From NCBI GenBank assembly GCA_031260295.1, contig JAIRKE010000054.1:62001-126000 (forward strand): DNA of 64,000 nucleotides, written 5' to 3'. This DNA comes from Azonexus sp. (lineage in GTDB: Bacteria; Pseudomonadota; Gammaproteobacteria; Burkholderiales; Rhodocyclaceae). Below, piece after piece: positions 1 to 64,000 of this stretch; the first letter of the stretch is position 1; each line of letters starts with the position of its first letter. A model generated the notes under the pieces. That model was not told the origin of the DNA. It made no database searches and was given only the letters and a program-made list of their open reading frames with translations. A program made the position numbers and the translations under genes.

Positions 1-351
1 AGCCTTTCTCACTTGGCAACCGGTGTTTTGATATTAATCAACGAAAATAACACCAGCATGCACCCCAGTATGGTTGCCGAGCGGGTTTTCGAATATGCAG
101 CGTCGCAACCGCGAAGCATTCACTACTGCCTTATGATATTCGAATCTCACAAAGTCAAAGCAATGGGTAAATTGCTTCCCTATCCAGTGCTTCTAGATTT
201 AACTCGTAGTGCTCGCCAAAGGCGTTCACTGGGTTTTTTACAGTCAATCCATTGGCAATGGGCAAAAACCTATGGCCACACGGAAAGGATACTATCTAGC
301 GAAAGAAACCCAATTGCGTACTATCCAGAATATCTTATATTCGGTGAGTAG
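1..351 (+). CDS. Hypothetical protein, C-terminal part (cut by window start)
   Basis: The reading frame is open from base 1 to a TAG stop at 349-351, so this is the 3' end of a gene that begins outside the window; the first in-window start codon is only a TTG at 13. About 116 residues are visible, ending in YYPEYLIFGE. I recognise no family, signal peptide or membrane segment. Base use is clearly more AT-rich than in the genes from 0.8 kb onward, suggesting a horizontally acquired neighbourhood. It could also be a chance open frame, although the amino-acid composition is protein-like. Confidence 0.4.
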   Translation, partial: SLSHLATGVLILINENNTSMHPSMVAERVFEYAASQPRSIHYCLMIFESHKVKAMGKLLPYPVLLDLTRSARQRRSLGFLQSIHWQWAKTYGHTERILSSERNPIAYYPEYLIFGE

Positions 352-415
352 CGAACCTGTCTAACCCGAGGATCAGCTTCGAATTTCGTTTCCCTAAGGT
401 CGCCCGCGCGATGCG

Positions 416-640
416 TTATCGCACGATTTTGTTAATCGGTAATTCCAGGATGTCCTCTGCCCCTGCGGCTTTCAGGCGGGGGATGAGGATATTCACACTT
501 GATTTATCGGCAACGGTGGTCAGTGCATAGCCGTTCAAACCGTGTAGCTGACTGATGGTGGGGCGCTTCATGGCGGGTAATTCTGCGATGATGGCATCAA
601 GACATTCGGCAACACCCATGAGGGTCAGTATCAAATACAA
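416..640 (-). pseudogene. HisG C-terminal (long-form) domain remnant
   Basis: The translated 74 residues resemble the C-terminal regulatory (ACT-like, histidine-binding) domain of long-form ATP phosphoribosyltransferase: LPAMKRPTIS followed by an alternating beta/alpha segment and the ending LKAAGAEDILELPINKIV. The catalytic domains are absent: an in-frame stop lies at 662-664, only seven codons upstream of the TTG at 640. No ribosome binding site is evident. Betaproteobacteria normally use the short HisG plus HisZ, which lacks this domain, so the fragment is probably a relic of a transferred gene. A free-standing domain protein is possible but less likely. Confidence 0.55.
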
Positions 641-734
641 AGTGGCCGAAAATTTTCGTCGCTACGCCGCTGCCTGCAAGGCCATCTTTTAATCGACGAC
701 CATTGCGCTGCATCAAAACAGCGCCCGGCCCGAT

Positions 735-743
735 TGCTATAAT
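735..743 (+). promoter_or_regulatory. Probable extended -10 promoter of iorAB
   Basis: TGC followed by a perfect TATAAT (738-743) forms an extended -10 element 31 bases before the iorA start codon. No good -35 hexamer lies 17 bases upstream, which is normal for extended -10 promoters. Inference from motif match only. Confidence 0.45.
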
Positions 744-774
744 TGGTGGCTTTGCATTGCTTACAGGAGCGAAC

Positions 775-2649
775 ATGGCAGCTCTAATGCCCGCCCCGGC
801 CGCCAGCCGGCACCTAATGTCCGGCAACGAAGCCGTCGCCCGCGCTGTTTGGGAAGCCGGCGTCAAGGTCGCCGCCGCCTATCCGGGAACGCCGTCGACG
901 GAAATGATGGAAGTGGTCTCGACCTACCCGGACATCTACGCCGAGTGGTCGGTCAACGAGAAGGTTTCGTTGGAAGTCGCCATCGGCGCCGCCTACGCCG
1001 GCTCGCGCGCCTTCTGCTGCATGAAGCACGTCGGCATGAACGTCGCCTCCGACGCGCTGATGACCCTGACTTTGACCGGCGTCATCGGCGGCCTGGTAAT
1101 CGCTATCGCCGACGACGTTGGCCTCTCCTCCTCGCAGAATGAGCAGGATTCCCGCTACTGGGGCCGCTTCGCCCACGTGCCGGTGTTCGAGCCGGCCGAC
1201 TCGCAGGAAGCCTACGACATGACCAAGCTCGCCTACGAGCTGTCGGAGCGTTTCCAGGTGCCGGTGATCTTGCGCATGACCACGCGCATCAACCACGTCA
1301 AGGCGCTGGTTACCGTCGGCGAGCGCGTGCCGCACGCAGGGGCCGGCTTCAAGAAGGAGCCGGGGCGTTTCGTGATGGTGCCGGGCAATGCCGGCAAGCG
1401 CATTCCGCTGATGTTCCAGCGCGATGTCGAATTGCGCGCGGCGGCCGAAAACTCGCCGCTCAACATCATCGAGGACGGCAGCGATAAACGGGTCGGTTTC
1501 ATCACCTCCGGCCCGGCCTACATGCATGTTAAGGAAGCCTTCCCTGACGCGCCGGTGCTCAAGCTCGGCTTTTCGCATCCGCTACCGTTCGAGAAATGCC
1601 GCGCCTTGGCGGCGCTGGTCGAGCAGATCGTCGTCGTCGAGGAAGTCGAGCCGCTGGTCGAGACCGAGTTGAAAGCCCAGGGCCTGGAGGTGTTGGGCAA
1701 GGAAATCCTGCCGTTGCAGGGCGAGTTGTCGCCGAACGTGCTGCGGCCGGCGATCGCCCGGCTGCTCGGCGAACCGGAGCCGAAGCAAGCGCCGTTCGCG
1801 CCGCTGGCGGTGTTCCCGCGGCCGCCGACCATGTGCGTGGCCTGCCCGCATCTCGGCGTCTATTACACGCTGTCGCAGGTGCGCAATATCAACATCGCCG
1901 GTGATATCGGCTGTTACACGCTGGGCGCGGGGCATCCGTGGAACGCGCTCGACACTTGCGTCTCGATGGGCGCTTCGATGGGCGTCGCGCTGGGCATGGA
2001 TAAAGGTCGCGGCGAATCCGACAAGGACAAGCGCATCGTCGCTGTGATCGGCGATTCGACTTTCCTGCATATGGGCATGCAGGGCCTGCTCGACATGGTT
2101 TACAACAAGGGCAACGTCACCGTGTTGCTGCTCGACAACCGCGCCGTCGGCATGACCGGCGGCCAGGACAACCCAGGCAACGGCCGCGACATCCACGGCG
2201 AGGAAGCGCCGCGCATCGACTTCGCCAAGCTGGTCGCGGCGCTCGGCGTCAAAGAAGAGCGCGTCCACGTCGTCGATCCCTACGAACTGCCGGTACTGTT
2301 CAAGACCATCCGTGAGGAGGTCAAGGTGCCGGATGTCTCGGTCATCATCACCAACCAGCCCTGCGTGCTGATCAAGGATTACCACAAGCTGAAGCCCTAC
2401 GAGGTCATCGACGACAAGTGCACCGGCTGTGGCAATTGCATCGACGTCGGCTGTCCGGCCATCCACGTCACCCGCCGCGGCAAGGAGGTCAAGGCCAGCG
2501 GCCGGGAAGTCGATCTTGCCTTCGTGCGTATCGAAAGCTCGGTATGCACCGGCTGCGGCCTGTGCGTCCAGCCCTGCGCTCCGAAGGCTATCGTCCACCA
2601 CGTACCGAGCGCGCCGGTCCAGTTCGCCAAGGAAGGAGGCTGCGCATGA
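775..2649 (+). CDS. iorA: Indolepyruvate:ferredoxin oxidoreductase, alpha subunit
   Basis: Catalyses oxidative decarboxylation of arylpyruvates (from aromatic amino acids) to aryl-CoA with reduction of ferredoxin; cytoplasmic, thiamine-diphosphate dependent. The 624-residue protein has the N-terminal pyrimidine-binding domain (AYPGTPSTEMME), a central domain, the ThDP-binding region (GDIGCYTLG and GDSTFLHMG) and a C-terminal two-cluster ferredoxin domain (CTGCGNC and CTGCGLC with partner Cys residues). I chose ATG 775 because CAGGAG sits at 764-769; the frame extends 24 codons further upstream without such a site. The stop overlaps the iorB start (ATGA), so the two are translationally coupled. 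Confidence 0.93.
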   Translation: MAALMPAPAASRHLMSGNEAVARAVWEAGVKVAAAYPGTPSTEMMEVVSTYPDIYAEWSVNEKVSLEVAIGAAYAGSRAFCCMKHVGMNVASDALMTLTLTGVIGGLVIAIADDVGLSSSQNEQDSRYWGRFAHVPVFEPADSQEAYDMTKLAYELSERFQVPVILRMTTRINHVKALVTVGERVPHAGAGFKKEPGRFVMVPGNAGKRIPLMFQRDVELRAAAENSPLNIIEDGSDKRVGFITSGPAYMHVKEAFPDAPVLKLGFSHPLPFEKCRALAALVEQIVVVEEVEPLVETELKAQGLEVLGKEILPLQGELSPNVLRPAIARLLGEPEPKQAPFAPLAVFPRPPTMCVACPHLGVYYTLSQVRNINIAGDIGCYTLGAGHPWNALDTCVSMGASMGVALGMDKGRGESDKDKRIVAVIGDSTFLHMGMQGLLDMVYNKGNVTVLLLDNRAVGMTGGQDNPGNGRDIHGEEAPRIDFAKLVAALGVKEERVHVVDPYELPVLFKTIREEVKVPDVSVIITNQPCVLIKDYHKLKPYEVIDDKCTGCGNCIDVGCPAIHVTRRGKEVKASGREVDLAFVRIESSVCTGCGLCVQPCAPKAIVHHVPSAPVQFAKEGGCA

Positions 2650-3260
2650 CCGCGACCACCAATATCCTCGTCGTCGGTATCGGCGGCCAGGGCGTCATGA
2701 CCGCCACCGAGATTCTCGCCGAGGCGGCCATCGCCACCGGCCACGATGCCAAGAAGACCGAAGTCGCCGGCATGGCCCAACGCGGCGGCGTCGTTTCCTC
2801 ACACCTGCGCTTCGGCCCGAAGGTGTTGTCGCCGCAGATCGCGCCGGGCACCGCCGACCTGCTGCTCGGCTTCGAATCAGCCGAGACGATGCGCTGGCAA
2901 CATATGCTGAAACCGGGCGCGATGACGCTGATGAACACCGCCCGTCTGGTGCCACCGGTGGTCGAATTGGGTCTGTTCGACTATCCGGACGATCCGCTGG
3001 CGGAAATCCGCCGCACCGGCAACCCGGTGGTCGCTTTCGACGCCACCCGCATCGCCCAGGAACTCGGCGACATCCGCCTCGGCAACACGGTGATGCTCGG
3101 CGCCATTGCCGACTATCTGCCCTTCCCGGCCGAAACGCTGCTCGACGGCGTACTCAAGCGCTTCCACAAGAAGGGTGAAAAGTTGGTCGATCTCAACCGC
3201 CGCGCCTTCGCCGCCGGCCGGGCGGCGGTCGAGGGCAACAGGGAAATGCCGCCAGCCTGA
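2646..3260 (+). CDS. iorB: Indolepyruvate:ferredoxin oxidoreductase, beta subunit
   Basis: Gamma-type subunit of the 2-oxoacid:acceptor oxidoreductase family, partner of IorA in the two-subunit enzyme. The 204-residue protein begins with the family signature VVGIGGQGVMTA and has the downstream EVAGMAQRGGVVSSHLR segment that packs against the ThDP site. The start is the ATG whose last bases overlap the iorA stop; AAGGAGG at 2632-2638 serves as ribosome binding site. Operon with iorA; the next gene starts 33 bases later on the same strand and may be cotranscribed. Confidence 0.93.
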   Translation: MTATTNILVVGIGGQGVMTATEILAEAAIATGHDAKKTEVAGMAQRGGVVSSHLRFGPKVLSPQIAPGTADLLLGFESAETMRWQHMLKPGAMTLMNTARLVPPVVELGLFDYPDDPLAEIRRTGNPVVAFDATRIAQELGDIRLGNTVMLGAIADYLPFPAETLLDGVLKRFHKKGEKLVDLNRRAFAAGRAAVEGNREMPPA

Positions 3261-3293
3261 GGCATTCCCCCAGCATCGACAAAAGTCGCCGCC

Positions 3294-4751
3294 ATGTTCC
3301 TGATCCCCTACCTGCACAACGTCACCCGACCGCACTTCCCGGTCGGCGTGATTTTGCTGGTGGTGATCAACCTGTTCGTCTTCTTCGGCCTGCAACAGCG
3401 CGATGAGGGACGCTATCACCTGGCTTTCGAGTACTACTCGCAAAGCATCCTGCCGCGTCTGGAATTGCCGGCCTACGCGGACTACCTGAAAAAGCAGAGG
3501 CGCGCCGACGATCTCAAGAAATTCGAGCAACTGAGCCGGCACAAGGAGGCTTTGCCCTACGTGCTTCGTCGGATGGACAAGGATGCGGTCTTCATGCGCG
3601 ACCTGCGGGCCGACAAGATCATCACGCCCGAACACGAGGATTACGCCCAGTGGCGGCAGGCGCGTGACTATTTCGAGCGCAGCATTGATTCCATCACCAT
3701 CGAACGCTACGCCTTCGACACCGACCGCCCCTCGTGGCTGACCGCCTTCACGCATCAGTTCCTGCACGGCGGCACCGGCCACCTGATCGGCAACATGGTG
3801 GTGCTCATCGCCATCGCGCCGGCCGTGGAAGCCCTGCTCGGCACCGGCCTGTTTCTGCTCATCTATCTGCTGGGCGGCCTGGGCGCGGTAGCGCTGCATT
3901 GGCTGATCGTCGGTTCCGGCAGTGGTCTGGTCGGCGCCTCGGGCGCCATCTCGGCAGTGATGGGCGCCTTTGCTGTGCTGCTGTACAAGCGGCGCATTCC
4001 CTTCTTCTATTTCGTCGTCGTGTACTTCGACATCGTCCGCGCCCCGGCGCTGATCGCCCTGCCGCTCTGGCTGGCCAACGAGTTGTTGCAGATGTACTGG
4101 AACGGCAACAGCCAGGTCGCCTACGGCGCCCATATCGGCGGCCTGTTGACGGGCGGTTTGCTGGCCTGGTTTTTCCGCGACCGTGCCGCCGCGCAACTGC
4201 TGCCGGAGGGGGGCGGCGAAGCGACCAAAGAGAATGAGCAAGCCGTTGCCCAAGCGTCGCTTCAGCGATATCTGGCCGAAGCCCGGCGGGCCATGCGCAA
4301 TAACGCCTTCGAGCAGGCGCGTCGCGCCTACGCCAAGGCGGCAAGGCAGACCGGCGGCGACCTGGTCGACTGGCGCGAATGCTTCAACGTGCTCAAGCTG
4401 TCGCCGGGCAGCGAGGAATTTCATCAGGCGGCGCGCGCCTTCCTGCGCTTGCGGGCCGACGACCAGGAAACGCAGAGCTTCGTCCTGGAGGTTTTCCGAA
4501 ATTACGTCGCCCTGGCCAAGCCGCAGCCGCGTCTCGACGCCGAGTTGCTGGTGCAACTGAGCGAACGTTTCCGGCGCCACGGCTGCGCCTCTGAACTGGA
4601 TCGCATCGCCCGCCTGCTGCACGCCATCTCCCCGACCGATCCGCGATGCCGCGATGCCATCCTGGCGGCAGCGAGCGCCCACTATGGCAGCGGCGATGCC
4701 CGGCGCGGCGCCGACCTGACGCGACTGGCCGAAGAGCATCCGCCGGGCTGA
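3294..4751 (+). CDS. Rhomboid-family intramembrane serine protease with TPR-like C-terminus
   Basis: Membrane protease cleaving transmembrane substrates. The 485-residue protein has one N-terminal membrane helix (residues 16-33), a long soluble insertion (about 34-145), and the rhomboid core: GHLIGN (Asn167), GASGAIS with nucleophile Ser216, and AHIGG with catalytic His280. After residue 300 there is a soluble helical tail of about 180 residues resembling tetratricopeptide repeats (QRYLAEARRAMRNNAFEQARRAYAKAARQ). The insertion and tail make it much larger than a minimal rhomboid. Substrate unknown. It faces another membrane/TPR-like protein of identical length (485 residues) across a repeat. 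Confidence 0.85.
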   Translation: MFLIPYLHNVTRPHFPVGVILLVVINLFVFFGLQQRDEGRYHLAFEYYSQSILPRLELPAYADYLKKQRRADDLKKFEQLSRHKEALPYVLRRMDKDAVFMRDLRADKIITPEHEDYAQWRQARDYFERSIDSITIERYAFDTDRPSWLTAFTHQFLHGGTGHLIGNMVVLIAIAPAVEALLGTGLFLLIYLLGGLGAVALHWLIVGSGSGLVGASGAISAVMGAFAVLLYKRRIPFFYFVVVYFDIVRAPALIALPLWLANELLQMYWNGNSQVAYGAHIGGLLTGGLLAWFFRDRAAAQLLPEGGGEATKENEQAVAQASLQRYLAEARRAMRNNAFEQARRAYAKAARQTGGDLVDWRECFNVLKLSPGSEEFHQAARAFLRLRADDQETQSFVLEVFRNYVALAKPQPRLDAELLVQLSERFRRHGCASELDRIARLLHAISPTDPRCRDAILAAASAHYGSGDARRGADLTRLAEEHPPG

Positions 4752-4775
4752 GGGCCAGGGCAGAGGCGATCGCTT

Positions 4776-4873
4776 GGTAGCTTGGTGGTGAGCCATAGGC
4801 GAACCCCAACATGGCCAGCGCCATGCCATAGGAATTCGGCGTTGGGGTTCGTTTCGCTCACCGCCAACCTACC
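4776..4873. repeat. Long imperfect palindrome (dispersed intergenic repeat type)
   Basis: The 240-base gap between the convergent genes ending at 4751 and 4992 contains nested inverted repeats: GGTAGCTTGG (4776-4785) with CCAACCTACC (4864-4873), GGTGAG (4787-4792) with CTCACC (4857-4862), and an 11-base perfect pair CGAACCCCAAC (4800-4810) / GTTGGGGTTCG (4841-4851). The right half (GTTGGGGTTCG..CGCTCACC..CCAACCTACC) resembles palindromic repeats scattered through many betaproteobacterial genomes. As the only strong structure between two converging genes it may also stop transcription from both sides. The rest of the gap (4874-4991) shows nothing recognisable. Confidence 0.6.
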
Positions 4874-4991
4874 GATCTGCGCCCCCATCCCAACCCGCCC
4901 AGTGCTCGCCTTGCATGGCTCGCCCGCTCAGGCGGCGCAAAGCCATGCTTTGCGAAACCCCGCCTTCGCCCCCCGCCGTGCGGAGCCCGAC

Positions 4992-6449
4992 TTAGGTGGC
5001 GGGCGCTTCTCCCGAGCGCATCCGGGCCAGCACGCCCTGGTATTCCCGCGCCTGGGCGGCGCAGGGATGTTCTGGATAGCGCTCGATGATGGCGGCGAAC
5101 AAGCGGGCGGCCGTGGCATCCTGGCGCAGGTCTTCGCACAGGATGCGGGCGCTCAGGGAATACACCTCGGGAATCAGCGGGTGGCGCGGATGCTTCTTGT
5201 CGAAGGCGCGCATGATGTCGAGCGCCTGTTTCGGGTCGCGCCGAGCGCGCGCCGACTGCGCCAGCGCCAGCAGGGTCGCCGGGTCTTCCGGACGGAAATC
5301 GGGAGACTGCTCGCGGCAGCGGCGCAGGACTTCGAGCGCCTTGTCGGCCATCTGCTGACGCAGCAACAGGGCAATGAAACGATTGGCATGGGAGGTAAGA
5401 CGCTCGGTCTTGTCGCCGGCCAAGTGCAGGAGCTTGTGATAACGCTCATTCGCGGCGACGTTGTCCGGCTCGACCCGCTGTTCCTCGTAGGCAATATCGA
5501 GCGCCTTGTTCATCTGGCCCTCGGCCAGCAAGGCGGCGATCTGCTCGCCGGCGGCGTCTTGCGGCTCGTCGCGCTGCCCACCGCGCGTTGCGCGCGGTTC
5601 GTCAACGGTAAGGCCGAGCGCCTGATGATATTGATAGAGCACGTAGCCCATCATGTTGAAGGCGACGGTGGTGAAAAACATGGCGGCGGCATTGAAGCCG
5701 AACAAGGCAAAGCCCAAGCGCGGCCGCTGCCGGCGCAGGAAGGCATCGAACTCGGAAAGGGCGCTCTGAGCGGCCATCCACTCCGCCTCGGACTGAACTT
5801 CCTTCAGCATCTGCTGCAACAACAGCCATTTCTCGGTAATGGGAGCGATGCCCAGCTCGAAGCACTTGAAAGCCAGGAACATCTGGGCGCTGGACAGGCA
5901 GAAGAGGAACAGGAACAGCAACAGATAGGGCTTGCCGATGCTGCTGATAAGGTCCCAGACCTGCCCCGGACTCAAGCCGGCGAGCAGGCTACGCGTATGC
6001 ACCAGAACCATCAGCGCGGCTGGCATCAGCAGGGAGACGAGCAGATTGGCGGCGACCGCCAGTCCGCTGCCGAACAGGCCCTCGACCAAGCCGATGGCGA
6101 AGGAGCTGACGAAAATCAGGCCAAATATGGCGTAAGGGAGATGCGTCAGGCTTTCGTCCGGCTGCGAGTCGTATTGCTCGGGCGACAGGCGGCCGCGCGA
6201 GGTCTCGCAGAAAATCCGGCTGCCCAGGCGCAGGTAGAAGATCCAGGCCAGCAGCGACAGCCCGGCAAAGACCACGATGCCCGCGTTGATGCCAGTGGTG
6301 AAGACGCAGACGGCCGGCAAGGCGGCGAACAGGCAGAGGCGGAAGAGGACGGACGGATGTAGCGGGAAGAGGAAAAAGCGCGGAATGCGCCCCCAAAACG
6401 GCGGTGGCGTATCGGCCACGGGCGGCCTGGAATGTGCGTAAGAATTCAT
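4992..6449 (-). CDS. Multi-spanning membrane protein with TPR-like C-terminus
   Basis: Function unknown. The 485-residue protein has about six membrane helices in its first 300 residues (for example LLLFLFLFCLSSAQMFLAF), interrupted by a soluble helical stretch, followed by a soluble helical region with tetratricopeptide-like periodicity (ALDIAYEEQRVEPDNVAAN, ALEVLRRCREQSPDFRPED). I chose the ATG at 6449; the frame runs open 86 codons further but that part reads like non-coding upstream DNA and overlaps folD antisense. No strong ribosome binding site precedes it. It converges on the rhomboid gene, which has the same membrane-plus-TPR design, hinting at a shared process; that link is inference. 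Confidence 0.7.
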   Translation of the reverse strand: MNSYAHSRPPVADTPPPFWGRIPRFFLFPLHPSVLFRLCLFAALPAVCVFTTGINAGIVVFAGLSLLAWIFYLRLGSRIFCETSRGRLSPEQYDSQPDESLTHLPYAIFGLIFVSSFAIGLVEGLFGSGLAVAANLLVSLLMPAALMVLVHTRSLLAGLSPGQVWDLISSIGKPYLLLFLFLFCLSSAQMFLAFKCFELGIAPITEKWLLLQQMLKEVQSEAEWMAAQSALSEFDAFLRRQRPRLGFALFGFNAAAMFFTTVAFNMMGYVLYQYHQALGLTVDEPRATRGGQRDEPQDAAGEQIAALLAEGQMNKALDIAYEEQRVEPDNVAANERYHKLLHLAGDKTERLTSHANRFIALLLRQQMADKALEVLRRCREQSPDFRPEDPATLLALAQSARARRDPKQALDIMRAFDKKHPRHPLIPEVYSLSARILCEDLRQDATAARLFAAIIERYPEHPCAAQAREYQGVLARMRSGEAPAT

Positions 6450-6568
6450 GAATGGGATCGGCGGCTGAAATTTCGCCGCAGAATAGCATGCGCCAACGGC
6501 AAGGCGACTCCAGCCGCCGCTTGCCGGAGAAAAGGCCAAGGCTATCTGGTAAAATGTTGAATGTTCAA

Positions 6569-6601
6569 GGGAAAGGTTTTCGCCTTTCCCGTTTCTTTTT
6601 T
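6569..6601 (+). terminator. Terminator-like hairpin in the folD leader
   Basis: GGGAAAGG (6569-6576), loop TTTTCG, CCTTTCCC (6583-6590), then GTTTCTTTTTT: a perfect 8-bp stem with a T-tract, ending 11 bases before the folD ATG. The nearest gene upstream (ending leftward, starting at 6449) runs the other way, so this cannot be its terminator. A TAAAAT -10-like box lies just upstream (6550-6555). The arrangement suggests attenuation of folD or the end of a short leader RNA. Confidence 0.6.
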
Positions 6602-6612
6602 CGGATATAACG

Positions 6613-7467
6613 ATGACGGCACACGTAATCGACGGCAAGGCCCTGGCGGAGGAACTGCGCCAGAGCTTCAAGGCCCGCGTGGAAGCGCTCGCCGCCAAGG
6701 GGCACAAGCCCGGCCTGGTGGTGATTCTGGTCGGCGAGGACCCGGCCTCCCAAGTCTATGTGAAGAACAAGGTCAATGGCTGCCTGACCATCGGCATGCA
6801 TTCCGAGAAGATCGTCTACGCCGCCGACGTGGACCAGCAGGTCGTGCTCGACAAGATCGCCGAACTGAACGTCGATCCAGCGATTCACGGCATTCTGGTG
6901 CAGTTGCCGCTGCCGGAGCATTTCGATGAGGACAAGGTGCTCGAAGCCATCGCCGCCGACAAGGACGTCGACGGCTTCCATGCCGAGAACGTCGGCGCGC
7001 TGGCCCAGGGCAATCCGCGTTTCATCCCGTGCACACCCTACGGCGTGATGAAGATGTTCGAGAAAGGCGGCGTCGATCTCGCCGGCAAGGAAGCCGTGGT
7101 CATCGGCCGCTCCAACATCGTCGGCAAGCCGATGGCGCTGTTGCTGATCAACGCCGGCGCCACCGTCACCGTCTGCAACTCGCGCACCCGCGATCTGGCC
7201 AGCCACACCCGGCGCGCCGACATCGTCGTCGCTGCCGTCGGCAAGCCGAAATTCGTCAAGGGCGACATGCTGAAGCCAGGAGCCGTAGTCATAGATGTCG
7301 GCATCAACCGCTTGCCTGACGGCAAGCTATGCGGTGACATCGACTACGCCAACTGCCTTGAGGTCGCCGGCCAGATCACCCCGGTGCCAGGCGGCGTCGG
7401 GCCGATGACCATCACCATGTTGCTAGCCAACACCATCGAGGCCGCCGAACGCCAGGCGGATATCTAA
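6613..7467 (+). CDS. folD: Bifunctional methylenetetrahydrofolate dehydrogenase / methenyltetrahydrofolate cyclohydrolase
   Basis: Interconverts 5,10-methylene-, 5,10-methenyl- and 10-formyl-THF, feeding purine and formyl-Met synthesis; cytoplasmic, NADP-dependent. The 284 residues match the usual family length. Visible signatures are the catalytic-lysine segment [17 protein letters not shown], the DGFH..N region, the nucleotide-binding GRSNIVGKP and the C-terminal [11 protein letters not shown]. It is followed one base later by purE, so one-carbon and purine genes are linked. A terminator-like hairpin immediately upstream may modulate its expression. Confidence 0.96.
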
Positions 7468-7468
7468 T

Positions 7469-7966
7469 ATGAGCGACAAGAAACCCATCATCGGCGTCGT
7501 CATGGGCTCCGACTCCGACTGGCCGACCATGCAGGCCGCCGCCGTGATGCTCAAGGACTTCGGCGTCGCCTTCGAAGCCCGCGTCGTTTCCGCCCACCGC
7601 ACCCCGGACCTGCTGTTCGACTATGCCGAGACGGCCGGCTCACGCGGCCTCAAGGCAATCATCGCCGGCGCCGGCGGCGCCGCCCACCTGCCGGGTATGC
7701 TGGCTGCCAAGACCACGGTGCCGGTGCTCGGCGTACCGGTGCAATCGCGCGCGCTGTCGGGCGTCGATTCGCTGCATTCCATCGTCCAGATGCCGAAGGG
7801 CATCCCGGTCGCCACCTTCGCCATCGGCGAGGCCGGCGCCGCCAACGCCGCACTGTTCGCCGTCGCCCTGCTAGCCAACGAGGACCCGGCCCTGCGCGAC
7901 AAGCTGCAGGCTTTCCGCCAGACCCAAACCGACAAGGTGCTGGGCATGAAGCTGCCGGAAGTATGA
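7469..7966 (+). CDS. purE: N5-carboxyaminoimidazole ribonucleotide mutase
   Basis: Converts N5-CAIR to CAIR in de novo purine synthesis. The 165-residue protein shows the class I PurE signatures GSDSDW near the N-terminus, [18 protein letters not shown] and the C-terminal [10 protein letters not shown]. The next gene, purK, starts within its stop codon (ATGA overlap), giving coupled production of the two enzymes that work in sequence. Confidence 0.97.
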
Positions 7967-9123
7967 GCGCCGCGAATATGTCAGCAATCCTGCCGCCCGC
8001 CACGCTGGGCATGCTGGGCGGCGGCCAACTCGGCCGCTTCTTCGTCGCCGCCGCACACGAGATGGGCTACCAGGTTTGGGTGCTCGACCCGGACCCGAAC
8101 AGCCCGGCAGGGCAGATCGCCGAACGCCATTTCTGCGCTGCCTATGACGATTATGCGGCGCTCGACGCATTCGCCACCGGCTGCGCGGCGATCACCACCG
8201 AGTTTGAGAACGTACCGGCCGACACCCTCGACTACCTGGCCAAATTCGTACCGGTGCGCCCCTCGGCCACCGCCGTCGCCGTCTGCCAGAACCGCATCGG
8301 CGAAAAGACCTTCCTCGCCAACAACGGCTTCCCGCATGGCCCGTTCATCGCGGTCGCCAGCGAGGACGACCTGAAGCGGGCGCCGGCAACGCTGTTCCCG
8401 GCCATCCTCAAGGTCGCCCGTTTCGGTTACGACGGCAAGGGCCAAGCGACCGTCAACAACCTTGACGAGGCGCTGCTCGCCTTTGCCCGCTTCAAGGGCG
8501 AGCATTGCGTACTTGAACAGCGCCTGCCGCTCGACTTCGAGGTCTCGGTCGTCCTGGCCCGCGACGAAAACGGCCGGGTCGCCTGCTTCCCGACCGGCGA
8601 GAACCAGCACACCCGCGGCATCCTCGACGTTTCCATCGTGCCGGCCCGCGCTTCCGGCTGCCTGACCAGCGAGGCCGAGGACATCGCCGCGCGCATCGCC
8701 GAAAAACTCGGTTACATCGGCACCCTGGGCGTCGAATTCTTCGTCAGCCAGGGCCGACTGCTGGTCAACGAAATGGCGCCGCGGCCGCACAACAGCGGCC
8801 ACTACACCCTCGACGCCTGCGTCACCGACCAGTTCGAGCAGCAGGTGCGCGCCCTATGCGGCCTGCCGCTGGGCGAGGCGCGGGCGCATTCGGCTTCGGT
8901 AATGGTCAATCTGCTCGGCGACCTGTGGTACGACGGCGAACGTTACCGCGAACCGGACTGGGCCGTACTCTACGCCGTGCCCAACCTGAAACTGCACCTG
9001 TACGGCAAGCACCACGCCCGGCCGGGCCGCAAGATGGGCCATTTCACCGTCATCGGCGCCGATGCCGAGGCAGTGCAGCAAACGGCGCTTGCCGCCCGCC
9101 GCGCCATCGGCATCAAGGACTGA
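7963..9123 (+). CDS. purK: 5-(carboxyamino)imidazole ribonucleotide synthase
   Basis: ATP-grasp enzyme that carboxylates AIR with bicarbonate and ATP, making the PurE substrate. The 386 residues include the N-terminal [11 protein letters not shown] motif, the ATP-grasp centre ([13 protein letters not shown]) and the Mg-binding [15 protein letters not shown]. It overlaps purE by four bases; a second in-frame ATG at 7978 is an alternative start. Its stop overlaps the ATG of the next gene. Confidence 0.97.
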
Positions 9124-10136
9124 TGACGCTACCGTCCGACGCCGATTTCCAGCACGCCGTCGAGTTGCTGCACGCCGGCGAACTAGTCGCCATTCCGACT
9201 GAGACGGTTTATGGCCTCGGTGCCGACGCCGCCAACCCGGCGGCGGTGGCCAAGATTTTCGCCACCAAGGGCCGCCCGGCCGACCATCCACTGATCGTCC
9301 ACCTGGCCGGCCACGATGCCGTCGAACACTGGGCCGAACGGGTGCCGGACATCGCCTGGGAACTAATGGAAACCTTCTGGCCCGGCCCACTGACGCTGAT
9401 CCTGAAAAAACAGGCTTGGGTACCGGATGCCGTCACCGGCGGCCAGGACACCGTCGGCCTGCGCGTACCCGGCCATCCTGTCGCGCTTGAACTGCTGCGC
9501 CGCTTCGCCGCGAGTCGTGGCCAAAGCGGCGGCGAGCACGCCGGCATAGCCGCGCCATCAGCCAACCGCTTCGGACGCATCAGCCCGACCACTGCCGCCC
9601 ATGTCGCCGAAGAACTAGGCGAGCGCGTACCACTGATCCTCGACGGCGGACCATGCCGCGTCGGCATCGAATCGACCATCGTCGACTGCTCACGCGAACA
9701 AGCCGTGGTGTTGCGCCCAGGCCACGTCTCACCGCTGCATCTGGCAGCCGTGTTTGGCCGCCAGCCGGCAATTGAAACCGCCACCGGCGCGCCGCGCGTC
9801 TCCGGATCACTGGCAGCCCACTATGCGCCGCAAACACCGATGCACCTGGTCGCCAGCGACTGCCTGCTCGATTTCCTCGATACCCAGCGCCATCGCGGCG
9901 GTCACTGTGGGGTGCTCAGCCCGAACGAACCGCCACCGGTCAACTTGCCGCACGACTGGCGGCAGTTGCCGGCCGATCCAGTCGGCTATGCGCACGACCT
10001 GTATGGCGCCCTGCGCGCCTTGGATCATGCCGGCGTCGCCCTGATCGTCGTCGAGACACCACCCGCCGAACCGGCGTGGACCGCCATTACCGACCGCCTG
10101 CGCCGCGCAGTGGCCGGCGCCGGCCAAAAGAACTAA
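9123..10136 (+). CDS. Threonylcarbamoyl-AMP synthase (Sua5/YrdC family)
   Basis: Makes threonylcarbamoyl-AMP from threonine, bicarbonate and ATP for the t6A modification of ANN-decoding tRNAs. The 337-residue protein has the YrdC core (IPTETVYGLGADA, TKGRPADHPL, FWPGPLTL, APSANRFG, GIESTIVD) followed by a linker GSLAAHYAPQTP and the C-terminal Sua5 domain, so it is the long Sua5 type rather than the short TsaC type. I placed the start at ATG 9123, overlapping the purK stop. The open frame continuing upstream within purK is a shadow. Confidence 0.93.
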   Translation: MTLPSDADFQHAVELLHAGELVAIPTETVYGLGADAANPAAVAKIFATKGRPADHPLIVHLAGHDAVEHWAERVPDIAWELMETFWPGPLTLILKKQAWVPDAVTGGQDTVGLRVPGHPVALELLRRFAASRGQSGGEHAGIAAPSANRFGRISPTTAAHVAEELGERVPLILDGGPCRVGIESTIVDCSREQAVVLRPGHVSPLHLAAVFGRQPAIETATGAPRVSGSLAAHYAPQTPMHLVASDCLLDFLDTQRHRGGHCGVLSPNEPPPVNLPHDWRQLPADPVGYAHDLYGALRALDHAGVALIVVETPPAEPAWTAITDRLRRAVAGAGQKN

Positions 10137-10192
10137 GCGCACGCGCAATTGATCGCAGCGCCAGCACTTTCTCCAACAGGGACATCTCAGCC

Positions 10193-10222
10193 TTGGAGAA
10201 GACAGAGCAATTGCGCTAGAAT
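10193..10222 (+). promoter_or_regulatory. Probable sigma-70 promoter of tRNA-Ala
   Basis: TTGGAG (10193-10198) and TAGAAT (10217-10222) are separated by 18 bases, and the tRNA starts 11 bases after the -10 box. The tRNA-Arg gene at 11 kb has the same arrangement. Confidence 0.5.
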
Positions 10223-10232
10223 CATCGGCTTC

Positions 10233-10308
10233 GGGGGCATAGCTCAGTTGGGAGAGCGTCTGGTTCGCAATCAGAAGGTCGGCGGTTCGATCCCGCCTGT
10301 CTCCACCA
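10233..10308 (+). tRNA. tRNA-Ala (anticodon CGC)
   Basis: A full 76-base cloverleaf: acceptor GGGGGCA / TGTCTCC, D-arm GCTC..GAGC, anticodon arm TCTGG / TCAGA around loop TTCGCAA, and T-arm GGCGG TTCGATC CCGCC, followed by discriminator A and an encoded CCA. The anticodon CGC reads GCG. The third acceptor pair is G3:U70, the alanine identity element, which independently supports the assignment. Confidence 0.95.
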
Positions 10309-10315
10309 GAACACC

Positions 10316-10343
10316 AAGGCCAGAGCCAACTCTGGCCTTTTTC
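10316..10343 (+). terminator. Intrinsic terminator after tRNA-Ala
   Basis: AAGGCCAGAG (10316-10325), loop CCAA, CTCTGGCCTT (10330-10339), then TTTTC. A 10-bp perfect stem with T-run eight bases after the tRNA CCA end. Confidence 0.85.
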
Positions 10344-10390
10344 ATTTCTCGGCCCCGATCTTGCGAAGGCCGGAATCTCCGCTCTGCCGT

Positions 10391-10777
10391 TCAGAGCGTC
10401 AGTCGAACCTCGCTAATGCCAGCCAATGAGGTCCGGATGGTCGACTTGCCCAAGCATGGCTTTGGGCGGCGCCACGCCAAAACAGCGGCGGGCCATGGCC
10501 GCGTCGCTCTACTTCTGATCGCCCCCAATTCCGGGGCAGGGAGAGGATTTTCAGGTGGCGGATGCCCTGACCGCTCCCTGGGGGTGACAGCTGAAGCAGC
10601 GGCACCGGCCATCCCAGCGATGGCTCCGAAATAGCGGGCAAACTCGTCGGCCGACAATTCGGTTTCCTCGGCCGCCGGCAAGCGCCGCTCAGCCTGCCGC
10701 CGCCGATCGGAAAAACCACTCGGTGGCCCGATATCTTGCTTGCGCCGGTCACCCGGAATTCTTCGCTCGATGTCCAT
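10391..10777 (-). CDS. Small basic protein with repeated DRR/ERR motifs, unknown function
   Basis: The ATG at 10777 is preceded by CAGGAG at good spacing. The first 55 residues are charged and carry repeated arginine pairs (ERRIPGDRRKQ, DRRRQAERRL) followed by the acidic segment ETELSADEFARYFGAI. Short proteins with such Arg-pair repeats are common in betaproteobacteria, but I know no function. The remaining ~70 residues are proline/arginine rich and less convincing, so the true end may be earlier with a frameshift. It lies alone between two tRNA genes, each with its own terminator. Confidence 0.45.
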   Translation of the reverse strand: MDIERRIPGDRRKQDIGPPSGFSDRRRQAERRLPAAEETELSADEFARYFGAIAGMAGAAASAVTPRERSGHPPPENPLPAPELGAIRSRATRPWPAAVLAWRRPKPCLGKSTIRTSLAGISEVRLTL

Positions 10778-10926
10778 GACTTGCTCCTGTTCGATGGGCA
10801 GAAGTCTATCTGCACACAGGCAGACTGTAAATATGACGAAAGTCATAGATCAACCGGCATTAATGACAGAAACGTGGCTGAAATGAACCAAAATCGGGAT
10901 GTCTGCGCTTCCCTCTTGGACAATAG

Positions 10927-10960
10927 AAAAGGGCACTTCTTTGGCAGAAGTGCCCTTTTT
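10927..10960 (-). terminator. Terminator after tRNA-Arg (works on either strand)
   Basis: AAAA GGGCACTTCT (10931-10940), loop TTGGC, AGAAGTGCCC (10946-10955) TTTTT. The perfect 10-bp stem is flanked by A and T runs, so it forms a terminator in both directions; on the minus strand it follows the tRNA-Arg 3' end by about 10 bases. Confidence 0.8.
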
Positions 10961-10969
10961 CGCTCAACC

Positions 10970-11046
10970 TGGCGCGCCCAGCGCGATTCGAACGCACGAC
11001 CCCTGCCTTCGGAGGGCAGTACTCTATCCAGCTGAGCTATGGGCGC
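10970..11046 (-). tRNA. tRNA-Arg (anticodon CCG)
   Basis: On the minus strand a 77-base cloverleaf: acceptor GCGCCCA / TGGGCGC, D-arm GCTC..GAGT, anticodon arm CTGCC / GGCAG enclosing CTCCGAA (anticodon CCG, codon CGG), T-arm with GTTCGAATC, discriminator G and encoded CCA. Confidence 0.95.
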
Positions 11047-11058
11047 TTGGGAGGTCGG

Positions 11059-11088
11059 ATTCTACCTTTTGCCGCCGAGCGCGTCCAA
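11059..11088 (-). promoter_or_regulatory. Probable sigma-70 promoter of tRNA-Arg
   Basis: Read on the minus strand, TTGGAC (11088-11083) and TAGAAT (11064-11059) are 18 bases apart, with the tRNA starting 13 bases beyond the -10 box. Confidence 0.5.
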
Positions 11089-11105
11089 TCAATCGTTGCC
11101 GCCGG

Positions 11106-11612
11106 CTAATCGAAGTAGCTACGGGCCGCTTCAAAGCGCTGGGCGTAGTAGCGGTCGTCAAGGGCATCGATACGAACGCGGCCATTGCTCGACGGAGCAT
11201 GTACGAAGCGGGCGTCGCCGAGGTAGATGCCGACGTGCGAGAACGATTGGTTACGGGTGTTGAAAAAGACCAAGTCGCCCGGGCGCAGTGCAGCCCGCTC
11301 AACCGGCCGACCACCACGGGCGATGTCGGCGGCGCTGCCGCCAACCTTGAGGCCAACGGCACGGGCATAGATGTAGCTGACCATGCCGCTACAATCGAGC
11401 CCAGCCTCCGGGTTCTTGCCGCCGAAGCGATAGCCGGTATCGATCAGGCCGAGAGCGTAGAGCACGACTTCGTTGCCCGACGCGCTGATCGCTACCGGCG
11501 CTTGCGCTTTAGTGCTCGACGCCATCGGCCGGCTACCGGGCGTACCACAGGCGGCCAGCAGCAGCGCGGCAAACAGAGCGAGGAGCGAGGATAGAGCGGG
11601 CATTGATTTCAT
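11106..11612 (-). CDS. NlpC/P60-family cell-wall hydrolase lipoprotein
   Basis: Probable peptidoglycan endopeptidase acting in the periplasm. The 168-residue protein has a lipoprotein signal peptide (ALLLAACG, lipidated Cys near residue 22) and a C-terminal NlpC/P60 domain with the catalytic Cys in [11 protein letters not shown], the catalytic His in [11 protein letters not shown] and the third polar residue in FVHAPSS. Single domain with no LysM or SH3 part, typical of small envelope NlpC lipoproteins. It is transcribed away from gabD and lies just upstream of tRNA-Arg. Confidence 0.9.
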
Positions 11613-11667
11613 GTTGTTTCTGCAATATAGCTGCTAACTTAAAGTTTTTACAGGATTTTTAGAGACC

Positions 11668-13116
11668 ATGAAACTACAGGACAGGAATTTGCTGCGGACC
11701 GCCAATCTGATCGGCGGCCAATGGGTCGGCGCCGCCGATGGCGCTACGCTGCCAGTGTTCGATCCGGCTAGTGGCGAACAACTGGCCACGGTGCCGCGCT
11801 GCGGTGCAGCCGAGACGTGCCACGCCATCGCCGCCGCCGAGGCCGCCCTGCCGGCTTGGCGGGCACTGACCGCCAAATGCCGAGGGCAAATCCTGCAGAC
11901 CTGGAACCGCTTGATTCTCGACCATGCCGACGATCTCGCCCAACTGATCACCGCCGAGGGCGGCAAACCGCTGGCCGAGGCCAGGGGCGAGGTGATCTAC
12001 GGCGCCTCCTTTGTCGAATGGTTCGCCGAGGAGGGTAAACGCACCTACGGCGAAAGCATTCCCAGCCCGGCCACTAACACCCGGTTGCTGGTGGTCAAGC
12101 AGCCGGTCGGCGTCTGCGCGGCGATCACGCCGTGGAATTTCCCGCTAGCGATGATTACCCGCAAGGTCGCTCCGGCCCTGGCCGCCGGCTGCACGGTCGT
12201 GGTCAAACCAGCCGAGGCGACGCCGCTGACGGCGCTGGCGCTGGCCGTGCTAGCCGAACGGGCCGGCTTGCCGGCCGGCGTGTGCAACGTGGTGACCGGC
12301 GATCCGGCGGCAATCGGCGGCGAACTGACGGCCAACCCGACCGTCCGCAAGTTGTCGTTCACCGGCTCGACCGCAGTCGGTCGGCTACTGATGGCGCAAT
12401 GCGCGCCGTCAGTGAAGAAGCTGTCACTGGAACTGGGCGGCAACGCGCCCTTCATCGTCTTCGACGATGCCGATCTCGACGCCGTGGTCGAGGGTGCGAT
12501 AAGCGCCAAGTACCGCAACACTGGCCAGACCTGCGTCTGCGCCAACCGTTTCCTGGTCCAGTCGGGCATCTACGAGGCCTTCGCCGCCCGCCTGACCGAA
12601 CGCGCGCGCAGCCTGAAGGTTGGCCCGGGTAGTGCAGCCGGCGTTACCCAAGGGCCGCTGATCAACGCCGCCGGCCTGGCCAAGGTCGAGGCACACGTCG
12701 CCGATGCCGTCGCCAGGGGCGCTCGCGTGCTGTGTGGCGGTGCCCGCCACCAACTGGGCGGCAACTTCTTCCAGCCGACGGTGCTGGCCGACGTTAGCTC
12801 CGACATGCTCGTCGCCCGCGAAGAAACCTTCGGCCCGCTCGCGCCGCTGTTCCGCTTTGACACCGAGGAGCAGGCGATCGCCATGGCCAACGATACGGAA
12901 TTCGGCTTGGCCGCCTACTTCTACAGCCGCGACGTCGGCCGCTGCTGGCGCCTTGGCGAGGCGCTCGAATACGGCATGGTCGGCATCAACACAGGCCTGA
13001 TCTCGAACGAAGTGGCGCCTTTCGGCGGCATCAAGCAATCCGGCATCGGCCGCGAGGGTTCGAAGTACGGCATCGAGGAATACCTGGAGGTGAAATACCT
13101 CTGTTTCGCGGTGTAA
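11668..13116 (+). CDS. gabD: NAD(P)-dependent succinate-semialdehyde dehydrogenase
   Basis: Oxidises succinic semialdehyde to succinate, the last step of GABA and related polyamine/amino-acid catabolism. The 482 residues match SSADH-I in length and in the start (LLRTANLIGGQWV). Aldehyde-dehydrogenase signatures are PWNFPLAMITRK, FTGSTAVGR, catalytic Glu in ELGGNAPFIVF and catalytic Cys in NTGQTCVCANR; the CVC spacing is typical of GabD. No aminotransferase (gabT) is adjacent. Other aldehyde dehydrogenases remain possible, but the close match to the GabD ending (EYLEVKYLC) supports the name. Confidence 0.9.
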   Translation: MKLQDRNLLRTANLIGGQWVGAADGATLPVFDPASGEQLATVPRCGAAETCHAIAAAEAALPAWRALTAKCRGQILQTWNRLILDHADDLAQLITAEGGKPLAEARGEVIYGASFVEWFAEEGKRTYGESIPSPATNTRLLVVKQPVGVCAAITPWNFPLAMITRKVAPALAAGCTVVVKPAEATPLTALALAVLAERAGLPAGVCNVVTGDPAAIGGELTANPTVRKLSFTGSTAVGRLLMAQCAPSVKKLSLELGGNAPFIVFDDADLDAVVEGAISAKYRNTGQTCVCANRFLVQSGIYEAFAARLTERARSLKVGPGSAAGVTQGPLINAAGLAKVEAHVADAVARGARVLCGGARHQLGGNFFQPTVLADVSSDMLVAREETFGPLAPLFRFDTEEQAIAMANDTEFGLAAYFYSRDVGRCWRLGEALEYGMVGINTGLISNEVAPFGGIKQSGIGREGSKYGIEEYLEVKYLCFAV

Positions 13117-13185
13117 GGCCCTCCACTTACTTACGGCTGATCCTTACCCCTTCGTGGTTCGTCCTTGAGCGTAATGCTGGGCGGT

Positions 13186-13617
13186 CTAGCTTTCACTGAG
13201 GTAGCCGCACTCAAGTTGCTGTTGCTGGTTCTCGAAGATGGCCATTGCCGTTGCCATGCGCAGGAAGCCGATTTTCCGATAGAAGGATTCTTTGCCCGGA
13301 ACAGCGTAGAGGATGATTTTCTTGTGACCACGTGACTCTTCAACGAGGTGACTGACGATCTGCTTGCCCAAACCTAAGCCTTGGTGGCTCGGAAGGACAG
13401 CGACATCACAAACATAAGAACAGTCTGCTCCATCGGCCAATGCTCGACCGCTTCCAACAAGGCGAGAGTTCTCGTACACAAAACACTTGAACATGCTGTT
13501 AGAGAAGACCTTCTGTAAATGCAATGGGTTCTTTTCGCCAAGCGGAGCTGCTCGGTACAGCGCAGAGAGTTCCTCCCAGTCCACGCCATCGGTTGAATAT
13601 TTCCATTCGAGTGACAC
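13186..13617 (-). CDS. GNAT-family N-acetyltransferase
   Basis: Single-domain acetyl-CoA-dependent acetyltransferase of 143 residues. The acetyl-CoA loop is visible as VLPSHQGLGLGKQIV (motif Q/RxxGxG/A), preceded by the beta-strand YVCDVAVL and followed by YAVPGKESFYRKIGF. Substrate unknown. Base use is noticeably more AT-rich than in the flanking gabD and coaX genes, so it was probably acquired by transfer. ATG 13617 starts the domain in register. The flanking gaps (13117-13185, 13618-13726) show nothing recognisable. Confidence 0.8.
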   Translation of the reverse strand: MSLEWKYSTDGVDWEELSALYRAAPLGEKNPLHLQKVFSNSMFKCFVYENSRLVGSGRALADGADCSYVCDVAVLPSHQGLGLGKQIVSHLVEESRGHKKIILYAVPGKESFYRKIGFLRMATAMAIFENQQQQLECGYLSES

Positions 13618-13726
13618 GGTGTCTCCCTATGAAGCCAAATATGTTCATGCTGATCCGCTGATCCAGCGCCATCTGTGACTCGCACACGACGACTCGACCC
13701 GATCGTCCCTGGTCGTTTCGGAGAGT

Positions 13727-14455
13727 TCAAGGCGCCGGGCGGCATTCCCGAGCGATGCACAGCAGACCTTCGAGCGGCAGGTTCGGCGCTTCGATATAGG
13801 GAATGCCGAGATGCGGCAGTAAGACGCCAGCATTGCCGCCGGACAGCAGGCAGATCGCCGTCGGTACCGCCAGCCGGGCGAAAGCGCGCTCGATGGCACC
13901 GAGCTGCGCTTCGAGCACACCGCTGGCAATCGCATCCTCGGTGCAGCGCGGCATTGCCGACCAATCGCCGCAAGCTAGCGGCAGATCGGCCGTGTCGCGC
14001 GCCAGGGCTTGGCGCATCAGGTCGCTGCCGGGCAGGATCGGGCCACCGAGAAAATTGCCGTCGCCGTCGAGGCTGTCGATCGTTGTCGCCGTGCCGGCCA
14101 TCACCACCAGGCAGGGCGTTTTCGTCCGCGCCCGCGCACCGAGCAGGGCACACCAGCGGTCGACGCCGAGCCGTTCGGGCTGGCGATAGTGATTGGTCAC
14201 TCCGGCACAACGCTCGCCGCTGCGGATTTCCTGCAGCAATGGCGCCCAGGCGCCGAGGCGCTCGCGGATGCGCGCCGCGGCAGCGGTGCCGGCGACATTG
14301 GCCAACAGCAAATGGCGCGGTCGTGGCCAGCGCCCGACCAATGCCGCCAGCGCCGTCGCGTCGTCGTGTTCGGCAGCGCCCTGCTCCAGCCAGGCATGGC
14401 CGTCATGGACGCCCCATTTGAGGCGGCTGTTGCCACTGTCGAGGCAAATGATCAT
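13727..14455 (-). CDS. coaX: Type III pantothenate kinase
   Basis: Phosphorylates pantothenate, the first step of coenzyme A synthesis. The 242-residue protein of the ASKHA fold shows the phosphate-1 loop LDSGNSRLKWG, the RLGVDRWCAL segment, phosphate-2 motif MAGTATTID, GGPILPG and the adenosine motif LLSGGNAG. It overlaps birA by four bases (ATGA), the common coupling of these two cofactor genes in betaproteobacteria. Confidence 0.95.
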   Translation of the reverse strand: MIICLDSGNSRLKWGVHDGHAWLEQGAAEHDDATALAALVGRWPRPRHLLLANVAGTAAAARIRERLGAWAPLLQEIRSGERCAGVTNHYRQPERLGVDRWCALLGARARTKTPCLVVMAGTATTIDSLDGDGNFLGGPILPGSDLMRQALARDTADLPLACGDWSAMPRCTEDAIASGVLEAQLGAIERAFARLAVPTAICLLSGGNAGVLLPHLGIPYIEAPNLPLEGLLCIARECRPAP

Positions 14456-15273
14456 GCCGGGTGCACCCCGAGGCTACTTCCCGCGGGCCGCAGGCTGACG
14501 TCGCCACTATAGATGCGCTGCAGGCCCACAGCCGTTTGCAGCAGCAGCGCGCCGTCGGCGTCGGCGCCAAGGCAGAGACCGGCCAGCGGTACCTCGCCTT
14601 CGCCGAGCACTTGCACCGGGCGCTGCTGCCACACATGACGGTTTTGCCAGTCGGCACGCAGGGCGGTGAAACCGGCCTCGGCGAAGCATTCAAGCACCGC
14701 CGCCAGTTCGCGCAGGATGGCAGCCAGTACCGCGTGCCGCTCGACCGCCGCCAGCCCGGCTTGGTCCAGCCCGGCCGCCGGCAGCGCCAATTCTTCCACC
14801 GGCTGGCCGAGATTGAGGCCGATGCCGATCACCGCCTGACAGCCACGCCGGTCGCTGGCCAGTTCAACCAACACGCCGGCCAGCTTGGCATAACCGCCAT
14901 CCGCCGTCGCCAACAGCACGTCGTTTGGCCATTTCAGGCCGACGCCGCGGGCACCCAGGGCTTCTAGTGCTCGTGCCAGGGCCACGCCGACGGCCAGTGA
15001 CAGGCCACCGAGGCGGGCTGGCGAACCAGCGAAGCGCCACAGTACGGAAAAGGTCAGGCTGCGCTTGGGCGAGGACAACCAATGACGGCCACGGCGGCCG
15101 CGGCCAGCCGTCTGGTGGTCAGCGACAATCACAGTGCCGGCCGGGGCACCGGCGTCGGCCCGGCGCATCAGTTCGCTGCTGGTGGAATCGCAGGACTCCA
15201 GCGCGTCGACATCGAAGCGCCCGGCCAGTTCGCCGAGCCGGGCTTTGAGCAGTACAGGATCGATCAGCGGCAT
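14452..15273 (-). CDS. birA: Biotin--[acetyl-CoA-carboxylase] ligase
   Basis: Attaches biotin to the biotin carboxyl carrier protein through biotinyl-AMP. The 273-residue protein shows ESCDSTSSEL, the biotinyl-AMP loop GRGRRGRHW, GLKWPNDVLL and IGIGLN, then the C-terminal SH3-like domain. The region before the catalytic domain is too short for the complete winged-helix repressor domain of E. coli BirA, so this is probably a ligase without DNA-binding function. Coupled to coaX and 10 bases downstream of ntrC. Confidence 0.93.
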   Translation of the reverse strand: MPLIDPVLLKARLGELAGRFDVDALESCDSTSSELMRRADAGAPAGTVIVADHQTAGRGRRGRHWLSSPKRSLTFSVLWRFAGSPARLGGLSLAVGVALARALEALGARGVGLKWPNDVLLATADGGYAKLAGVLVELASDRRGCQAVIGIGLNLGQPVEELALPAAGLDQAGLAAVERHAVLAAILRELAAVLECFAEAGFTALRADWQNRHVWQQRPVQVLGEGEVPLAGLCLGADADGALLLQTAVGLQRIYSGDVSLRPAGSSLGVHPA

Positions 15274-15283
15274 GCGGCGGATT

Positions 15284-16696
15284 TTACTCCGTCACCGTCC
15301 CCTTACCGCCGTCGATGCCAAGATCAGCGATCTTGCGAGTGATGGTGTTGCGGCCGATGCCCAGCGCCTGCGCCGCCTCGCTGCGGCGTCCGCCGGTATG
15401 GGCCAGGGCACGGGCAATCAGGATGCGCTCGAAGGTCGGCGCTAGCACGCCGTGGACTTCCGGCACGCCGCGCGCCAGCAGGCGATCGACCTCGTCCGCC
15501 AGGGCGCTTTCCCAGTCGCTGGCCAGCACCTGCGATGCTACCTCGCGCAATTCACCGGGCAGGTCGCCGATCTCGACCTGTTGTCCTGGCGCCATCACAG
15601 TCAGCCAGTGGCAGAGGTTTTCCAGTTGTCGGACGTTGCCCGAGAAATCGAGGCCGCTCAGGTACTTCAGCGCCAGCTCAGATAGCCGCTTGGCTTCGAC
15701 ACCCAGTTCGCGCGCACTCTTCTGCAGGAAATGCCGGGTCAGCAGCGGGATGTCATCGCGACGCTCGCGCAGCGGCGGCAGACGGATACGGATGACGTTA
15801 AGGCGATGGAACAGGTCTTCGCGGAACAGACCCTCTTTGACCCTGGACTCAAGATTCTGGTGCGTCGCGGCGATGATGCGGACATTGGCCTTGAGCGGCG
15901 CATGGCCACCGACCCGGTAGAAATGGCCGTCCGACAGCACCCGCAGCAGGCGGGTTTGCAGTTCCGGGGGCATGTCGCCGATTTCGTCGAGGAACAGCGT
16001 GCCGCCCTCGGCCTGCTCGAAGCGACCGCGCCGCTGCGCCTGGGCGCCGGTGAACGCGCCACGCTCGTGGCCGAACAGTTCGGATTCAAGCAAATCCTTG
16101 GGGATGGCGGCGGTGTTGATGGCGATGAAAGGCTTATCGGCGCACGGGCCATGCCGGTGCAGGGCGCGCGCCACCAGTTCCTTGCCGGAGCCGGACTCGC
16201 CGGTAATCAGCACGGTGGCATGCGACAGCGCCAGGCGGCCGATGGCGCGAAACACCTCCTGCATGGCCGGCGCCTGGCCGAGAATTTCCGGCGCCAAGAC
16301 ATCCTCCTCGGCGGCGCCGCTGGGTTGCGTCGATTCACCGATGGCCCGGCGGATCAATTCGACCGCCTGATCGACGTCGAAAGGCTTGGGCAGGTATTCG
16401 AAAGCGCCGCCCTGGAAGGCGGCCACGGCGCTCTCCAGGTCGGAATAGGCGGTCATGATGATGACCGACACCGCCGGGCAGCAGGTCTTCACTTTCTGCA
16501 ACAGTTCAAGACCGGACTGGCCGGGCATGCGGATGTCGGACAGCAGCACCCGTGGCGGCTCGACGCCCTGTTCGAGCAGGGACATGACCTCGCTGGCCGA
16601 GGCAAAGCTTTTGAACGGAATGCCCTCGCGCGCCAGGGTTTTTTCCAGGACCCAGCGGATGGAGCGATCATCATCGACAATCCAGACCAGTTTCAT
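15284..16696 (-). CDS. ntrC: Nitrogen regulation response regulator, sigma-54 activator
   Basis: Phosphorylated by NtrB under nitrogen limitation and activates sigma-54 promoters such as glnA. The 470-residue protein has a receiver domain (VWIVDDDRS, phospho-Asp in LSDIRMPG), an AAA+ domain with Walker A GESGSGKE, the sigma-54 contact loop GAFTGA and Walker B FLDEIGD, and a C-terminal Fis-type helix-turn-helix (EAAQALGIGRNTITRK). The ATG at 16696 starts the receiver; the 15 codons upstream are not conserved in character. Forms an operon with ntrB, close to its target glnA. Confidence 0.95.
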   Translation of the reverse strand: MKLVWIVDDDRSIRWVLEKTLAREGIPFKSFASASEVMSLLEQGVEPPRVLLSDIRMPGQSGLELLQKVKTCCPAVSVIIMTAYSDLESAVAAFQGGAFEYLPKPFDVDQAVELIRRAIGESTQPSGAAEEDVLAPEILGQAPAMQEVFRAIGRLALSHATVLITGESGSGKELVARALHRHGPCADKPFIAINTAAIPKDLLESELFGHERGAFTGAQAQRRGRFEQAEGGTLFLDEIGDMPPELQTRLLRVLSDGHFYRVGGHAPLKANVRIIAATHQNLESRVKEGLFREDLFHRLNVIRIRLPPLRERRDDIPLLTRHFLQKSARELGVEAKRLSELALKYLSGLDFSGNVRQLENLCHWLTVMAPGQQVEIGDLPGELREVASQVLASDWESALADEVDRLLARGVPEVHGVLAPTFERILIARALAHTGGRRSEAAQALGIGRNTITRKIADLGIDGGKGTVTE

Positions 16697-16744
16697 GGCT
16701 TCGTGCTTCTTTCGACAAGGCGGATGCCGCAAATAAAGCAAGAC

Positions 16745-17806
16745 TCAAGCCTGTTCAATCGGCAAGCGCAAGGTGAACACTGTGTGGCCCGGACTGCTGG
16801 CGCAATCAATCGTGCCGTGGTGATGCTGGATGAAATTCTGGGCGATGGTCAGCCCCAGCCCGCTGCCGCCCTCGCGCCCAGAGACCAGCGGATAGAACAT
16901 GCGCTGGCGGATGTCCTCGGGAATGCCGGGGCCGTTGTCGATGACCTTCAATTCGATGGCCAGGCGGTAGCGCTTCTTGGCCAGCGTGACCTGGCGCAGC
17001 ACGCGCGTGCGCAGCACGATCTCGCCATCACCGCCCATTGCCTGGACAGCATTGCGGGCGATGTTGAGCACCGCCTGGATCAACTGCTCGCGGTCGCCGA
17101 CCAGTTCCGGCAGGCTGGTGTCGTAATCGCGGCGCACGGCCAGCGATCCGGGAAATTCCGCGGTCAACAGGCTGCGTACCCGTTCGAGAATTTCATGGAT
17201 ATTCACCATCGCCGGCAGCATGGCCCGGTGCGGGGTCAGCAGGCGCTGCATCAAATCCTGCAGACGATCGGCTTCCTTGATGATGACCTGGGTGTATTCC
17301 TTGAGCGACGGATGGGGCAGCTCGTGTTCGAGCAATTGCGCGGCGCCACGGATGCCGCCGAGCGGATTCTTGATCTCGTGCGCCAGATTGCGGATCAACT
17401 CACGGTTGGCCTGCTGCTGCTCGATCAGGCGCTCCTCGCGCGACACCGCCAGATGACGCTCGATCGGCTGCAATTCGAGCAGCAGGCGCATGCCGTCGGC
17501 AAGAGCCGGGCGCAACGGCGTCACCGTGCAATGGAGGTGCAGCAACTGGCCGTCGCCGCGCCGCAGCTCGATGTTCTGGCTGGTATAGCCCCAGTTGTTG
17601 GCCAACCCGTTATCAAGCGCCGCCTGCAAGCTCGCCGGACAGGAACAAGCGGCGGCCAGGGTACGCCCGGCGATGGCGCGGCCGCTGACCGCCAGCAGGT
17701 TCTCGCCGGCCGGATTGATGTAACGGATCAACTGCCCATCATCGAGCAGCAACACGGCCGAAGCCAGGAGGTCGAGGCCGGCGTGGGAGACGTGGGTGAG
17801 GTTCAT
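16745..17806 (-). CDS. ntrB: Nitrogen regulation sensor histidine kinase
   Basis: Cytoplasmic sensor kinase controlled by PII protein; phosphorylates NtrC. The 353 residues comprise an N-terminal PAS domain (AVLLLDDGQLIRYINPAGENLL), the H-box HEIKNPLGGIRGAAQ, N-box NIARNAVQAM, and G-boxes DNGPGIP and GGSGLGLTIA. No membrane helix, as expected for NtrB. The start at ATG 17806 gives the usual family length; the frame extends upstream only as an antisense shadow of the DUF4124 gene. Confidence 0.95.
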   Translation of the reverse strand: MNLTHVSHAGLDLLASAVLLLDDGQLIRYINPAGENLLAVSGRAIAGRTLAAACSCPASLQAALDNGLANNWGYTSQNIELRRGDGQLLHLHCTVTPLRPALADGMRLLLELQPIERHLAVSREERLIEQQQANRELIRNLAHEIKNPLGGIRGAAQLLEHELPHPSLKEYTQVIIKEADRLQDLMQRLLTPHRAMLPAMVNIHEILERVRSLLTAEFPGSLAVRRDYDTSLPELVGDREQLIQAVLNIARNAVQAMGGDGEIVLRTRVLRQVTLAKKRYRLAIELKVIDNGPGIPEDIRQRMFYPLVSGREGGSGLGLTIAQNFIQHHHGTIDCASSPGHTVFTLRLPIEQA

Positions 17807-17829
17807 GCCCGGACTGGCGTCAGGGCGAC

Positions 17830-18291
17830 TCAACGCAGGCCGCTCAGTTCCTTCTGGATGGCGACGATGTTGCGCTCGTGCTGCGCCACGCGGTCGCGGT
17901 AGGGCGCCAGGCGATCCACCCCGGCGGGCGTCTCGGGCGGTTGGCGCAGGCTTTCCTGATCGGCCAGATCGCGCTTGGCCTGCGCCAGATTGCGCTGCTC
18001 GCCGCTCAGTTCCTGTTCGAGGATCAGCCGGCGGTCGCCGTCGCGTGCCTTCTGGGCATCCTCGGCGACGCGCGGGAAATCGGCCGGCGTCGGCCTGGCC
18101 GCCGAGCGCGAGCGCGGCGGCGGGGCCGGCATGGCCGTTTCCGGGGTCAGAACCACGGCCTGGCAGTCCTTGTTGACGCGGGTATTGGAAATCAGCGTGC
18201 CGCCGTTTTCGTCGACGCACTTGTAAATAGTCTGGGCCGCCGCCGGCAGGCTCGCGGCGGCGATCAGAAGCGCTAATGCAGGTCGTATCAT
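17830..18291 (-). CDS. DUF4124-type secreted protein
   Basis: A 153-residue exported protein of unknown function. It has a clean signal peptide ending at AAAQ, then the DUF4124 signature TIYKCVDENGGTLISNT with a second Cys in NKDCQ, and a charged, probably coiled-coil C-terminal half (EQRNLAQAKRDLADQ). Two start codons lie six bases apart (18297 and 18291); AGGAAGG is spaced correctly only for the second, so I use 18291. Genes like this are commonly found between glnA and ntrB in this group; the stop lies 23 bases before ntrB. Confidence 0.8.
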   Translation of the reverse strand: MIRPALALLIAAASLPAAAQTIYKCVDENGGTLISNTRVNKDCQAVVLTPETAMPAPPPRSRSAARPTPADFPRVAEDAQKARDGDRRLILEQELSGEQRNLAQAKRDLADQESLRQPPETPAGVDRLAPYRDRVAQHERNIVAIQKELSGLR

Positions 18292-18349
18292 CGTCATCCT
18301 TCCTGGCAACCGCCGAAGTGTATCCGTTAATCGACGGCAGCAGGTGGAC

Positions 18350-18375
18350 AAAAAAGGGCGGGAAAACCCGCCCTT
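18350..18375 (-). terminator. Intrinsic terminator of glnA
   Basis: On the minus strand GGGCGGG-TTTT-CCCGCCC (stem 18356-18362 with 18367-18373) followed by TTTTTT, starting about 20 bases after the glnA stop. It separates glnA from the downstream DUF4124-ntrBC genes. Confidence 0.85.
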
Positions 18376-18392
18376 GCCCGATACCGCAAGGA

Positions 18393-19808
18393 TCAGCAAC
18401 TGTAGTACAGGTCGAATTCGACCGGGTGCGTGGTCATGCGGATCTTGTTCACTTCGTCCATCTTCAAGGCAATGAAGGCATCGATCCAGTCGTTGGAGAA
18501 GACACCGCCACGGGTCAGGAACTCGCGGTCCTTGTCCAGATTCTCCAGGGCTTCTTCCAGCGAGGCGCAGACGGTCGGGATTTTTGCTTCTTCTTCCGGC
18601 GGCAGATCGTAGAGATTCTTGTCGGCCGGATCGCCTGGGTGAATCTTGTTCTGGATGCCGTCCAGGCCGGCCATCAGCAGCGCGGCAAAGCACAGGTAGG
18701 GATTGGCGATCGGGTCCGGGAAACGGGCTTCGATGCGCCGCGCCTTGGTCGAGGCGACGTGCGGAATGCGGATCGAGGCCGAGCGGTTCTTGGCCGAGTA
18801 AGCCAGCTTGACCGGGGCTTCGTAGTGCGGCACCAGGCGCTTGTAGGAGTTGGTACCCGGGTTGGTGATGGCATTCAGGGCCTTGGCATGCTTAATGATG
18901 CCGCCGATGTAATAGAGGGCCATATCGGACAGACCAGCATAGCCGTCGCCGGCGAACAGGTTCTTGCCGTCCTTCCAGATCGACTGGTGCACATGCATGC
19001 CCGAGCCGTTGTCGCCGACGATGGGCTTGGGCATGAAGGTGGCGGTCTTGCCGTATTGATGGGCGATGTTGTGGATCACGTATTTCATGGTCTGCGTCCA
19101 GTCGGCGCGCTTGACCAGGGTGCTGAAGCGGGTGCCGATTTCACACTGGCCGGCATTGGCCACTTCGTGATGATGCACTTCGACCGGAATGCCCAACGAT
19201 TCGAGGGTCAGCACCATGGCCGAGCGGATGTCGTGCAGGCTATCGACCGGCGGCACCGGGAAGTAGCCGCCCTTGACGCCCGGGCGATGGCCGGTGGCGC
19301 CGCTGCCTTCGTTCTTTTCGCCGGAATTCCAGGCCGCTTCGGCGGAGTGGATTTTCAGAAAGCAACCGGACATGTCGACCGACCATTCGACGCCGTCGAA
19401 GATGAAGAATTCGGGTTCCGGGCCGAAGTAAGCGGTATCGCCAATGCCGCAAGACTTCAGATAAGCCTCGGCGCGCTTGGCGATGGAGCGCGGATCGCGG
19501 TCGTAGCCACGGCCGTCGGCGGGATCGACGACATCGCAGGTCAGGACGACGGTGGTTTCATCGAAGAAAGGGTCGATATAGGCGCTGTCCGGATCCGGCA
19601 TCAACTGCATGTCGGAAGCCTGAATGCCCTTCCAGCCGGCGATCGAGGAGCCGTCGAAGGCATGGCCGTTCTCGAAGGTGTCCTCGTCGAAGGCGGAGAC
19701 CGGCACGGTGACGTGCTGCTCCTTGCCGCGGGTATCGGTAAAGCGGAAATCGACGAACTTGGCGTCGTTTTCCTTGATCAGCTTGATCACGTCTTGCGGG
19801 GTTGCCAT
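18393..19808 (-). CDS. glnA: Glutamine synthetase, type I
   Basis: Assimilates ammonia into glutamine; dodecameric cytoplasmic enzyme. The 471 residues match the GSI-beta class: [12 protein letters not shown], the metal/substrate motif [10 protein letters not shown], the ATP-binding [25 protein letters not shown], and the adenylylation tyrosine in [10 protein letters not shown]. The last feature means activity is controlled by GlnE. The upstream region carries a sigma-54 promoter and two NtrC sites, and ntrBC lie downstream. Confidence 0.97.
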
Positions 19809-19882
19809 GAGCTTGGGGTCTCCTAAGAAAACAGGTTGCCGACGGGGCCGGCGGCAATAAAAAATCGCAACGCAGAGGGTTT

Positions 19883-19899
19883 AGCAGAAAGCGTGCCCA
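19883..19899 (-). promoter_or_regulatory. Sigma-54 (-24/-12) promoter of glnA
   Basis: Read on the minus strand the site is TGGGCACG-N4-CTGCT, with the invariant GG and GC dinucleotides exactly 10 bases apart as sigma-54 requires. It lies about 76 bases before the glnA ATG. Seen directly; function inferred from consensus and from the NtrC sites upstream. Confidence 0.75.
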
Positions 19900-19962
19900 A
19901 TACCGGCGGTGGCGTTTCGCATTTTGCCACAAGGACATGCAGCGCTTATGCGTTCATTATGC

Positions 19963-19977
19963 GCACCACAATGGCGC
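19963..19977 (-). promoter_or_regulatory. NtrC-binding site, promoter-proximal
   Basis: GCAC-N7-GCGC, one base away from the symmetric NtrC consensus GCAC-N7-GTGC. It is centred near -97 relative to the start expected from the sigma-54 promoter. Paired with a perfect site 29 bases further upstream. Confidence 0.6.
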
Positions 19978-19991
19978 ACAAAAGGAAAAAC

Positions 19992-20006
19992 GCACTAACT
20001 TGGTGC
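19992..20006 (-). promoter_or_regulatory. NtrC-binding site, promoter-distal (perfect)
   Basis: GCAC-TAACTTG-GTGC matches the NtrC consensus GCAC-N7-GTGC exactly. It overlaps the stop codon of the neighbouring transporter gene and sits about 29 bases from the second site, near three helical turns, as in the enhancer of enteric glnA. Confidence 0.7.
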
Positions 20007-21170
20007 AACGCAAGCATTCAGATGAATCGCGCGGATCGCCGGATGTCCCGCCAGCCGTTCCGCCAGGGCTTTCTCGGCCTGCGCCAGGGAAAGCGCTTCG
20101 GTCAGGTGTGCCAGATCGACATAGACCTCGACCTCGATTGCGCCGCACAGATAATGCAGCACGATCCGCCGCGGCGGCGGCAGCTCGGCCAACAATTCCT
20201 GCAACTCGGCCAGTACCGTGGCGCGCCCGGGCAGGCCGGCAAGCACGGCTGGGTCGGTCGCCGGGTCGGCCTCGGGATCGATGTGCACCAGCACGTCGAG
20301 CACGTCCGGTTGCTCAGCGAGGACGCGGATACGCGCCGTTTCGGCGATGCAGTGGCCTTCCGAGACGCTGATGCGGGAATCGACCAGCACGTGCACGTCG
20401 ACCAGCGCCTGGTGCGCCATGCGCCGGGTGCGCAGATCGTGCACACCGAGCACGCCGGGCGTCGCCAAGAGGCACTGGCGGATGGCGACGACGCTGGCTT
20501 CGTCGAGGCCGGTGTCGATCAGTTCCTTGATCGCCCCCCAGGCCAATTGCCCGCCCATGCGCAGGATCATGAAACCCATCAGGGCCGCCGCCAGCAGGTC
20601 GAGAAAGCCCCAGCCGAGCAACGCGCCGCCGATGCCGACCACGACGACCAAGGCCGAAGCAGCGTCGGCCCGGGTGTGCAGGGCATTGGCGATCAGCAAT
20701 TGCGAACGCAGGCGGCGGCCAACGGCGATCAGGTAGTGGTACAGCCCTTCCTTGGCCAGCACCGTGGCCACGGCCGTCCACAAGGCGATCGTCTCGATCG
20801 ACGGCAAGGCTTCGGCATGTTGCAGGCGAATGCCCGAGTCCCACAGGATGCCGGCGCCGACCAGGATCAGCGCGACGCCAAGCACCAGGGTCGCCGCCGT
20901 CTCGATACGGGCATGGCCGTAGGGATGGCTGGGGTCGGCCGGATGGGCGCTTTTCCGGCTGGCATAGATAACCAGGAAATCGGACAGCAGGTCGGAAAAG
21001 GAATGCAGGCCGTGGGCGATCAGCGACTGCGAGTGGGCCAGCCAGCCGACCACCAACTGCGCCGCGGTCATCACCAGATTGACCGCGACGCTGACCCAAG
21101 TCGCACGCTGCGCCACGGCTGCGCGCGCCGCTGGCGTCATCTGCATCGCTTGCCTGTCTGCCTGTGCCAT
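19995..21170 (-). CDS. Cation diffusion facilitator (CDF) family metal transporter
   Basis: Inner-membrane efflux transporter, probably for Zn, Co, Cd or Fe, driven by proton exchange. The 391-residue protein has six membrane helices, with metal-site motifs HSFSD in helix 2 and HTRAD in helix 5 (HxxxD in both, typical of Zn/Cd or Fe/Mn members), and a long cytoplasmic C-terminal domain (MAHQALVDVHVLVD) of about 170 residues. That tail is longer than the usual ~90 residues and may contain a second dimerisation-type domain. Its stop overlaps the distal NtrC site of glnA. Metal specificity cannot be told. Confidence 0.88.
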   Translation of the reverse strand: MAQADRQAMQMTPAARAAVAQRATWVSVAVNLVMTAAQLVVGWLAHSQSLIAHGLHSFSDLLSDFLVIYASRKSAHPADPSHPYGHARIETAATLVLGVALILVGAGILWDSGIRLQHAEALPSIETIALWTAVATVLAKEGLYHYLIAVGRRLRSQLLIANALHTRADAASALVVVVGIGGALLGWGFLDLLAAALMGFMILRMGGQLAWGAIKELIDTGLDEASVVAIRQCLLATPGVLGVHDLRTRRMAHQALVDVHVLVDSRISVSEGHCIAETARIRVLAEQPDVLDVLVHIDPEADPATDPAVLAGLPGRATVLAELQELLAELPPPRRIVLHYLCGAIEVEVYVDLAHLTEALSLAQAEKALAERLAGHPAIRAIHLNACVAPS

Positions 21171-21219
21171 TTCTTCTGTCCTATATACTGATAGGTTCCA
21201 ATTCTAGCAGCCGACGATC

Positions 21220-21672
21220 ATGGGAAAGCTCAGCGAACTCCTCACCCTGGCCCAGACCCGTGGCCGCGCCCTGGAACGTCCGTACCAGGGCGAGCTGATG
21301 CCACGCGAAGCTTACGAACTGTTGCAACTGGCGCCTGGCGCGACCCTGGTCGATGTCCGCACGCGCGCCGAGTGGGATTGGGTGGGCCGTGTTCCCGGCG
21401 CCGTCGAGATCGAATGGAACCAGTACCCGGGCGGCATGCGCAATCCGCATTTCGTCGCCGAACTGCGGCGCCGGGTCGATCCCGAGGCGCTGGTGCTCTT
21501 CCTGTGCCGTAGCGGCGTGCGCTCGATTGCCGCGGCGACGGCCGCCAGCGATGCCGGCTACAGCAGCTGCTACAACATTCTCGAAGGCTTCGAAGGCGAC
21601 AAGGATGTCCACGGCCGCCGCAACACCATCGGCGGCTGGCGCCGTGCCGGCCTGCCCTGGCATCAGGGATAA
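21220..21672 (+). CDS. Rhodanese-like domain protein
   Basis: Single rhodanese domain of 150 residues, likely a cytoplasmic sulfurtransferase. The CH2A-like segment TLVDVRTRAEWDWVGR and the active loop CRSGVRS with the persulfide-carrying Cys are intact, as is the C-terminal GFEGDKD..GWRRAGLPW. Proteins of this layout are frequent in betaproteobacteria. It is divergent from the metal transporter and 38 bases upstream of nadA; a role in sulfur supply for the NadA cluster is conceivable but not shown. Confidence 0.88.
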   Translation: MGKLSELLTLAQTRGRALERPYQGELMPREAYELLQLAPGATLVDVRTRAEWDWVGRVPGAVEIEWNQYPGGMRNPHFVAELRRRVDPEALVLFLCRSGVRSIAAATAASDAGYSSCYNILEGFEGDKDVHGRRNTIGGWRRAGLPWHQG

Positions 21673-21710
21673 TTGCAACTTTGCGCCATTACGCCCTGTC
21701 ACGATCCAGC

Positions 21711-22808
21711 ATGCAAACCGCCCCCCTTTCCTTCGCCCCGTTCAACGCCCTTGCCGACGCCGATTGCCAGGAACGCATCCGCGCCGCCCGCGCCAAGCTC
21801 GGCAAGAAAGCCGTGATTCTCTGCCACCACTACCAGCGCGCCGACGTGTACCAGCACGCCGACCTCACCGGCGATTCGCTGAAATTGTCGAAGCTGGCGG
21901 CGCAGACCGATTCCGAATACGTCGTCTTCTGCGGCGTGCACTTCATGGCCGAGGTCGCCGACATCATGACCGCGCCGCACCAAATCGCCATCCTGCCCGA
22001 CCTCGCCGCCGGCTGCTCGATGGCCGACATGGCCAACCTAGCCAAGGTCGAGCGTTGCTGGCGCGAACTGGGCGAAGTGCTCGACGTCGAGGCCGAAGTA
22101 ACGCCGGTCACCTACATCAATTCGGCCGCTGACCTGAAAGCCTTCTGCGGCGAACACGGCGGCATCGTGTGCACCTCCTCGAACGCCGGTACCATCGCCC
22201 AATGGGCCTTCGCCCAACGGCCCAAGGTGCTGTTCTTCCCCGACCAGCACCTCGGCCGCTGGACCGGCCACCAGATGGGCTTCCCGCTGGACGACATAGT
22301 GGTCTGGGACCCCGATCTGGAAATGGGCGGCCTAACGGCGGAGCAAATCAAGCAAGCGAAAATCCTGCTGTGGAAGGGTCATTGCTCGGTACACCAGATG
22401 TTTCAGAAGAGCCACATCGACACTTTCCGCGCCAAGCACCCGGACGGGCAGGTGATTTCCCACCCGGAATGTAATTTCGCGGTCTGCGCCGCTTCCGACT
22501 ATGTTGGCTCGACCGAGCACATCGTCAAGACCATCAAGGAAGCGCCAGCCGGCACGCGCTGGCTGGTCGGCACCGAACTCAACCTGGTCGACCGCCTGGC
22601 CCGGGAAGTGCTGCCGCAGGACAAGATCGTCCAGTTCATGGCAACCACCATCTGCATGTGCTCGACGATGCAGCGCATCGACCCGCAGCACTTGGCTTGG
22701 ACCCTGGAAAACCTGGCTGACGGCAAGGTGGTCAACCCGATCCAGGTGCCGGCGCACGAGGCCCGGCTGGCCAAGCTGGCGCTCGACCGGATGCTGGCCA
22801 TTTCATGA
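21711..22808 (+). CDS. nadA: Quinolinate synthase A
   Basis: Condenses iminoaspartate with dihydroxyacetone phosphate to quinolinate in de novo NAD synthesis; a [4Fe-4S] enzyme. The 365-residue protein carries CHHYQRADVYQHAD, the cluster cysteines in FCGVHFMAE, CTSSNA and the C-terminal TICMCSTM, and HPECNFAVC. I use ATG 21711; the frame is open from a TTG at 21681 but nothing favours it. Neither nadB nor nadC is adjacent. It overlaps the next gene by four bases. The window also holds an NAD salvage operon at 37-42 kb. Confidence 0.94.
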   Translation: MQTAPLSFAPFNALADADCQERIRAARAKLGKKAVILCHHYQRADVYQHADLTGDSLKLSKLAAQTDSEYVVFCGVHFMAEVADIMTAPHQIAILPDLAAGCSMADMANLAKVERCWRELGEVLDVEAEVTPVTYINSAADLKAFCGEHGGIVCTSSNAGTIAQWAFAQRPKVLFFPDQHLGRWTGHQMGFPLDDIVVWDPDLEMGGLTAEQIKQAKILLWKGHCSVHQMFQKSHIDTFRAKHPDGQVISHPECNFAVCAASDYVGSTEHIVKTIKEAPAGTRWLVGTELNLVDRLAREVLPQDKIVQFMATTICMCSTMQRIDPQHLAWTLENLADGKVVNPIQVPAHEARLAKLALDRMLAIS

Positions 22809-23563
22809 GCCAGCCGACGCTGCATATCACCACCTTCAACATCCACAAGGGCTTTTCGCAATTCAACCGGCGGATGATGGTGCACGAGCTACGCGAGCGT
22901 CTGCGCCATCTCAATCCCGACATCGTCTTCCTACAGGAAGTCCAGGGGCTGCACCTCCACCACGCCGAGCGCCACCACGACTGGCCGGAAACGACGCAGC
23001 ACGAATTCCTCGCCGAGGACGTCTGGCAGGCCACCGCCTACGGCCGCAACATGCTCTACGACCACGGCCATCACGGCAACGCCATCCTGTCGCGCTTCCC
23101 GATCCTGCACGCGCACAACCAGGATGTCACCCACCTGCAATTCGAGCGGCGCGGCCTGCTGCACTGCCGGATCGAACTGCCGGAAGGTCCGCCAGCCCAT
23201 TGCGTGTGCGTACACCTGTCGCTGTTCGGTTATTCCCGGCGCAAGCAGGTAACCGCCCTGGCCGACTACCTGAACCGCATGGACGAGCCGACAGCGCCGC
23301 TGATCATCGCCGGCGACTTCAATGACTGGGGCAACCGGGCCGGCAAACTGCTCGAAAAGAGTCTCGGCATGAACGAAGTGTTCAGCCACCTGGAGCGGAC
23401 GCCGGTGCGCAGCTTCCCGGCGGCGATGCCGATGTTCCGCCTCGATCGCATCTATGTGCGCGGCTTCGCGGTGCAGCGCACCGAGGTCCACCACGGCCAG
23501 CCGTGGTCGAAAATTTCCGATCACGCGGCGCTGTCGGCGCACCTCGCCCGGCATGGCGATTAA
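22805..23563 (+). CDS. Endonuclease/exonuclease/phosphatase-family protein
   Basis: Metal-dependent phosphodiesterase/hydrolase of the EEP superfamily, 252 residues, without signal peptide. Active-site motifs are FNIHKG, LQEVQG, GDFNDWG and the C-terminal SDHAAL. It starts inside the nadA stop (ATGA) and its end overlaps the start of the cardiolipin synthase gene by 11 bases. EEP proteins fused or adjacent to ClsB-type cardiolipin synthases are common (the YbhP-YbhO pair of E. coli), so a role in phospholipid metabolism is likely. Confidence 0.88.
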   Translation: MSQPTLHITTFNIHKGFSQFNRRMMVHELRERLRHLNPDIVFLQEVQGLHLHHAERHHDWPETTQHEFLAEDVWQATAYGRNMLYDHGHHGNAILSRFPILHAHNQDVTHLQFERRGLLHCRIELPEGPPAHCVCVHLSLFGYSRRKQVTALADYLNRMDEPTAPLIIAGDFNDWGNRAGKLLEKSLGMNEVFSHLERTPVRSFPAAMPMFRLDRIYVRGFAVQRTEVHHGQPWSKISDHAALSAHLARHGD

Positions 23564-24770
23564 ATACCTGGCCGGCAACCGCCTGACGCTGCTCAACTCG
23601 GGCGCCGAGTACTTCCCCGCCCTGCTCGCCGCCATCGAGGCGGCGCATAGCGAAATCTTCCTCGAAAGCTACATTTACGCCAACGACGAGGTCGGCCTGC
23701 GGGTCAGCAATGCCCTCTGCCGCGCCGTCGCCCGTGGCGTCGTCGTCAATGTGATCGTCGACGGCTTCGGCGCCCGCAATTTCACTACCGATTTCCTGCC
23801 ACAACTGACCGCCGCCGGCGTCCGCGCCATGCTCTACCGGCCCGAACTGGGCAGCTTTCTCGGCCGCTTCCGCTTGCGTCGCCACCGCCTGCGCCGGCTG
23901 CATCGCAAACTGACGGTAATCGACGCCCGGCTGGCTTTCATCGGCGGCATCAACATCATCGACGACGACAACACACCGCCGGGACTGCGCCCGCGCTACG
24001 ACTACGCCGTGCGCGTCGAAGGCCCGCTGCTCGGCCCGATCCACCACGCCGTGCAACGTATGTGGGAAATCGTCGCCTGGGTCAATTTCAAACACCGCTA
24101 CCGCCTGCCATCACCGACAACGCCAGATCTCGCCCCGCGAGGCTCGCAGCGCGCCGCCCTGCTGATCCGCGACAACATCCGCCACCGCAACGACATTCTG
24201 CACGCCTATGTGGACGCCTTCGCCGCGGCACGCGAGGAAATCCTCATCGCCAACGCCTATTTCCTGCCCGGTGTCCGCTTCATCCGCGCGTTACAGGCGG
24301 CGGCCCGGCGCGGCGTGCGCATCACCGTGCTGCTCCAGGGCAAGACCAACCACCCCTTGCTGCGCTCCGCCACCCAGGCGCTGTACAGCCTGCTGCTCGA
24401 ACAGGGCATCCGCATCTTCGAGTACGAGAAGAGCTTCCTGCACGCCAAGGTCGCCGTTATCGACGGTGAATGGGCCACCGTCGGCTCGTCGAACATCGAT
24501 CCGTTCAGCCTGCTGCTGGCCAAGGAAGCCAACCTGGCGGTGCTCGACCGCACCTTCGCTGGCCAGTTGCGCGCCAGCATCGAGGCCGCGATGCTGGCCG
24601 GCGCCCGGGAGATGCGCCGCGAAGACCTGACCGGCCAACCCTGGCATTCGCGCCTGCGGCGCTGGCTGAGCTACGGCGTCGTCCGCGTCCTGGTCGGCAT
24701 CACCGGCTACGGCCAGAAGCACTGGCGGGCCGACGAGGAAACAGCCTCCGTCACTCCAGAAGAGCAGTAG
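23553..24770 (+). CDS. clsB: Cardiolipin synthase, ClsB type
   Basis: Phospholipase-D-superfamily enzyme making cardiolipin from phosphatidylglycerol at the inner membrane. The 405 residues contain two HKD motifs: HRKLTVID..FIGGIN and HAKVAVID..VGSSNID. There is no N-terminal transmembrane pair, which distinguishes the ClsB/YbhO type from ClsA. ATG 23553 lies inside the preceding gene; overlap and orientation imply translational coupling with the EEP protein. Confidence 0.92.
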   Translation: MAIKYLAGNRLTLLNSGAEYFPALLAAIEAAHSEIFLESYIYANDEVGLRVSNALCRAVARGVVVNVIVDGFGARNFTTDFLPQLTAAGVRAMLYRPELGSFLGRFRLRRHRLRRLHRKLTVIDARLAFIGGINIIDDDNTPPGLRPRYDYAVRVEGPLLGPIHHAVQRMWEIVAWVNFKHRYRLPSPTTPDLAPRGSQRAALLIRDNIRHRNDILHAYVDAFAAAREEILIANAYFLPGVRFIRALQAAARRGVRITVLLQGKTNHPLLRSATQALYSLLLEQGIRIFEYEKSFLHAKVAVIDGEWATVGSSNIDPFSLLLAKEANLAVLDRTFAGQLRASIEAAMLAGAREMRREDLTGQPWHSRLRRWLSYGVVRVLVGITGYGQKHWRADEETASVTPEEQ

Positions 24771-24856
24771 GCCGCTGACGTGGCAAGGGATGTCCGACTA
24801 CAATCATGACCGCTTGACCATGACTTCCAAGCGCCTCCAACTCGAAGGGATACCCC

Positions 24857-25951
24857 ATGAGCGGCCCGACTACCGTCCTTGTTTCTCCTGGGCAGATACT
24901 GGCCGTGCTGCTGGCCGCTTCCGCCATCCGGGCAGCGCGGGCGGTGCATCAAGCCCATGCCGATGCGGCTGCCTTGCGCCAGGCGCACGATCAGGAGCGC
25001 CGGACCGATAGCCAGCGGCAAGCCGGCGCGCATGAACAGGGGCTGGCGGCCATGCTGGCGCAGGCCGATGCGGCCGAACAGCGGCTGGCGCAACTGGCCG
25101 AATTGAGCCAGCGCCTGGGCGATGAACAGGCGCTGCAAGCGGCGCGGCCCGTACGTCCGCAGAGCAACGATTACCTGTCGCTGGCCGATTACGTGCGCGC
25201 CATCGAAGTCTTCGCCGCCGATGCGCAAGGCGTGCTGATGACGGCCCTGGCCGAATGCCCGGCCGAAGGCGACGAGCCGGGCGCGCTGGCCTCGTGGCTG
25301 AGCGCGCCCGCCAGCCAGCCGGATGTCGCCGCAAGCCTCGCGGTGCGGCTGCTGCGGCGCATCTCGCACCTGGGGCCGCCGCCCGCCGACATTCAGGCGC
25401 TGGCCGAAGAACTGGAGCGCACCGCCGATGGCTCGCGGGCGCAGCTTCTTGCCAGCGAACTGCGCCGCCGCATCCAGTTGCATGCCGAAAAAACCCTGCA
25501 AGACGAGGTGCGGCGAGCACAGGCGCTGGTCGTGGAGCAATCCTTGCAGGATCTGGGCTACCAGGTGGAAGAGATCGAAGACACGCTATTCGTCGAAGGC
25601 GGCGTGGCGCACTTTCGCAAAAGCCACTGGGGCGATTACATGGTGCGCATGCGCGTGGCGCAAGACGGCGACAGCATCAATTTCAACGTGCTGCGCGCCG
25701 TGGACGCCGATCAGGTTGAAGGCGAAACCAGCGTCCAGGATCACCTGGCCGAAGACCGCTGGTGCGCCGAATTCCCCGTGCTACTCAAAACGCTGGCGGC
25801 GCGCGGCGTGCGCCTGGAAGTCACGCGCCGCCTCGAAGCGGGCGAACTGCCCGTGCAGCGCGTGGCAAGGGATCGGCTGCCGCGCTTTGCCGAGGAAGAA
25901 GCTGGTATTTCCGCCGCCGCGCCAAGGCTGATGGAGCGACCTTTGCCGTGA
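24857..25951 (+). CDS. Membrane-anchored coiled-coil protein of unknown function (candidate system, component 1)
   Basis: Unrecognised 364-residue protein. An N-terminal hydrophobic stretch (residues 7-27, ILAVLLAASAI) should anchor it in the membrane, followed by a long Ala/Gln/Glu-rich coiled coil (about 28-85, QADAAEQRLAQLAELSQRL). Next comes a helical middle and a C-terminal mixed domain of about 110 residues from QSLQDLGYQVEEIEDTLFVE, containing HFRKSHWGDYMVRMRVA. AAGGG sits 8 bases before the ATG; TACAAT (24797-24802) could be a -10 box. It ends within the GTG start of the next gene. Gene order links it to the AAA+ ATPase, radical SAM protein and kinase downstream. Confidence 0.7.
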   Translation: MSGPTTVLVSPGQILAVLLAASAIRAARAVHQAHADAAALRQAHDQERRTDSQRQAGAHEQGLAAMLAQADAAEQRLAQLAELSQRLGDEQALQAARPVRPQSNDYLSLADYVRAIEVFAADAQGVLMTALAECPAEGDEPGALASWLSAPASQPDVAASLAVRLLRRISHLGPPPADIQALAEELERTADGSRAQLLASELRRRIQLHAEKTLQDEVRRAQALVVEQSLQDLGYQVEEIEDTLFVEGGVAHFRKSHWGDYMVRMRVAQDGDSINFNVLRAVDADQVEGETSVQDHLAEDRWCAEFPVLLKTLAARGVRLEVTRRLEAGELPVQRVARDRLPRFAEEEAGISAAAPRLMERPLP

Positions 25952-26319
25952 ACGAGCGGATCATGTTCGGGATAGCACGTCTTTTGCGGGGATGGGCGAA
26001 GATCAAGTTCCGTCTGCTTGGGCATGCGACGATCGAAGACATCAATGGGGACAAGTTCAAAGAAGTCATATCCGCGCTCCAATCCCAAGGTTGGCGAGTC
26101 ACTTCGAGGTATTTCAACTTCGACGCAGGCATTGACTATGACTGCATCCGTATGCGCCGAGGCTTCGCAACGCTGAAGTGCGAGTGGGATAATTGGTCGG
26201 AATGGAGCATTGAGGGTTCTCGCACCATCATTGAAAAGATTGCAGCCGAGAATGCCTTGACGGTAACTCACGCTTGGCGCTGGAGCGCTTATGACCCCGC
26301 AGGCGGGAATGAAACCTGA
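25948..26319 (+). CDS. Small protein of unknown function (candidate system, component 2)
   Basis: A 123-residue protein starting at a GTG that overlaps the previous stop (GTGA), so it is translationally coupled to component 1; ATG 25963 is the alternative start. Visible features are a basic N-terminus (RLLRGWAKIKFRLLG) and a compact acidic/aromatic domain (GWRVTSRYFNFDAGIDYD, CEWDNWSEWSIEGSR). No family recognised. Base use is more AT-rich than in component 1, so it may be a recent partner such as an immunity or adaptor protein; that is speculation. Confidence 0.6.
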   Translation: MNERIMFGIARLLRGWAKIKFRLLGHATIEDINGDKFKEVISALQSQGWRVTSRYFNFDAGIDYDCIRMRRGFATLKCEWDNWSEWSIEGSRTIIEKIAAENALTVTHAWRWSAYDPAGGNET

Positions 26320-26369
26320 CCTCAGCGATTTTTTGCCACCCTGGAGCGAGTGGGTGTGAGTGTTTATGC

Positions 26370-26393
26370 GGGATTACGCCACGCTTCATCCCA
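26370..26393. repeat. Left inverted repeat flanking the hydrolase gene
   Basis: This 24-base element starts GGGATTACGCC and ends CTTCATCCCA. Its reverse complement matches 27340-27363 at 21 of 24 positions, with the three mismatches consecutive in the middle. Each copy is itself a weak hairpin (GGGAT..ATCCC). The remaining bases of the 26320-26450 gap show no gene. Confidence 0.65.
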
Positions 26394-26450
26394 TTCAATT
26401 ACGGGCAAGTATCTCGTGCTTGGCCCATTTCGAAACCAGGGCGTGAGCGC

Positions 26451-27299
26451 ATGAAATTCCTTCGCGCATTGGCTATCGTTGTTGCCGTCATGTTTTTGAC
26501 CGGTTTCCTGATTCACGTAAGCGGTTGTGCGAATAGGGCGTTTTATTACCCCACGAAAACCATTTACAGCACACCTGACCAAGCAGGTATTTCCTATGAG
26601 GCGGTAACCTTCAAGAGCGCCGACGGTACCAAACTCACGGGCTGGTTCATGCCGGCAAAGGATGTTGCAGATTCGCGCCAGGCCAAAGGCACGGTCATTC
26701 ATTTTCACGGCAACGCGGAGAACATGACATCACACTGGCAATTCGTCGGCTGGCTGACAGCGCGTGGTTTCAACGTTTTTGTTTTCGATTATCGCGGCTA
26801 CGGCGCCTCAGAAGGAACACCATCGCCGGCAGGTTGCTTCGAGGACAGCAATGCGGCGATAGATTACGTGCGTTCGCGCCCTGATGTGGATCCGACACGG
26901 CTGCTGGTTTTTGGCCAGAGTCTTGGCGGTAACAATGCCATCGCAGCAGTCGGTGCGGGCAACCGGGCAGGCATTCGTGCGCTCGCCGAGGAAGCCACAT
27001 TTTTTTCCTACCCGAGTATCGCCAACGACAAGATTGCCAGCGCAGGGGTGCTGGTTGGCGACCATTACAGCGCAAAAAACTATATCGCAGCCATTTCATC
27101 GATTCCGCTGCTGATCATTCACGGCACGGCCGACGAGGTCGTGCCCTATTCGCACGCAACACGCTTGTTTGCCACAGCCAAGGAGCCGAAGCAACTCATC
27201 ACGGTCGAAGGCGGTGGCCACCTTGAGGCCATGATGCACAAAGAAAGCTTGTACCGCGATGCATTGACGAAGTTTTTCGAGGACGCGCTGGCGAAATGA
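26451..27299 (+). CDS. Alpha/beta-hydrolase, probable lipoprotein
   Basis: Serine hydrolase of 282 residues with an N-terminal export segment ending in a lipobox-like VSGC (Cys at about 26), so probably membrane-tethered outside the cytoplasm. Catalytic triad: nucleophile in GQSLGG, Asp in HGTADEVVP and His in GGGHLEAM; the oxyanion region is HFHGNAEN. The family (ABHD17/YfhR-like) includes esterases and peptidases; substrate unknown. It is more AT-rich than the neighbours and sits between inverted repeats at 26370 and 27340, which suggests it was inserted between components 2 and 3. Confidence 0.85.
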   Translation: MKFLRALAIVVAVMFLTGFLIHVSGCANRAFYYPTKTIYSTPDQAGISYEAVTFKSADGTKLTGWFMPAKDVADSRQAKGTVIHFHGNAENMTSHWQFVGWLTARGFNVFVFDYRGYGASEGTPSPAGCFEDSNAAIDYVRSRPDVDPTRLLVFGQSLGGNNAIAAVGAGNRAGIRALAEEATFFSYPSIANDKIASAGVLVGDHYSAKNYIAAISSIPLLIIHGTADEVVPYSHATRLFATAKEPKQLITVEGGGHLEAMMHKESLYRDALTKFFEDALAK

Positions 27300-27339
27300 T
27301 TGTCGGCGATGAAAGAGAGGAAGCGCATAGCTTATAGGC

Positions 27340-27363
27340 TGGGATGAAGCCCCGCGTAATCCC
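27340..27363. repeat. Right inverted repeat flanking the hydrolase gene
   Basis: Partner of 26370-26393, in opposite orientation (starts TGGGATGAAGC, ends CGTAATCCC). If the segment between the repeats is removed, the component 2 stop and the AAA+ ATPase start would be only about 90 bases apart. Confidence 0.65.
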
Positions 27364-27401
27364 GGCAATTCTTGCCACCAAAACATGAAGCCACCCCTAC
27401 C

Positions 27402-29252
27402 ATGACCGCCCCCCTCCAACCCCGCTGGCTATCCGACGTAGCGCGCACGCTGCCCATTCGCTCGCAGTTCGTCATTTCCGGCAACATCCGCGACACTTTT
27501 CTGGCCAGCGTGTCGGGCCAGACGGCTCTGGTGCCGCTTCAGCGCGCGCTGTGGGAAACGCTGCGCGCGGCGGGCTTTGGCTGCATGTTGGTGTATGACC
27601 CGGCGGACGGCATTCGCGCCTACCCGGACGCACCTGAGCAGCGCCAACTGGCTGAGCGGCTGTTTGGCCTGAAGCTCTCTGACGGCGCGCAGATGTTGAG
27701 CCTGGAATCGCTGACCAACCTGATGCGCAAGCTAACAACCGAGCGTCAGGCGCGTTGCGCGCTGGTGCTGGACTTTGCCTCGCGCCTGACGCGCCAGCCC
27801 AGCCAGCTGTCTGATGCCGAGCAGCGCTTTTTTGTGGTCGCGGAAAAGCTTTCGCTCCATGCCGCGCCCATCGTGCCGGTGGCGCCGGTCGAAGGCGGCG
27901 GCGCGCCGCTGTTCAACCCGGTGATCTGGCTGCTCAATCGCGCGCAGGATTTGCCCTCGTGGCTCACGCTCGACAGCGAGCGCGTGGCCAGCTTGGTGAT
28001 CCCCAGGCCCGATTACGAAATGCGCATGGCAGCGGCGCGCCAACTCGCGCCGTTGTTTGCCGGCTTCGAGCAGGCCGCGCCGCCGGCGCGCGAGCGCTTT
28101 CTGAAATCGTTTGCCGACGGCACTGAGGGCATGACGCTCAGTGCCTTGGCCGATATCACGCAACTGGCCGGCTGCCAACAGCTGGGCGTGGCCGATATCG
28201 AGGACGCCGTGCGCTGCTTCAAAGTGGGTGCGCTCGACAATCCCTGGAAAAAGGACTATCTGCGCGAGAAAGTGCGCGATGCGCAAGCGACGATCGAAGA
28301 GCGCGTCAAGGGTCAGCACGCCGCCGTGGTCAAGACGCTGGACATTCTCAAGCGTTCCATCATCGGCCTGACGGGCGCGCAGGCGCGCTCCGGCGGCAAC
28401 CGCCCGCGCGGCGTGCTGTTTTTTGCCGGGCCGAGCGGCGTGGGCAAGACGGAACTCGCCAAGACGCTGACGCAACTGATCTTCGGCAACGAAAGCGCTT
28501 ACCTGCGCTTCGACATGAGCGAATTCGCCGAAGAGCACACCGGCGCGCGCCTCTTGGGCGCGCCGCCGGGCTATGTCGGCTTCGACGCTGGCGGCGAGCT
28601 GACCAACGCGGTACGCGAAAAACCCTTTTCGGTGGTGCTGTTCGACGAGATCGAAAAAGCGCACCCGCGCATCCTCGACAAGTTCCTGCAAATCCTGGAA
28701 GACGGGCGGCTGACCGACGGGCGCGGCGACACCGCCTATTTTTCCGAAAGCATCATCGTTTTTACCTCCAACCTCGGCATTTTCGTCGAAGACGCCCACG
28801 GCCAGCGGGTGCAAAACGTCAAGCCCGGCGACAGCTATGAAACCGTGGAAGCACGCGTGCGCGGCGCGATTGGCGACTACTTCAAGTTCCGCCTGTCGCG
28901 CCCCGAAATCCTCAACCGCATCGGCGACAACATCGTCGTCTTCAACTTCATCACGCCCGAAGTCGGCGAGCAGATTTTCGACGGCATGTTGCGCAACATC
29001 GCGCAGCGCCTGCGCGACGAATTGAAGCTGCGCCTGACCATGACCGCCGACATCCGCAACAAGCTGCTGGCGCGCTGCACGCAGGATCTGTCCAACGGCG
29101 GGCGAGGCATCGGCAACGTGCTCGAATCGGCCTTCATCAACCCCTTGTCGCGCGCGCTGTTCGAGCATTCACTGGAAGGCAAGCAAACCGTAGCCGTTAC
29201 CGGCATCGCCGAGATGGACAAGGTGGTGACGCTGACGTTGCGGGTGGATTGA
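27402..29252 (+). CDS. ClpB/ClpA-like AAA+ ATPase with degenerate N-terminal ATPase-like domain (candidate system, component 3)
   Basis: A 616-residue unfoldase-type ATPase. Residues 1-280 look like a diverged AAA module (FVISGNIRD at 23-31, Walker-B-like CALVLDF) without a Walker A. Residues 300-616 match the second ATPase ring of ClpA/ClpB: Walker A GPSGVGKT (343-350), pore loop GAPPGYVG (386-393), Walker B VVLFDE (411-416), sensor 1 in TSN (455-457) and a C-terminal small domain. The ClpB middle domain, N-terminal substrate domain and ClpP-binding loop are not seen. ATG 27402 is preferred over an in-frame TTG at 27372. Its partner genes suggest remodelling of a specific complex. Confidence 0.85.
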   Translation: MTAPLQPRWLSDVARTLPIRSQFVISGNIRDTFLASVSGQTALVPLQRALWETLRAAGFGCMLVYDPADGIRAYPDAPEQRQLAERLFGLKLSDGAQMLSLESLTNLMRKLTTERQARCALVLDFASRLTRQPSQLSDAEQRFFVVAEKLSLHAAPIVPVAPVEGGGAPLFNPVIWLLNRAQDLPSWLTLDSERVASLVIPRPDYEMRMAAARQLAPLFAGFEQAAPPARERFLKSFADGTEGMTLSALADITQLAGCQQLGVADIEDAVRCFKVGALDNPWKKDYLREKVRDAQATIEERVKGQHAAVVKTLDILKRSIIGLTGAQARSGGNRPRGVLFFAGPSGVGKTELAKTLTQLIFGNESAYLRFDMSEFAEEHTGARLLGAPPGYVGFDAGGELTNAVREKPFSVVLFDEIEKAHPRILDKFLQILEDGRLTDGRGDTAYFSESIIVFTSNLGIFVEDAHGQRVQNVKPGDSYETVEARVRGAIGDYFKFRLSRPEILNRIGDNIVVFNFITPEVGEQIFDGMLRNIAQRLRDELKLRLTMTADIRNKLLARCTQDLSNGGRGIGNVLESAFINPLSRALFEHSLEGKQTVAVTGIAEMDKVVTLTLRVD

Positions 29253-29296
29253 TGGCGGGCGCTGCTGGCCGTAAACCGTGAGCAGCGTGCCCGCGC

Positions 29297-30169
29297 CTAC
29301 GGGAGCAGCGCGCGAACGAAGTTGGGCAGGGCCAGCGCCGCGCAGTGCATCGCGCCGTTGTAATACTGAAGGTCGTGGATGCCGCGCTCTTGCAGTCGCG
29401 CATCGACGGATTCAGCGCTCAGGCGGCGCGGGTCGGCCTGCTGCGAGCACAGCGCCATCAGCCACAGCCCGCCATACAGCGGCACCGAGGTCAGGTAGGG
29501 GATGACGTTGCCGAAAGCCTGGCGCAGGCCGAGCAGCGTCTCGCGGATGCGTTGCGGACTGGCCAGCGGACTGGCGATGTGCAGCGTCATGATGCCGCCT
29601 TCGCCCAAGCGGGCGGCACAGGCGCGATAGAACTCCGGGGTGTACAGCAGGGTGGATGGGCCGCCCGGATCGGTGAGATCGAGCACAATCAGGTCGAACG
29701 GCTCGGCGCTGGCCTGGACGTAGGCAAAGCCGTCTTCGATTTTCAGCGTCAGGCGCGGATCGTCGAGGCTGCCGCGATGCACACCCTGCAAGTGGCGGCG
29801 GGCGACATCGACAACCGCCGGGTCGATCTCCACCAGCGTGACGCGCTCGATGCCGGGGTGCTTGAGCAGTTCCTCGGCCGAACCGCCGTCACCGCCGCCG
29901 ATGATGAGGACGCGGCGCGGCGCATCGTGCGTGATGGCGGCCATGTGGACGAGATTTTCGTGGTAGAAAAACTCGTCTTTTTCCGACGTCATGAAATGGC
30001 CGTCCAGCCGCAGCAGCGTGCCAAAGGATTCCGAGTCATGCACCTCGATCGCTTGCAGCCCCGAATGAAAGGCTTCGCGCCGCTTGGCCGAACGGATGGA
30101 AAAACCCCAGTCGGGCGCAAGCCATTCCGTCAGGGCATCCGCCGGGGCGGGAAGCCGCGGTTCAGCCAT
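29297..30169 (-). CDS. speE: Spermidine synthase
   Basis: Transfers aminopropyl from decarboxylated SAM to putrescine. The 290-residue protein shows FMTSEKDEFFYHENLVHM, the nucleotide motif IIGGGDGGSAEE, EIDPAVVDVARR and the catalytic region VLDLTDPGGPST. Its start overlaps the end of speD by eight bases, so the two polyamine enzymes are coupled. The pair runs opposite to, and splits, the surrounding candidate system. Confidence 0.93.
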   Translation of the reverse strand: MAEPRLPAPADALTEWLAPDWGFSIRSAKRREAFHSGLQAIEVHDSESFGTLLRLDGHFMTSEKDEFFYHENLVHMAAITHDAPRRVLIIGGGDGGSAEELLKHPGIERVTLVEIDPAVVDVARRHLQGVHRGSLDDPRLTLKIEDGFAYVQASAEPFDLIVLDLTDPGGPSTLLYTPEFYRACAARLGEGGIMTLHIASPLASPQRIRETLLGLRQAFGNVIPYLTSVPLYGGLWLMALCSQQADPRRLSAESVDARLQERGIHDLQYYNGAMHCAALALPNFVRALLP

Positions 30170-30527
30170 CCTTGCCGCCTCGCTGGATTTTCTGGAAATG
30201 CGCGCGGGCTGGCTCGAAAACGGCTTCGATCAGGTCGTAGAGCTTTTGCGCCTTGGCGCCGTTATCAGTCGTGTAATTGCAGACATACACGTCGATGGTG
30301 ACGAAGCCGGATTCCGGCCAAGTATGAATCGTCAGGTGCGATTCGGCCAGGATCACCGCGCCGGTGACGCCATGCGGTTCGAACTGGAAAAACCGCTCTC
30401 CGACGGAGTTCAGCCCGCTGGCGGCGACAGCCTCCAGGCAAACTTGGCGCAATGCCTCGGCGCGGTTGAACTCCGGCGTGTGGGTATGACAGCCATACCA
30501 CTCTCCCAACAGATGGATACCGTCCAT
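30162..30527 (-). CDS. speD: S-adenosylmethionine decarboxylase proenzyme
   Basis: Makes the aminopropyl donor for SpeE. The 121-residue protein is the short, self-processing prokaryotic class 1B form: cleavage before Ser in LAESHLTIHTWPE produces the pyruvoyl cofactor, with the catalytic Cys expected in VYVCNYTT. ATG 30527 has GGGGGAGA upstream; the 28 codons before it are unlikely to be translated. Confidence 0.93.
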   Translation of the reverse strand: MDGIHLLGEWYGCHTHTPEFNRAEALRQVCLEAVAASGLNSVGERFFQFEPHGVTGAVILAESHLTIHTWPESGFVTIDVYVCNYTTDNGAKAQKLYDLIEAVFEPARAHFQKIQRGGKDG

Positions 30528-30740
30528 GCTTTTCTCCCCCTGTGAAGGAAACCCCCTGCCTTCGCGCACCAGAACATCCACGGCGCGAATGGGCGGCAAG
30601 AGCACCCACAAACCTCCGGCAAGCCGAAGAAACCACGCATTGTCCTATAAAATGCAGCCGGCGCGCAGCACGAAGCGCCCACTTCGCATCGCCAGAAACG
30701 ATTTTCGAGTAGCTAGAGGCTTCAGGCACCACCGTAACCC
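30528..30740. other. Divergent intergenic region, speD / radical SAM gene
   Basis: This 213-base gap between oppositely oriented starts must hold both promoters. A TATAAA box occurs around 30648, but I cannot assign convincing -35 partners on either strand. No gene, hairpin or known riboswitch was recognised. Confidence 0.3.
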
Positions 30741-31385
30741 GTGAATATCTCCATCAACAAGGCGCATTTTCCCGTCACGGTGCTGGGGCCGGGGCGGCGC
30801 ATTGGCATTTGGTTGCAAGGCTGTTCCATCGGCTGCAAGGGCTGCGTGTCGCGCGATACCTGGGCGCAAGAGGCCGGTAGGGTGATGCGCGTGGCGGATT
30901 TACTGGACTGGTGCGAAGAGGTTAGCGGCAACGTGCTGGATGGCGTGACCATCAGCGGCGGCGAGCCTTTCGAGCAGCCGGCGGCGCTGGATCGGCTGCT
31001 GCGCGGACTGGCGCGCTGGCGCAAGCGGCAAGGGCTGGATTTCGACATTCTCTGCTACAGCGGCTACCCGCTGGCGACGCTGCGCTCGCGCCATACGGCG
31101 CTGCTGGGCCGGCTCGATGCCGTGATCGCCGAGCCGTATGTCGATGCGCTGCCGAGCGAGCATCCCTGGTGCGGTTCGTCCAACCAGCAGCCGGTGGCGC
31201 TGTCAAAGCGCGGCGAGCAGCGTTATGCGAGTTCGCCCAACCCCGCCGGCAAGCGCATTCAGGCGCTGGCCGATGGGCAGCGCATCTGGTACGTGGGCAT
31301 TCCCGCGCGCGGTGACATGGCCCGGCTGGAGGCGTTGTGCCACGAGCGCGGGGTGGATTTCGCGCAAGTTTCCTGGAGATCCTGA
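30741..31385 (+). CDS. NrdG-like radical SAM / 4Fe-4S single-cluster protein (candidate system, component 4)
   Basis: A 214-residue protein with the radical-SAM cluster motif CSIGCKGC (Cys28, Cys32, Cys35) and ISGGEP (about 71-76), closest in design to the anaerobic ribonucleotide reductase activase and other glycyl-radical activases. No nrdD or glycyl-radical enzyme is nearby, so it probably modifies or senses something for the neighbouring proteins. The C-terminal third (SSNQQPVALSKRGEQRYASS) is extra compared with NrdG. It starts at GTG 30741 without a clear ribosome binding site. Its stop overlaps the ATG of the kinase gene (TGATG), so the two are coupled. Confidence 0.8.
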   Translation: MNISINKAHFPVTVLGPGRRIGIWLQGCSIGCKGCVSRDTWAQEAGRVMRVADLLDWCEEVSGNVLDGVTISGGEPFEQPAALDRLLRGLARWRKRQGLDFDILCYSGYPLATLRSRHTALLGRLDAVIAEPYVDALPSEHPWCGSSNQQPVALSKRGEQRYASSPNPAGKRIQALADGQRIWYVGIPARGDMARLEALCHERGVDFAQVSWRS

Positions 31386-33817
31386 TGAGTGCCGACCTGG
31401 TGCGCGTATGCCCCGCCTGCGGCGCTCATCAGCCGCCCGACCGGATGCGCTGCGATTGCGGCACGCTGCTGTTCGGCGTAGACCTGACACGGCCTCCGGC
31501 GGCGGATACCGCCACCAGCGCGCCCGAAGTACCACCAGCCACCCCGTCAGCCGCCGCGCAGGTGCGCTGCCCGCATGCAGATTGCGACCAGCCAAACCTG
31601 GCGGGCAGCCGCATTTGCCTGTACTGCAATCGCCCTTTGAATGTAGACGCGGCGGCGCCCGCCGCCGAATCCCGAACCGCGCCCGCCCTGCTGCAACTGC
31701 CTGCTGCCCTGCGGGCGCGCTACCGCGTGCTGGAAGCGTTCAAGGCCAGCGGCGCGGAGGCAGACATCCTGCTGGTGGAGCGCAGCCCGTCCGAAAGCCA
31801 AACCTCGGCCCCCCTGGTCGCCAAGATTTACCGCCAGGGCATCCTGCCCAGTAGCGAGGTGCAGGCGCGCATTGCCAGGGTCGATGCGCGCCATCGCGTC
31901 ACCATGTTCGAGACCGGGCTATCCGATGGTCACGCTTACGAGGTGATGGAGTATTGCGCGCATGGCTCCCTGCGCCAGCACCTGAACGGGCAGGCGCAGC
32001 CCTCGGCCTTCATCGCCGAAGTGATCGGCGAAATGGCCGGCGCCTTGCAGGCCGTGCACGCGGCGGCGCTGGTACACCGCGACGTGAAGCCCGAAAACGT
32101 ACTGCTGCGCAGCGAGCAGCCGCTGGATCTGGTGCTGACCGATTTCAGCACCGCCTCCGCCATCGACGCCACCCAGCGTTTTACCGGCATGGCGCGCACC
32201 CTGCTCTATGCCGCGCCCGAGGCGCTGTCGGGCGTGCTCGACGCCAAGGCCGACTACTGGGCGCTGGGCATAATGCTGCTGGAGATGGCGACCGGCGCGC
32301 ATCCGTTTCGCGGCCTGTCGGATGCCGTCATCCTGCATCACCTGAGCACGCGCGCCATGGATGTCAGCGGCGTCGCCGACGTCCGTCTGCGCCTGCTGCT
32401 GAGCGGCCTGCTGCTGCGCGATCCCAAGCGGCGCTGGGGAGCGCCTGAAGTCAGCCGCTGGCTGGCCGGCGATACGAATTTGCCGAGCGCCACGGAGCGG
32501 CATGGCGAACCCGGCTTCGCCCAACCCTACGCCGTGCTGGGCGAACGCTGCACCACGCCGGAGCAGTTGGCCGTCGCCTTCGCCCGGCATTGGCAGGCCG
32601 GGGTGGCCGATCTGGATAGCAGCCAACTGCTGCGCTGGTTCACCAATGTGCACAAAGACCAGAACGCCGTGCGCCTGCTGCTAGGGCTGCGCCACGACAG
32701 TGGCCTCAACGTCGATCAACAATTGCTGCGCTTCATCCTGCATTACGCGCCCGGCATTCCACCCATGTGGCAAGGCCGGGGGATCGAGTTGCCGGCCTTG
32801 CTGGCGCAAGCGAGCCTGGCCCTGCGGGGCGACGAAACCGCCGGCGAGTGGCTGACCCAGCTTTATCGCCAGCGCGTGCTCGACGCTTACGCCGCCGCCG
32901 GCAATGCGCAGTTGGCTGAACTGGCCGAGCGCTGGAATGCCGGCGTCGACAGCTTCAATACCGCCTGGCAGGCGTGCGTGGCGCTGCTGCGCAGCCACAA
33001 CGAAGCAGCAGCGCCCGATCCAGGGCGGGTGGTGAGCTACGACGACGTGGTATACGGCCGGCACGGCAGCGCCGATCCCGCGCCGCCGCCGCCCGCCGTG
33101 CTGCACCCGCGCCTGCTGGCGGCGGCCTATGACCCCGCATGGGTCGAGCGTCTACGCGGCAAACTGGCGCGCGAGTGGGCCGCGCTGGCCATGCAGCACC
33201 CACGACTTGCCGATCCGGGCGACCCCGGCGCCATGACGCCCGCGCAATTGCTGGCCTGCCAGGCCCTGCTGCCCGAATTGCGCAAGACGGTCGAGCGGCA
33301 AACGCGCGAGGAGGCGCAGCGCCGGCAGCGGCAGGAAAAGACAAGTGCTGAACTGCGCACCGCGTTTCGGGCCAATCTGGCAAAGATCGGCATGCACGCG
33401 CGCCGGGTGGCTTTCCTGTTTCCCGACACCGTTTCCTTGCGCCGGGCGCTACGCGAGCACGCGGACTTGATGGCACGCATCCGCGCCCACGACGACATCG
33501 ACGAAGAATGGCTCGCCCTGCGCCGGCAAGCGCTACGCAGCGAACCCGTGGCGCAGCGCCTGCGCGATCTATGCGACCGCCTGAGCGAGCGCGCCACCGC
33601 CAACGCCGGCTGGTTCGGCCGGGAAACCTCCACTTACGGCTTCGTAGCACTGTTCGTGTTCTGGATGCTGCGCTTCGTCGGCGGCATACTGTTCCTGCTG
33701 GCCACGATTGTCGGCGCTGCCCTCTGGCGCCGCCTGCCCGTGCTGCAAATGGTGCGGGACATCCGCCGCCTGGGCCGGAGCATCCAGCCCGACTCGCGGC
33801 AGACAAGGCAGGACTGA
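31385..33817 (+). CDS. Zinc-ribbon Ser/Thr protein kinase with C-terminal membrane anchor (candidate system, component 5)
   Basis: An 810-residue multidomain protein. Two N-terminal zinc-ribbon-like units (CPACGAH..CDCG, then CPHADCDQ..CLYC) precede a Hanks-type kinase domain (about 110-375) with lysine in LVAKIYR and catalytic loop HRDVKPEN (Asp233). The metal-binding motif is DFS (253-255) instead of DFG. Then follow a large helical region, a coiled coil near 640-665 (RQTREEAQRRQRQEK) and a hydrophobic membrane segment near 760-785. The kinase is thus placed at the inner membrane facing the cytoplasm. The ATG overlaps the previous stop. Targets unknown; the linked AAA+ ATPase and coiled-coil protein are candidates. 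Confidence 0.85.
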   Translation: MSADLVRVCPACGAHQPPDRMRCDCGTLLFGVDLTRPPAADTATSAPEVPPATPSAAAQVRCPHADCDQPNLAGSRICLYCNRPLNVDAAAPAAESRTAPALLQLPAALRARYRVLEAFKASGAEADILLVERSPSESQTSAPLVAKIYRQGILPSSEVQARIARVDARHRVTMFETGLSDGHAYEVMEYCAHGSLRQHLNGQAQPSAFIAEVIGEMAGALQAVHAAALVHRDVKPENVLLRSEQPLDLVLTDFSTASAIDATQRFTGMARTLLYAAPEALSGVLDAKADYWALGIMLLEMATGAHPFRGLSDAVILHHLSTRAMDVSGVADVRLRLLLSGLLLRDPKRRWGAPEVSRWLAGDTNLPSATERHGEPGFAQPYAVLGERCTTPEQLAVAFARHWQAGVADLDSSQLLRWFTNVHKDQNAVRLLLGLRHDSGLNVDQQLLRFILHYAPGIPPMWQGRGIELPALLAQASLALRGDETAGEWLTQLYRQRVLDAYAAAGNAQLAELAERWNAGVDSFNTAWQACVALLRSHNEAAAPDPGRVVSYDDVVYGRHGSADPAPPPPAVLHPRLLAAAYDPAWVERLRGKLAREWAALAMQHPRLADPGDPGAMTPAQLLACQALLPELRKTVERQTREEAQRRQRQEKTSAELRTAFRANLAKIGMHARRVAFLFPDTVSLRRALREHADLMARIRAHDDIDEEWLALRRQALRSEPVAQRLRDLCDRLSERATANAGWFGRETSTYGFVALFVFWMLRFVGGILFLLATIVGAALWRRLPVLQMVRDIRRLGRSIQPDSRQTRQD

Positions 33818-33844
33818 GCAAGCCCGCCAAGCGGCCCGAATCGT

Positions 33845-34765
33845 TCAACGGCCGTTGTCAGCCTGATTCGCAAGCGCAATGGACCCTTGCCGCGGCAGCG
33901 CCGCGAAATCCCAGTGTTGCCGCGCCCAGGTCCAGACCTCGGCCGGCCGCGATGACGCCAGTTCGGCCGGCGCGGGCTGGCCAAGAAAGCGCAGGGCGCG
34001 GAGCAGTTCCGCCGCCGCCCGGTTGCTGTCGAGGGCCGGCGCCCGCGTTTGTTTCGACAATTTTTCGCCGGCGGCATTGGCCGCCACCGGCAGGTGGGCG
34101 TAGCGCAGTTGCGGATAGCCGAGGCAGCGTTGCAGCCAGATCTGGCGCGGCGTCGAAGCGAGCAGGTCGGCGCCGCGCACGATGTCGGTGACGCCCTGCC
34201 AGGTGTCGTCGACGACCACCGCCAACTGGTAAGCGAACAGGCCGTCGGCGCGGCGCAGCACGAAATCGCCGACATCACTTTCCAGGCATTGCGCCTGCCG
34301 CCCTTGCAGGCGGTCGACGAAAGCCGTTTCCTCATCCGTGACGCGCAGCCGCCAGGCACGCGCTGCCCGCCCCGATGGCAGGCCAGCGCGGCAAATGCCG
34401 GGATAAGCCGGGCCGCCGTCGACCGCCGGTCGCATCGCCGAATCGGTGATTTCCTTGCGCGAACAGACGCAGGGGTAGGCTAAACCCGCCTGACGCAAAT
34501 GCTCCAGCGCGGCGGCGTAGGCATCGAGACGCTGGCTCTGCCAGAGCACCGGCCCATCCCACTCGAAACCGAAAGCCTCCAGCGTGCGCAGGATGTCATC
34601 TGCCGCCCCCGGCACATTGCGCGGCGTGTCGACGTCTTCCATGCGCAACAGCCACTCGCCGCCCTGGCAACGGGCGTCGAGGTAGCTGCCGACGGCGGCG
34701 ACGAGCGAGCCGAAATGCAGCGGCCCGGTCGGCGACGGCGCGAAGCGGCCGCGATAGCCGGTCAC
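33845..34765 (-). CDS. gluQ: Glutamyl-Q tRNA(Asp) synthetase
   Basis: Attaches glutamate to queuosine at position 34 of tRNA-Asp. The 306-residue protein resembles the catalytic half of glutamyl-tRNA synthetase (GRFAPSPTGPLHFGSL as the HIGH region, KLSKQ as the KMSKS region) but lacks the anticodon-binding domain. Zinc ligands are seen in YPCVCSRKE and YPGICRAG. Five bases separate its start from the end of the alcohol dehydrogenase gene. Confidence 0.94.
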   Translation of the reverse strand: MTGYRGRFAPSPTGPLHFGSLVAAVGSYLDARCQGGEWLLRMEDVDTPRNVPGAADDILRTLEAFGFEWDGPVLWQSQRLDAYAAALEHLRQAGLAYPCVCSRKEITDSAMRPAVDGGPAYPGICRAGLPSGRAARAWRLRVTDEETAFVDRLQGRQAQCLESDVGDFVLRRADGLFAYQLAVVVDDTWQGVTDIVRGADLLASTPRQIWLQRCLGYPQLRYAHLPVAANAAGEKLSKQTRAPALDSNRAAAELLRALRFLGQPAPAELASSRPAEVWTWARQHWDFAALPRQGSIALANQADNGR

Positions 34766-34769
34766 GCCC

Positions 34770-35810
34770 TTACAGCGTCGCCATGTCGATCACGAAGCGA
34801 TACTTGACGTCGCTCTTGAGCATCCGCTCATAGGCGGTGTTGATGTAGTCCATGCGGATCGTCTCGATGTCCGAAACGATCCCATGCCTGGCGCAGAAAT
34901 CGAGCATTTCCTGCGTTTCGCGGATGCCGCCGATCAGCGAGCCGGCCAGGCTGCGCCGTTTCATGATCAGGCTGAACACGTTTGGCGACGGGTGCGGATT
35001 TTCCGGCGCGCCGACCAGGGTCATCGTCCCGTCCCGCCGCAGCAGTTGCAGGTAGTCCTCAAGCCGGTGAGGCGCGGCGACGGTGTTGAGAATGTAATCG
35101 AGGCTGCCGGCGCGCGCCGCCATTTGCGCCGGATCGCTGGATAGGCACACTTCGTCCGCGCCCAGCCGCCGACCGTCGGCAGCCTTGCTAGGCGAAGTGG
35201 TGAACAGCACGACATGAGCGCCCATGGCATGAGCGATCTTGACTCCCATGTGACCGAGGCCACCGAGGCCAACGATGCCAACCTTCATGCCCGGCCCGAC
35301 CCGCCAGTGGCGCAGCGGCGAATAGGTGGTGATACCGGCGCACAGCAGCGGCGCCACCGCCGCCAGTTCCTTCTCGTCATGCTTGATGTGCAGTACGAAG
35401 GATTCTTTGACCACGATGTTGTGCGAATAACCGCCATAGGTATTGCCACCGCCGGCGTCCGGGCCGTTGTAGGTGCCGGTAAAGCCGTTCTCGCAATATT
35501 GCTCCTCGCCCTCGGCGCAGGAGGCGCAATGGCCACAGCTATCGACCATGCAGCCGACGCCGGCGAGATCGCCGACCTTGAAACGACTGACTCGCTCGCC
35601 GACGGCGACGACGCGGCCAACAATCTCGTGGCCCGGAACCGAGGGATAAATCGTGTTGTGCCACTCGTTGCGCGCGGTGTGCAGATCGGAATGGCAAACG
35701 CCGCAATAGAGGATGGCGATCTGCACATCCTCCGGACCGGGCGCTCGGCGCGTGATCTCGAAAGGGGCAAGGGGACTGCTCGCCATTTGCGCGGCATAGG
35801 CTTTAACCAT
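34770..35810 (-). CDS. Zinc-dependent NAD(P) alcohol dehydrogenase (YahK/cinnamyl-alcohol type)
   Basis: Medium-chain dehydrogenase of 346 residues acting on alcohols/aldehydes. Catalytic zinc ligands lie in GVCHSDLH and GHEIVGRV, the structural zinc in CGHCASCAEGEEQYC, and the nucleotide-binding loop is GLGGLGHMGVK. Overall layout matches the NADP-dependent aldehyde reductases YahK/YjgB. GGAGG is well placed before ATG 35810. The 141 bases upstream to the next gene contain nothing recognised. Confidence 0.9.
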   Translation of the reverse strand: MVKAYAAQMASSPLAPFEITRRAPGPEDVQIAILYCGVCHSDLHTARNEWHNTIYPSVPGHEIVGRVVAVGERVSRFKVGDLAGVGCMVDSCGHCASCAEGEEQYCENGFTGTYNGPDAGGGNTYGGYSHNIVVKESFVLHIKHDEKELAAVAPLLCAGITTYSPLRHWRVGPGMKVGIVGLGGLGHMGVKIAHAMGAHVVLFTTSPSKAADGRRLGADEVCLSSDPAQMAARAGSLDYILNTVAAPHRLEDYLQLLRRDGTMTLVGAPENPHPSPNVFSLIMKRRSLAGSLIGGIRETQEMLDFCARHGIVSDIETIRMDYINTAYERMLKSDVKYRFVIDMATL

Positions 35811-35951
35811 GACGTTGACCTCCGGGGAAAGGGTTACTGAGGGTTGCTGAAAATCAGGCTGCCAGCATGAGCGAATCGCAGCATTTTTTCCAGAGGCGCG
35901 CGCCGCACGGCAAGCGACTCGCTATAACGAGCACATCTACGAAGGTGGTGG

Positions 35952-36482
35952 TTAGAAAACCCCGTTAACGGCTTGCAACACGTTTTGATGTGCTGGACCG
36001 AAGGCCCCGAACCATACAGGGCAATTACTGACTGATGCGAACCGTTCGATGAGGTCAGATGATGACCCAACCGTGCCTGGGGCGTAGTCTGGTTGAACAT
36101 CGGTCAAGTAGTCGGTGAGGCTCCTCTGATAGGCAAGGTTGTTGTTGGCGCAAGCGGTCATGCGCTCTGACGCCCTGTCGCCATATATGTTTGTGTAGCC
36201 GTCCGCCCATTTCAGGGGAAGCCCTTTTGCGAAAACATCCAAGTGACTGATCAACAGTCCGTCCAGCCAACCGGTTACCTCCAGCGCATACCGTAGCAAC
36301 ACGCCGTCTGGATGCCCCCGCCGAAACCGGCCCTGCCAGCCGGCATGGCTGTTGTGCGGTTCCGCCAGGCCATCCAGACTCGAATCCTCCGTGGGAAAAG
36401 GTCCGGCGCCGTGGCGTGTCAGGTAGCTGCGCAAGAGGCCCAGATGCTCGACTCTCCCGGCATATCTGTAGCTGCCGGCCAT
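35952..36482 (-). pseudogene. C-terminal half of an adenylosuccinate-synthetase-like protein
   Basis: The 176 translatable residues match the latter half of adenylosuccinate synthetase: LGLLRSYLTRHGAGPFPTED corresponds to the conserved TTRxGxGPFPTE block, and GRFRRGHPDGVLLRYALEV..LLISHLDV corresponds to the GWLD..KLDVL block. The C-terminal P-rich end is present, but the N-terminal P-loop and IMP-binding region are missing. The similarity starts immediately at the junction with the vWA remnant upstream (around 36485), in another frame. It is a diverged paralogue rather than housekeeping PurA. Translation from ATG 36482 is possible but the product could not be a complete enzyme. Confidence 0.65.
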
Positions 36483-36664
36483 GGCGTTGAGGCGCGGGGG
36501 TAGTTGGGGTGTTCAGCGCTATCGCGCGATTCGCGGACTGTCAGCCCCTTGGGATCCATCAGGGCATGACAGCCGCGTTGCATGAAAACTTCATTGCGCG
36601 ACAGCGCGGCGCGATTCGAGGCGAGCGCCTGATGGGCGCTGTGAGAGTAATTGCCGTAACCCAT
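36419..36664 (-). pseudogene. N-terminal remnant of a vWA-type protein
   Basis: An 81-codon frame with a strong AGGAGG before ATG 36664. The first ~54 residues (MGYGNYSHSAHQAL.., HALMDPKGLTVRESRDSAEHPN) resemble the N-terminus of a family of bacterial von Willebrand A proteins in which the MIDAS strand follows directly. Here the sequence instead breaks off after HPN and continues in a meaningless frame over the adenylosuccinate-synthetase remnant. The vWA domain is therefore deleted. It begins 19 bases after the kinase gene and was the next cistron of the NAD operon. Family assignment is from memory of the motif, not a search. Confidence 0.55.
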
Positions 36665-36683
36665 GATGTTCCTCCTGAGGGCG

Positions 36684-37652
36684 TTACGCCGAAGTGGGGT
36701 TGAAAGGAATGAAAGCCGGCGGTCCAAAGGCTTCACGGGCGGCGGCCTTGAGTGCCTGGTCGACGCCCATTGCTCCCATCCGGGCACACCAGTCGGCATC
36801 TTCGCTGCTCTGTCGCAGCAAATCCGCCAAAGGGGCAGGAATGCGGTGTGAAATCGTCGGCAGCTCCTCTCCCCCGCAAAGCAGGAAGCGCACAGTCCAG
36901 GCCGCCTGCATGAGGTCGCGGGCAATGGCGTCGGGACTCGCATTCGGCCGGGCGTGCGCCCAGCCAACCAAATGAATACCGTGATCGCGCGGATGCACCA
37001 GCCAGTGATCCGCCGAGAGATCGCCATGGGTCCAGCCGCTGGCATGGGCGAAGGACAAGAGGTCGAGAACGCGGCGCCAGATCCAGACGCCATGGCGCGG
37101 ATCGATACCGCTGCTCTGGTAGCGCAACACGTGGGCGAGGCTGCCCCAGTAGCCCGAGGGATGGCGCAGTACGAGGGCTTCCCGTGCGTGGCCGCCAGCG
37201 CCTTCGGTGCGCCCGCAGCCGATGACTTGCGGCAGGCGCTGCGCGTAATAAGCCGCCCCTGGCGCGCGACTCTGTTGCAGCGCACGGAGAATCTCCGCTT
37301 CCCGGGCCAGGGTATCGGGCAATGTCGCCGCGTGGGCCAGCTTGAGCGTGACCCGCTCCGGCAAGGGGCCCATGCGTTCAGCAAGGTACGCCTCGGCGCT
37401 CTCGCCGATCCCAAGCCGTTTGAGCACCAAGAGATGCTGGCCTTGCCAGCGCACGATGCACGACGTGAAAGCGTAAGCCAGCCGCGCATTGGCCAAGACC
37501 CGGGTCTTGGCTTCCTTGAAACGGACGGCCTCCACCACGGATTTGCTGCGCGTCACCGTCGCACTGCAATAGGGGCAGATGACCATGCGCCAGCTTGCTT
37601 GCCGGGGCAAGACGCCGCCGCATTGGGGACAGGCAAGCGTGGTGAACAGCAT
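36684..37652 (-). CDS. Zinc-ribbon protein-kinase-like protein, probably inactive or atypical
   Basis: A 322-residue protein with an N-terminal zinc ribbon (CPQCGG at 8-13, CPYCSA at 26-31) and a kinase fold: loop GIGESAEAYLA (81-91), lysine in VTLKLAH (Lys104), helix-C Glu in LAREAEIL, catalytic loop HGDLSADHW (209-217). The DFG position reads VGWA (229-232), so the metal-binding Asp is missing, which points to a pseudokinase or non-canonical phosphotransferase. The start at 37652 puts the zinc ribbon first. It is the fifth gene of the NAD operon, four bases after nadM, an unusual location for a kinase. Confidence 0.75.
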   Translation of the reverse strand: MLFTTLACPQCGGVLPRQASWRMVICPYCSATVTRSKSVVEAVRFKEAKTRVLANARLAYAFTSCIVRWQGQHLLVLKRLGIGESAEAYLAERMGPLPERVTLKLAHAATLPDTLAREAEILRALQQSRAPGAAYYAQRLPQVIGCGRTEGAGGHAREALVLRHPSGYWGSLAHVLRYQSSGIDPRHGVWIWRRVLDLLSFAHASGWTHGDLSADHWLVHPRDHGIHLVGWAHARPNASPDAIARDLMQAAWTVRFLLCGGEELPTISHRIPAPLADLLRQSSEDADWCARMGAMGVDQALKAAAREAFGPPAFIPFNPTSA

Positions 37653-37656
37653 GGCG

Positions 37657-38685
37657 TCAGCGATCCGTATCGAGATGGAGGAAATGGTCGAGCATGTTGA
37701 AATGATCCTCGAAGAACTGGCTTTCCATGCCCGCCAGTTCCGCAATCGGCACCCACTTCGCCTGTGCGGCGTCGTCCGCGCCCATCACTTCCGGCAAGCG
37801 GCATGACCCCAGATCAAACCAGTGAGCATGGGTGATGGTCCGGCCACGCAGGCTGCGATCGGGGTGATCGAATACGACGGCGGCTTTGAGCGCCCCTTCC
37901 AGCGAGGAGGGCAGCAGGGCGAAGCCGGTTTCCTCGCGCAGTTCCCGGATAGCGCCTTGCAGCACGCGCTCCCGAGGCTCCAGGAAACCGCCGGGAACGG
38001 CCCACAGCCCCTTGCCCGGCGAGCGGCCGCGTTCAACCAGCAGCACGTGCTCGCTGGCCGTGACGACGGCATCCACCGTGATAAACGGGCCAACGCCCCA
38101 GATCTTCTTGTTCTCTTCAATCGACAGGTGTTCGCCCCGCAACTGGGTGTAGCAAGGCAAACGCGCCCAGCCCTTAAGGTAGTGCACGACGCTAGCCGGC
38201 GCCAGCCCGCTCAGCAGCGCCTGGGTAGCCGCCCAATCTTCACTCTCGAAATAGATCTGGCGCAGGGCGGTCGCGTCGATTTCGCCAAATTGCGGCGTCG
38301 CTACAAACGCCCAGCCGGGAAAGCGCTGTAGGTAATGACTGGAAGCATCCTTCAAATATCCCACCAGGGCCACGCGCGCGCCGCGCTTCGTCTGCTTTTG
38401 AACCGCTGCGGTGACGGCATCACCCCAGCGCCGGTCGTCGTAGTAATCGCGTATCGGCTGGAAGGAAACCCGGGCCTGCGTCACTTCATTCAGCGCCGTC
38501 GTCATCATGGCCGCGCGCTCCTCCCAGGTGAAGGGGTTTTTGGCGCTGCGCGCGGCATGGGCCGAGCCGAGGATGACAATCACCCTGTCCGCGCTCTCCA
38601 GGGCTTGCACGAGCAATGCGGCATGCGCGTTGTGAAACGGCTGGAAGCGCCCGATCAGGACGGCGATATCGAATGGACGGGCCAT
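37657..38685 (-). CDS. nadM: Bifunctional nicotinamide-nucleotide adenylyltransferase / Nudix hydrolase
   Basis: Converts NMN and ATP to NAD (N-terminal nucleotidyltransferase) and probably hydrolyses ADP-ribose (C-terminal Nudix). The 342 residues show LIGRFQPFHNAH (nucleotidyl-transfer motif), NPFTWEERAAMM, and the Nudix box GGFLEPRERVLQGAIRELREETGF. This NadM-Nudix fusion is known from Francisella-type and cyanobacterial NAD pathways. ATG 38685 follows GGAG; the 23 upstream codons overlap nadE and are discarded. Thirteen bases separate it from nadE. Confidence 0.92.
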   Translation of the reverse strand: MARPFDIAVLIGRFQPFHNAHAALLVQALESADRVIVILGSAHAARSAKNPFTWEERAAMMTTALNEVTQARVSFQPIRDYYDDRRWGDAVTAAVQKQTKRGARVALVGYLKDASSHYLQRFPGWAFVATPQFGEIDATALRQIYFESEDWAATQALLSGLAPASVVHYLKGWARLPCYTQLRGEHLSIEENKKIWGVGPFITVDAVVTASEHVLLVERGRSPGKGLWAVPGGFLEPRERVLQGAIRELREETGFALLPSSLEGALKAAVVFDHPDRSLRGRTITHAHWFDLGSCRLPEVMGADDAAQAKWVPIAELAGMESQFFEDHFNMLDHFLHLDTDR

Positions 38686-38698
38686 AGGGATCTCCGGG

Positions 38699-40405
38699 TC
38701 AAGCATGGTAAGCGGCAATCGGCATCTGGCGGCCGGCGCCGAAGGCGCGGCCACGCAAGCGTAGGATGGGTGGCGCCTGCCGGCGCTTGTATTCGTTGCC
38801 GGCGATCAGGCGGCGGATGCGGACAACCAGCGCCTGCCCTTCGGCCGTGGCCACGAGGCGAGCATAGGCGGCTTCCACCTCGGCATGCTCATCCAGACCC
38901 AGGCGCCCGCCTTCGATCAGCATCTTGAGGACGGTATCGAGTACCGGATAGGGCGGCAGGCTGTCGCTATCGCGCTGCTCCGGCGCCAGTTCGGCCGAAG
39001 GCTCTTTGTCGATGATGGCCTGCGGAATCAGCTCGCGGCCGGCGCTCGCGTTCAGATGGCGGCTCAGCGCGAACACCTCGGTCTTGTAGAGATCGCCAAT
39101 CAATCCCAGTCCCCCGTTGGTGTCGCCGTAGAGGGTGCAGTAACCGACCGAAATTTCGCTCTTGTTGCCGGTGGTGAGCAGCAGATGACCATAGCTGTTG
39201 GAATACTCCATCAGCACGGCGCCGCGCACCCGCGCCTGTAGATTCTCCAGCGCCAGGCCCGCTAGCGCCTGGCCAAAGGCCGTGTGGAAAGCGGACTCGT
39301 ACTGAGCCACGATGTCCCGAATCGGGTGTTCGTGGAGACGGATGCCCAAATTCCGGCACAACACTTCGGAATCACTGACGCTGCCGGCGCTGGAAAAGCG
39401 CGACGGCATGGTAATGGCAACGACATTCTCCGGCCCCAGAGCCTCGGCTGCCAGCGCCAGGGTCAGCGCGCTATCGATACCGCCCGATGACCCGACCACG
39501 GCTTGCTTAAAGCCGCAGCGCCGGGCGTAGTCCTGGAGGCCCAGCACGATCTGCCGGCGATAGAACTCCATGACCGGCAGCCCTTCAGCCGCCACCGGCG
39601 GCAAGGCTGTGCCATCGGCGGCGAGAAAGCGCTGGCCGTTCCATTGGAGCGTCGTCACCGATTCGGCAAAGCGCGGGGATTCAAAAACCACGCCGGCATC
39701 GGGTGCAACCGCGAACGACGCGCCATCGAATACCAGTTGGTCATGGCCACCGACCTGGTTGACGTAGACCAACGGCAATTTGTGACGGCGGCTGGCTGCG
39801 GCGAACAGACGGTGACGCTGTTCACGTTGACCAAGATGCGACGGGCTGGCATTGATCGACACCACCAGATTCGGGGCCGCGTCGGCCAGGCGCTTGAAGG
39901 GATTGACCGGGTAGTCGGCGCCTTCGTCGTTCCAGCCATCCTCACAGATCAGGAAACCGATACGCATTTGGCCCACGCGTAGCACCTTGGCCACATCGGG
40001 CCCCGGTTCGAAATGACGGCGTTCGTCAAAAATGTTGTAAGTCGGCAGTAGCTGCTTGGCATAGCGCAAGACAACCTCGCCATCGCGCAGGACGAGCGCC
40101 GTGTTTTCCAGCGGCTTGCCCGAACCGTTGCGGCGGCTTGGCGCCCCGACCACCCAGCACAGCCCCGGGGTCGCCCGCGTGGCAGCCAGCAGAACATCGA
40201 TGCCATGGATGGCGCGTTCGACAAAATCTGGGTCGTCCAGCATATCGCCGGGCGAATAGCCCGTCAGCGACAGCTCTGGAAAAACCACCATCTGGGCTTC
40301 ACCCTGCCAAGCCTTCGCCGCCGCCGAGCCCATCAAGGCGATATTGCCCGCGATGTCGCCGATGGTCGGGTTAAGTTGCGCCAGCGTGATACGGAAGTTG
40401 CTCAT
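38699..40405 (-). CDS. nadE: Glutamine-dependent NAD+ synthetase
   Basis: Amidates nicotinate adenine dinucleotide to NAD using glutamine. The 568-residue protein joins an N-terminal carbon-nitrogen hydrolase (glutaminase) domain, with Glu in FPELSLTGY, Lys in [12 protein letters not shown] and nucleophile Cys in FLICEDGW, to the C-terminal synthetase with the P-loop [15 protein letters not shown] and [12 protein letters not shown]. Its start overlaps the pncB stop by four bases. The 108 codons upstream in frame are a pncB shadow. Confidence 0.95.
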
Positions 40406-41619
40406 GCGGCACCTGCCTGATGCTTGAAGACTTGGCGGAGATAGGCCAGGAAGGTCTGGTCGTCGCACAGGGTCTTGCCCGGCGAGTCGGACAATTTGGC
40501 CACCGGCTGCCCATTGCAGGACATGATTTTCATGACCACATTGAGCGCCTTGTGGGGCGTATCGTTGGACAGGTCGGTGCCGATGCCATAGGCGGTCGGC
40601 ACGCGGCCGCGGAAACGCTTGTACAGATCGATGGCGCGCGGCAGGTTGAGTCCATCCGAGAAAACCAGGCGCTTGGTCATCGGATCGATATGCAACTTCT
40701 GATAGTGCGCCAGCGCCTTCTCCGCCCATTCGACCGGATCGCCGGAATCGTGGCGCAAGCCATCGAAAAGTTTGGCGAAGTAGAGATCAAAGTCGGCGAG
40801 GAAGGCGTCCATGCTCACCACGTCGGTCAATGCTATACCCAGATCGCCACGGTATTCTTGCACCCAGCCTTCGAGCGCGGCTTTTTGGAAATCGCGCAGG
40901 CGAAATCCGAAAGCCTGGTAGGCCTGCAAGTATTCGTGGGCCATCGTGCCGATGGGCGTCAGGCCGAAATTCTTGGCGAACAGGACATTCGAGGTGCCGC
41001 GAAAGTGACCGGGCAACTCTTCCGCCAAGGTACGGACGACTTCTTCATGCCAGACGCCGGAATAGCGACGGCGCAGGCCAAAGTCGAAGAAGATGAAAGG
41101 CTCATCAGACGAAACCAGGGCCGCGGACTCCGACTTCACGAAAGCGACCTTGGCGGCCAGCCGGCCACGGGCGGCGGCCATCACCGACGGATCGACCGGC
41201 AAGCGGCGGAAGTACAGTTCATTGACAATGTAGAGCACGAAGATTTCGAAGGCCGTCACATGGACCAGCGGCCCGCGCGCCACGACGCGCAGTTGCTCGC
41301 CGTCGACGCGCGTCTCGATGAAACGCCGCTGGAAGCGGAAAACCGAAAGAAAATCGACGAAATCGCTCTTGATGAAGCGCAGGCTGCGCAGGTAATCCAG
41401 CTCGTCCGGCGCGAAAGTCAGGCTGCACAGCCGGTCGAGCTCGGCGTCAACCGCCGGCTTCAACTCGGCCAGCGGATAGACCGTGCTGTTGCGGCAAAAG
41501 AAGGCGTACTCCGCCTGCGCCCCGGGGTGGCTGTGCAACAAGGCCTGCCACATGGTGAATTTGTAAAGGTCGTTCTCCAGCAGGCTGCGGACGACAGGTT
41601 CTTGCATGTTGCTACCCAT
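40402..41619 (-). CDS. pncB: Nicotinate phosphoribosyltransferase
   Basis: Makes nicotinate mononucleotide from nicotinate and PRPP with ATP. The 405-residue protein starts with the family hallmark [16 protein letters not shown] and includes EYAFFCRN, the GTSNVLFA segment and [18 protein letters not shown] lies before ATG 41619 (an internal ATG four codons later is less well placed). It is 12 bases after the nicotinamidase gene, which supplies its substrate. Confidence 0.95.
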
Positions 41620-41631
41620 TTTTGTTCTCCT

Positions 41632-42492
41632 TCAACGATTCGCCAGCAACAACGGCAAGACATCCGACGACTGGGCGATCTGCACGCCACGGCGGCGCAT
41701 ATCCTCGACGAACCCGCAATACTGGGCCTCAAAGCCAGCCACCGGACTCATGCAGTTGGTCAGCAGGATCAGCTTGTCCAAACTGCCTGCATCATAGTTC
41801 TCGACGATGTGCTCGGTCGTCGCCTTCACGCAGTGGCTACCCGCTTCCCCGGCAATCAACACCCGGTCCGCCGCCCGCAGCTGCGCCATGAAGGCTTCGT
41901 TGAGCTGGGTGGCCGGGTCGGCCGGGTCGGGCACTTCCGCCTGGATGGCGCTGTAGTGCTCAGTCCACGGATTGACGCCCTTGACCACCTTGTTGACGAT
42001 GCCGCATCGCGCCTCTTCCCAGGCGTTATAGGCCCGCCGCACGGCGTCGTGCACGTTGCCCCCCCAGGTGCCGATTTCGCAGTGCACCGGCCACACCATG
42101 TGCACATAGCGGCCATTCGCTTCGAGCTGCTCCAGATAGGCGATCACCCGGGGCAGAGCGTCAGCCGGACGCGGCAGATAACGCCCGGCGCGAACATCGT
42201 TGGCACGGATCGGGGTAAATGGCACAACCGCCTCGCCATCGCCTTGCCGCCAGAAGGTCGGGTGGGCGATATCGACATGCTGGTGCGAATCCAGTGTGAT
42301 CGAGATGTTGCTCAGGCCGGCCCCCCCCTCGCGGATCAAGCGGGCGACGCGTCGCATATCCGCATCGGCGCCGATCACCGGCAAGGCGGGCGCTTGTGGC
42401 ACGCCACCGAGCACCGGACGCTCGCTCTCGGGAAGATCGCAGAAATCATTCTGCGGATCGATGATGACAAGATGGATATTTTGGGTTGCCAT
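41632..42492 (-). CDS. pncA: Nicotinamidase / isochorismatase-family hydrolase
   Basis: Probable nicotinamidase deamidating nicotinamide to nicotinate. The 286-residue protein has the catalytic Asp in HLVIIDPQNDF, metal-site DSHQHVDIAHP, and the nucleophile Cys in AGEAGSHCVKAT. It is about 80 residues longer than the typical PncA, mainly through an extra segment around CEIGTWGGNVHDAVRRAYNA, so substrate range could differ. The operon context (pncB, nadE, nadM) supports nicotinamidase. CAGGAG precedes ATG 42492; first gene of the operon. Confidence 0.85.
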   Translation of the reverse strand: MATQNIHLVIIDPQNDFCDLPESERPVLGGVPQAPALPVIGADADMRRVARLIREGGAGLSNISITLDSHQHVDIAHPTFWRQGDGEAVVPFTPIRANDVRAGRYLPRPADALPRVIAYLEQLEANGRYVHMVWPVHCEIGTWGGNVHDAVRRAYNAWEEARCGIVNKVVKGVNPWTEHYSAIQAEVPDPADPATQLNEAFMAQLRAADRVLIAGEAGSHCVKATTEHIVENYDAGSLDKLILLTNCMSPVAGFEAQYCGFVEDMRRRGVQIAQSSDVLPLLLANR

Positions 42493-42638
42493 GCTGCTCT
42501 CCTGTTCAATCGCGCCAAAATGATCAACGCACGAACCCACTGTAGACTGCTTTGTTCATTATTGCAACTAACTTGTTTGTGGTTGGTTTCCTTTAATTCA
42601 TTTGATGTAAATAAGGTGCTGATCTTGTTAGGTTTGAT
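42493..42638. promoter_or_regulatory. Divergent control region pncA operon / nrtR
   Basis: A 146-base gap, strikingly AT-rich from about 42540 on, between the divergent starts of pncA and nrtR. It must contain both promoters and is the expected place for NrtR operators. I looked for a symmetric operator and could not define one with confidence. Confidence 0.45.
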
Positions 42639-43355
42639 ATGATTCTAAGGTCAGCCACCCGCCCCGTTGCACACGCCATGTCGCCTATCATCTGCACCGT
42701 TGACATTGTCCTGCTGACGTTGCAGCGCGGCATGCTGCACGTCGCACTATTAAAGCGCGACCATGCCCCTTTCGCGGGGGTATTGGCTTTGCCTGGCGGT
42801 TACGTGCATGCCGCTGAAGATGCAGACGCCCGTGATGCCGCTGAACGCACGTTGCGCGAGAAAACGGGGATCGTCAGCCCCTACCTCGAACAACTGGCCA
42901 CCTTCTCTGGGCTCGCCCGGGATCCTCGCGGCTGGTCCCTTTCGGTGACCTACTACGCCCTGGTGCCGGACGACGTCATTGCCGCCGCCAATCGCCCTGA
43001 AGTCGTGCTGGTCGCCATCGACAAGCTTCGCGGCCTGCCTTTCGACCATCAGCAAATTATCGCAACAGCCGTTCAGCGCGTCCGCGACAAGAGCGCCTAC
43101 TCTTCGCTGCCCGTCTATCTCTGCGGCAAGTGCTTTACCCTGCCGCAACTGCAAAGCGTCTACGAGGCAATCCTGGGAGAACCCATCAACAAGGTCAGCT
43201 TCCGCCGCAAAATTGACGAACTCGATATCCTGGAACCCATCGAAGGCGCCCTGGAAGCCGGCAAAGCGCACCGGCCCGCGCAGATGTATCGACTCAAGCC
43301 GCGCTATGGCCAGCATCTTTCACTGACCAATCGGGCGCTCAATGCCAGGAGTTAG
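42639..43355 (+). CDS. nrtR: NrtR-type Nudix transcriptional regulator of NAD metabolism
   Basis: Repressor of NAD biosynthesis genes whose Nudix-like domain binds ADP-ribose. The 238-residue protein has a degenerate N-terminal Nudix domain (LALPGGYVHAAEDADARDAAERTLREKTGI; the box lacks the REXXEE glutamates, REKTGI instead, so it should not hydrolyse) and a C-terminal winged helix (FTLPQLQSVYEAIL..NKVSFRRKIDEL). Divergence from the pncA-pncB-nadE-nadM operon is the classic NrtR layout. ATG 42678 is an alternative start. Confidence 0.88.
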   Translation: MILRSATRPVAHAMSPIICTVDIVLLTLQRGMLHVALLKRDHAPFAGVLALPGGYVHAAEDADARDAAERTLREKTGIVSPYLEQLATFSGLARDPRGWSLSVTYYALVPDDVIAAANRPEVVLVAIDKLRGLPFDHQQIIATAVQRVRDKSAYSSLPVYLCGKCFTLPQLQSVYEAILGEPINKVSFRRKIDELDILEPIEGALEAGKAHRPAQMYRLKPRYGQHLSLTNRALNARS

Positions 43356-43468
43356 CACTTGATTGCCGCAACCTTGAATACTCGCGTACTGCATGCAGCC
43401 ATAGTCTTCCGCAAGTAGGGGCTTTATTTGCCTGGAACAATTGATCGCCGGCGAAACTTTTTGTCTTG

Positions 43469-43495
43469 TCAGCACTCCCAGGACACGAGTGCTAA
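43469..43495 (+). promoter_or_regulatory. CIRCE operator (HrcA site) upstream of rpoH
   Basis: TCAGCACTC-N9-GAGTGCTAA matches the CIRCE consensus TTAGCACTC-N9-GAGTGCTAA at 17 of 18 arm positions. It overlaps a TAAAAT -10-like box (43493-43498) and lies 31 bases before the rpoH ATG, well placed for repression by HrcA. The rest of the 43356-43526 gap shows nothing else. Confidence 0.85.
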
Positions 43496-43526
43496 AATCG
43501 AGAAATCTTTCTGAAGGACACACGCT

Positions 43527-44387
43527 ATGACCCAAGCTATGGCGCTTCCCATCCCTGTAGCAGTCGGCAATATCGACGCCTATATCCAGGCGGCGAACCG
43601 TTACCCGATGCTGTCCGAGACGGAAGAGACACGGCTGGCCGAGCGTTTCCACAACGAAGACAATGTCGAAGCGGCACGGCAACTCGTGCTCTCCCATCTG
43701 CGTCTCGTCATTTCCATCGCCCGGGGCTATCTCGGCTACGGCTTGCCGCACGCCGACCTGATCCAGGAAGGCAACATCGGCCTGATGAAGGCGGTCAAGC
43801 GCTTCGACCCGGCGCGCGGCGTGCGCTTGGTGTCGTTCGCCATGCACTGGATCAAGGCCGAGATTCACGAGTACATCTTGAAGAACTGGCGGCTGGTCAA
43901 GGTCGCCACGACCAAGGCGCAACGCAAGCTGTTCTTCAACCTGCGCAGCCTGAAGAGCGATTACGAGGGCGTCAATACGCTATCCGGTTCGCAGGCGGCG
44001 GAAGTTGCGGCGCGCCTCGGCGTCAAGCGCGACGAAGTGGTCGAGATGGAAACCCGACTGAGCGGCCGCGACCTGGCGCTGGAAGGCAGCCCGGACGATG
44101 GCGACGATGCTTTCGCGCCGATCGACTACCTGGCCGATTCGCACTTTGAGCCGACCCGCGTCATCGAAAACAAGGCCGTCGCCCGCTTGCAGGAAGAAGG
44201 CTTGCAGGAAGCGCTAGCGACCCTTGACCCGCGCAGCCGGCGGATCGTCGAAGCACGCTGGCTGCATGACGGCGAGGCGGCGACGCTGCACGAACTGGCA
44301 GCCGAATTCGCCGTCTCGGCGGAGCGCATCCGCCAGATCGAGGCCAAGGCCCTGCAGAAGATGCGCGGCGTGCTGACGCCGGCCTAA
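43527..44387 (+). CDS. rpoH: RNA polymerase heat-shock sigma factor (sigma-32)
   Basis: Directs transcription of heat-shock genes. The 286-residue protein has sigma region 1.2 (YPMLSETEETRLAER), region 2 with DLIQEGNIGLMKAVKRFDP and the -10-recognition segment SFAMHWIKAEIHEY, the RpoH box QRKLFFNLRSLK, and region 4.2 LHELAAEFAVSAERIRQIEAKALQKM. AAGGA precedes the ATG. The CIRCE element upstream means HrcA controls this sigma factor, so the two heat-shock circuits are layered. Confidence 0.96.
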   Translation: MTQAMALPIPVAVGNIDAYIQAANRYPMLSETEETRLAERFHNEDNVEAARQLVLSHLRLVISIARGYLGYGLPHADLIQEGNIGLMKAVKRFDPARGVRLVSFAMHWIKAEIHEYILKNWRLVKVATTKAQRKLFFNLRSLKSDYEGVNTLSGSQAAEVAARLGVKRDEVVEMETRLSGRDLALEGSPDDGDDAFAPIDYLADSHFEPTRVIENKAVARLQEEGLQEALATLDPRSRRIVEARWLHDGEAATLHELAAEFAVSAERIRQIEAKALQKMRGVLTPA

Positions 44388-44408
44388 GCGGCGATCACGC
44401 TGACAAAG

Positions 44409-44433
44409 CAAAGGGAGCCGACGGCTCCCTTTG
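44409..44433. terminator. Bidirectional hairpin between rpoH and napB
   Basis: A perfect 12-base inverted repeat (CAAAGGGAGCCG / CGGCTCCCTTTG, one central base) lies between the convergent ends of rpoH and napB. The A/T ends give short T-runs in both directions, fitting a shared terminator. Confidence 0.7.
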
Positions 44434-44454
44434 TCGTTAACGCCGCGCTTGGTT

Positions 44455-44931
44455 CTACTTGCCGCCCTTGCCGGCAACGATGTCGCCCTTGAAATCATTG
44501 TCGACCAGCGGTGGCGCGTCGACCTGCGGCACATGGCACTGGGTGCAGTTGTGGCGGGCCGCGGCGGCAGCCGGCAACAGCTTGCCGTCGCGGTCGTAGA
44601 AGTGGCTGTCGCCGACCTTCGGCGCCTTCTTCTGCTTATAGGTGTCAGCGCCATGGCAGGTCAAGCACTGGTTCTCCTCCAGCGTGATCTCGTCGAAATT
44701 CTCGACGGCATGCGGAATGACCGGCGGCTGATCGCGGAAGGTGCGCGCCACCATATCCTGGCCGCCCGGCTTGCCGCCAAGGTATTTCTTGGCTGCCGGG
44801 GCCGGGTCGCCAGCAGCCACGTCGGCCCCGCGTATCGGGACCGGCCCCTGCTGGGCCAGCGCCGGTTGGGCCAGGGTCCAGCAGGCGGCGGCCGCCAGCG
44901 TGGCAAATGTCATTTTCACGGTCTGTTTCAT
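44455..44931 (-). CDS. napB: Periplasmic nitrate reductase, diheme cytochrome c subunit
   Basis: Passes electrons to NapA in the periplasm. The 158-residue protein has a Sec signal peptide (LAQPALAQ) and two heme c sites, CLTCH and CTQCH. ATG 44931 follows AGGAGG. Last gene of napDAGHB. Confidence 0.95.
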   Translation of the reverse strand: MKQTVKMTFATLAAAACWTLAQPALAQQGPVPIRGADVAAGDPAPAAKKYLGGKPGGQDMVARTFRDQPPVIPHAVENFDEITLEENQCLTCHGADTYKQKKAPKVGDSHFYDRDGKLLPAAAAARHNCTQCHVPQVDAPPLVDNDFKGDIVAGKGGK

Positions 44932-44960
44932 GGTGGCGCTCCTCCTCAAACACTCGCAGA

Positions 44961-45851
44961 TCAGTCGGTCGCGGGCGCCGCCGACGGCACCGTCGAAACC
45001 GGGTTATTGAAACGCAGGTCGAAGGCGAATACATCCTTCGAGCAAACATCGATGCAACGGCCGCAGTTGGTGCAGTTCGCGGCCAGGATCACCGGCCCGA
45101 CGCCCTGCGCCTCGCCCTTCAACGCCGGACGGATCACCTGCGGCTCGGGGCAGACTTCGAAGCAATCCATGCAGTCGTTGCAGGCCTGGCGGGCCGGGGC
45201 CGAGACGCGCAACAGCGACCAGCGACCGAGCAGGCTGTAAAAAGCGCCGACCGGACAGAGATGGCCGCACCAGCCGCGACTCATCACGAACAGGTCGAAT
45301 AGGAAGACGGCCAGGACAACGGTCCAGGCAGCGCCGATGCCGAAGATCAGGCCACGGTGCAGCATCGAGACCGGATTGACCAATTCCCACAGCAGCGCCC
45401 CGGTCAGTACCGAGCCGACCAGCACCATGCCCAGGATCCAGTAACGGCTGGCCCGCGAAATGTGAGCGCTGCCCTTGATGCCGAGCCGGCCACGCAGCCA
45501 GCCGGCGGCGTCGGTGACCATGTTCACCGGACACACCCAGCTACAGTAGAGACGCCCGCCGAATAGCAGGTAGAACAGCGTCACGATAGCCACACCGACC
45601 AGCCCCAGGGTTTCCGGCAGGTGGCCGGTCAGCACCGATTGCAGCGCGACAAAGGGGTCGGTCAGCGGCAGGATGTCGAGCGTATAGCTGTAGTTGAGAT
45701 TGCCCTTGACGATCCAGATACCGGCCAGCGGGCCGAGCAGGAACAGGGCCAGAATGCCGAGCTGCGTCACGCGGCGCAGGATCAGCCAGCGGTGGGCTTC
45801 AAGCCAGCCCTTCGCGGCCACTGCCTCGGCTCCGATGCGCTGGCGGCTCAT
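44961..45851 (-). CDS. napH: Quinol dehydrogenase membrane component NapH
   Basis: Membrane iron-sulfur protein that with NapG moves electrons from quinol to the nitrate reductase. The 296-residue protein has four membrane helices, the cytoplasmic-side cysteine motif [12 protein letters not shown] and a second cysteine motif in [10 protein letters not shown], and two C-terminal [4Fe-4S] sites ([12 protein letters not shown] and [11 protein letters not shown]). It overlaps napG by four bases. Confidence 0.95.
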
Positions 45852-46732
45852 GGCGGGTCTCCCAGGCCCGGCGGCAGGCTCGGGATGGATGTTCCGTCAC
45901 CTGAGGACAGACTGCGCGCCGGGGGTTCCGTCATGCCCGAAGCCGGATCGTAATGGCCGGGCAGCTTGAAACCTTCCGGCATGCGGTCGGGCATGTCGAT
46001 CATTTGCGATTCATCGATCAACGAACGACCGGCCTTTTTCTGTTCTTCCCAGCCAATACGGTAGTGGCTGCCGATTTCGCCCTTGGCCAGGGCCGGCGGC
46101 AGCACGCGAATGGCCGCTTCCTGCAATACGCAAGCCTGCTCGCACTTGCCGCAGCCGGTGCAGTACTCGGAATGCACTGTCGGCAGGAGCATCGCATGCC
46201 GACCGGTGCGCTGGTTCGACTGGTGAACAAGAGTGATCGCCTTGTCGATCACCGGGCAGACGCGGTAGCAGACATCGCAGCGCAGGCCGAGGAAATTGAG
46301 ACAGGTCTCCTGGTCGATCAGCACCGCGATGCCCATCTTCGCCTCGTCGATGTCGGTCAGCGAGTGATCGAGGGCGCCGGTCGGGCAGGCCTTGATGCAG
46401 GGGATGTCCTCGCACATCTCGCAGGGAATCTGGCGCGCCGTGAAATAAGGGGTACCGGTGGCGACCGGCTCTTCTGGTTTGGCGAGGACGAGCGTGTCGT
46501 AGGGGCAATCGCGCACACACAGGCCACAGCGGATGCAGGCGCCGAGGAAATCATCCTCGGCCAGGGCGCCGGGCGGGCGCAAGGCCAGCGCCGGCAAGGC
46601 CCGTGACTGCTTGGCGTACAGTCCGAGGCCGAGGCCGAGCAGACCGACGCCGCAAGCCATGCGGGCCGAGTCGAAGAGAAACTGCCGGCGGGCGGCATTG
46701 CTTTTCGGGGTTGATGCTTTCATATCACTCAT
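45848..46732 (-). CDS. napG: Periplasmic ferredoxin-type protein NapG
   Basis: Tat-exported electron carrier working with NapH. The 294-residue protein has a twin-arginine signal ([10 protein letters not shown]) and four [4Fe-4S] binding sites: [43 protein letters not shown] and [12 protein letters not shown] second ATG three codons in is possible. The C-terminal 60 residues are proline-rich and longer than in E. coli NapG (231 residues). Confidence 0.94.
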
Positions 46733-46805
46733 GTTCCGGTCGGGCCGGCGCGAACGGGCCCCTTACCCGCCTGCGCCGGCACTTCCCACGTGCCACGTCG
46801 AATCG

Positions 46806-49355
46806 TCAGGCCTTGACCACCTTGCAGGCGCACTTCTTGAAGTCCGTTTCCTTCGACAACGGACAGGTGGCATCCAGGGTCAGCTTGTTGACCATCCGGT
46901 GCTCATCGAAGAAGGGCACGAAGACCAGGCCCTGCGGCGGCTTATTGCGGCCGCGTGTTTCCACGCGCAACTGGATCTCGCCACGCCGGGAGGACAGCTT
47001 GACCACGTCGTTGCGGTTGAGGCCGCGGCTCTTGGCGTCTTCCGGATGCATGAAGACCACCGCGTCGGGCACCGCCTTGTACAGCTCGGGCACGCGCCGG
47101 GTCATCGAACCGGTGTGCCAGTGCTCCAGCACGCGGCCGGTGCACAGCCACAGGTCGTATTCGCTATCCGGTGATTCGGCGGCCGGCTGCCAGGGCAGCG
47201 CGAAGGCCACCGCCTTGCCGTCCGCGTGGCCGTAGAAACGCACGCCCTCGCCCTTCGGCACATAACCGTCGAAGCCCTCACGGAAGCGCCACAGCGTCTC
47301 CTGGCCATCGGTGACCGGCCAGCGCAGACCGCGCGCCTTGTGATAGGAGTCGAAGTAAGCCAGATCGTGGTGGTGGCCCCGGCCGAAAGCGGCGTATTCC
47401 TCGAATAGACCCTTCTGCACATAGAAACCGAAGGCCTGCGACTCGTCGTTCATGTAGTTCTTGATGGCGTGGGCATTGACCTTGGCCACCTCGTCCAATC
47501 CCCAGCGGGTGGTGTCCGCATTGGCGAAGAGCACGTCGTACAGCGTCTTACCTTTGTACTCCGGTGCCTTGTCGAGCACCTCGGCCGGCCACACGTCGTC
47601 GGTCTTGAAACGCTTGGAGAACTCGATGTACTGCCACAGGTCCGACTTGGACTCGCCCGGCGCCTTGACCTGCTGGCGCCAGAACTGGCCGCGACGCTCG
47701 GCGTTGCCGTAGGCGCCTTCCTTCTCCATCCACATCGCCGTCGGCAGGATCAGGTCGGACGACATCGCGGAGACGGTCGGATAGGCATCGGAACACACCA
47801 CGAAGACCTTAGGATTGCGCCAGCCCGGATAAATTTCATCATTGACGTTCGGACCGGCCTGCATGTTGTTGGTGGTGGTTCCCCAGAAGAAAGCGAGTTT
47901 GCCGTCCTTCATCGCCCGCGACTGAGCCACGGCATGCAGGCCGACCCAGTCGGGAATGGTCCCGGCCGGCAGTTTCCAGAGCTGCTCGGTACGCTCGCGG
48001 TGCTTCGGATCGGTAACGACCATGTCGGCCGGCAAGCGGTGGGCAAAGGTACCGACCTCGCGCGCCGTGCCGCAGGCCGATGGCTGGCCGGTCAGCGAGA
48101 ACGGGCTGTTGCCCGGCTCGGAAATCTTGCCGACCAAGAGGTGCACGTTGTAGATCATGTTGTTGACCCAGGTACCGCGCACGTGCTGGTTGAAACCCAT
48201 GGTCCAGAACGAGGTGACTTTGACCTTGGGATCGGCGTAGGCCTTGGCCAGCAGCTCCAGGCGGTCCTTCGGCACGCCCGAGAGTTCGTGCGCCTTGTCC
48301 AGGGTGTACTCGGAGACGAATTGCGCGAATTCATCGAAGCTGATGTCGCTGGCCGCCATCGGGTTGCCCTTGGGCTTGCCTTCCGGGCCGGGGTAGCCGT
48401 TGTTGCCGGCGGCCTGCTCCAGCGGGTGATTCGGCCGCAAGCCGTAGCCGATGTCGGTCACGCCCTTCTTGAACCTGACATGCTTGGCCACGAAATCCTT
48501 GTTGACCGCGCCATTCTGGATCAGGTAATTGGCGATGTAATTGAGGATTGCCAAGTCGGAGTTGGGCTTGAAGATCAACTCGCTATCGGCCAGTTCGCAG
48601 GAACGGTGGGTGAAGGTCGACAACACATGAATGCGGACATGCTTGGCGGTCAACCGGCGGTCGGTGATGCGCGACCACAGGATCGGGTGCATCTCGGCCA
48701 TGTTCGAGCCCCACAGCGCGAACACGTCGGCATGCTCGATATCGTCGTAACAGCCCATCGGCTCATCGATGCCGAAGGTGCGCATGAAGCCGACAACGGC
48801 CGAAGCCATGCAGTGACGGGCGTTCGGATCAAGGTTGTTGGAGCGGAAACCAGCCTTGAACAGCTTGGCGGCGGCATAGCCTTCCCACACCGTCCATTGG
48901 CCGGAACCGAACATACAGATGTTCTTCGGTCCACCTTCCTTCAGCGCCGTCCTGACCTTCTCTTCCATGATGTCGAAAGCCTGTTTCCAGGTGATCGGCT
49001 GGAACTGGCCGTTCTTGTCGTACTTGCCATCCTTCATGCGCAGCAAGGGCGTCTTCAGGCGATCGTGGCCGTACTGGATCTTCGACAGGAAATAACCTTT
49101 GATGCAGTTCAGGCCGCGATTGACCGGCGCCTCGGGATCGCCTTGCGTCGCGACGATGCGCCCGTCGCGGGTACCGACCAGCACCCCGCAGCCGGTGCCG
49201 CAATAGCGGCAGACGCCCTTGTCCCAACGCACGCCGTCGTCGCCGCGCGGCTGCTGCGCCAGCGCGGCGCCGGGCACGCCGATGCCGGCCGCGGCGGCGG
49301 CTGCCGCAACAGCATTGCTCTTGATGAAATCGCGGCGGGTCACTTTCATGTCCAT
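46806..49355 (-). CDS. napA: Periplasmic nitrate reductase catalytic subunit
   Basis: Molybdenum bis-MGD enzyme reducing nitrate to nitrite in the periplasm. The 849-residue protein has a Tat signal (TRRDFIKSN), the N-terminal [4Fe-4S] site [16 protein letters not shown], the molybdenum-ligand Cys in [10 protein letters not shown] and the MGD-binding C-terminal domain. ATG 49355 follows GGAGG; the further upstream frame overlaps napD. Directly after napD, its chaperone. Confidence 0.97.
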
Positions 49356-49356
49356 C

Positions 49357-49629
49357 TCAGGCCTCCTCATCTGGATCGGTTTCGTACTGGTGATACACCA
49401 GCGATGCCGCGAGAACGCCCGGCAACTGGCGGATCGTTTCAAAATGGGAAAGGGTGACATCGTCGCCGACGGATTCGATACTGACGATCATCCGTCCGTC
49501 GGCGGCGACAGTATGGACTTCAACACCGGGCAACTCGGCCAGGGCACGCTGCACATCAGCCGATTGCGCCGGCAATGCGCTGACGATGACGCTGGAAATG
49601 TGAATGCCTGGAGAAGCCTCTAAGTCCAT
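49357..49629 (-). CDS. napD: NapA signal-peptide-binding chaperone
   Basis: Cytoplasmic chaperone that binds the NapA Tat signal peptide during cofactor insertion. The 90-residue protein shows the ferredoxin-like fold pattern [29 protein letters not shown]. First gene of napDAGHB; no napC, napE or napF is present in the cluster. Confidence 0.9.
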
Positions 49630-49646
49630 ACCATGCCTTTTTGTCT

Positions 49647-49666
49647 GGTAGCCTGCGCAGGCTACC
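49647..49666. repeat. Perfect 20-base palindrome in the napD leader
   Basis: GGTAGCCTGCGCAGGCTACC reads the same on both strands. It lies 17 bases before the napD ATG, between the FNR-type site and the gene. It could be an operator or an RNA hairpin affecting translation; no T-run follows, so it is not a typical terminator. Confidence 0.65.
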
Positions 49667-49734
49667 CATCCGCCAAGCCAGTTCTTTAGCCTGGATCAAA
49701 GCTTCGGAATAACCCCGGTTTTTGTGGGTCAATG

Positions 49735-49748
49735 TTGACCCAGGTCAA
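49735..49748 (-). promoter_or_regulatory. FNR/DNR-type site upstream of napDAGHB
   Basis: TTGAC-CCAG-GTCAA is a perfectly symmetric match to the FNR-family pattern (TTGAT-N4-ATCAA with C/G in the innermost arm base). Centre about 112 bases before napD, compatible with an activator at -41.5 if the transcript starts near 49700. It overlaps a second palindrome (GGTCAATGTTGACC, 49727-49740). Confidence 0.55.
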
Positions 49749-49756
49749 CCTGCGGC

Positions 49757-50533
49757 TCAGCCCGCGCTTGAGTTCATTCCCGGCACAACCCGGCGGATGT
49801 TCTCGGCTGTCATGGTCGCCACAGCCGCGACCGAAACACCGCGCAAACCGGCCAGCACGGCTGCGATGCGCGGCAACTCGGCGGGCTGGTTGCGCGCGCC
49901 GCCGAGCCAGGCGGGCGGTATGTCGGGAGCGTCGGTTTCGAGCGCGATGGCGCTGTCCGGCAGCGTCGCCGCCAGGTGGCGGATATGCGTCGAACCGCTG
50001 AAGGTCATGGCGCCGCCGAAACCGAGGACGAAGCCAAGCTTGATGAATTCATCGGCCTGCTGCCGGCTGCCGTTGAAGGCATGGGCAATGCCGCCGGGCA
50101 CGCGGATGCGGCGCAGTTGCTTGAGCACGGCGTCGATCGCCCGGCGCGCGTGCACCACCACCGGCAAGCCGAATTCGCGAGCCAGCTTCAGTTGTTCGAC
50201 GAAGAAAAATTCCTGGCGCTGCGGGTCGACATCGGCGACGTAGTGATCGAGACCAATCTCGCCGACTGCCACCGGCCGCTCGGCAGCCAGCCACTGGCGC
50301 AACACGGCAAGATCGCTTTCTTGTGCATTGTTCACGTATAGCGGATGAATGCCGTAGGCGGCCACACAACCGGGATAACACAGCACGCAGTCGCGCACGG
50401 CGGAAAAATTGCCGACCGCCACGGCCGGCACCAGCATGCGCTCGACACCGCCGGCCAGCGCCGCGGCATGCACGGCATCGCGGTCGTCGGCAAATTCGTC
50501 GGCGTCGAGATGACAGTGGCTGTCGATCAACAT
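49757..50533 (-). CDS. TatD-family metal-dependent hydrolase (DNase)
   Basis: Amidohydrolase-fold nuclease of 258 residues. Metal ligands are visible in DSHCHLDADEF, VGEIGLDHY, VVVHARRA, IAHAFNGS and ETDAPD. Proteins of this family act in DNA repair and 3'-5' trimming. The ATG at 50533 starts the metal-binding strand and overlaps the end of dadA; the longer upstream frame is a dadA shadow. Confidence 0.9.
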   Translation of the reverse strand: MLIDSHCHLDADEFADDRDAVHAAALAGGVERMLVPAVAVGNFSAVRDCVLCYPGCVAAYGIHPLYVNNAQESDLAVLRQWLAAERPVAVGEIGLDHYVADVDPQRQEFFFVEQLKLAREFGLPVVVHARRAIDAVLKQLRRIRVPGGIAHAFNGSRQQADEFIKLGFVLGFGGAMTFSGSTHIRHLAATLPDSAIALETDAPDIPPAWLGGARNQPAELPRIAAVLAGLRGVSVAAVATMTAENIRRVVPGMNSSAG

Positions 50534-51780
50534 CCGAGGAAAGGGAACTCGGGCTCCGGACGCCGCCCTTCGATCAGGTCGGCCAGCGCCACCGCCGAAC
50601 CGCAGGCCATGGTCCAGCCGAGCGTGCCGTGGCCGGTATTGAGCCACAGGTTGGTGTAGCGGCTGCGGCCAATCAGCGGCCGGTTGGACGGCGTCGCCGG
50701 CCGCAGGCCGCACCAGAATTGCGCCGGTCCGGCGCTCTCCAGGCACGGGAACAGTTGGTGAACGCGCTGCAGCAACGCTTGGCAGCGGACCTCGTCGAGT
50801 TCCAGGTTGTAGCCGTTGAATTCGGCGGTACCGGCCACGCGCAAGCGGTCGCCGAGACGGGAGAAGACCAGCCGGTGCTCGTCATCGGTCAGGGAGACAC
50901 AGGGTGCCCGGGATCCACCAGTCAGCGGCAGAGTCACCGAGTAACCCTTGGCCGGGTAGACCGGAATGCCGATGCCGAGCGGCTTGAGCAGCAGTGGCGA
51001 GTAGCTGCCGAGCGCGACGACGTAGGCGTCGGCGGTCAGCAGTTCGTCGCCGGCCGGCCCGTGCACGACGACACCGGCCAGTTGGCGGCCGCCTGGCGCC
51101 AGCTTGTCGATGCGCAGGCCATGGCGGAACACGGCACCGGCCTCGGCGGCGCGGGCGGCCAGCGCCTGGGTGAAGCGGTGGGCATCGCCCGATTCATCGG
51201 CGCGTGTGTAATCGCCGCCGACCAGTAGGTGTCGGGCATCGGCTAGGGCAGGCTCGATCTCCAGGCAGGTGTCGGCATCGACGGTTTCGCGCTCGACGCC
51301 GAAAGCACGCATGGTCCGCGCCGCCGCGCAGGCGGCAGCGAACTCCTGACGGTCGGTATAGATATGCAGAATGCCGTGTTCCAACTGGTCATATTGCAAC
51401 CCCAGTTCGGCGCGCAACAGGCCGAGCTGGCGCCGGCTGTACAGCGCCAGGGCGACGATCGCCGCGATGTTGCGGCGGGTGGCACCGGGCCAGCATTCGC
51501 CGAGAAAGCGCAGGCCCCAGGCCAGTTGCGCCGGATCGGCGCGCCAGCGCCAGAGCAAGGGGGCATCCTGGCGCCCCAGCCATTTGCGCAGGCGGGCCAA
51601 AACATGCGGATTGGCCCATGGTTCGGCATGCGAAACGGAAATCTGGCCGCCATTGGCGAAACTGGTTTCCATGCCGGCCTGCGGCTGGCGGTCGACCACG
51701 GTGACCTGATGCCCGGCTCGTGTCAGGTACCACGCAGTCGTCGTACCGACAACGCCAGCGCCCAGCACCAGTATTTTCAA
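50527..51780 (-). CDS. dadA: D-amino acid dehydrogenase
   Basis: FAD enzyme oxidising D-amino acids (chiefly D-alanine) to oxoacids at the inner membrane. The 417 residues start LKILVLGAGVVGTTTAWYL (Rossmann FAD motif) and include ETSFANGGQISVSHAEPWANP, typical of DadA. I prefer the TTG at 51780, eight bases beyond the spoT stop, because it aligns with the family start; an in-frame ATG at 51828 would overlap spoT by 41 bases. The end overlaps tatD by seven bases. Confidence 0.9.
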   Translation of the reverse strand: MKILVLGAGVVGTTTAWYLTRAGHQVTVVDRQPQAGMETSFANGGQISVSHAEPWANPHVLARLRKWLGRQDAPLLWRWRADPAQLAWGLRFLGECWPGATRRNIAAIVALALYSRRQLGLLRAELGLQYDQLEHGILHIYTDRQEFAAACAAARTMRAFGVERETVDADTCLEIEPALADARHLLVGGDYTRADESGDAHRFTQALAARAAEAGAVFRHGLRIDKLAPGGRQLAGVVVHGPAGDELLTADAYVVALGSYSPLLLKPLGIGIPVYPAKGYSVTLPLTGGSRAPCVSLTDDEHRLVFSRLGDRLRVAGTAEFNGYNLELDEVRCQALLQRVHQLFPCLESAGPAQFWCGLRPATPSNRPLIGRSRYTNLWLNTGHGTLGWTMACGSAVALADLIEGRRPEPEFPFLGC

Positions 51781-51787
51781 GCCGGCC

Positions 51788-53941
51788 TCACGTCTCGCTA
51801 CCCCGTTCGCGGGCGATGCGGCTGACATCGGGAATATGGCGCATGCCGCGCATCACGGCCGCCAGATGGGTACGGTGGGAAACCTGGATGGTGAAGTGCA
51901 ACAGCATGAACATGCGTTCTGGATCGGTATCCATCGACACGTACTCGATGTTCGAGCCGGCCTCGGCGATCGCCGCCGCGACTTGGCCGAGCACACCGCG
52001 GGTCTTCTTGACCTCGACCTTGATGCGGACGTCGAACAGCTTGCCCTCCTCCGGCTCCCACTCGACGTCGATCCATTTCTGCGGTTCCGCCGAACGCGAC
52101 CTGCGGATCGTCGGGCAGTCGTGGGCATGGATGACCAAGCCGGTCCCCTTGCGGATCGAACCAACGATCGGATCGCCGGGAATCGGCTGGCAGCAGCGGG
52201 CAAGCTGGATGGCCATGCCTTCGGTACCGTGGATGGCCAACGTCATGCCGCTTGGGGTTTCCGTCACTAGGTTCTCGCGCGCCAGCAGGCGGCGAGCAAC
52301 CACCGAGGGTAGGCGCTTGCCGAGACCGATCTCGGCATAGACCTCCTCGATTGATTTCTGGCCGCCAGACTTGACCAGCTGATCCCAGGCATCGGCCGGA
52401 ATCGAGATCGGCACCACACCAAGCGACAGCAGTTCCTGGCGCAGCAGGCGCTCGCCGAGGCGGGCCGATTCCTCGTTGCGCATGGTGCGCAGGAAATGGC
52501 GAATCTTGCTACGCGCCCGGCCGGTCTTGACGTAGGTCAGCCACGCCGGATTGGGCGTCGCCTGCAGCGAGGTGATGATCTCGACCAGATCGCCGTTGCG
52601 CAGTTCTGTGCGCAACGGCGCCAGTTCGTGATTGACACGCGCCGCCGAGCAGTGGTGACCGACATCGGTATGCACCGCATAAGCAAAATCGACCACCGTG
52701 GCACCGGCCGGCATGGCCATGATCCGGCCCTTGGGCGTGAATACGTAGACTTCGTCGGGAAACAGGTCAATCTTGACGTTCTCGAAGAACTCGGCGGAAT
52801 CGCTGCCCTGCATTTCGAGCAGCGACTCCAGCCACTTGTGCGTCTTGACCTGCAGGTCGGCCCCGCTCTCCTCGCTGTCCTTGTACAGCCAATGCGCAGC
52901 CACGCCTTCCTGGGCAACGTTGTGCATCTCGCGGGTGCGAATCTGCACTTCGACCGGCGTGCCGTAGGGGCCAATCAGCGTGGTATGCAGCGACTGGTAG
53001 CCATTGGCCTTGGGAATCGCCACGTAGTCCTTGAACTTGCCGGGGACCGGCTTGTACAGTGCGTGCAGTGCGCCGAGCGCCAGGTAGCAGGTGGGTACGT
53101 TGTCGACGACGACACGGAAGCCGTAGATGTCGAGCACCTGCGAGAAGGACAACTGCTTGTCCTTCATCTTGCGGAAAATCGAATACAGGCTCTTCTCGCG
53201 GCCGAACACCTCGGCGCGCAGGCCGGCGCTCTCCAGCTTGCCCTTGATGCCATCGAGAATCCGCGTCAGCAACTCGCGGCGGTTGCCGTGCGCCGCCTTC
53301 AGCGCCTTGGCCAGGACTTCCGCCCGGTGCGGATAGAGCAGCCGAAAGCAGATATCCTGCAGCTCACGGTAGAGTTTGTTGAGACCCAGGCGCAACGCGA
53401 TCGGGGCGTAAATTTCCAGCGTCTCACGCGCAATCCGGGCGCGCTTGTCGGCGCGCATCGCCGACATCGTTCGCAGGTTGTGCTGGCGGTCGGCCAGCTT
53501 GATGAGCACGACGCGCAGATCGCGCGCCATGGCCATCAGCATCTTGCGGAAATTTTCCGCCTGCGCCTCCTGATAGGAGGCGAACTCCATCTTGTCGAGC
53601 TTGGACAGGCCGTCGACCAGTTCGGCGACTTCCTTGCCAAAGCGCTCGGCCAGTTCCGACTTGGTGGCGCCGGTATCCTCGAGCACGTCGTGCAGCAGCG
53701 CGGCGCAAACCGCCTCGGCATCCATGCGCCAGCCGACGACGGCGCTGGCCACGGCCAGCGGATGGGTGACGTAGGGCTCGCCCGACATCCGCGTCTGGCT
53801 CGCATGGGCGCGCGCGGCGAAGGCGTAGGCCGCCTTGATGCGCTCTACATCGACCGGGGAAAGATAATCGAGACTATCGAGGAAGACCTGGTAAGCGGGT
53901 TCCTCGGGCATGGGTGGCGCAATGGATGGCTGCGAATCCAT
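51788..53941 (-). CDS. spoT: Bifunctional (p)ppGpp synthetase/hydrolase
   Basis: Stringent-response enzyme making and degrading (p)ppGpp. The 717 residues show the HD hydrolase domain (RMSGEPYVTHPLAVA, LLHDVLEDT), the synthetase domain (KDYVAIPKANGYQSLHT, VEVQIRT), a TGS domain (VYVFTPKGRIMAMPAGATVVDFAYAVH, in part) and a C-terminal ACT domain. Both active sites look intact, so it is a Rel/SpoT-type bifunctional protein. Follows rpoZ in the conserved gmk-rpoZ-spoT order. Confidence 0.95.
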   Translation of the reverse strand: MDSQPSIAPPMPEEPAYQVFLDSLDYLSPVDVERIKAAYAFAARAHASQTRMSGEPYVTHPLAVASAVVGWRMDAEAVCAALLHDVLEDTGATKSELAERFGKEVAELVDGLSKLDKMEFASYQEAQAENFRKMLMAMARDLRVVLIKLADRQHNLRTMSAMRADKRARIARETLEIYAPIALRLGLNKLYRELQDICFRLLYPHRAEVLAKALKAAHGNRRELLTRILDGIKGKLESAGLRAEVFGREKSLYSIFRKMKDKQLSFSQVLDIYGFRVVVDNVPTCYLALGALHALYKPVPGKFKDYVAIPKANGYQSLHTTLIGPYGTPVEVQIRTREMHNVAQEGVAAHWLYKDSEESGADLQVKTHKWLESLLEMQGSDSAEFFENVKIDLFPDEVYVFTPKGRIMAMPAGATVVDFAYAVHTDVGHHCSAARVNHELAPLRTELRNGDLVEIITSLQATPNPAWLTYVKTGRARSKIRHFLRTMRNEESARLGERLLRQELLSLGVVPISIPADAWDQLVKSGGQKSIEEVYAEIGLGKRLPSVVARRLLARENLVTETPSGMTLAIHGTEGMAIQLARCCQPIPGDPIVGSIRKGTGLVIHAHDCPTIRRSRSAEPQKWIDVEWEPEEGKLFDVRIKVEVKKTRGVLGQVAAAIAEAGSNIEYVSMDTDPERMFMLLHFTIQVSHRTHLAAVMRGMRHIPDVSRIARERGSET

Positions 53942-53962
53942 CAGGCGTCACCGCTGCGGTTT

Positions 53963-54169
53963 TCAGGCTTGACCGCGATTGAGGACTTCCAGGCCGACCT
54001 TGCCGACAGCCATTTCGCGCAGGGCGATCACGGTCGGCTTGTCCTTGTCGACTTCGACCAGCGGCGTCGAGCCATTAGCGATCTGGCGGGCGCGATGAGC
54101 GGCGGCCAGGGTCATCTGGAAGCGGTTGGGAATACGTTTCAAGCAATCATCGACGGTCACGCGGGCCAT
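53963..54169 (-). CDS. rpoZ: RNA polymerase omega subunit
   Basis: Small assembly subunit of RNA polymerase, 68 residues. Signature [29 protein letters not shown] near the N-terminus, and [17 protein letters not shown] later. Between gmk and spoT, as usual in proteobacteria. Confidence 0.95.
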
Positions 54170-54189
54170 GGAAAACCTCTAAATCAGAT

Positions 54190-54798
54190 TCAGGTCAATC
54201 GGGCAAAAAGAACGGCGTGCCGGGCACGCTGCGCCGCCAGGCGCAGCCGGGAGGCGCGCACGACGGCGCGTAGCTCTTCCAGCGCCTGCTCCAGGCGGTC
54301 GTTAATAATAGCATAGTCAAATTCGCCGACATGGCGCATCTCCGCCTGTGCCGCAGCCAGCCGCCGGGCGACGACCTCGTTGCTGTCGGTGCCGCGCTCA
54401 CTGAGGCGACGGGCCAGTTCCTCCATCGATGGCGGCAAGACAAAGACACCGATCGCCTGCGGGAATTGCGCCCGCACCTGCTGCGCCCCCTGCCAATCGA
54501 TTTCCAGCAGAACGTCGGCGCCGGCGGCCAGCTGCTCGGCAATCCACTTCTGCGAGGTGCCGTAGAAATTGCCATGCACCTCCGCCCATTCGAGAAAGTC
54601 GTGACGGTCGATCATGGCGCGGAAGGCGGCGGCATCGACGAAATGGTATTCGCGCCCATCCGCCTCGCCTGGACGCGGAGCGCGGGTGGTGGTGGAAATC
54701 GACAGCCGCACCGCCGGCTCGTGTTCAAGCAGCAGGCGCACCAAGGTGGTCTTGCCGGCCCCCGAGGGCGCTGCGACAACATAAAGATTTCCGGCCAT
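54190..54798 (-). CDS. gmk: Guanylate kinase
   Basis: Phosphorylates GMP to GDP. The 202-residue protein has the P-loop APSGAGKTT, the GMP-binding STTTRAPRPGE..GREYHFV, and FLEWAEVHGNFYGTS. ATG 54798 begins just before the P-loop strand; five extra in-frame codons upstream are ignored. Lies between yicC and rpoZ. Confidence 0.95.
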   Translation of the reverse strand: MAGNLYVVAAPSGAGKTTLVRLLLEHEPAVRLSISTTTRAPRPGEADGREYHFVDAAAFRAMIDRHDFLEWAEVHGNFYGTSQKWIAEQLAAGADVLLEIDWQGAQQVRAQFPQAIGVFVLPPSMEELARRLSERGTDSNEVVARRLAAAQAEMRHVGEFDYAIINDRLEQALEELRAVVRASRLRLAAQRARHAVLFARLT

Positions 54799-54835
54799 GA
54801 CGGTCTTTCGCATCAGAAGGTGGACGCGGCAGTTC

Positions 54836-55702
54836 TCATTCCAGGTTCTGGATCTGCTCGCGCATCTGCTCGATCAACAGCTTGAGTTCGATGGCCGCCT
54901 GCGATACTTCGGTGACCGCCGATTTCGAGCCCAGCGTGTTAGCTTCGCGGTTGAGTTCCTGCATCAGGAAATCGAGCCGCTTGCCGCAGGCGCCGCCCTG
55001 CTTGAGCACGCGCTCGACCTCGTCGAGATGGGTGGAGAGGCGGCCGAGCTCCTCGGCCACGTCGATACGCGTGGCGAATACCGTCACTTCCTGCAGGATG
55101 CGTTCGTCGCTGGCATTGCCCAGGGCATCGACCAGGCGCTGCCGCAGCTTCTCGGTAAACAGCGCCTGGGCCTCGGGAATGCGCGGCGCGACCTGGGCGA
55201 CGATGGCGCGCATGGCCTGCACGCGGTTGCCGATCAGCGCCGCCAGCTTGTCGCCCTCGCGGCTGCGACTGGCGGTGAATTCGTCGAGCACCTCGCGGGC
55301 CAGGGCCAGAACTTCGTTGCCGACGGCGGCGGGATCGAGACTCTGCTCGCCGAACATGCCCGGCCAGCGCAATATCTCGTTGACCGACAACGACGACGCC
55401 TCGGGCATTTCGGCGCACACTTGGCGGCTCAATTCGCGCAGGCCGGCGAGCAGTTCGCTGTTCAGTCGCGGTTGCTCGCCGCGAGCATTGGCGGCGCCAA
55501 GCGCCAAGCGGCACTCGATCTTGCCACGCGACAAGCGGCTGGCCAGCAGTTCGCGCAACGGCAATTCCAGGGCGCGTAGTTCTTCGGCGACGCGGAAATG
55601 AAAATCGAGGTAACGCGAATTGACGCTTTTCAGTTCAAGTTGCAGCGATCCGCATTCAAACTCTCGCGTTTTCGCCGCATAACCGGTCATACTACAAATC
55701 AT
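54836..55702 (-). CDS. YicC-family endoribonuclease
   Basis: YicC proteins are endoribonucleases that in E. coli cut the small RNA RyhB. The 288 residues begin with the family hallmark MICSMTGYA and SVNSRYLD, and end with GKRLDFLMQELNREANTLGSKS..KLLIEQMREQIQNLE. Upstream of gmk on the same strand and divergent from the kinase gene. Confidence 0.92.
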   Translation of the reverse strand: MICSMTGYAAKTREFECGSLQLELKSVNSRYLDFHFRVAEELRALELPLRELLASRLSRGKIECRLALGAANARGEQPRLNSELLAGLRELSRQVCAEMPEASSLSVNEILRWPGMFGEQSLDPAAVGNEVLALAREVLDEFTASRSREGDKLAALIGNRVQAMRAIVAQVAPRIPEAQALFTEKLRQRLVDALGNASDERILQEVTVFATRIDVAEELGRLSTHLDEVERVLKQGGACGKRLDFLMQELNREANTLGSKSAVTEVSQAAIELKLLIEQMREQIQNLE

Positions 55703-55776
55703 GTCGGGCTCTCCAGCTTTACAGGCCGGACAACACGCCCGAAAATGCCTGACCTAGTATCATAACCGCGAGAACA

Positions 55777-56724
55777 ATGGCGCAACAAGCCAATCAGCCG
55801 CTGCCCGGCGGCTTTCAGCTGGAAGACTACACGATCGATCGCCAGCTCTCGCTCGGTGGGTTCTCTATCGTCTATCTCGCCGAAAATGCCGACGGCCAGC
55901 AGGTGGCGATCAAGGAATATCTGCCCAACAGTCTGGCCCTGCGCGGCACAGGCGACATCAAGCCAGTCATCAAGCCGGAGCACCAGGCCGCCTTCCGCTA
56001 CGGCATGAAGTGCTTTTTCGAGGAAGGGCGGGCGCTGGCCAAGCTGTCGCATCCGAACGTGATCCGCGTGCTCAACTTCTTCCGCGCCAACGAGACCGTC
56101 TACATGGTTATGGAATACGAGCACGGGCGCACCTTGCAGGAATTCATCCAGAAGCACCAGGGGCACATTTCCGAGCGCTTCATTCGCGGCGTCTTCACGC
56201 GCATGCTCAACGGCCTGCGCGAAGTGCATTCGCACAAGTTGCTGCACCTCGATTTGAAGCCCTCGAACATTTATCTGCGCAGCGATAACGCGCCAGTGCT
56301 GATCGATTTTGGCGCCGCCCGCCAGACTCTGAGCAGCGATGAGCAAATTCTCAAGCCAATGTATACGCCGGGTTTCGCCTCGCCGGAACACTACGGCTCG
56401 CGCAGCGATCTCGGGCCGTGGAGCGACATTTACAGTGTCGGCGCCTCGATGTACTCCTGCCTGGCCGGCGGCGCGCCGCTGGCCGCCGACGAGCGCCTGA
56501 AGAAGGATGCGCTGGTGCCGGCGATGATACGCTGGGAGGGTTTGTATTCCGACCGGTTGCTGGAAATTATCGACTGGTGCCTGAATCTCAATCACCTGTA
56601 CCGCCCGCAAAGCGTCTTCACCCTGCAGAAAGCGCTGGTCGAAACCGTGACGCCGCCCTGCCCGAGAAACAACACGCACTGGTTCGGGCGCTTCGTCAAT
56701 AAATTCAGGAAAGCACGCAAATGA
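55777..56724 (+). CDS. Canonical Ser/Thr protein kinase
   Basis: Soluble Hanks-type kinase of 315 residues with all catalytic motifs: glycine loop SLGGFSIVYLA, lysine in VAIKEYLP, catalytic loop HLDLKPSN, DFG in LIDFGAAR and activation segment end ASPEHYG. The basic C-terminus (RFVNKFRKARK) carries no membrane helix. Its stop overlaps the start of the PP2C phosphatase gene, so the pair is made together and probably controls shared substrates. Confidence 0.92.
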   Translation: MAQQANQPLPGGFQLEDYTIDRQLSLGGFSIVYLAENADGQQVAIKEYLPNSLALRGTGDIKPVIKPEHQAAFRYGMKCFFEEGRALAKLSHPNVIRVLNFFRANETVYMVMEYEHGRTLQEFIQKHQGHISERFIRGVFTRMLNGLREVHSHKLLHLDLKPSNIYLRSDNAPVLIDFGAARQTLSSDEQILKPMYTPGFASPEHYGSRSDLGPWSDIYSVGASMYSCLAGGAPLAADERLKKDALVPAMIRWEGLYSDRLLEIIDWCLNLNHLYRPQSVFTLQKALVETVTPPCPRNNTHWFGRFVNKFRKARK

Positions 56725-57638
56725 GATTCACGATTTATCAGGAGAGCCGCCAGGGCGGTCGCGGCAACAACGAGGACCGGACCACTTATTGTTACTCGCG
56801 CGACGCGCTGTTGATGGTCGTCGCCGATGGCATGGGCGGCCACCACTACGGCGAGATCGCGGCGCAGATCGCCGTGCAGACGCTGGCCGACATTTTCCGC
56901 CGCGAGGCGCGGCCGGTGCTGGCCGATCCCTTCCGCTTCCTGCAAAAGGGCATGATCAACGCCCATCACGCCATCCTCGACTACACCGCCCACCACCGCC
57001 TCAAGGACACGCCGCGCACCACCTGCGTCGCCTGCGTGATCCAGGACAACGTCGCCTACTGGGCGCATGTCGGCGATTCGCGTCTGTACTTGATACGCAG
57101 CGGCCGCACCATCGCCCAGACCCGGGATCACACACGCATCCGCCTGCTGGTGGAAGAAGGGATGATCAGCGAGGCGCAGGCGGCGGTGCATCCCGACCGC
57201 AACAAGATCTACAGTTGCCTCGGCAGCCCGACCCCGGCGGAAATCGAGTTCTCGCGCAAGATGCCGCTGGAGCACGGCGACATCCTGCTGCTGTGCACCG
57301 ACGGCTTCTGGGGCGTCCTGCCCGGCGACATGATCAACACCGCGCTGAAGGGCAGCAACCTGATGCAGGCGGTGCCGGCGCTGCTGACCCAGGCCGAGAC
57401 GCGCGGCGGCATCCACGGCGACAACCTGTCGGTGGTTGCCGTGCGCTGGGAGCAGAGCTATGCCGATGACAGCAGCAGCTCGGTGTCCACCCAGACCATG
57501 GCGCCCGACGAAATCACCACCCGGCTCGACGAATTCGGCCGCAATCCGGCCTACAAGACCGATCTCACCGAAGACGAGATCGAGAAGGCGATCGAGGAAA
57601 TCCGCGCCGCCATCGACAAATTCAACCCCAGGAAATAA
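56721..57638 (+). CDS. PP2C-family Ser/Thr protein phosphatase
   Basis: Metal-dependent phosphatase of 305 residues, partner of the kinase upstream. PP2C metal-binding motifs are present: NNEDRTTY, VADGMGGHHYGE, VGDSRLYLIR and the C-terminal GDNLSVVAV. The last ~70 residues are an acidic, helical extension (DEIEKAIEEIRAAIDKF) not needed for catalysis. Starts within the kinase stop codon (ATGA). Confidence 0.93.
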   Translation: MRFTIYQESRQGGRGNNEDRTTYCYSRDALLMVVADGMGGHHYGEIAAQIAVQTLADIFRREARPVLADPFRFLQKGMINAHHAILDYTAHHRLKDTPRTTCVACVIQDNVAYWAHVGDSRLYLIRSGRTIAQTRDHTRIRLLVEEGMISEAQAAVHPDRNKIYSCLGSPTPAEIEFSRKMPLEHGDILLLCTDGFWGVLPGDMINTALKGSNLMQAVPALLTQAETRGGIHGDNLSVVAVRWEQSYADDSSSSVSTQTMAPDEITTRLDEFGRNPAYKTDLTEDEIEKAIEEIRAAIDKFNPRK

Positions 57639-57647
57639 GGAAGGCCC

Positions 57648-58364
57648 ATGCGCCCCAGCCAACGCCAGCCGGACCAGCTTCGCGCCGTCCGCATCACCCG
57701 CCGCTTCACCCGCCATGCCGAAGGCTCGGTGCTGATCGAGATCGGCGATACCCGCGTGCTGTGTACCGCCTCGGTCGAGGAAAGCCTGCCACCCTTCCTG
57801 CGCGGCAAGGGCCAGGGCTGGGTCACCGCCGAATACGGCATGCTGCCGCGCGCCACGCACACGCGCACGGCGCGCGAAGCGGCCAAGGGCAAGCAGAGCG
57901 GCCGGACACAGGAAATCCAGCGCCTGATCGGCCGCAGCCTGCGCGCCGTGACCGACCTCAAAGCCCTCGGCGAACGCCAGATCACCCTCGACTGCGACGT
58001 CCTGCAAGCCGACGGCGGCACCCGCTGTGCCGCCATCACCGGCGCCTGGGTAGCGCTGTATGAGGCCTGCGAGAAGCTGGTGCAGGCCGGCAAGCTGGCG
58101 GCCAATCCGGTCCAGGAGCACGTCGCCGCCGTCTCGGTCGGCATCTTTGCCGGTAGCCCGGTACTCGACCTCGACTACCCGGAAGATTCCGGCTGCGACA
58201 CCGACATGAACGTCATCATGACCGGCCGTGGCGGCATCGTCGAAGTGCAAGGCACCGCCGAGGGCGAGCCGTTCACCCGCGAGCAGATGAACGTGCTGCT
58301 CGACTTGGCGCAACTCGGCATCGGCCAACTGGTCGCCGCGCAGCAAAGCGCCTTGGCCGGCTGA
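57648..58364 (+). CDS. rph: Ribonuclease PH
   Basis: Phosphorolytic exoribonuclease trimming tRNA 3' ends. The 238 residues match family length, with [26 protein letters not shown], the phosphate-binding [16 protein letters not shown] and [12 protein letters not shown]. The frame is intact to the end, unlike the truncated rph of E. coli K-12. Two bases before rdgB. Confidence 0.96.
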
Positions 58365-58366
58365 TT

Positions 58367-58954
58367 ATGAAAAAACTCGTCCTCGCCTCGAACAACGCCA
58401 AGAAGCTCAAGGAATTGAACGCGCTCTTGGCCCCGCTTGGTTTTGAGGTCATCCCGCAAGGCCAACTCGGCATTCCCGAAGCCGAGGAACCGCACGCTAC
58501 TTTTGTCGAAAACGCCCTGGCCAAGGCCCGCCACGCCGCCCGGCACAGCGGTCTGCCGGCATTGGCCGACGACTCCGGCCTGTGCGTCAAGGCCCTCGGC
58601 GGCGCACCGGGCGTCGTCTCGGCCCGCTACGCCGGCGAGCCGAAATCGGACGCCCGCAACAACGCCAGGCTACTCGCCGAACTGGCCAACCAGTCCGACC
58701 GCCGCGCTCACTTCGTCAGTCTGCTGGTACTGTGCCGCAGCGGCGACGACCCGCAGCCGATCATCGCCGAGGGCGAATGGCACGGCGAGATCGTCGATCA
58801 ACTGCGCGGCGACGGCGGCTTCGGCTATGACCCGCTGTTCTTCGTCCGCGAATTCGGCCAGACCGCCGCCGAACTCGACGCCGACACCAAGAACCGCGTC
58901 TCGCATCGCGGCCGGGCGATGCAGAAGCTGATCGAGCGCCTGCCCGAATTGTAG
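58367..58954 (+). CDS. rdgB: dITP/XTP pyrophosphatase
   Basis: Removes non-canonical purine nucleotides (ITP, dITP, XTP). The 195 residues show LASNNAKKLKEL at the N-terminus, TFVENALAKARHAA, ADDSGLCV, GGFGYDPLFF and the C-terminal KNRVSHRGRAM. In the conserved rph-rdgB-hemW order. Confidence 0.96.
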   Translation: MKKLVLASNNAKKLKELNALLAPLGFEVIPQGQLGIPEAEEPHATFVENALAKARHAARHSGLPALADDSGLCVKALGGAPGVVSARYAGEPKSDARNNARLLAELANQSDRRAHFVSLLVLCRSGDDPQPIIAEGEWHGEIVDQLRGDGGFGYDPLFFVREFGQTAAELDADTKNRVSHRGRAMQKLIERLPEL

Positions 58955-59016
58955 GAAGGCCACGGAGCGCCACGCCGGTAGCCTCAACGTCGCAGCCCGG
59001 TACCGCAACCCAATCC

Positions 59017-60234
59017 ATGTCCCGCACCATTCCCATCTTCCCGGCCGCCGCCTTGCCGCCGGCGAGCGCCGACCAGCCGCTGGAATTCCACACGTCGCCG
59101 CCGCTCTCGCTCTATGTCCATATTCCGTGGTGCGTGCAGAAATGTCCGTATTGCGACTTCAACTCGCATGAGGCCAGCGGAACGATTCCCGAACGCCAAT
59201 ACGTCGATGCCCTGATCGCCGACTTGCAGGCGGCCCTGCCGCTGATCTGGGGCCGCCCAGTGCTCAGCGTTTTCTTCGGCGGCGGCACGCCCAGCCTGCT
59301 CTCTCCGGCGGCCATCGACGAACTACTGGCCGCCTTCCGGGCGCTGGCGATGCTCGCGCCGGAAGCCGAGATCACCCTCGAAGCCAACCCCGGCGCCGTC
59401 GAAGCCGAGAAGTTCGCCGGCTTTCGCGCCGCCGGCGTCAATCGCCTGTCGCTCGGTATCCAGAGCTTTGATGACGATCATCTACAAGCGCTCGGCCGCA
59501 TCCACGGCAGCGCCGAGGCCAAGCGCGCCGCCGCGCTCGCCGCCGAGCACTTCGAGCGCTTCAATCTCGACCTGATGTACGGGCTGCCCGGCCAAACGCT
59601 AGCCCAGGCACTGAGCGACGTCGACACGGCGCTAGCCTACGCGCCGCCGCACCTGTCCTGCTACCAATTGACGCCAGAACCAAACACGCGCTTCGCCGCC
59701 TTCCCGCCGCCCTTGCCAGAAGCCGACCTATGCGCCGACATGCAGGAAGCCATCGAAGCCCGGCTGGCCACCGCCGGCTATCTCAATTACGAGACCTCGG
59801 CCTTCGCCCGACTCGACCGGCAATGCCTGCACAACCTCAATTACTGGCATTTCGGCGACTACCTCGGCATTGGCGCCGGCGCCCATTCCAAGCTGACCCT
59901 GCACGACCGCGTGCTGCGCCAGATGCGTTGGAAGCACCCGCCAACCTATCTCGACAACGGGGCGGCCGGACAATGGTTGCAGGAAGACCGGCAGGTCGAA
60001 GCAGCCGATCTGCCGTTCGAGTTCCTGATGAATGCATTGCGCTTGGCCGATGGCTTTGCCCCGTCGCTATTCGAACGGCGCACCTCGCGGCCACTGGCAG
60101 CAATCTTGCCGCAGCTCCGAGCTGCCGCCGACGATGGACTGCTGAGTATCGGCCCCGAGCGTATCGCCCCGACGGCGCGCGGACGTCGTTTTCTCAACGT
60201 ACTGCTCGAACGTTTTCTCGATACCGGCACCTGA
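59017..60234 (+). CDS. hemW: Radical SAM heme chaperone HemW
   Basis: Heme-binding radical SAM protein that delivers heme to respiratory enzymes. The 405 residues have the cluster motif CVQKCPYC followed by DFNSH (HemW-type CxxxCxxCxF), FFGGGTPSLL, NRLSLGIQSF and the C-terminal HemN-like domain. The Cys arrangement marks it as HemW rather than oxygen-independent coproporphyrinogen dehydrogenase HemN. Confidence 0.93.
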   Translation: MSRTIPIFPAAALPPASADQPLEFHTSPPLSLYVHIPWCVQKCPYCDFNSHEASGTIPERQYVDALIADLQAALPLIWGRPVLSVFFGGGTPSLLSPAAIDELLAAFRALAMLAPEAEITLEANPGAVEAEKFAGFRAAGVNRLSLGIQSFDDDHLQALGRIHGSAEAKRAAALAAEHFERFNLDLMYGLPGQTLAQALSDVDTALAYAPPHLSCYQLTPEPNTRFAAFPPPLPEADLCADMQEAIEARLATAGYLNYETSAFARLDRQCLHNLNYWHFGDYLGIGAGAHSKLTLHDRVLRQMRWKHPPTYLDNGAAGQWLQEDRQVEAADLPFEFLMNALRLADGFAPSLFERRTSRPLAAILPQLRAAADDGLLSIGPERIAPTARGRRFLNVLLERFLDTGT

Positions 60235-60356
60235 CGGCGGCCGGGCCGGCACATACTGCCCCAACGATCGGTTGACGCAATGCCACCGCTTATGCGCCAA
60301 TGACAATCGGTTTTTCTCCCGTATCGATATCCTCACCCCGTTTTCCGATCCGCTCC

Positions 60357-61580
60357 ATGCTGCGCGTCCTGAACCGCCCCGAACACCTGATCGCCACGCT
60401 CGCCGCCGCCGGTATCCTGATCGTGACCATGGGCACCCGCCAGTCGCTCGGTCTGTTCATCGCCCCGATCGATGAGAGCACCGGCCTGGGCATCGCCAGC
60501 ATCAGCCTGGCGCTGGCTGTCGGTCAGTTCGCCTGGGGCGCCATCCAGCCGGTGGCCGGGGCGATCGCCGATCGCCACGGCCCGCGCGCCGTATTGATCG
60601 GCGGCGTGCTGATCCTCGCTCTGGGCTGCGCCGTCACGCCGTTCATGCACACTGGCTTCGGCCTGATCGTTTCGCTCGGCCTGCTCTCGGCCATGGGTTC
60701 CGGTGCGAGCAGTTTCTCGGTGTTGATCGCCGCCATTTCCCATCGCCTGCCGCTCGAAGCGCGCGGTGCGGCCTCCGGGGTCATCAATGCGGGCGGTTCG
60801 TTCGGTCAGTTCGTGTTCGCCCCGGTTCTGCAAAAGCTGATCCAGGCCGTGGGCTGGATGGGTACGATGTGGACCATGGCGCTGATGACACTAGCCGCCC
60901 TGCCCTTGATCGGCAAACTGACGGGCGGCCAGGGCGTGACGCCGGTGCGCCAGACCCACCAGGCAGGTGGCCTGAAACGAGCCATCGGCGAGGCCGCCCG
61001 CGACCGCAGCTATCTGCTGCTGCACGCCAGTTTTTTCGCCTGCGGCTTCCACATCGCTTTCCTGGCTACCCACCTGCCCGGCGAGGTAAAGCTATGTGGC
61101 CTGCCACCCTCGGTAGCGAGTTGGTCGCTGGCCATCATCGGCTTGGCCAACATCGCCGGCAGCCTGACTATCGGCGCCTGCATCGCCAAATATCGCAGCA
61201 AGTACCTGCTAGCCGCCATGTATGCCTCGCGCACCGTACTGATCGCGCTGTACCTGATAGCCCCGCGCACCGACCTGACCTTCTACCTGTTCGCCGCCGG
61301 CATGGGTTTCACCTGGCTGGCCACCGTGCCGCCGACTGCCGCCATCGTCGGCAAACTGTTCGGCATCCGCTACCTGGCCACGCTGTTCGGCCTGACCCTG
61401 TTGAGCCACCAGACCGGCGGCTTTCTCGGCGCTTGGCTGGGCGGCCTGGCCATTACCCGCTTCGGCGACTTCGGCTGGATGTGGTACGCCGACATGACCC
61501 TGGCCCTGCTCGCCGCCCTGCTCACCCTGCCCATCCGCGAAGCCCTCGTGGTACGTGTACCGGCTCCGGCCGCGGCCTGA
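60357..61580 (+). CDS. Major facilitator superfamily transporter
   Basis: Inner-membrane transporter with about 12 helices. The helix 2-3 loop ADRHGPRAVLIGG is the MFS signature. It resembles the oxalate/formate-antiporter-like and YbfB-like MFS members, but substrate cannot be told. An in-frame ATG at 60300 would add 19 residues; neither start has a clear ribosome binding site and I chose the one nearest the first helix. Confidence 0.87.
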   Translation: MLRVLNRPEHLIATLAAAGILIVTMGTRQSLGLFIAPIDESTGLGIASISLALAVGQFAWGAIQPVAGAIADRHGPRAVLIGGVLILALGCAVTPFMHTGFGLIVSLGLLSAMGSGASSFSVLIAAISHRLPLEARGAASGVINAGGSFGQFVFAPVLQKLIQAVGWMGTMWTMALMTLAALPLIGKLTGGQGVTPVRQTHQAGGLKRAIGEAARDRSYLLLHASFFACGFHIAFLATHLPGEVKLCGLPPSVASWSLAIIGLANIAGSLTIGACIAKYRSKYLLAAMYASRTVLIALYLIAPRTDLTFYLFAAGMGFTWLATVPPTAAIVGKLFGIRYLATLFGLTLLSHQTGGFLGAWLGGLAITRFGDFGWMWYADMTLALLAALLTLPIREALVVRVPAPAAA

Positions 61581-61602
61581 TTCAACCCAACGAGAGATAT
61601 CC

Positions 61603-62034
61603 ATGAGCCGCTTGCGCCCCGAACTGACGATTGCCGACTTCAATGCCCGCGGCGCGAGCTACCTGCCCGGCGAGCTCGGCATCGAGATGACCGCCCTGGC
61701 GCAGAACACCGCAGCCAGCCGGATGCCGGTGCGACAATTGCACTTTGCGCCAAACGGCTTTCTCCATGCCGCCAGCGTCGTCGCGCTGGCCGACACTACT
61801 TGCGGCTACGCCACCATCGCCCACCTGCCGGCCGGCGCCGAGTCGTTTACCACCATCGAACTGAAGAGCAACCACCTCGGCACGGTGCACGAGGGTGCCA
61901 TCGCCTGCGTCGCCATGGCGCAGCATCTCGGACGCAACACCCAGGTCTGGGACGCGGTGGTCAGCGACGAGGCCAGCGGTCGCCGAATCGCGCTATTCCG
62001 CTGCACGCAGATGATCCTCTGGCCGAAAGGTTGA
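61603..62034 (+). CDS. PaaI-family acyl-CoA thioesterase (hotdog fold)
   Basis: A 143-residue single hotdog domain. The thioesterase pattern is seen in GFLHAASVVALADTTCGYAT and TIELKSNHLGTVHEGAIACVA. It probably hydrolyses aromatic or medium-chain acyl-CoA; substrate unproven. ATG 61603, 22 bases after the transporter gene. Confidence 0.87.
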   Translation: MSRLRPELTIADFNARGASYLPGELGIEMTALAQNTAASRMPVRQLHFAPNGFLHAASVVALADTTCGYATIAHLPAGAESFTTIELKSNHLGTVHEGAIACVAMAQHLGRNTQVWDAVVSDEASGRRIALFRCTQMILWPKG

Positions 62035-62040
62035 ACGGCT

Positions 62041-62416
62041 TCAGCTGATATCACCGTCGACGTAGTACCAGCGCCCGTCCTGGCGCACGAAACGGCTGAG
62101 TTCGCGCAACCGCTGGCCGCGCCCGGCGATGCGATAGCGGGCGACGAACTCGACCGTGGCATGGCTGTCGTCCTGCTGCTGGTGGTGACGCACCTCCAGC
62201 CCCAGCCATTGAGTGCCGGCCTCAGCGGCCAGATGCAGCGCCGGCGGCCGCGTCGACGGGTGCCAGGTAGCCAGCAGATAATCTTCCAGCCCCCAGCACG
62301 TAGGCGCAGTAGCGCGAGCGCATCAACGCCAGCGCCGTGGCTGCCGCTTCTCCGCCGTGCGGGCGGGCGCAGCAGTCGGCATAGGCCTGGCCGCTGGCGC
62401 AGGGACAGAGGGTCAC
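62041..62416 (-). pseudogene. YchJ/UPF0225 SEC-C protein, frameshifted
   Basis: The first ~45 codons from ATG 62416 give the zinc-binding SEC-C motif CPCASGQAYADCC and LMRSRYCAYVLG, then the frame becomes meaningless and stops at 62222. In the neighbouring frame the rest of the family is intact: EDYLLATWHPSTRPPALHL..FVARYRIAGRG..DGRWYYVDGD, ending at TGA 62041-62043. Removing one base from a run of five G (coding strand; 62290-62294) restores one continuous ~124-residue protein. Either a genuine inactivating frameshift or a homopolymer sequencing error. The end overlaps nothing; the start overlaps the rdgC stop. Confidence 0.8.
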
Positions 62417-63327
62417 GTTGCCGCGGGCTGCTCGCCGCCGAGGGCCGCGACCAGTTGCGGCAGGAAACGCGAGAGTTCACCGGTCATCAGCGCGAAATCG
62501 GCGTCGAACTGCTCGTCGGCCCGCTCGGCGTTCTTCTCTGCCTCTTCCTTCAACAGGTCGAGAAAAGCCAAGCGCTTGACCTCCAGCTTATCGCTGAGAA
62601 CGAAGGAAATGCGGTCATCCCAGGTCAGCGCCAGCTTGGTCGGCAGCTTGCCGGCGGCCAGGTGGGCCTTGATTTCGCCGCTGATTTCGTCGCCGAGCGG
62701 ATGGCGGACGTAACGCACGGCGGCCTTCTCCTCGCCGACCGCCTTCAGTTCGCAATCGCGGTCGATGGTGAAGCCGGCCGGCCCTTCGCCGCCGGCCAGC
62801 CAGCCAGCCATCGCCGATTGCGGCGAGGATTGCGTGTGCAAGGGCTTGAGCGGGAATTCGTCGAGACAGTGGCGCAGGTGCTCGATCACTTCCTCAGCCT
62901 TGGCCGGGCTGGCGGCATCGATGCTGCACCAGCCGCCCACCGGGTCGAGCCAGACGAAAGTGCGGCGCCGGCGGGTGAAGGCACGCGGCATCAGTTCCTC
63001 GGTGACACGCTCGCGCAATTCCTTCAACTGTCTGCGGCCGGGCGCGTAGCCCTGCTGCTCTTCCATCGCCGCAGCCCGCTCGGCGACTTCCTCGTTAATC
63101 ACCGATGACGGCAACAGGCGTTGCTCGACGGCCAGCGCGATCAGCCATTGCCGGTCGAGCGCAAAAACCAGCGCCCCATCCTGGCGCGGCGACACCCAGC
63201 CACGGCTCATCGGCTGGTTGCTCGGGCACTTGCTGAAAGGGCCGCGAGCCAGTTGCTCCTCGAAGCGGGCGAGGTCGATATTCCACGGCGTCGGCAGACG
63301 GTACAACTGAAGATTCTTGAACCACAT
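62413..63327 (-). CDS. rdgC: Recombination-associated protein RdgC
   Basis: DNA-binding ring protein that limits RecA activity. The 304-residue protein begins MWFKNLQLYRLP, the family start, with WVSPRQDGALVF, PRAFTRRRRTFVWLD and DDRISFVLSDKLEVKRLAFLD. The start at 63327 is clear from conservation; 47 upstream in-frame codons are rejected. Its stop region overlaps the ychJ start. Confidence 0.95.
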   Translation of the reverse strand: MWFKNLQLYRLPTPWNIDLARFEEQLARGPFSKCPSNQPMSRGWVSPRQDGALVFALDRQWLIALAVEQRLLPSSVINEEVAERAAAMEEQQGYAPGRRQLKELRERVTEELMPRAFTRRRRTFVWLDPVGGWCSIDAASPAKAEEVIEHLRHCLDEFPLKPLHTQSSPQSAMAGWLAGGEGPAGFTIDRDCELKAVGEEKAAVRYVRHPLGDEISGEIKAHLAAGKLPTKLALTWDDRISFVLSDKLEVKRLAFLDLLKEEAEKNAERADEQFDADFALMTGELSRFLPQLVAALGGEQPAAT

Positions 63328-63433
63328 GTTTCTGACTCTCAAAAGGAAGGCCGGCTCCGGCGGAAGGCGGCAAGGAAGGAGGGCAGCGGCCGTGGCGAAG
63401 CAGGCGGCCAAATCGGGACGGGAGTTTACCAGC

Positions 63434-63483
63434 CCGGAAAATAAGGCGTCGAACGTGATTGATTTCACGGACTTATTTTCCGG
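63434..63483. promoter_or_regulatory. Nested inverted repeats with CRP-like site
   Basis: Outer arms CCGGAAAATAAG (63434-63445) and CTTATTTTCCGG (63472-63483) are a perfect 12-base inverted repeat. Between them CGTGA-N6-TCACG (63454-63469) matches the CRP/Vfr-type pattern GTGA-N6-TCAC. The element lies in the divergent gap between rdgC and the secreted-protein gene, its centre about 78 bases before the latter's ATG. Nothing else was recognised in 63328-63536. Confidence 0.55.
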
Positions 63484-63536
63484 CGCGGTTGTATCCTTTC
63501 CCCATGCAATAGCAAAGATCCACGGGAGAATTATTC

Positions 63537-64000
63537 ATGCTGCGCACTTTCGCCAAAACCCTGCTCGCCTCGCTACTCTGCGCGGCAGCAATCAGCGCCT
63601 CCGCCGCGCCGATCCTGATCAAGGAAAGCGGCCTCGGCAACGGCCAATGGACCAACAGCCTGACGCTGCCGATGCAAAGCACCCCCGCCAACTACTGGGC
63701 CGGCCTACAGACCTTGGTCATCGACAATGCCGACACCGTACTCGCCTTCTGCGTCGACCCCTGGGAACTATCGCCGACCAGCAACCAGAGTTATGAGACC
63801 GGCGATCTCGCCGGCATTTTCGGCAGCAGCACGGCAAACTTCATCAACGAACTGTATTCCAAGTTCTACGCCAGCACATTGGAAAACACCGTTGCCGGGG
63901 CCAACGCAGCGGCCGGCTTTCAGCTCGCACTGTGGGAAATCATCGCCGATCACGACTTCAAGCTCGACGGAACCGGTTTGGTGGCCACCAATGCCAAAAC
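63537..64000 (+). CDS. Secreted PEP-CTERM-like protein with thioester-type motif (cut by window end)
   Basis: Open frame from ATG 63537 to the window end (154 codons, no stop); GGGAG at 63524-63528 is the ribosome binding site. It begins with a signal peptide (LLASLLCAAAISASAA), then a domain with AFCVDPWELS and FQLALWEI. The Cys and Gln in these two segments resemble the CxxD / QxAxW pattern of thioester-forming surface domains and of secreted PEP-CTERM proteins in Rhodocyclales. The expected C-terminal PEP-CTERM sorting signal lies outside the window, so that part of the call is inference. Confidence 0.7.
   Translation, partial: MLRTFAKTLLASLLCAAAISASAAPILIKESGLGNGQWTNSLTLPMQSTPANYWAGLQTLVIDNADTVLAFCVDPWELSPTSNQSYETGDLAGIFGSSTANFINELYSKFYASTLENTVAGANAAAGFQLALWEIIADHDFKLDGTGLVATNAK

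Follow-up and report, generated by a model that had tools for sequence, protein, structure and literature searches.

Gene content and layout of the locus

The window, a 64,000-nucleotide stretch of an Azonexus sp. contig (JAIRKE010000054.1), carries the following genes between positions 24857 and 33817:

24857..25951, + strand: SGP-tail coiled-coil adaptor, 364 aa (open reading frame, family alignment, homologues and predicted structure)
25948..26319, + strand: 123-aa protein, its gene overlapping that of the adaptor at GTGA (judged an insertion, outside the module)
26451..27299, + strand: alpha/beta hydrolase, 282 aa (Pfam Hydrolase_4, 1.1e-21; judged an insertion)
27405..29252, + strand: AAA+ ATPase, ClpB/ClpC-like (D1 degenerate, lacking Walker A; D2 intact and ClpB-type)
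29297..30169, - strand: spermidine synthase, speE (Pfam Spermine_synth; splits the operon, outside the module)
30162..30611, - strand: S-adenosylmethionine decarboxylase, speD (Pfam AdoMet_dc; outside the module)
30741..31385, + strand: NrdG-like radical SAM enzyme, rSAM (Pfam Fer4_12, 1.3e-24)
31385..33817, + strand: zinc-ribbon membrane Ser/Thr kinase (Pfam Pkinase, 2.1e-30)

A preliminary description of this DNA had proposed a five-gene system; the alpha/beta hydrolase gene had been left out of that list. The AAA+ ATPase has the ClpB/ClpC fold, with two tandem AAA+ modules. Its degenerate D1 lacks Walker A and its D2 is intact, with Walker A and B, which bears out the dead first ATPase module described earlier. 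The protein scored 252.8 bits against ClpB (TIGR03346; cut-off 1232.1), below full-length equivalog status, and an N-terminal Clp domain was absent among its Pfam matches.

The kinase begins with two zinc-ribbon-like clusters and ends in a hydrophobic segment (windows at 750 and 769), features that agree with its earlier designation as a membrane kinase with zinc ribbons, the membrane segment being predicted. The motifs AKIYR (with the catalytic Lys), HRDVKPEN and TDFS are retained, as expected for an active Ser/Thr kinase, and no helicase or nuclease gene lies beside it. A vWA-like start at ~36500-36662 on the - strand belongs to a separate cluster.

The adaptor consists of an N-terminal MSGP, long helices and a C-terminal alpha/beta domain (residues ~218-340). 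Its structure model (pLDDT 82.7) gave no PDB match at E <= 0.001 in a Foldseek search. Searches of Pfam, PADLOC and NCBIfam with the 123-aa protein gave no match within the limits set, and homologues of this protein and of the hydrolase were absent from the 50 related loci searched. The G+C content of the 123-aa gene (0.535), and that of the hydrolase gene together with its upstream gap (0.548), is below that of the module genes, and no module genes were found near speED in two other genomes (G204 and G266; 20-kb stretches). On this sequence evidence, the 123-aa gene, the hydrolase gene and speED are judged to be chance neighbours that lie outside the module.

Conservation, inheritance and distribution of the four-gene set

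In the window, the module is split by the 123-aa gene, the hydrolase gene and the opposite-strand speED pair. In five other loci (L028, L030, L031, L033 and L156) the adaptor, AAA+, rSAM and kinase genes are contiguous on one strand; the same set is present in L029, where the kinase is split over two frames, and in L027, where it is truncated at a contig end. The rSAM gene accompanies the AAA+ gene in 36 of the 45 AAA+ loci within the stretches examined, and was not found in the other 9, one of which is a contig end. Given that loci were mostly found via the AAA+ gene, this co-occurrence is biased upwards. The 45 loci leave out L126 and L162-L166, which encode related rSAM proteins with neither an AAA+ ATPase of the module family nor SGP. 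Matches that covered only the ClpB-like D2, or that started far inside the AAA+ query, were excluded before loci were counted (71 of 80 loci in one search, and 3 of 6 non-home genomes and 10 of 18 in two others).

A plasmid search with the rSAM alone returned 18 records, 11 of which also had AAA+ matches, including all 8 with rSAM identity of at least 40%; the module-family AAA+ was absent from the 6 examined of the 7 remaining records. The AAA+ and rSAM trees are mirrored (29 loci; r 0.94, 0/5000 permutations). It had been predicted beforehand that AAA+ matches from another phylum would have an rSAM gene within ~10 kb and an MSG adaptor. The loci examined for this came from two previously unseen genomes of the class sample and from 4 further plasmid matches, and both rSAM and MSGP were observed in five of the six. 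The test is weak, since the loci on plasmids are closely related to ones already known. At L173 no rSAM was found in the 13 kb downstream of the AAA+ gene, and the adaptor is not visible because the locus begins inside the AAA+ gene at a contig end.

These comparisons strongly support the view that adaptor, AAA+ ATPase, rSAM and kinase form one conserved module and are inherited as one unit. The earlier proposal that five genes act together thus holds for these four, on the strength of contiguity in other genomes and of the mirrored AAA+ and rSAM trees, but not for the 123-aa protein. Two patterns named in advance as contrary to it, homologues scattered over other genomes and an rSAM/kinase pair always lacking the ATPase and coiled-coil gene, were not seen: the genes are contiguous elsewhere, in a locus sample that leans to AAA+.

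The module is rare, being present in 7 of 398 phylum genomes and 13 of 399 order genomes (home genome counted in both). Within the genus, one of the five other members listed has it, in a sister type with 47% AAA+ identity, whereas the AAA+ of G716, from another family, is 73% identical. AAA+ matches occur in 20 plasmid records, 12 of them typed as conjugative. Loci were examined in 13 of these 20, the rest being further Rhizobium leguminosarum and Moellerella records, and for all non-home AAA+ matches of the phylum, order and class samples. From this sequence distribution, the module is accessory and mobile. No defence family was found by Pfam in type A flanks (10 flank proteins, 5 loci), which hold housekeeping genes instead.

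Exchanged partners, the adaptor tail and the radical SAM enzyme

In sister versions the kinase is replaced by a pseudokinase-helicase-nuclease fusion related to the anti-phage proteins ProA/Hhe. This fusion is nearly full length in 12 loci, contains DUF4011, SF1 helicase and MTES_1575 nuclease domains in L040, and has a kinase domain without the catalytic Lys and the DFG Asp (5 aligned sequences). Another version has a helicase and a PIN protein in place of the kinase, the L039 version has FHA and PP2C, and DO-GTPase2 adjoins the module in the distant locus L037.

An (M)SGP start was observed in all 24 profile-recognised adaptors and in L119. Of the 25 loci with the strict SGP form, 24 also have an rSAM (other glycine tails not having been sought exhaustively), the exception, L032, being a contig end. 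SG tails occur at L035 and L142 with no rSAM seen in the stretches examined. In the helicase-PIN version, none of 7 middle proteins has SGP, although rSAM is present; the hhalign probability of 4.5% between this middle protein and the adaptor does not establish homology. Together, the tails without rSAM and the SGP-less version with it suggest that the tail may work with the AAA+ ring and not with the radical enzyme.

The rSAM retains the radical SAM cluster motif CxxxCxxC, with C28, C32 and C35 invariant in 23 aligned sequences, and the alignment also contains GGEP/GGDP and GSxNQ, the latter a hallmark of NrdG. Its best NCBIfam match is NrdG (TIGR02491), at 82.6 bits and thus under the cut-off of 126.1, and it is the sole NrdG-like match in the home genome. 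The home assembly, which is 97% complete, has no detected NrdD (PF13597), and NrdD was absent from 11 of 12 genomes searched, being present only in G289, in a search whose control found NrdD in 6 of 14 known genomes. The glycyl-radical domain (PF01228) was likewise absent from the home assembly and from 11 of the 12, being present only in G238. An rSAM was seen in nine of these 12 genomes, of which one has NrdD and another one the glycyl-radical domain. Given that neither partner was detected in the home genome, the enzyme resembles an activase without a classical partner, as the preliminary description had held.

Proposed function and relation to known systems

Given the helicase-nuclease, PIN, FHA and PP2C partners and the carriage on plasmids, we consider it somewhat probable that the module is a phosphorylation-linked conflict system, both mobile and modular and most likely directed against phages, whose form in the window is an rSAM-armed, AAA+-gated kinase effector. 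Against this stand the housekeeping flanks of type A, the lack of a helicase or nuclease beside the window kinase, the 9 AAA+ loci in which no rSAM was found, the NrdD or glycyl-radical protein of two genomes that have the module, and the related rSAMs that occur without the AAA+ of this family and without SGP. In the mechanism proposed, the C-terminal alpha/beta domain and invariant SGP tail of the adaptor would recruit substrates or the effector to the AAA+ ring, in which D2 would be the motor and D1 a platform without hydrolysis. The rSAM, having no glycyl-radical enzyme to activate, would modify a protein of the module. The adaptor may be its target, most plausibly at the SGP tail, and the modification would put the complex in an armed state. 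A signal of invasion or stress, perhaps sensed at the membrane by the zinc ribbons of the kinase, would then trigger the ring to remodel and free the effector, which would be the kinase here and the helicase-nuclease in the sister version. The freed kinase would arrest growth by phosphorylating targets in the cell. Kinase and pseudokinase-helicase-nuclease would be interchangeable outputs of one AAA+ core, and orphan NrdG-like "4Fe-4S single cluster" proteins near AAA+ ATPases gain a concrete setting and a candidate substrate. Arming of the complex by a radical modification at a protein tail, if it occurs, would be an immune switch of a new kind.

Tentatively, and compatibly with this conflict reading, the SGP tail could instead serve the AAA+ ring as a tag, for docking or for entry into the pore, or be phosphorylated by the kinase, with the rSAM acting on the kinase, an invader protein or a nucleotide. 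The SG tails of L035 and L142 and the SGP-less helicase-PIN middle protein point in this direction, against which stands the company that strict SGP keeps with rSAM.

It is rather unlikely that the module serves regulated proteostasis or stress signalling and not defence, a role in which the zinc-ribbon kinase would control how the AAA+ ATPase remodels membrane proteins or damaged ones, and the rSAM would sense iron-sulphur or redox state. The ClpB/ClpC-like fold, the housekeeping content of the type A flanks examined and a kinase with intact motifs, a hydrophobic C terminus and no nuclease would suit such a role; rarity, patchiness within the genus, plasmid carriage and an exchange of partners for helicase-nucleases and PIN proteins would be unusual for it.

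A more specific form of the conflict reading, in which immunity has taken over a glycyl-radical activase as the rSAM, this enzyme abstracts hydrogen from Gly3 in the SGP tail of the adaptor or modifies that residue in another way, and the protein-borne radical, or the product of its oxidation or cleavage, is the arming switch of the AAA+-gated kinase or nuclease, seems distinctly unlikely; if true, Gly3 would extend glycyl-radical sites beyond the enzymes known to carry them.

That the rSAM is an ordinary NrdG activating anaerobic ribonucleotide reductase beside incidental neighbours is highly improbable: the TIGR02491 match, the conserved GSxNQ and CxxxCxxC motifs and the NrdD of G289 accord with it, but the score is under the cut-off, NrdD was missing at home and in all but one of the genomes searched (with the control noted above), no other NrdG-like protein was matched at home, and the rSAM tree mirrors that of the AAA+. 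The interrupted home set might suggest unrelated genes that are neighbours by chance; for the four module genes, contiguity in relatives, conservation in distant bacteria and the mirrored trees refute this reading.

The literature search covered full-text PMC articles, with subscription papers and preprints outside its scope, and no description of the module was found among the matches listed. With the ClpB/ClpC/ClpA unfoldases, the window ATPase shares the two-ring fold and a ClpB-type D2 with Walker A and B, but its D1 lacks Walker A and its scores are far under every Clp equivalog cut-off. With the glycyl-radical activases NrdG and PflA, the rSAM shares the radical SAM core and the CxxxCxxC, GGEP and GSxNQ motifs; it differs in falling below the NrdG cut-off and in a home genome where neither NrdD nor a glycyl-radical domain was detected. 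PADLOC matches of the window kinase and AAA+ reflect shared domains only. Among defence kinases, Mad6 (1.4e-33) and PD-T4-6 (3.1e-32) are matched by the kinase domain, whereas the remaining subunits are unlike.

ProA and Hhe are NCBIfam names for DUF4011-SF1 helicase-nuclease proteins, none of which occurs in the window module. The L040 sister effector matches ProA (1.2e-148; 497 bits, cut-off 1500) and Hhe (1.7e-91; 307 bits, cut-off 2000), and the Aristaeella protein of L119 gave 1187 and 805 bits, respectively, neither protein reaching either cut-off. Mokosh combines a kinase, an SF1 helicase and a PLD nuclease; we know of no Mokosh system with an AAA+ ring, radical SAM enzyme or adaptor. 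Sister versions resemble it in having a kinase domain adjoining or fused to an SF1 helicase, and MkoA is matched by the L034 module helicase (9.8e-98) and by an L041 flank protein. The window module differs, having no helicase or PLD by Pfam, and its kinase matches only positions 66-275 of the 1112-position MkoA profile; the sister type has the MTES_1575 nuclease.

The available text of Kaur et al. 2020 (PMC7159879) describes NTP-dependent conflict systems with cores of MoxR/FtsH and vWA or GTPases, FtsH systems in which a radical SAM protein is a stand-alone effector, and GAP1-N2 systems where PP2C and vWA accompany kinases of the zinc-ribbon or TM kind. No vWA or GAP1-N2/DO-GTPase partner was found among the Pfam matches of the window module, and a ClpB-type AAA+ with an NrdG-like radical SAM and an SGP adaptor is not among the systems described in that portion of the paper. 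What the module shares with them, as far as that text goes, is an AAA+ core with exchangeable effectors and, beside the L037 module, a DO-GTPase2.

Gene order of the module and its versions

The open reading frames and gene overlaps set out in the preliminary description were all found in the window, where the region is arranged as follows.

24857-25951, + strand: adaptor, a 364-residue coiled-coil protein
25948-26319, + strand: 123-residue protein
26451-27299, + strand: alpha/beta hydrolase
27405-29252, + strand: AAA+ ATPase
29297-30169, - strand: speE
30162-30611, - strand: speD
30741-31385, + strand: NrdG-like radical SAM enzyme
31385-33817, + strand: zinc-ribbon membrane kinase

The genes for the 364- and 123-residue proteins overlap by GTGA and those for the radical SAM enzyme and kinase by TGATG. 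Between these two blocks lie the alpha/beta hydrolase gene on the same strand, which the preliminary description did not mention, the AAA+ gene, and speE-speD on the opposite strand. The hydrolase, placed between adaptor and AAA+, has a possible lipoprotein-like N-terminus and a G+C content below that of its surroundings.

AAA+ relatives were drawn from genomes, GTDB contigs and plasmids, and 6 to 30 kb of surrounding sequence was read to give the loci denoted by L-numbers (G-numbers denote genomes). The adaptor, AAA+, radical SAM and kinase genes are contiguous and on one strand in L028, L030, L031, L033 and L156. The kinase is split over two frames in L029, and contig ends fall inside the kinase in L027 and behind the AAA+ gene in L032. 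In L038 (Gallionella), a 152-residue open reading frame separates adaptor from AAA+, and no kinase was found in the stretch read. All four genes, whole or partial, are present in 8 of the 10 loci of this type (type A), the window included. When 50 related loci were searched by tblastn (E 1e-4), neither the 123-residue protein nor the hydrolase gave a match, and their genes have G+C contents of 0.535 and 0.548, respectively, against 0.64-0.69 for the module genes. Therefore, these two genes and speE-speD are considered to interrupt what was ancestrally a single operon. Thus, four members of the five-gene system originally proposed stand as a real module, and the 123-residue protein falls outside it. 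Genes of the module (AAA+, radical SAM or kinase) are broken into two frames in L036, L037, L127 and L029, through either decay or assembly errors.

Versions of the module (type letters were coined in this analysis)
Type A; window; adaptor, AAA+, radical SAM, zinc-ribbon membrane kinase
Type B; Burkholderia, Bradyrhizobium, Sphingomonas, Rhizobium, Caballeronia, G902, G630, G473; AAA+, radical SAM, ~2100-residue protein, adaptor
Type C; Photobacterium, Polaromonas, Moellerella, Acinetobacter and Leisingera plasmids, L034, L157; SF1 helicase, PIN protein, ~370-residue protein, AAA+, radical SAM
Type D; Aristaeella L119; DUF4011-helicase-nuclease, kinase, adaptor, FHA, radical SAM, AAA+, PP2C, second kinase
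Type E; L039; adaptor, AAA+, radical SAM, zinc-ribbon FHA, PP2C

Pfam analysis of the large type B protein of L040 revealed a kinase-like domain, DUF4011, an SF1 helicase and an MTES_1575 nuclease. This protein is nearly whole (at least 2096 of 2105 residues) in 12 loci including L040, and partial in L139, where no adaptor was found in the stretch read. Type C gene identities come from Pfam for L120 and L034 (with weak PIN scores in L034), from BLAST for L157 and from annotation for L121-L124. HEAT repeats and DO-GTPase2 lie near the module in L037.

Co-inheritance and distribution

In 36 of 45 AAA+ loci (window included), the fetched stretch also contains a radical SAM gene belonging to the family of the window enzyme, a co-occurrence inflated by the fact that loci were mostly found via the AAA+ gene. 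It was not found in the stretch read for L032 (contig end), L035, L036, L043, L044, L045 or the short contigs L142, L143 and L173. Where both genes were found, they are mostly adjacent; the exceptions are L125 (~9 kb apart), L172 (7 kb), L042 (5.5 kb) and L037 (1.5 kb). The AAA+ and radical SAM trees of 29 loci mirror each other, with a Mantel r of 0.94 that was reached by none of 5000 permutations; this control ignores species relatedness, but the within-genus pattern of the module is discordant with species. The adaptor, AAA+, radical SAM enzyme and kinase form a co-inherited unit.

When plasmids were searched with the radical SAM enzyme as query, 11 of the 18 records obtained were also AAA+ matches; six of the remaining seven were read and contained the radical SAM gene and no AAA+ of the module's family. 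On the Arthrobacter/Paenarthrobacter plasmids L126, L163 and L166, a related orphan radical SAM gene adjoins a different AAA family ATPase, with no SGP adaptor and, in L163 and L166, with a DUF2997 protein. L164 (Treponema succinifaciens plasmid) carries an NrdG-like radical SAM enzyme and an AAA ATPase, and the cluster in which they lie is of the contractile-injection type (VgrG/Pvc8 family, baseplate protein V). L162 (Calothrix plasmid) encodes in a row Hsp70, a TPR protein, a radical SAM enzyme, an MSGE-starting protein and an AAA ATPase.

The N-terminal AAA+ module (alignment A4) was detected in 13 of 399 order, 7 of 398 phylum and 6 of 369 class genomes, the home genome being counted each time. 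Among the five other genus members listed, only G902 has the AAA+ protein, of the sister type and with 47% identity; G716 and G266, both from other families, reach 73 and 69% identity to the window protein. Among 72,556 plasmid records, 20 carry the AAA+ protein, and 12 of these 20 are typed conjugative. Such a distribution is typical of an accessory module that moves horizontally.

Features of the module proteins

The model of the adaptor (pLDDT 82.7) is long and helical, with an alpha/beta domain towards the C-terminus, and Foldseek returned no PDB match with E ≤ 0.001. Ser-Gly-Pro (SGP) directly after ATG or GTG could be read in all 24 profile-recognized adaptors (window included) and also in the L119 adaptor, which the profile missed. 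Given that adaptor starts were chosen for showing SGP, two independent checks were made. Where the adaptor is annotated (L118, L119, L127 and L177), the annotated start agrees with the SGP start in all four cases. In addition, the window and 50 loci contain 1025 open reading frames of at least 200 residues; when each was read from its first start codon, SGP stood at positions 2-4 in 14, all of them adaptors. When 20 adaptor N-termini were stacked ungapped, positions 2-4 were invariant and none from 5 to 40 was. Several observations argue against a simple link between SGP and the radical enzyme: SGP is found in none of seven type C middle proteins; other AAA+-adjacent proteins start MSGE, MSGS, MSGT, MSGA, MSAT or MSAE, some with no radical SAM gene in the stretch read; and no SGP protein of at least 100 residues lies near the related radical SAM genes of L126 and L162-L166.

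The radical SAM enzyme retains CxxxCxxC, GGEP and GSxNQ, and scores 82.6 bits, under the NrdG cut-off of 126.1. It is the sole match to its family profile in the home genome. Neither NrdD (PF13597) nor the glycyl-radical domain PF01228 was found in the home assembly (97% complete), and therefore the enzyme has no detectable classical partner there. Among 12 genomes with the AAA+ protein, nine of which have the radical SAM gene seen beside it, one each has NrdD (G289) and PF01228 (G238).

The AAA+ model has a two-ring ClpB/ClpC fold; Walker A is missing from the first ring in 28 of 28 sequences, and the second ring has both Walker A and B. In the window kinase, HRDVKPEN and the catalytic lysine are retained and DFG takes the form DFS; two CxxC clusters lie close to the N-terminus, and there are hydrophobic windows at 750-787. 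Alignment of five type B kinases (first 700-800 residues of each) shows another residue in place of the lysine and no Asp in the DFG motif, and HRDxKPxN has become HRDLRP followed by T or A in place of Asn. Therefore, judged from these motifs, one domain is apparently a kinase in type A and a pseudokinase in type B.

In a separate cluster at 35952-37673 (- strand), a zinc-ribbon kinase-like gene is followed by the start of a putatively vWA-type protein (no family match) and by the C-terminal portion of a protein resembling adenylosuccinate synthetase. G322 (L180) has, one after another, a kinase-like gene, a longer protein that shares the MGYGNYSH start, and a PurA-like match; the window copy therefore looks shortened by deletion.

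Proposed action and relation to known systems

From these parts, the first AAA+ module (D1) may serve as a non-hydrolyzing platform and the second (D2) as the motor, to which the adaptor would bring clients or an effector. The radical enzyme might modify some protein of the module, and the toxic output would be exchangeable between kinase, helicase-nuclease and PIN. A role in defense is inferred from outputs, plasmids and patchiness; this reading is weakened because the type A neighborhood is housekeeping, with no defense family in Pfam among 10 flanking proteins of five loci. In a PADLOC scan of nine type A and B flank proteins, four of the proteins had matches at E ≤ 1e-5, mostly to ATPase or helicase domains not specific to defense.

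At the limits used, no family model in Pfam, PADLOC or NCBIfam covers the adaptor or the 123-residue protein; the AAA+ and radical SAM proteins have general domains in Pfam and only related NCBIfam families, under cut-offs. A full-text search of the PMC literature yielded no description of the module among the matches listed. The closest published class in the literature consulted is that of the NTP-dependent conflict systems (PMC7159879); the core of the module is unusual.
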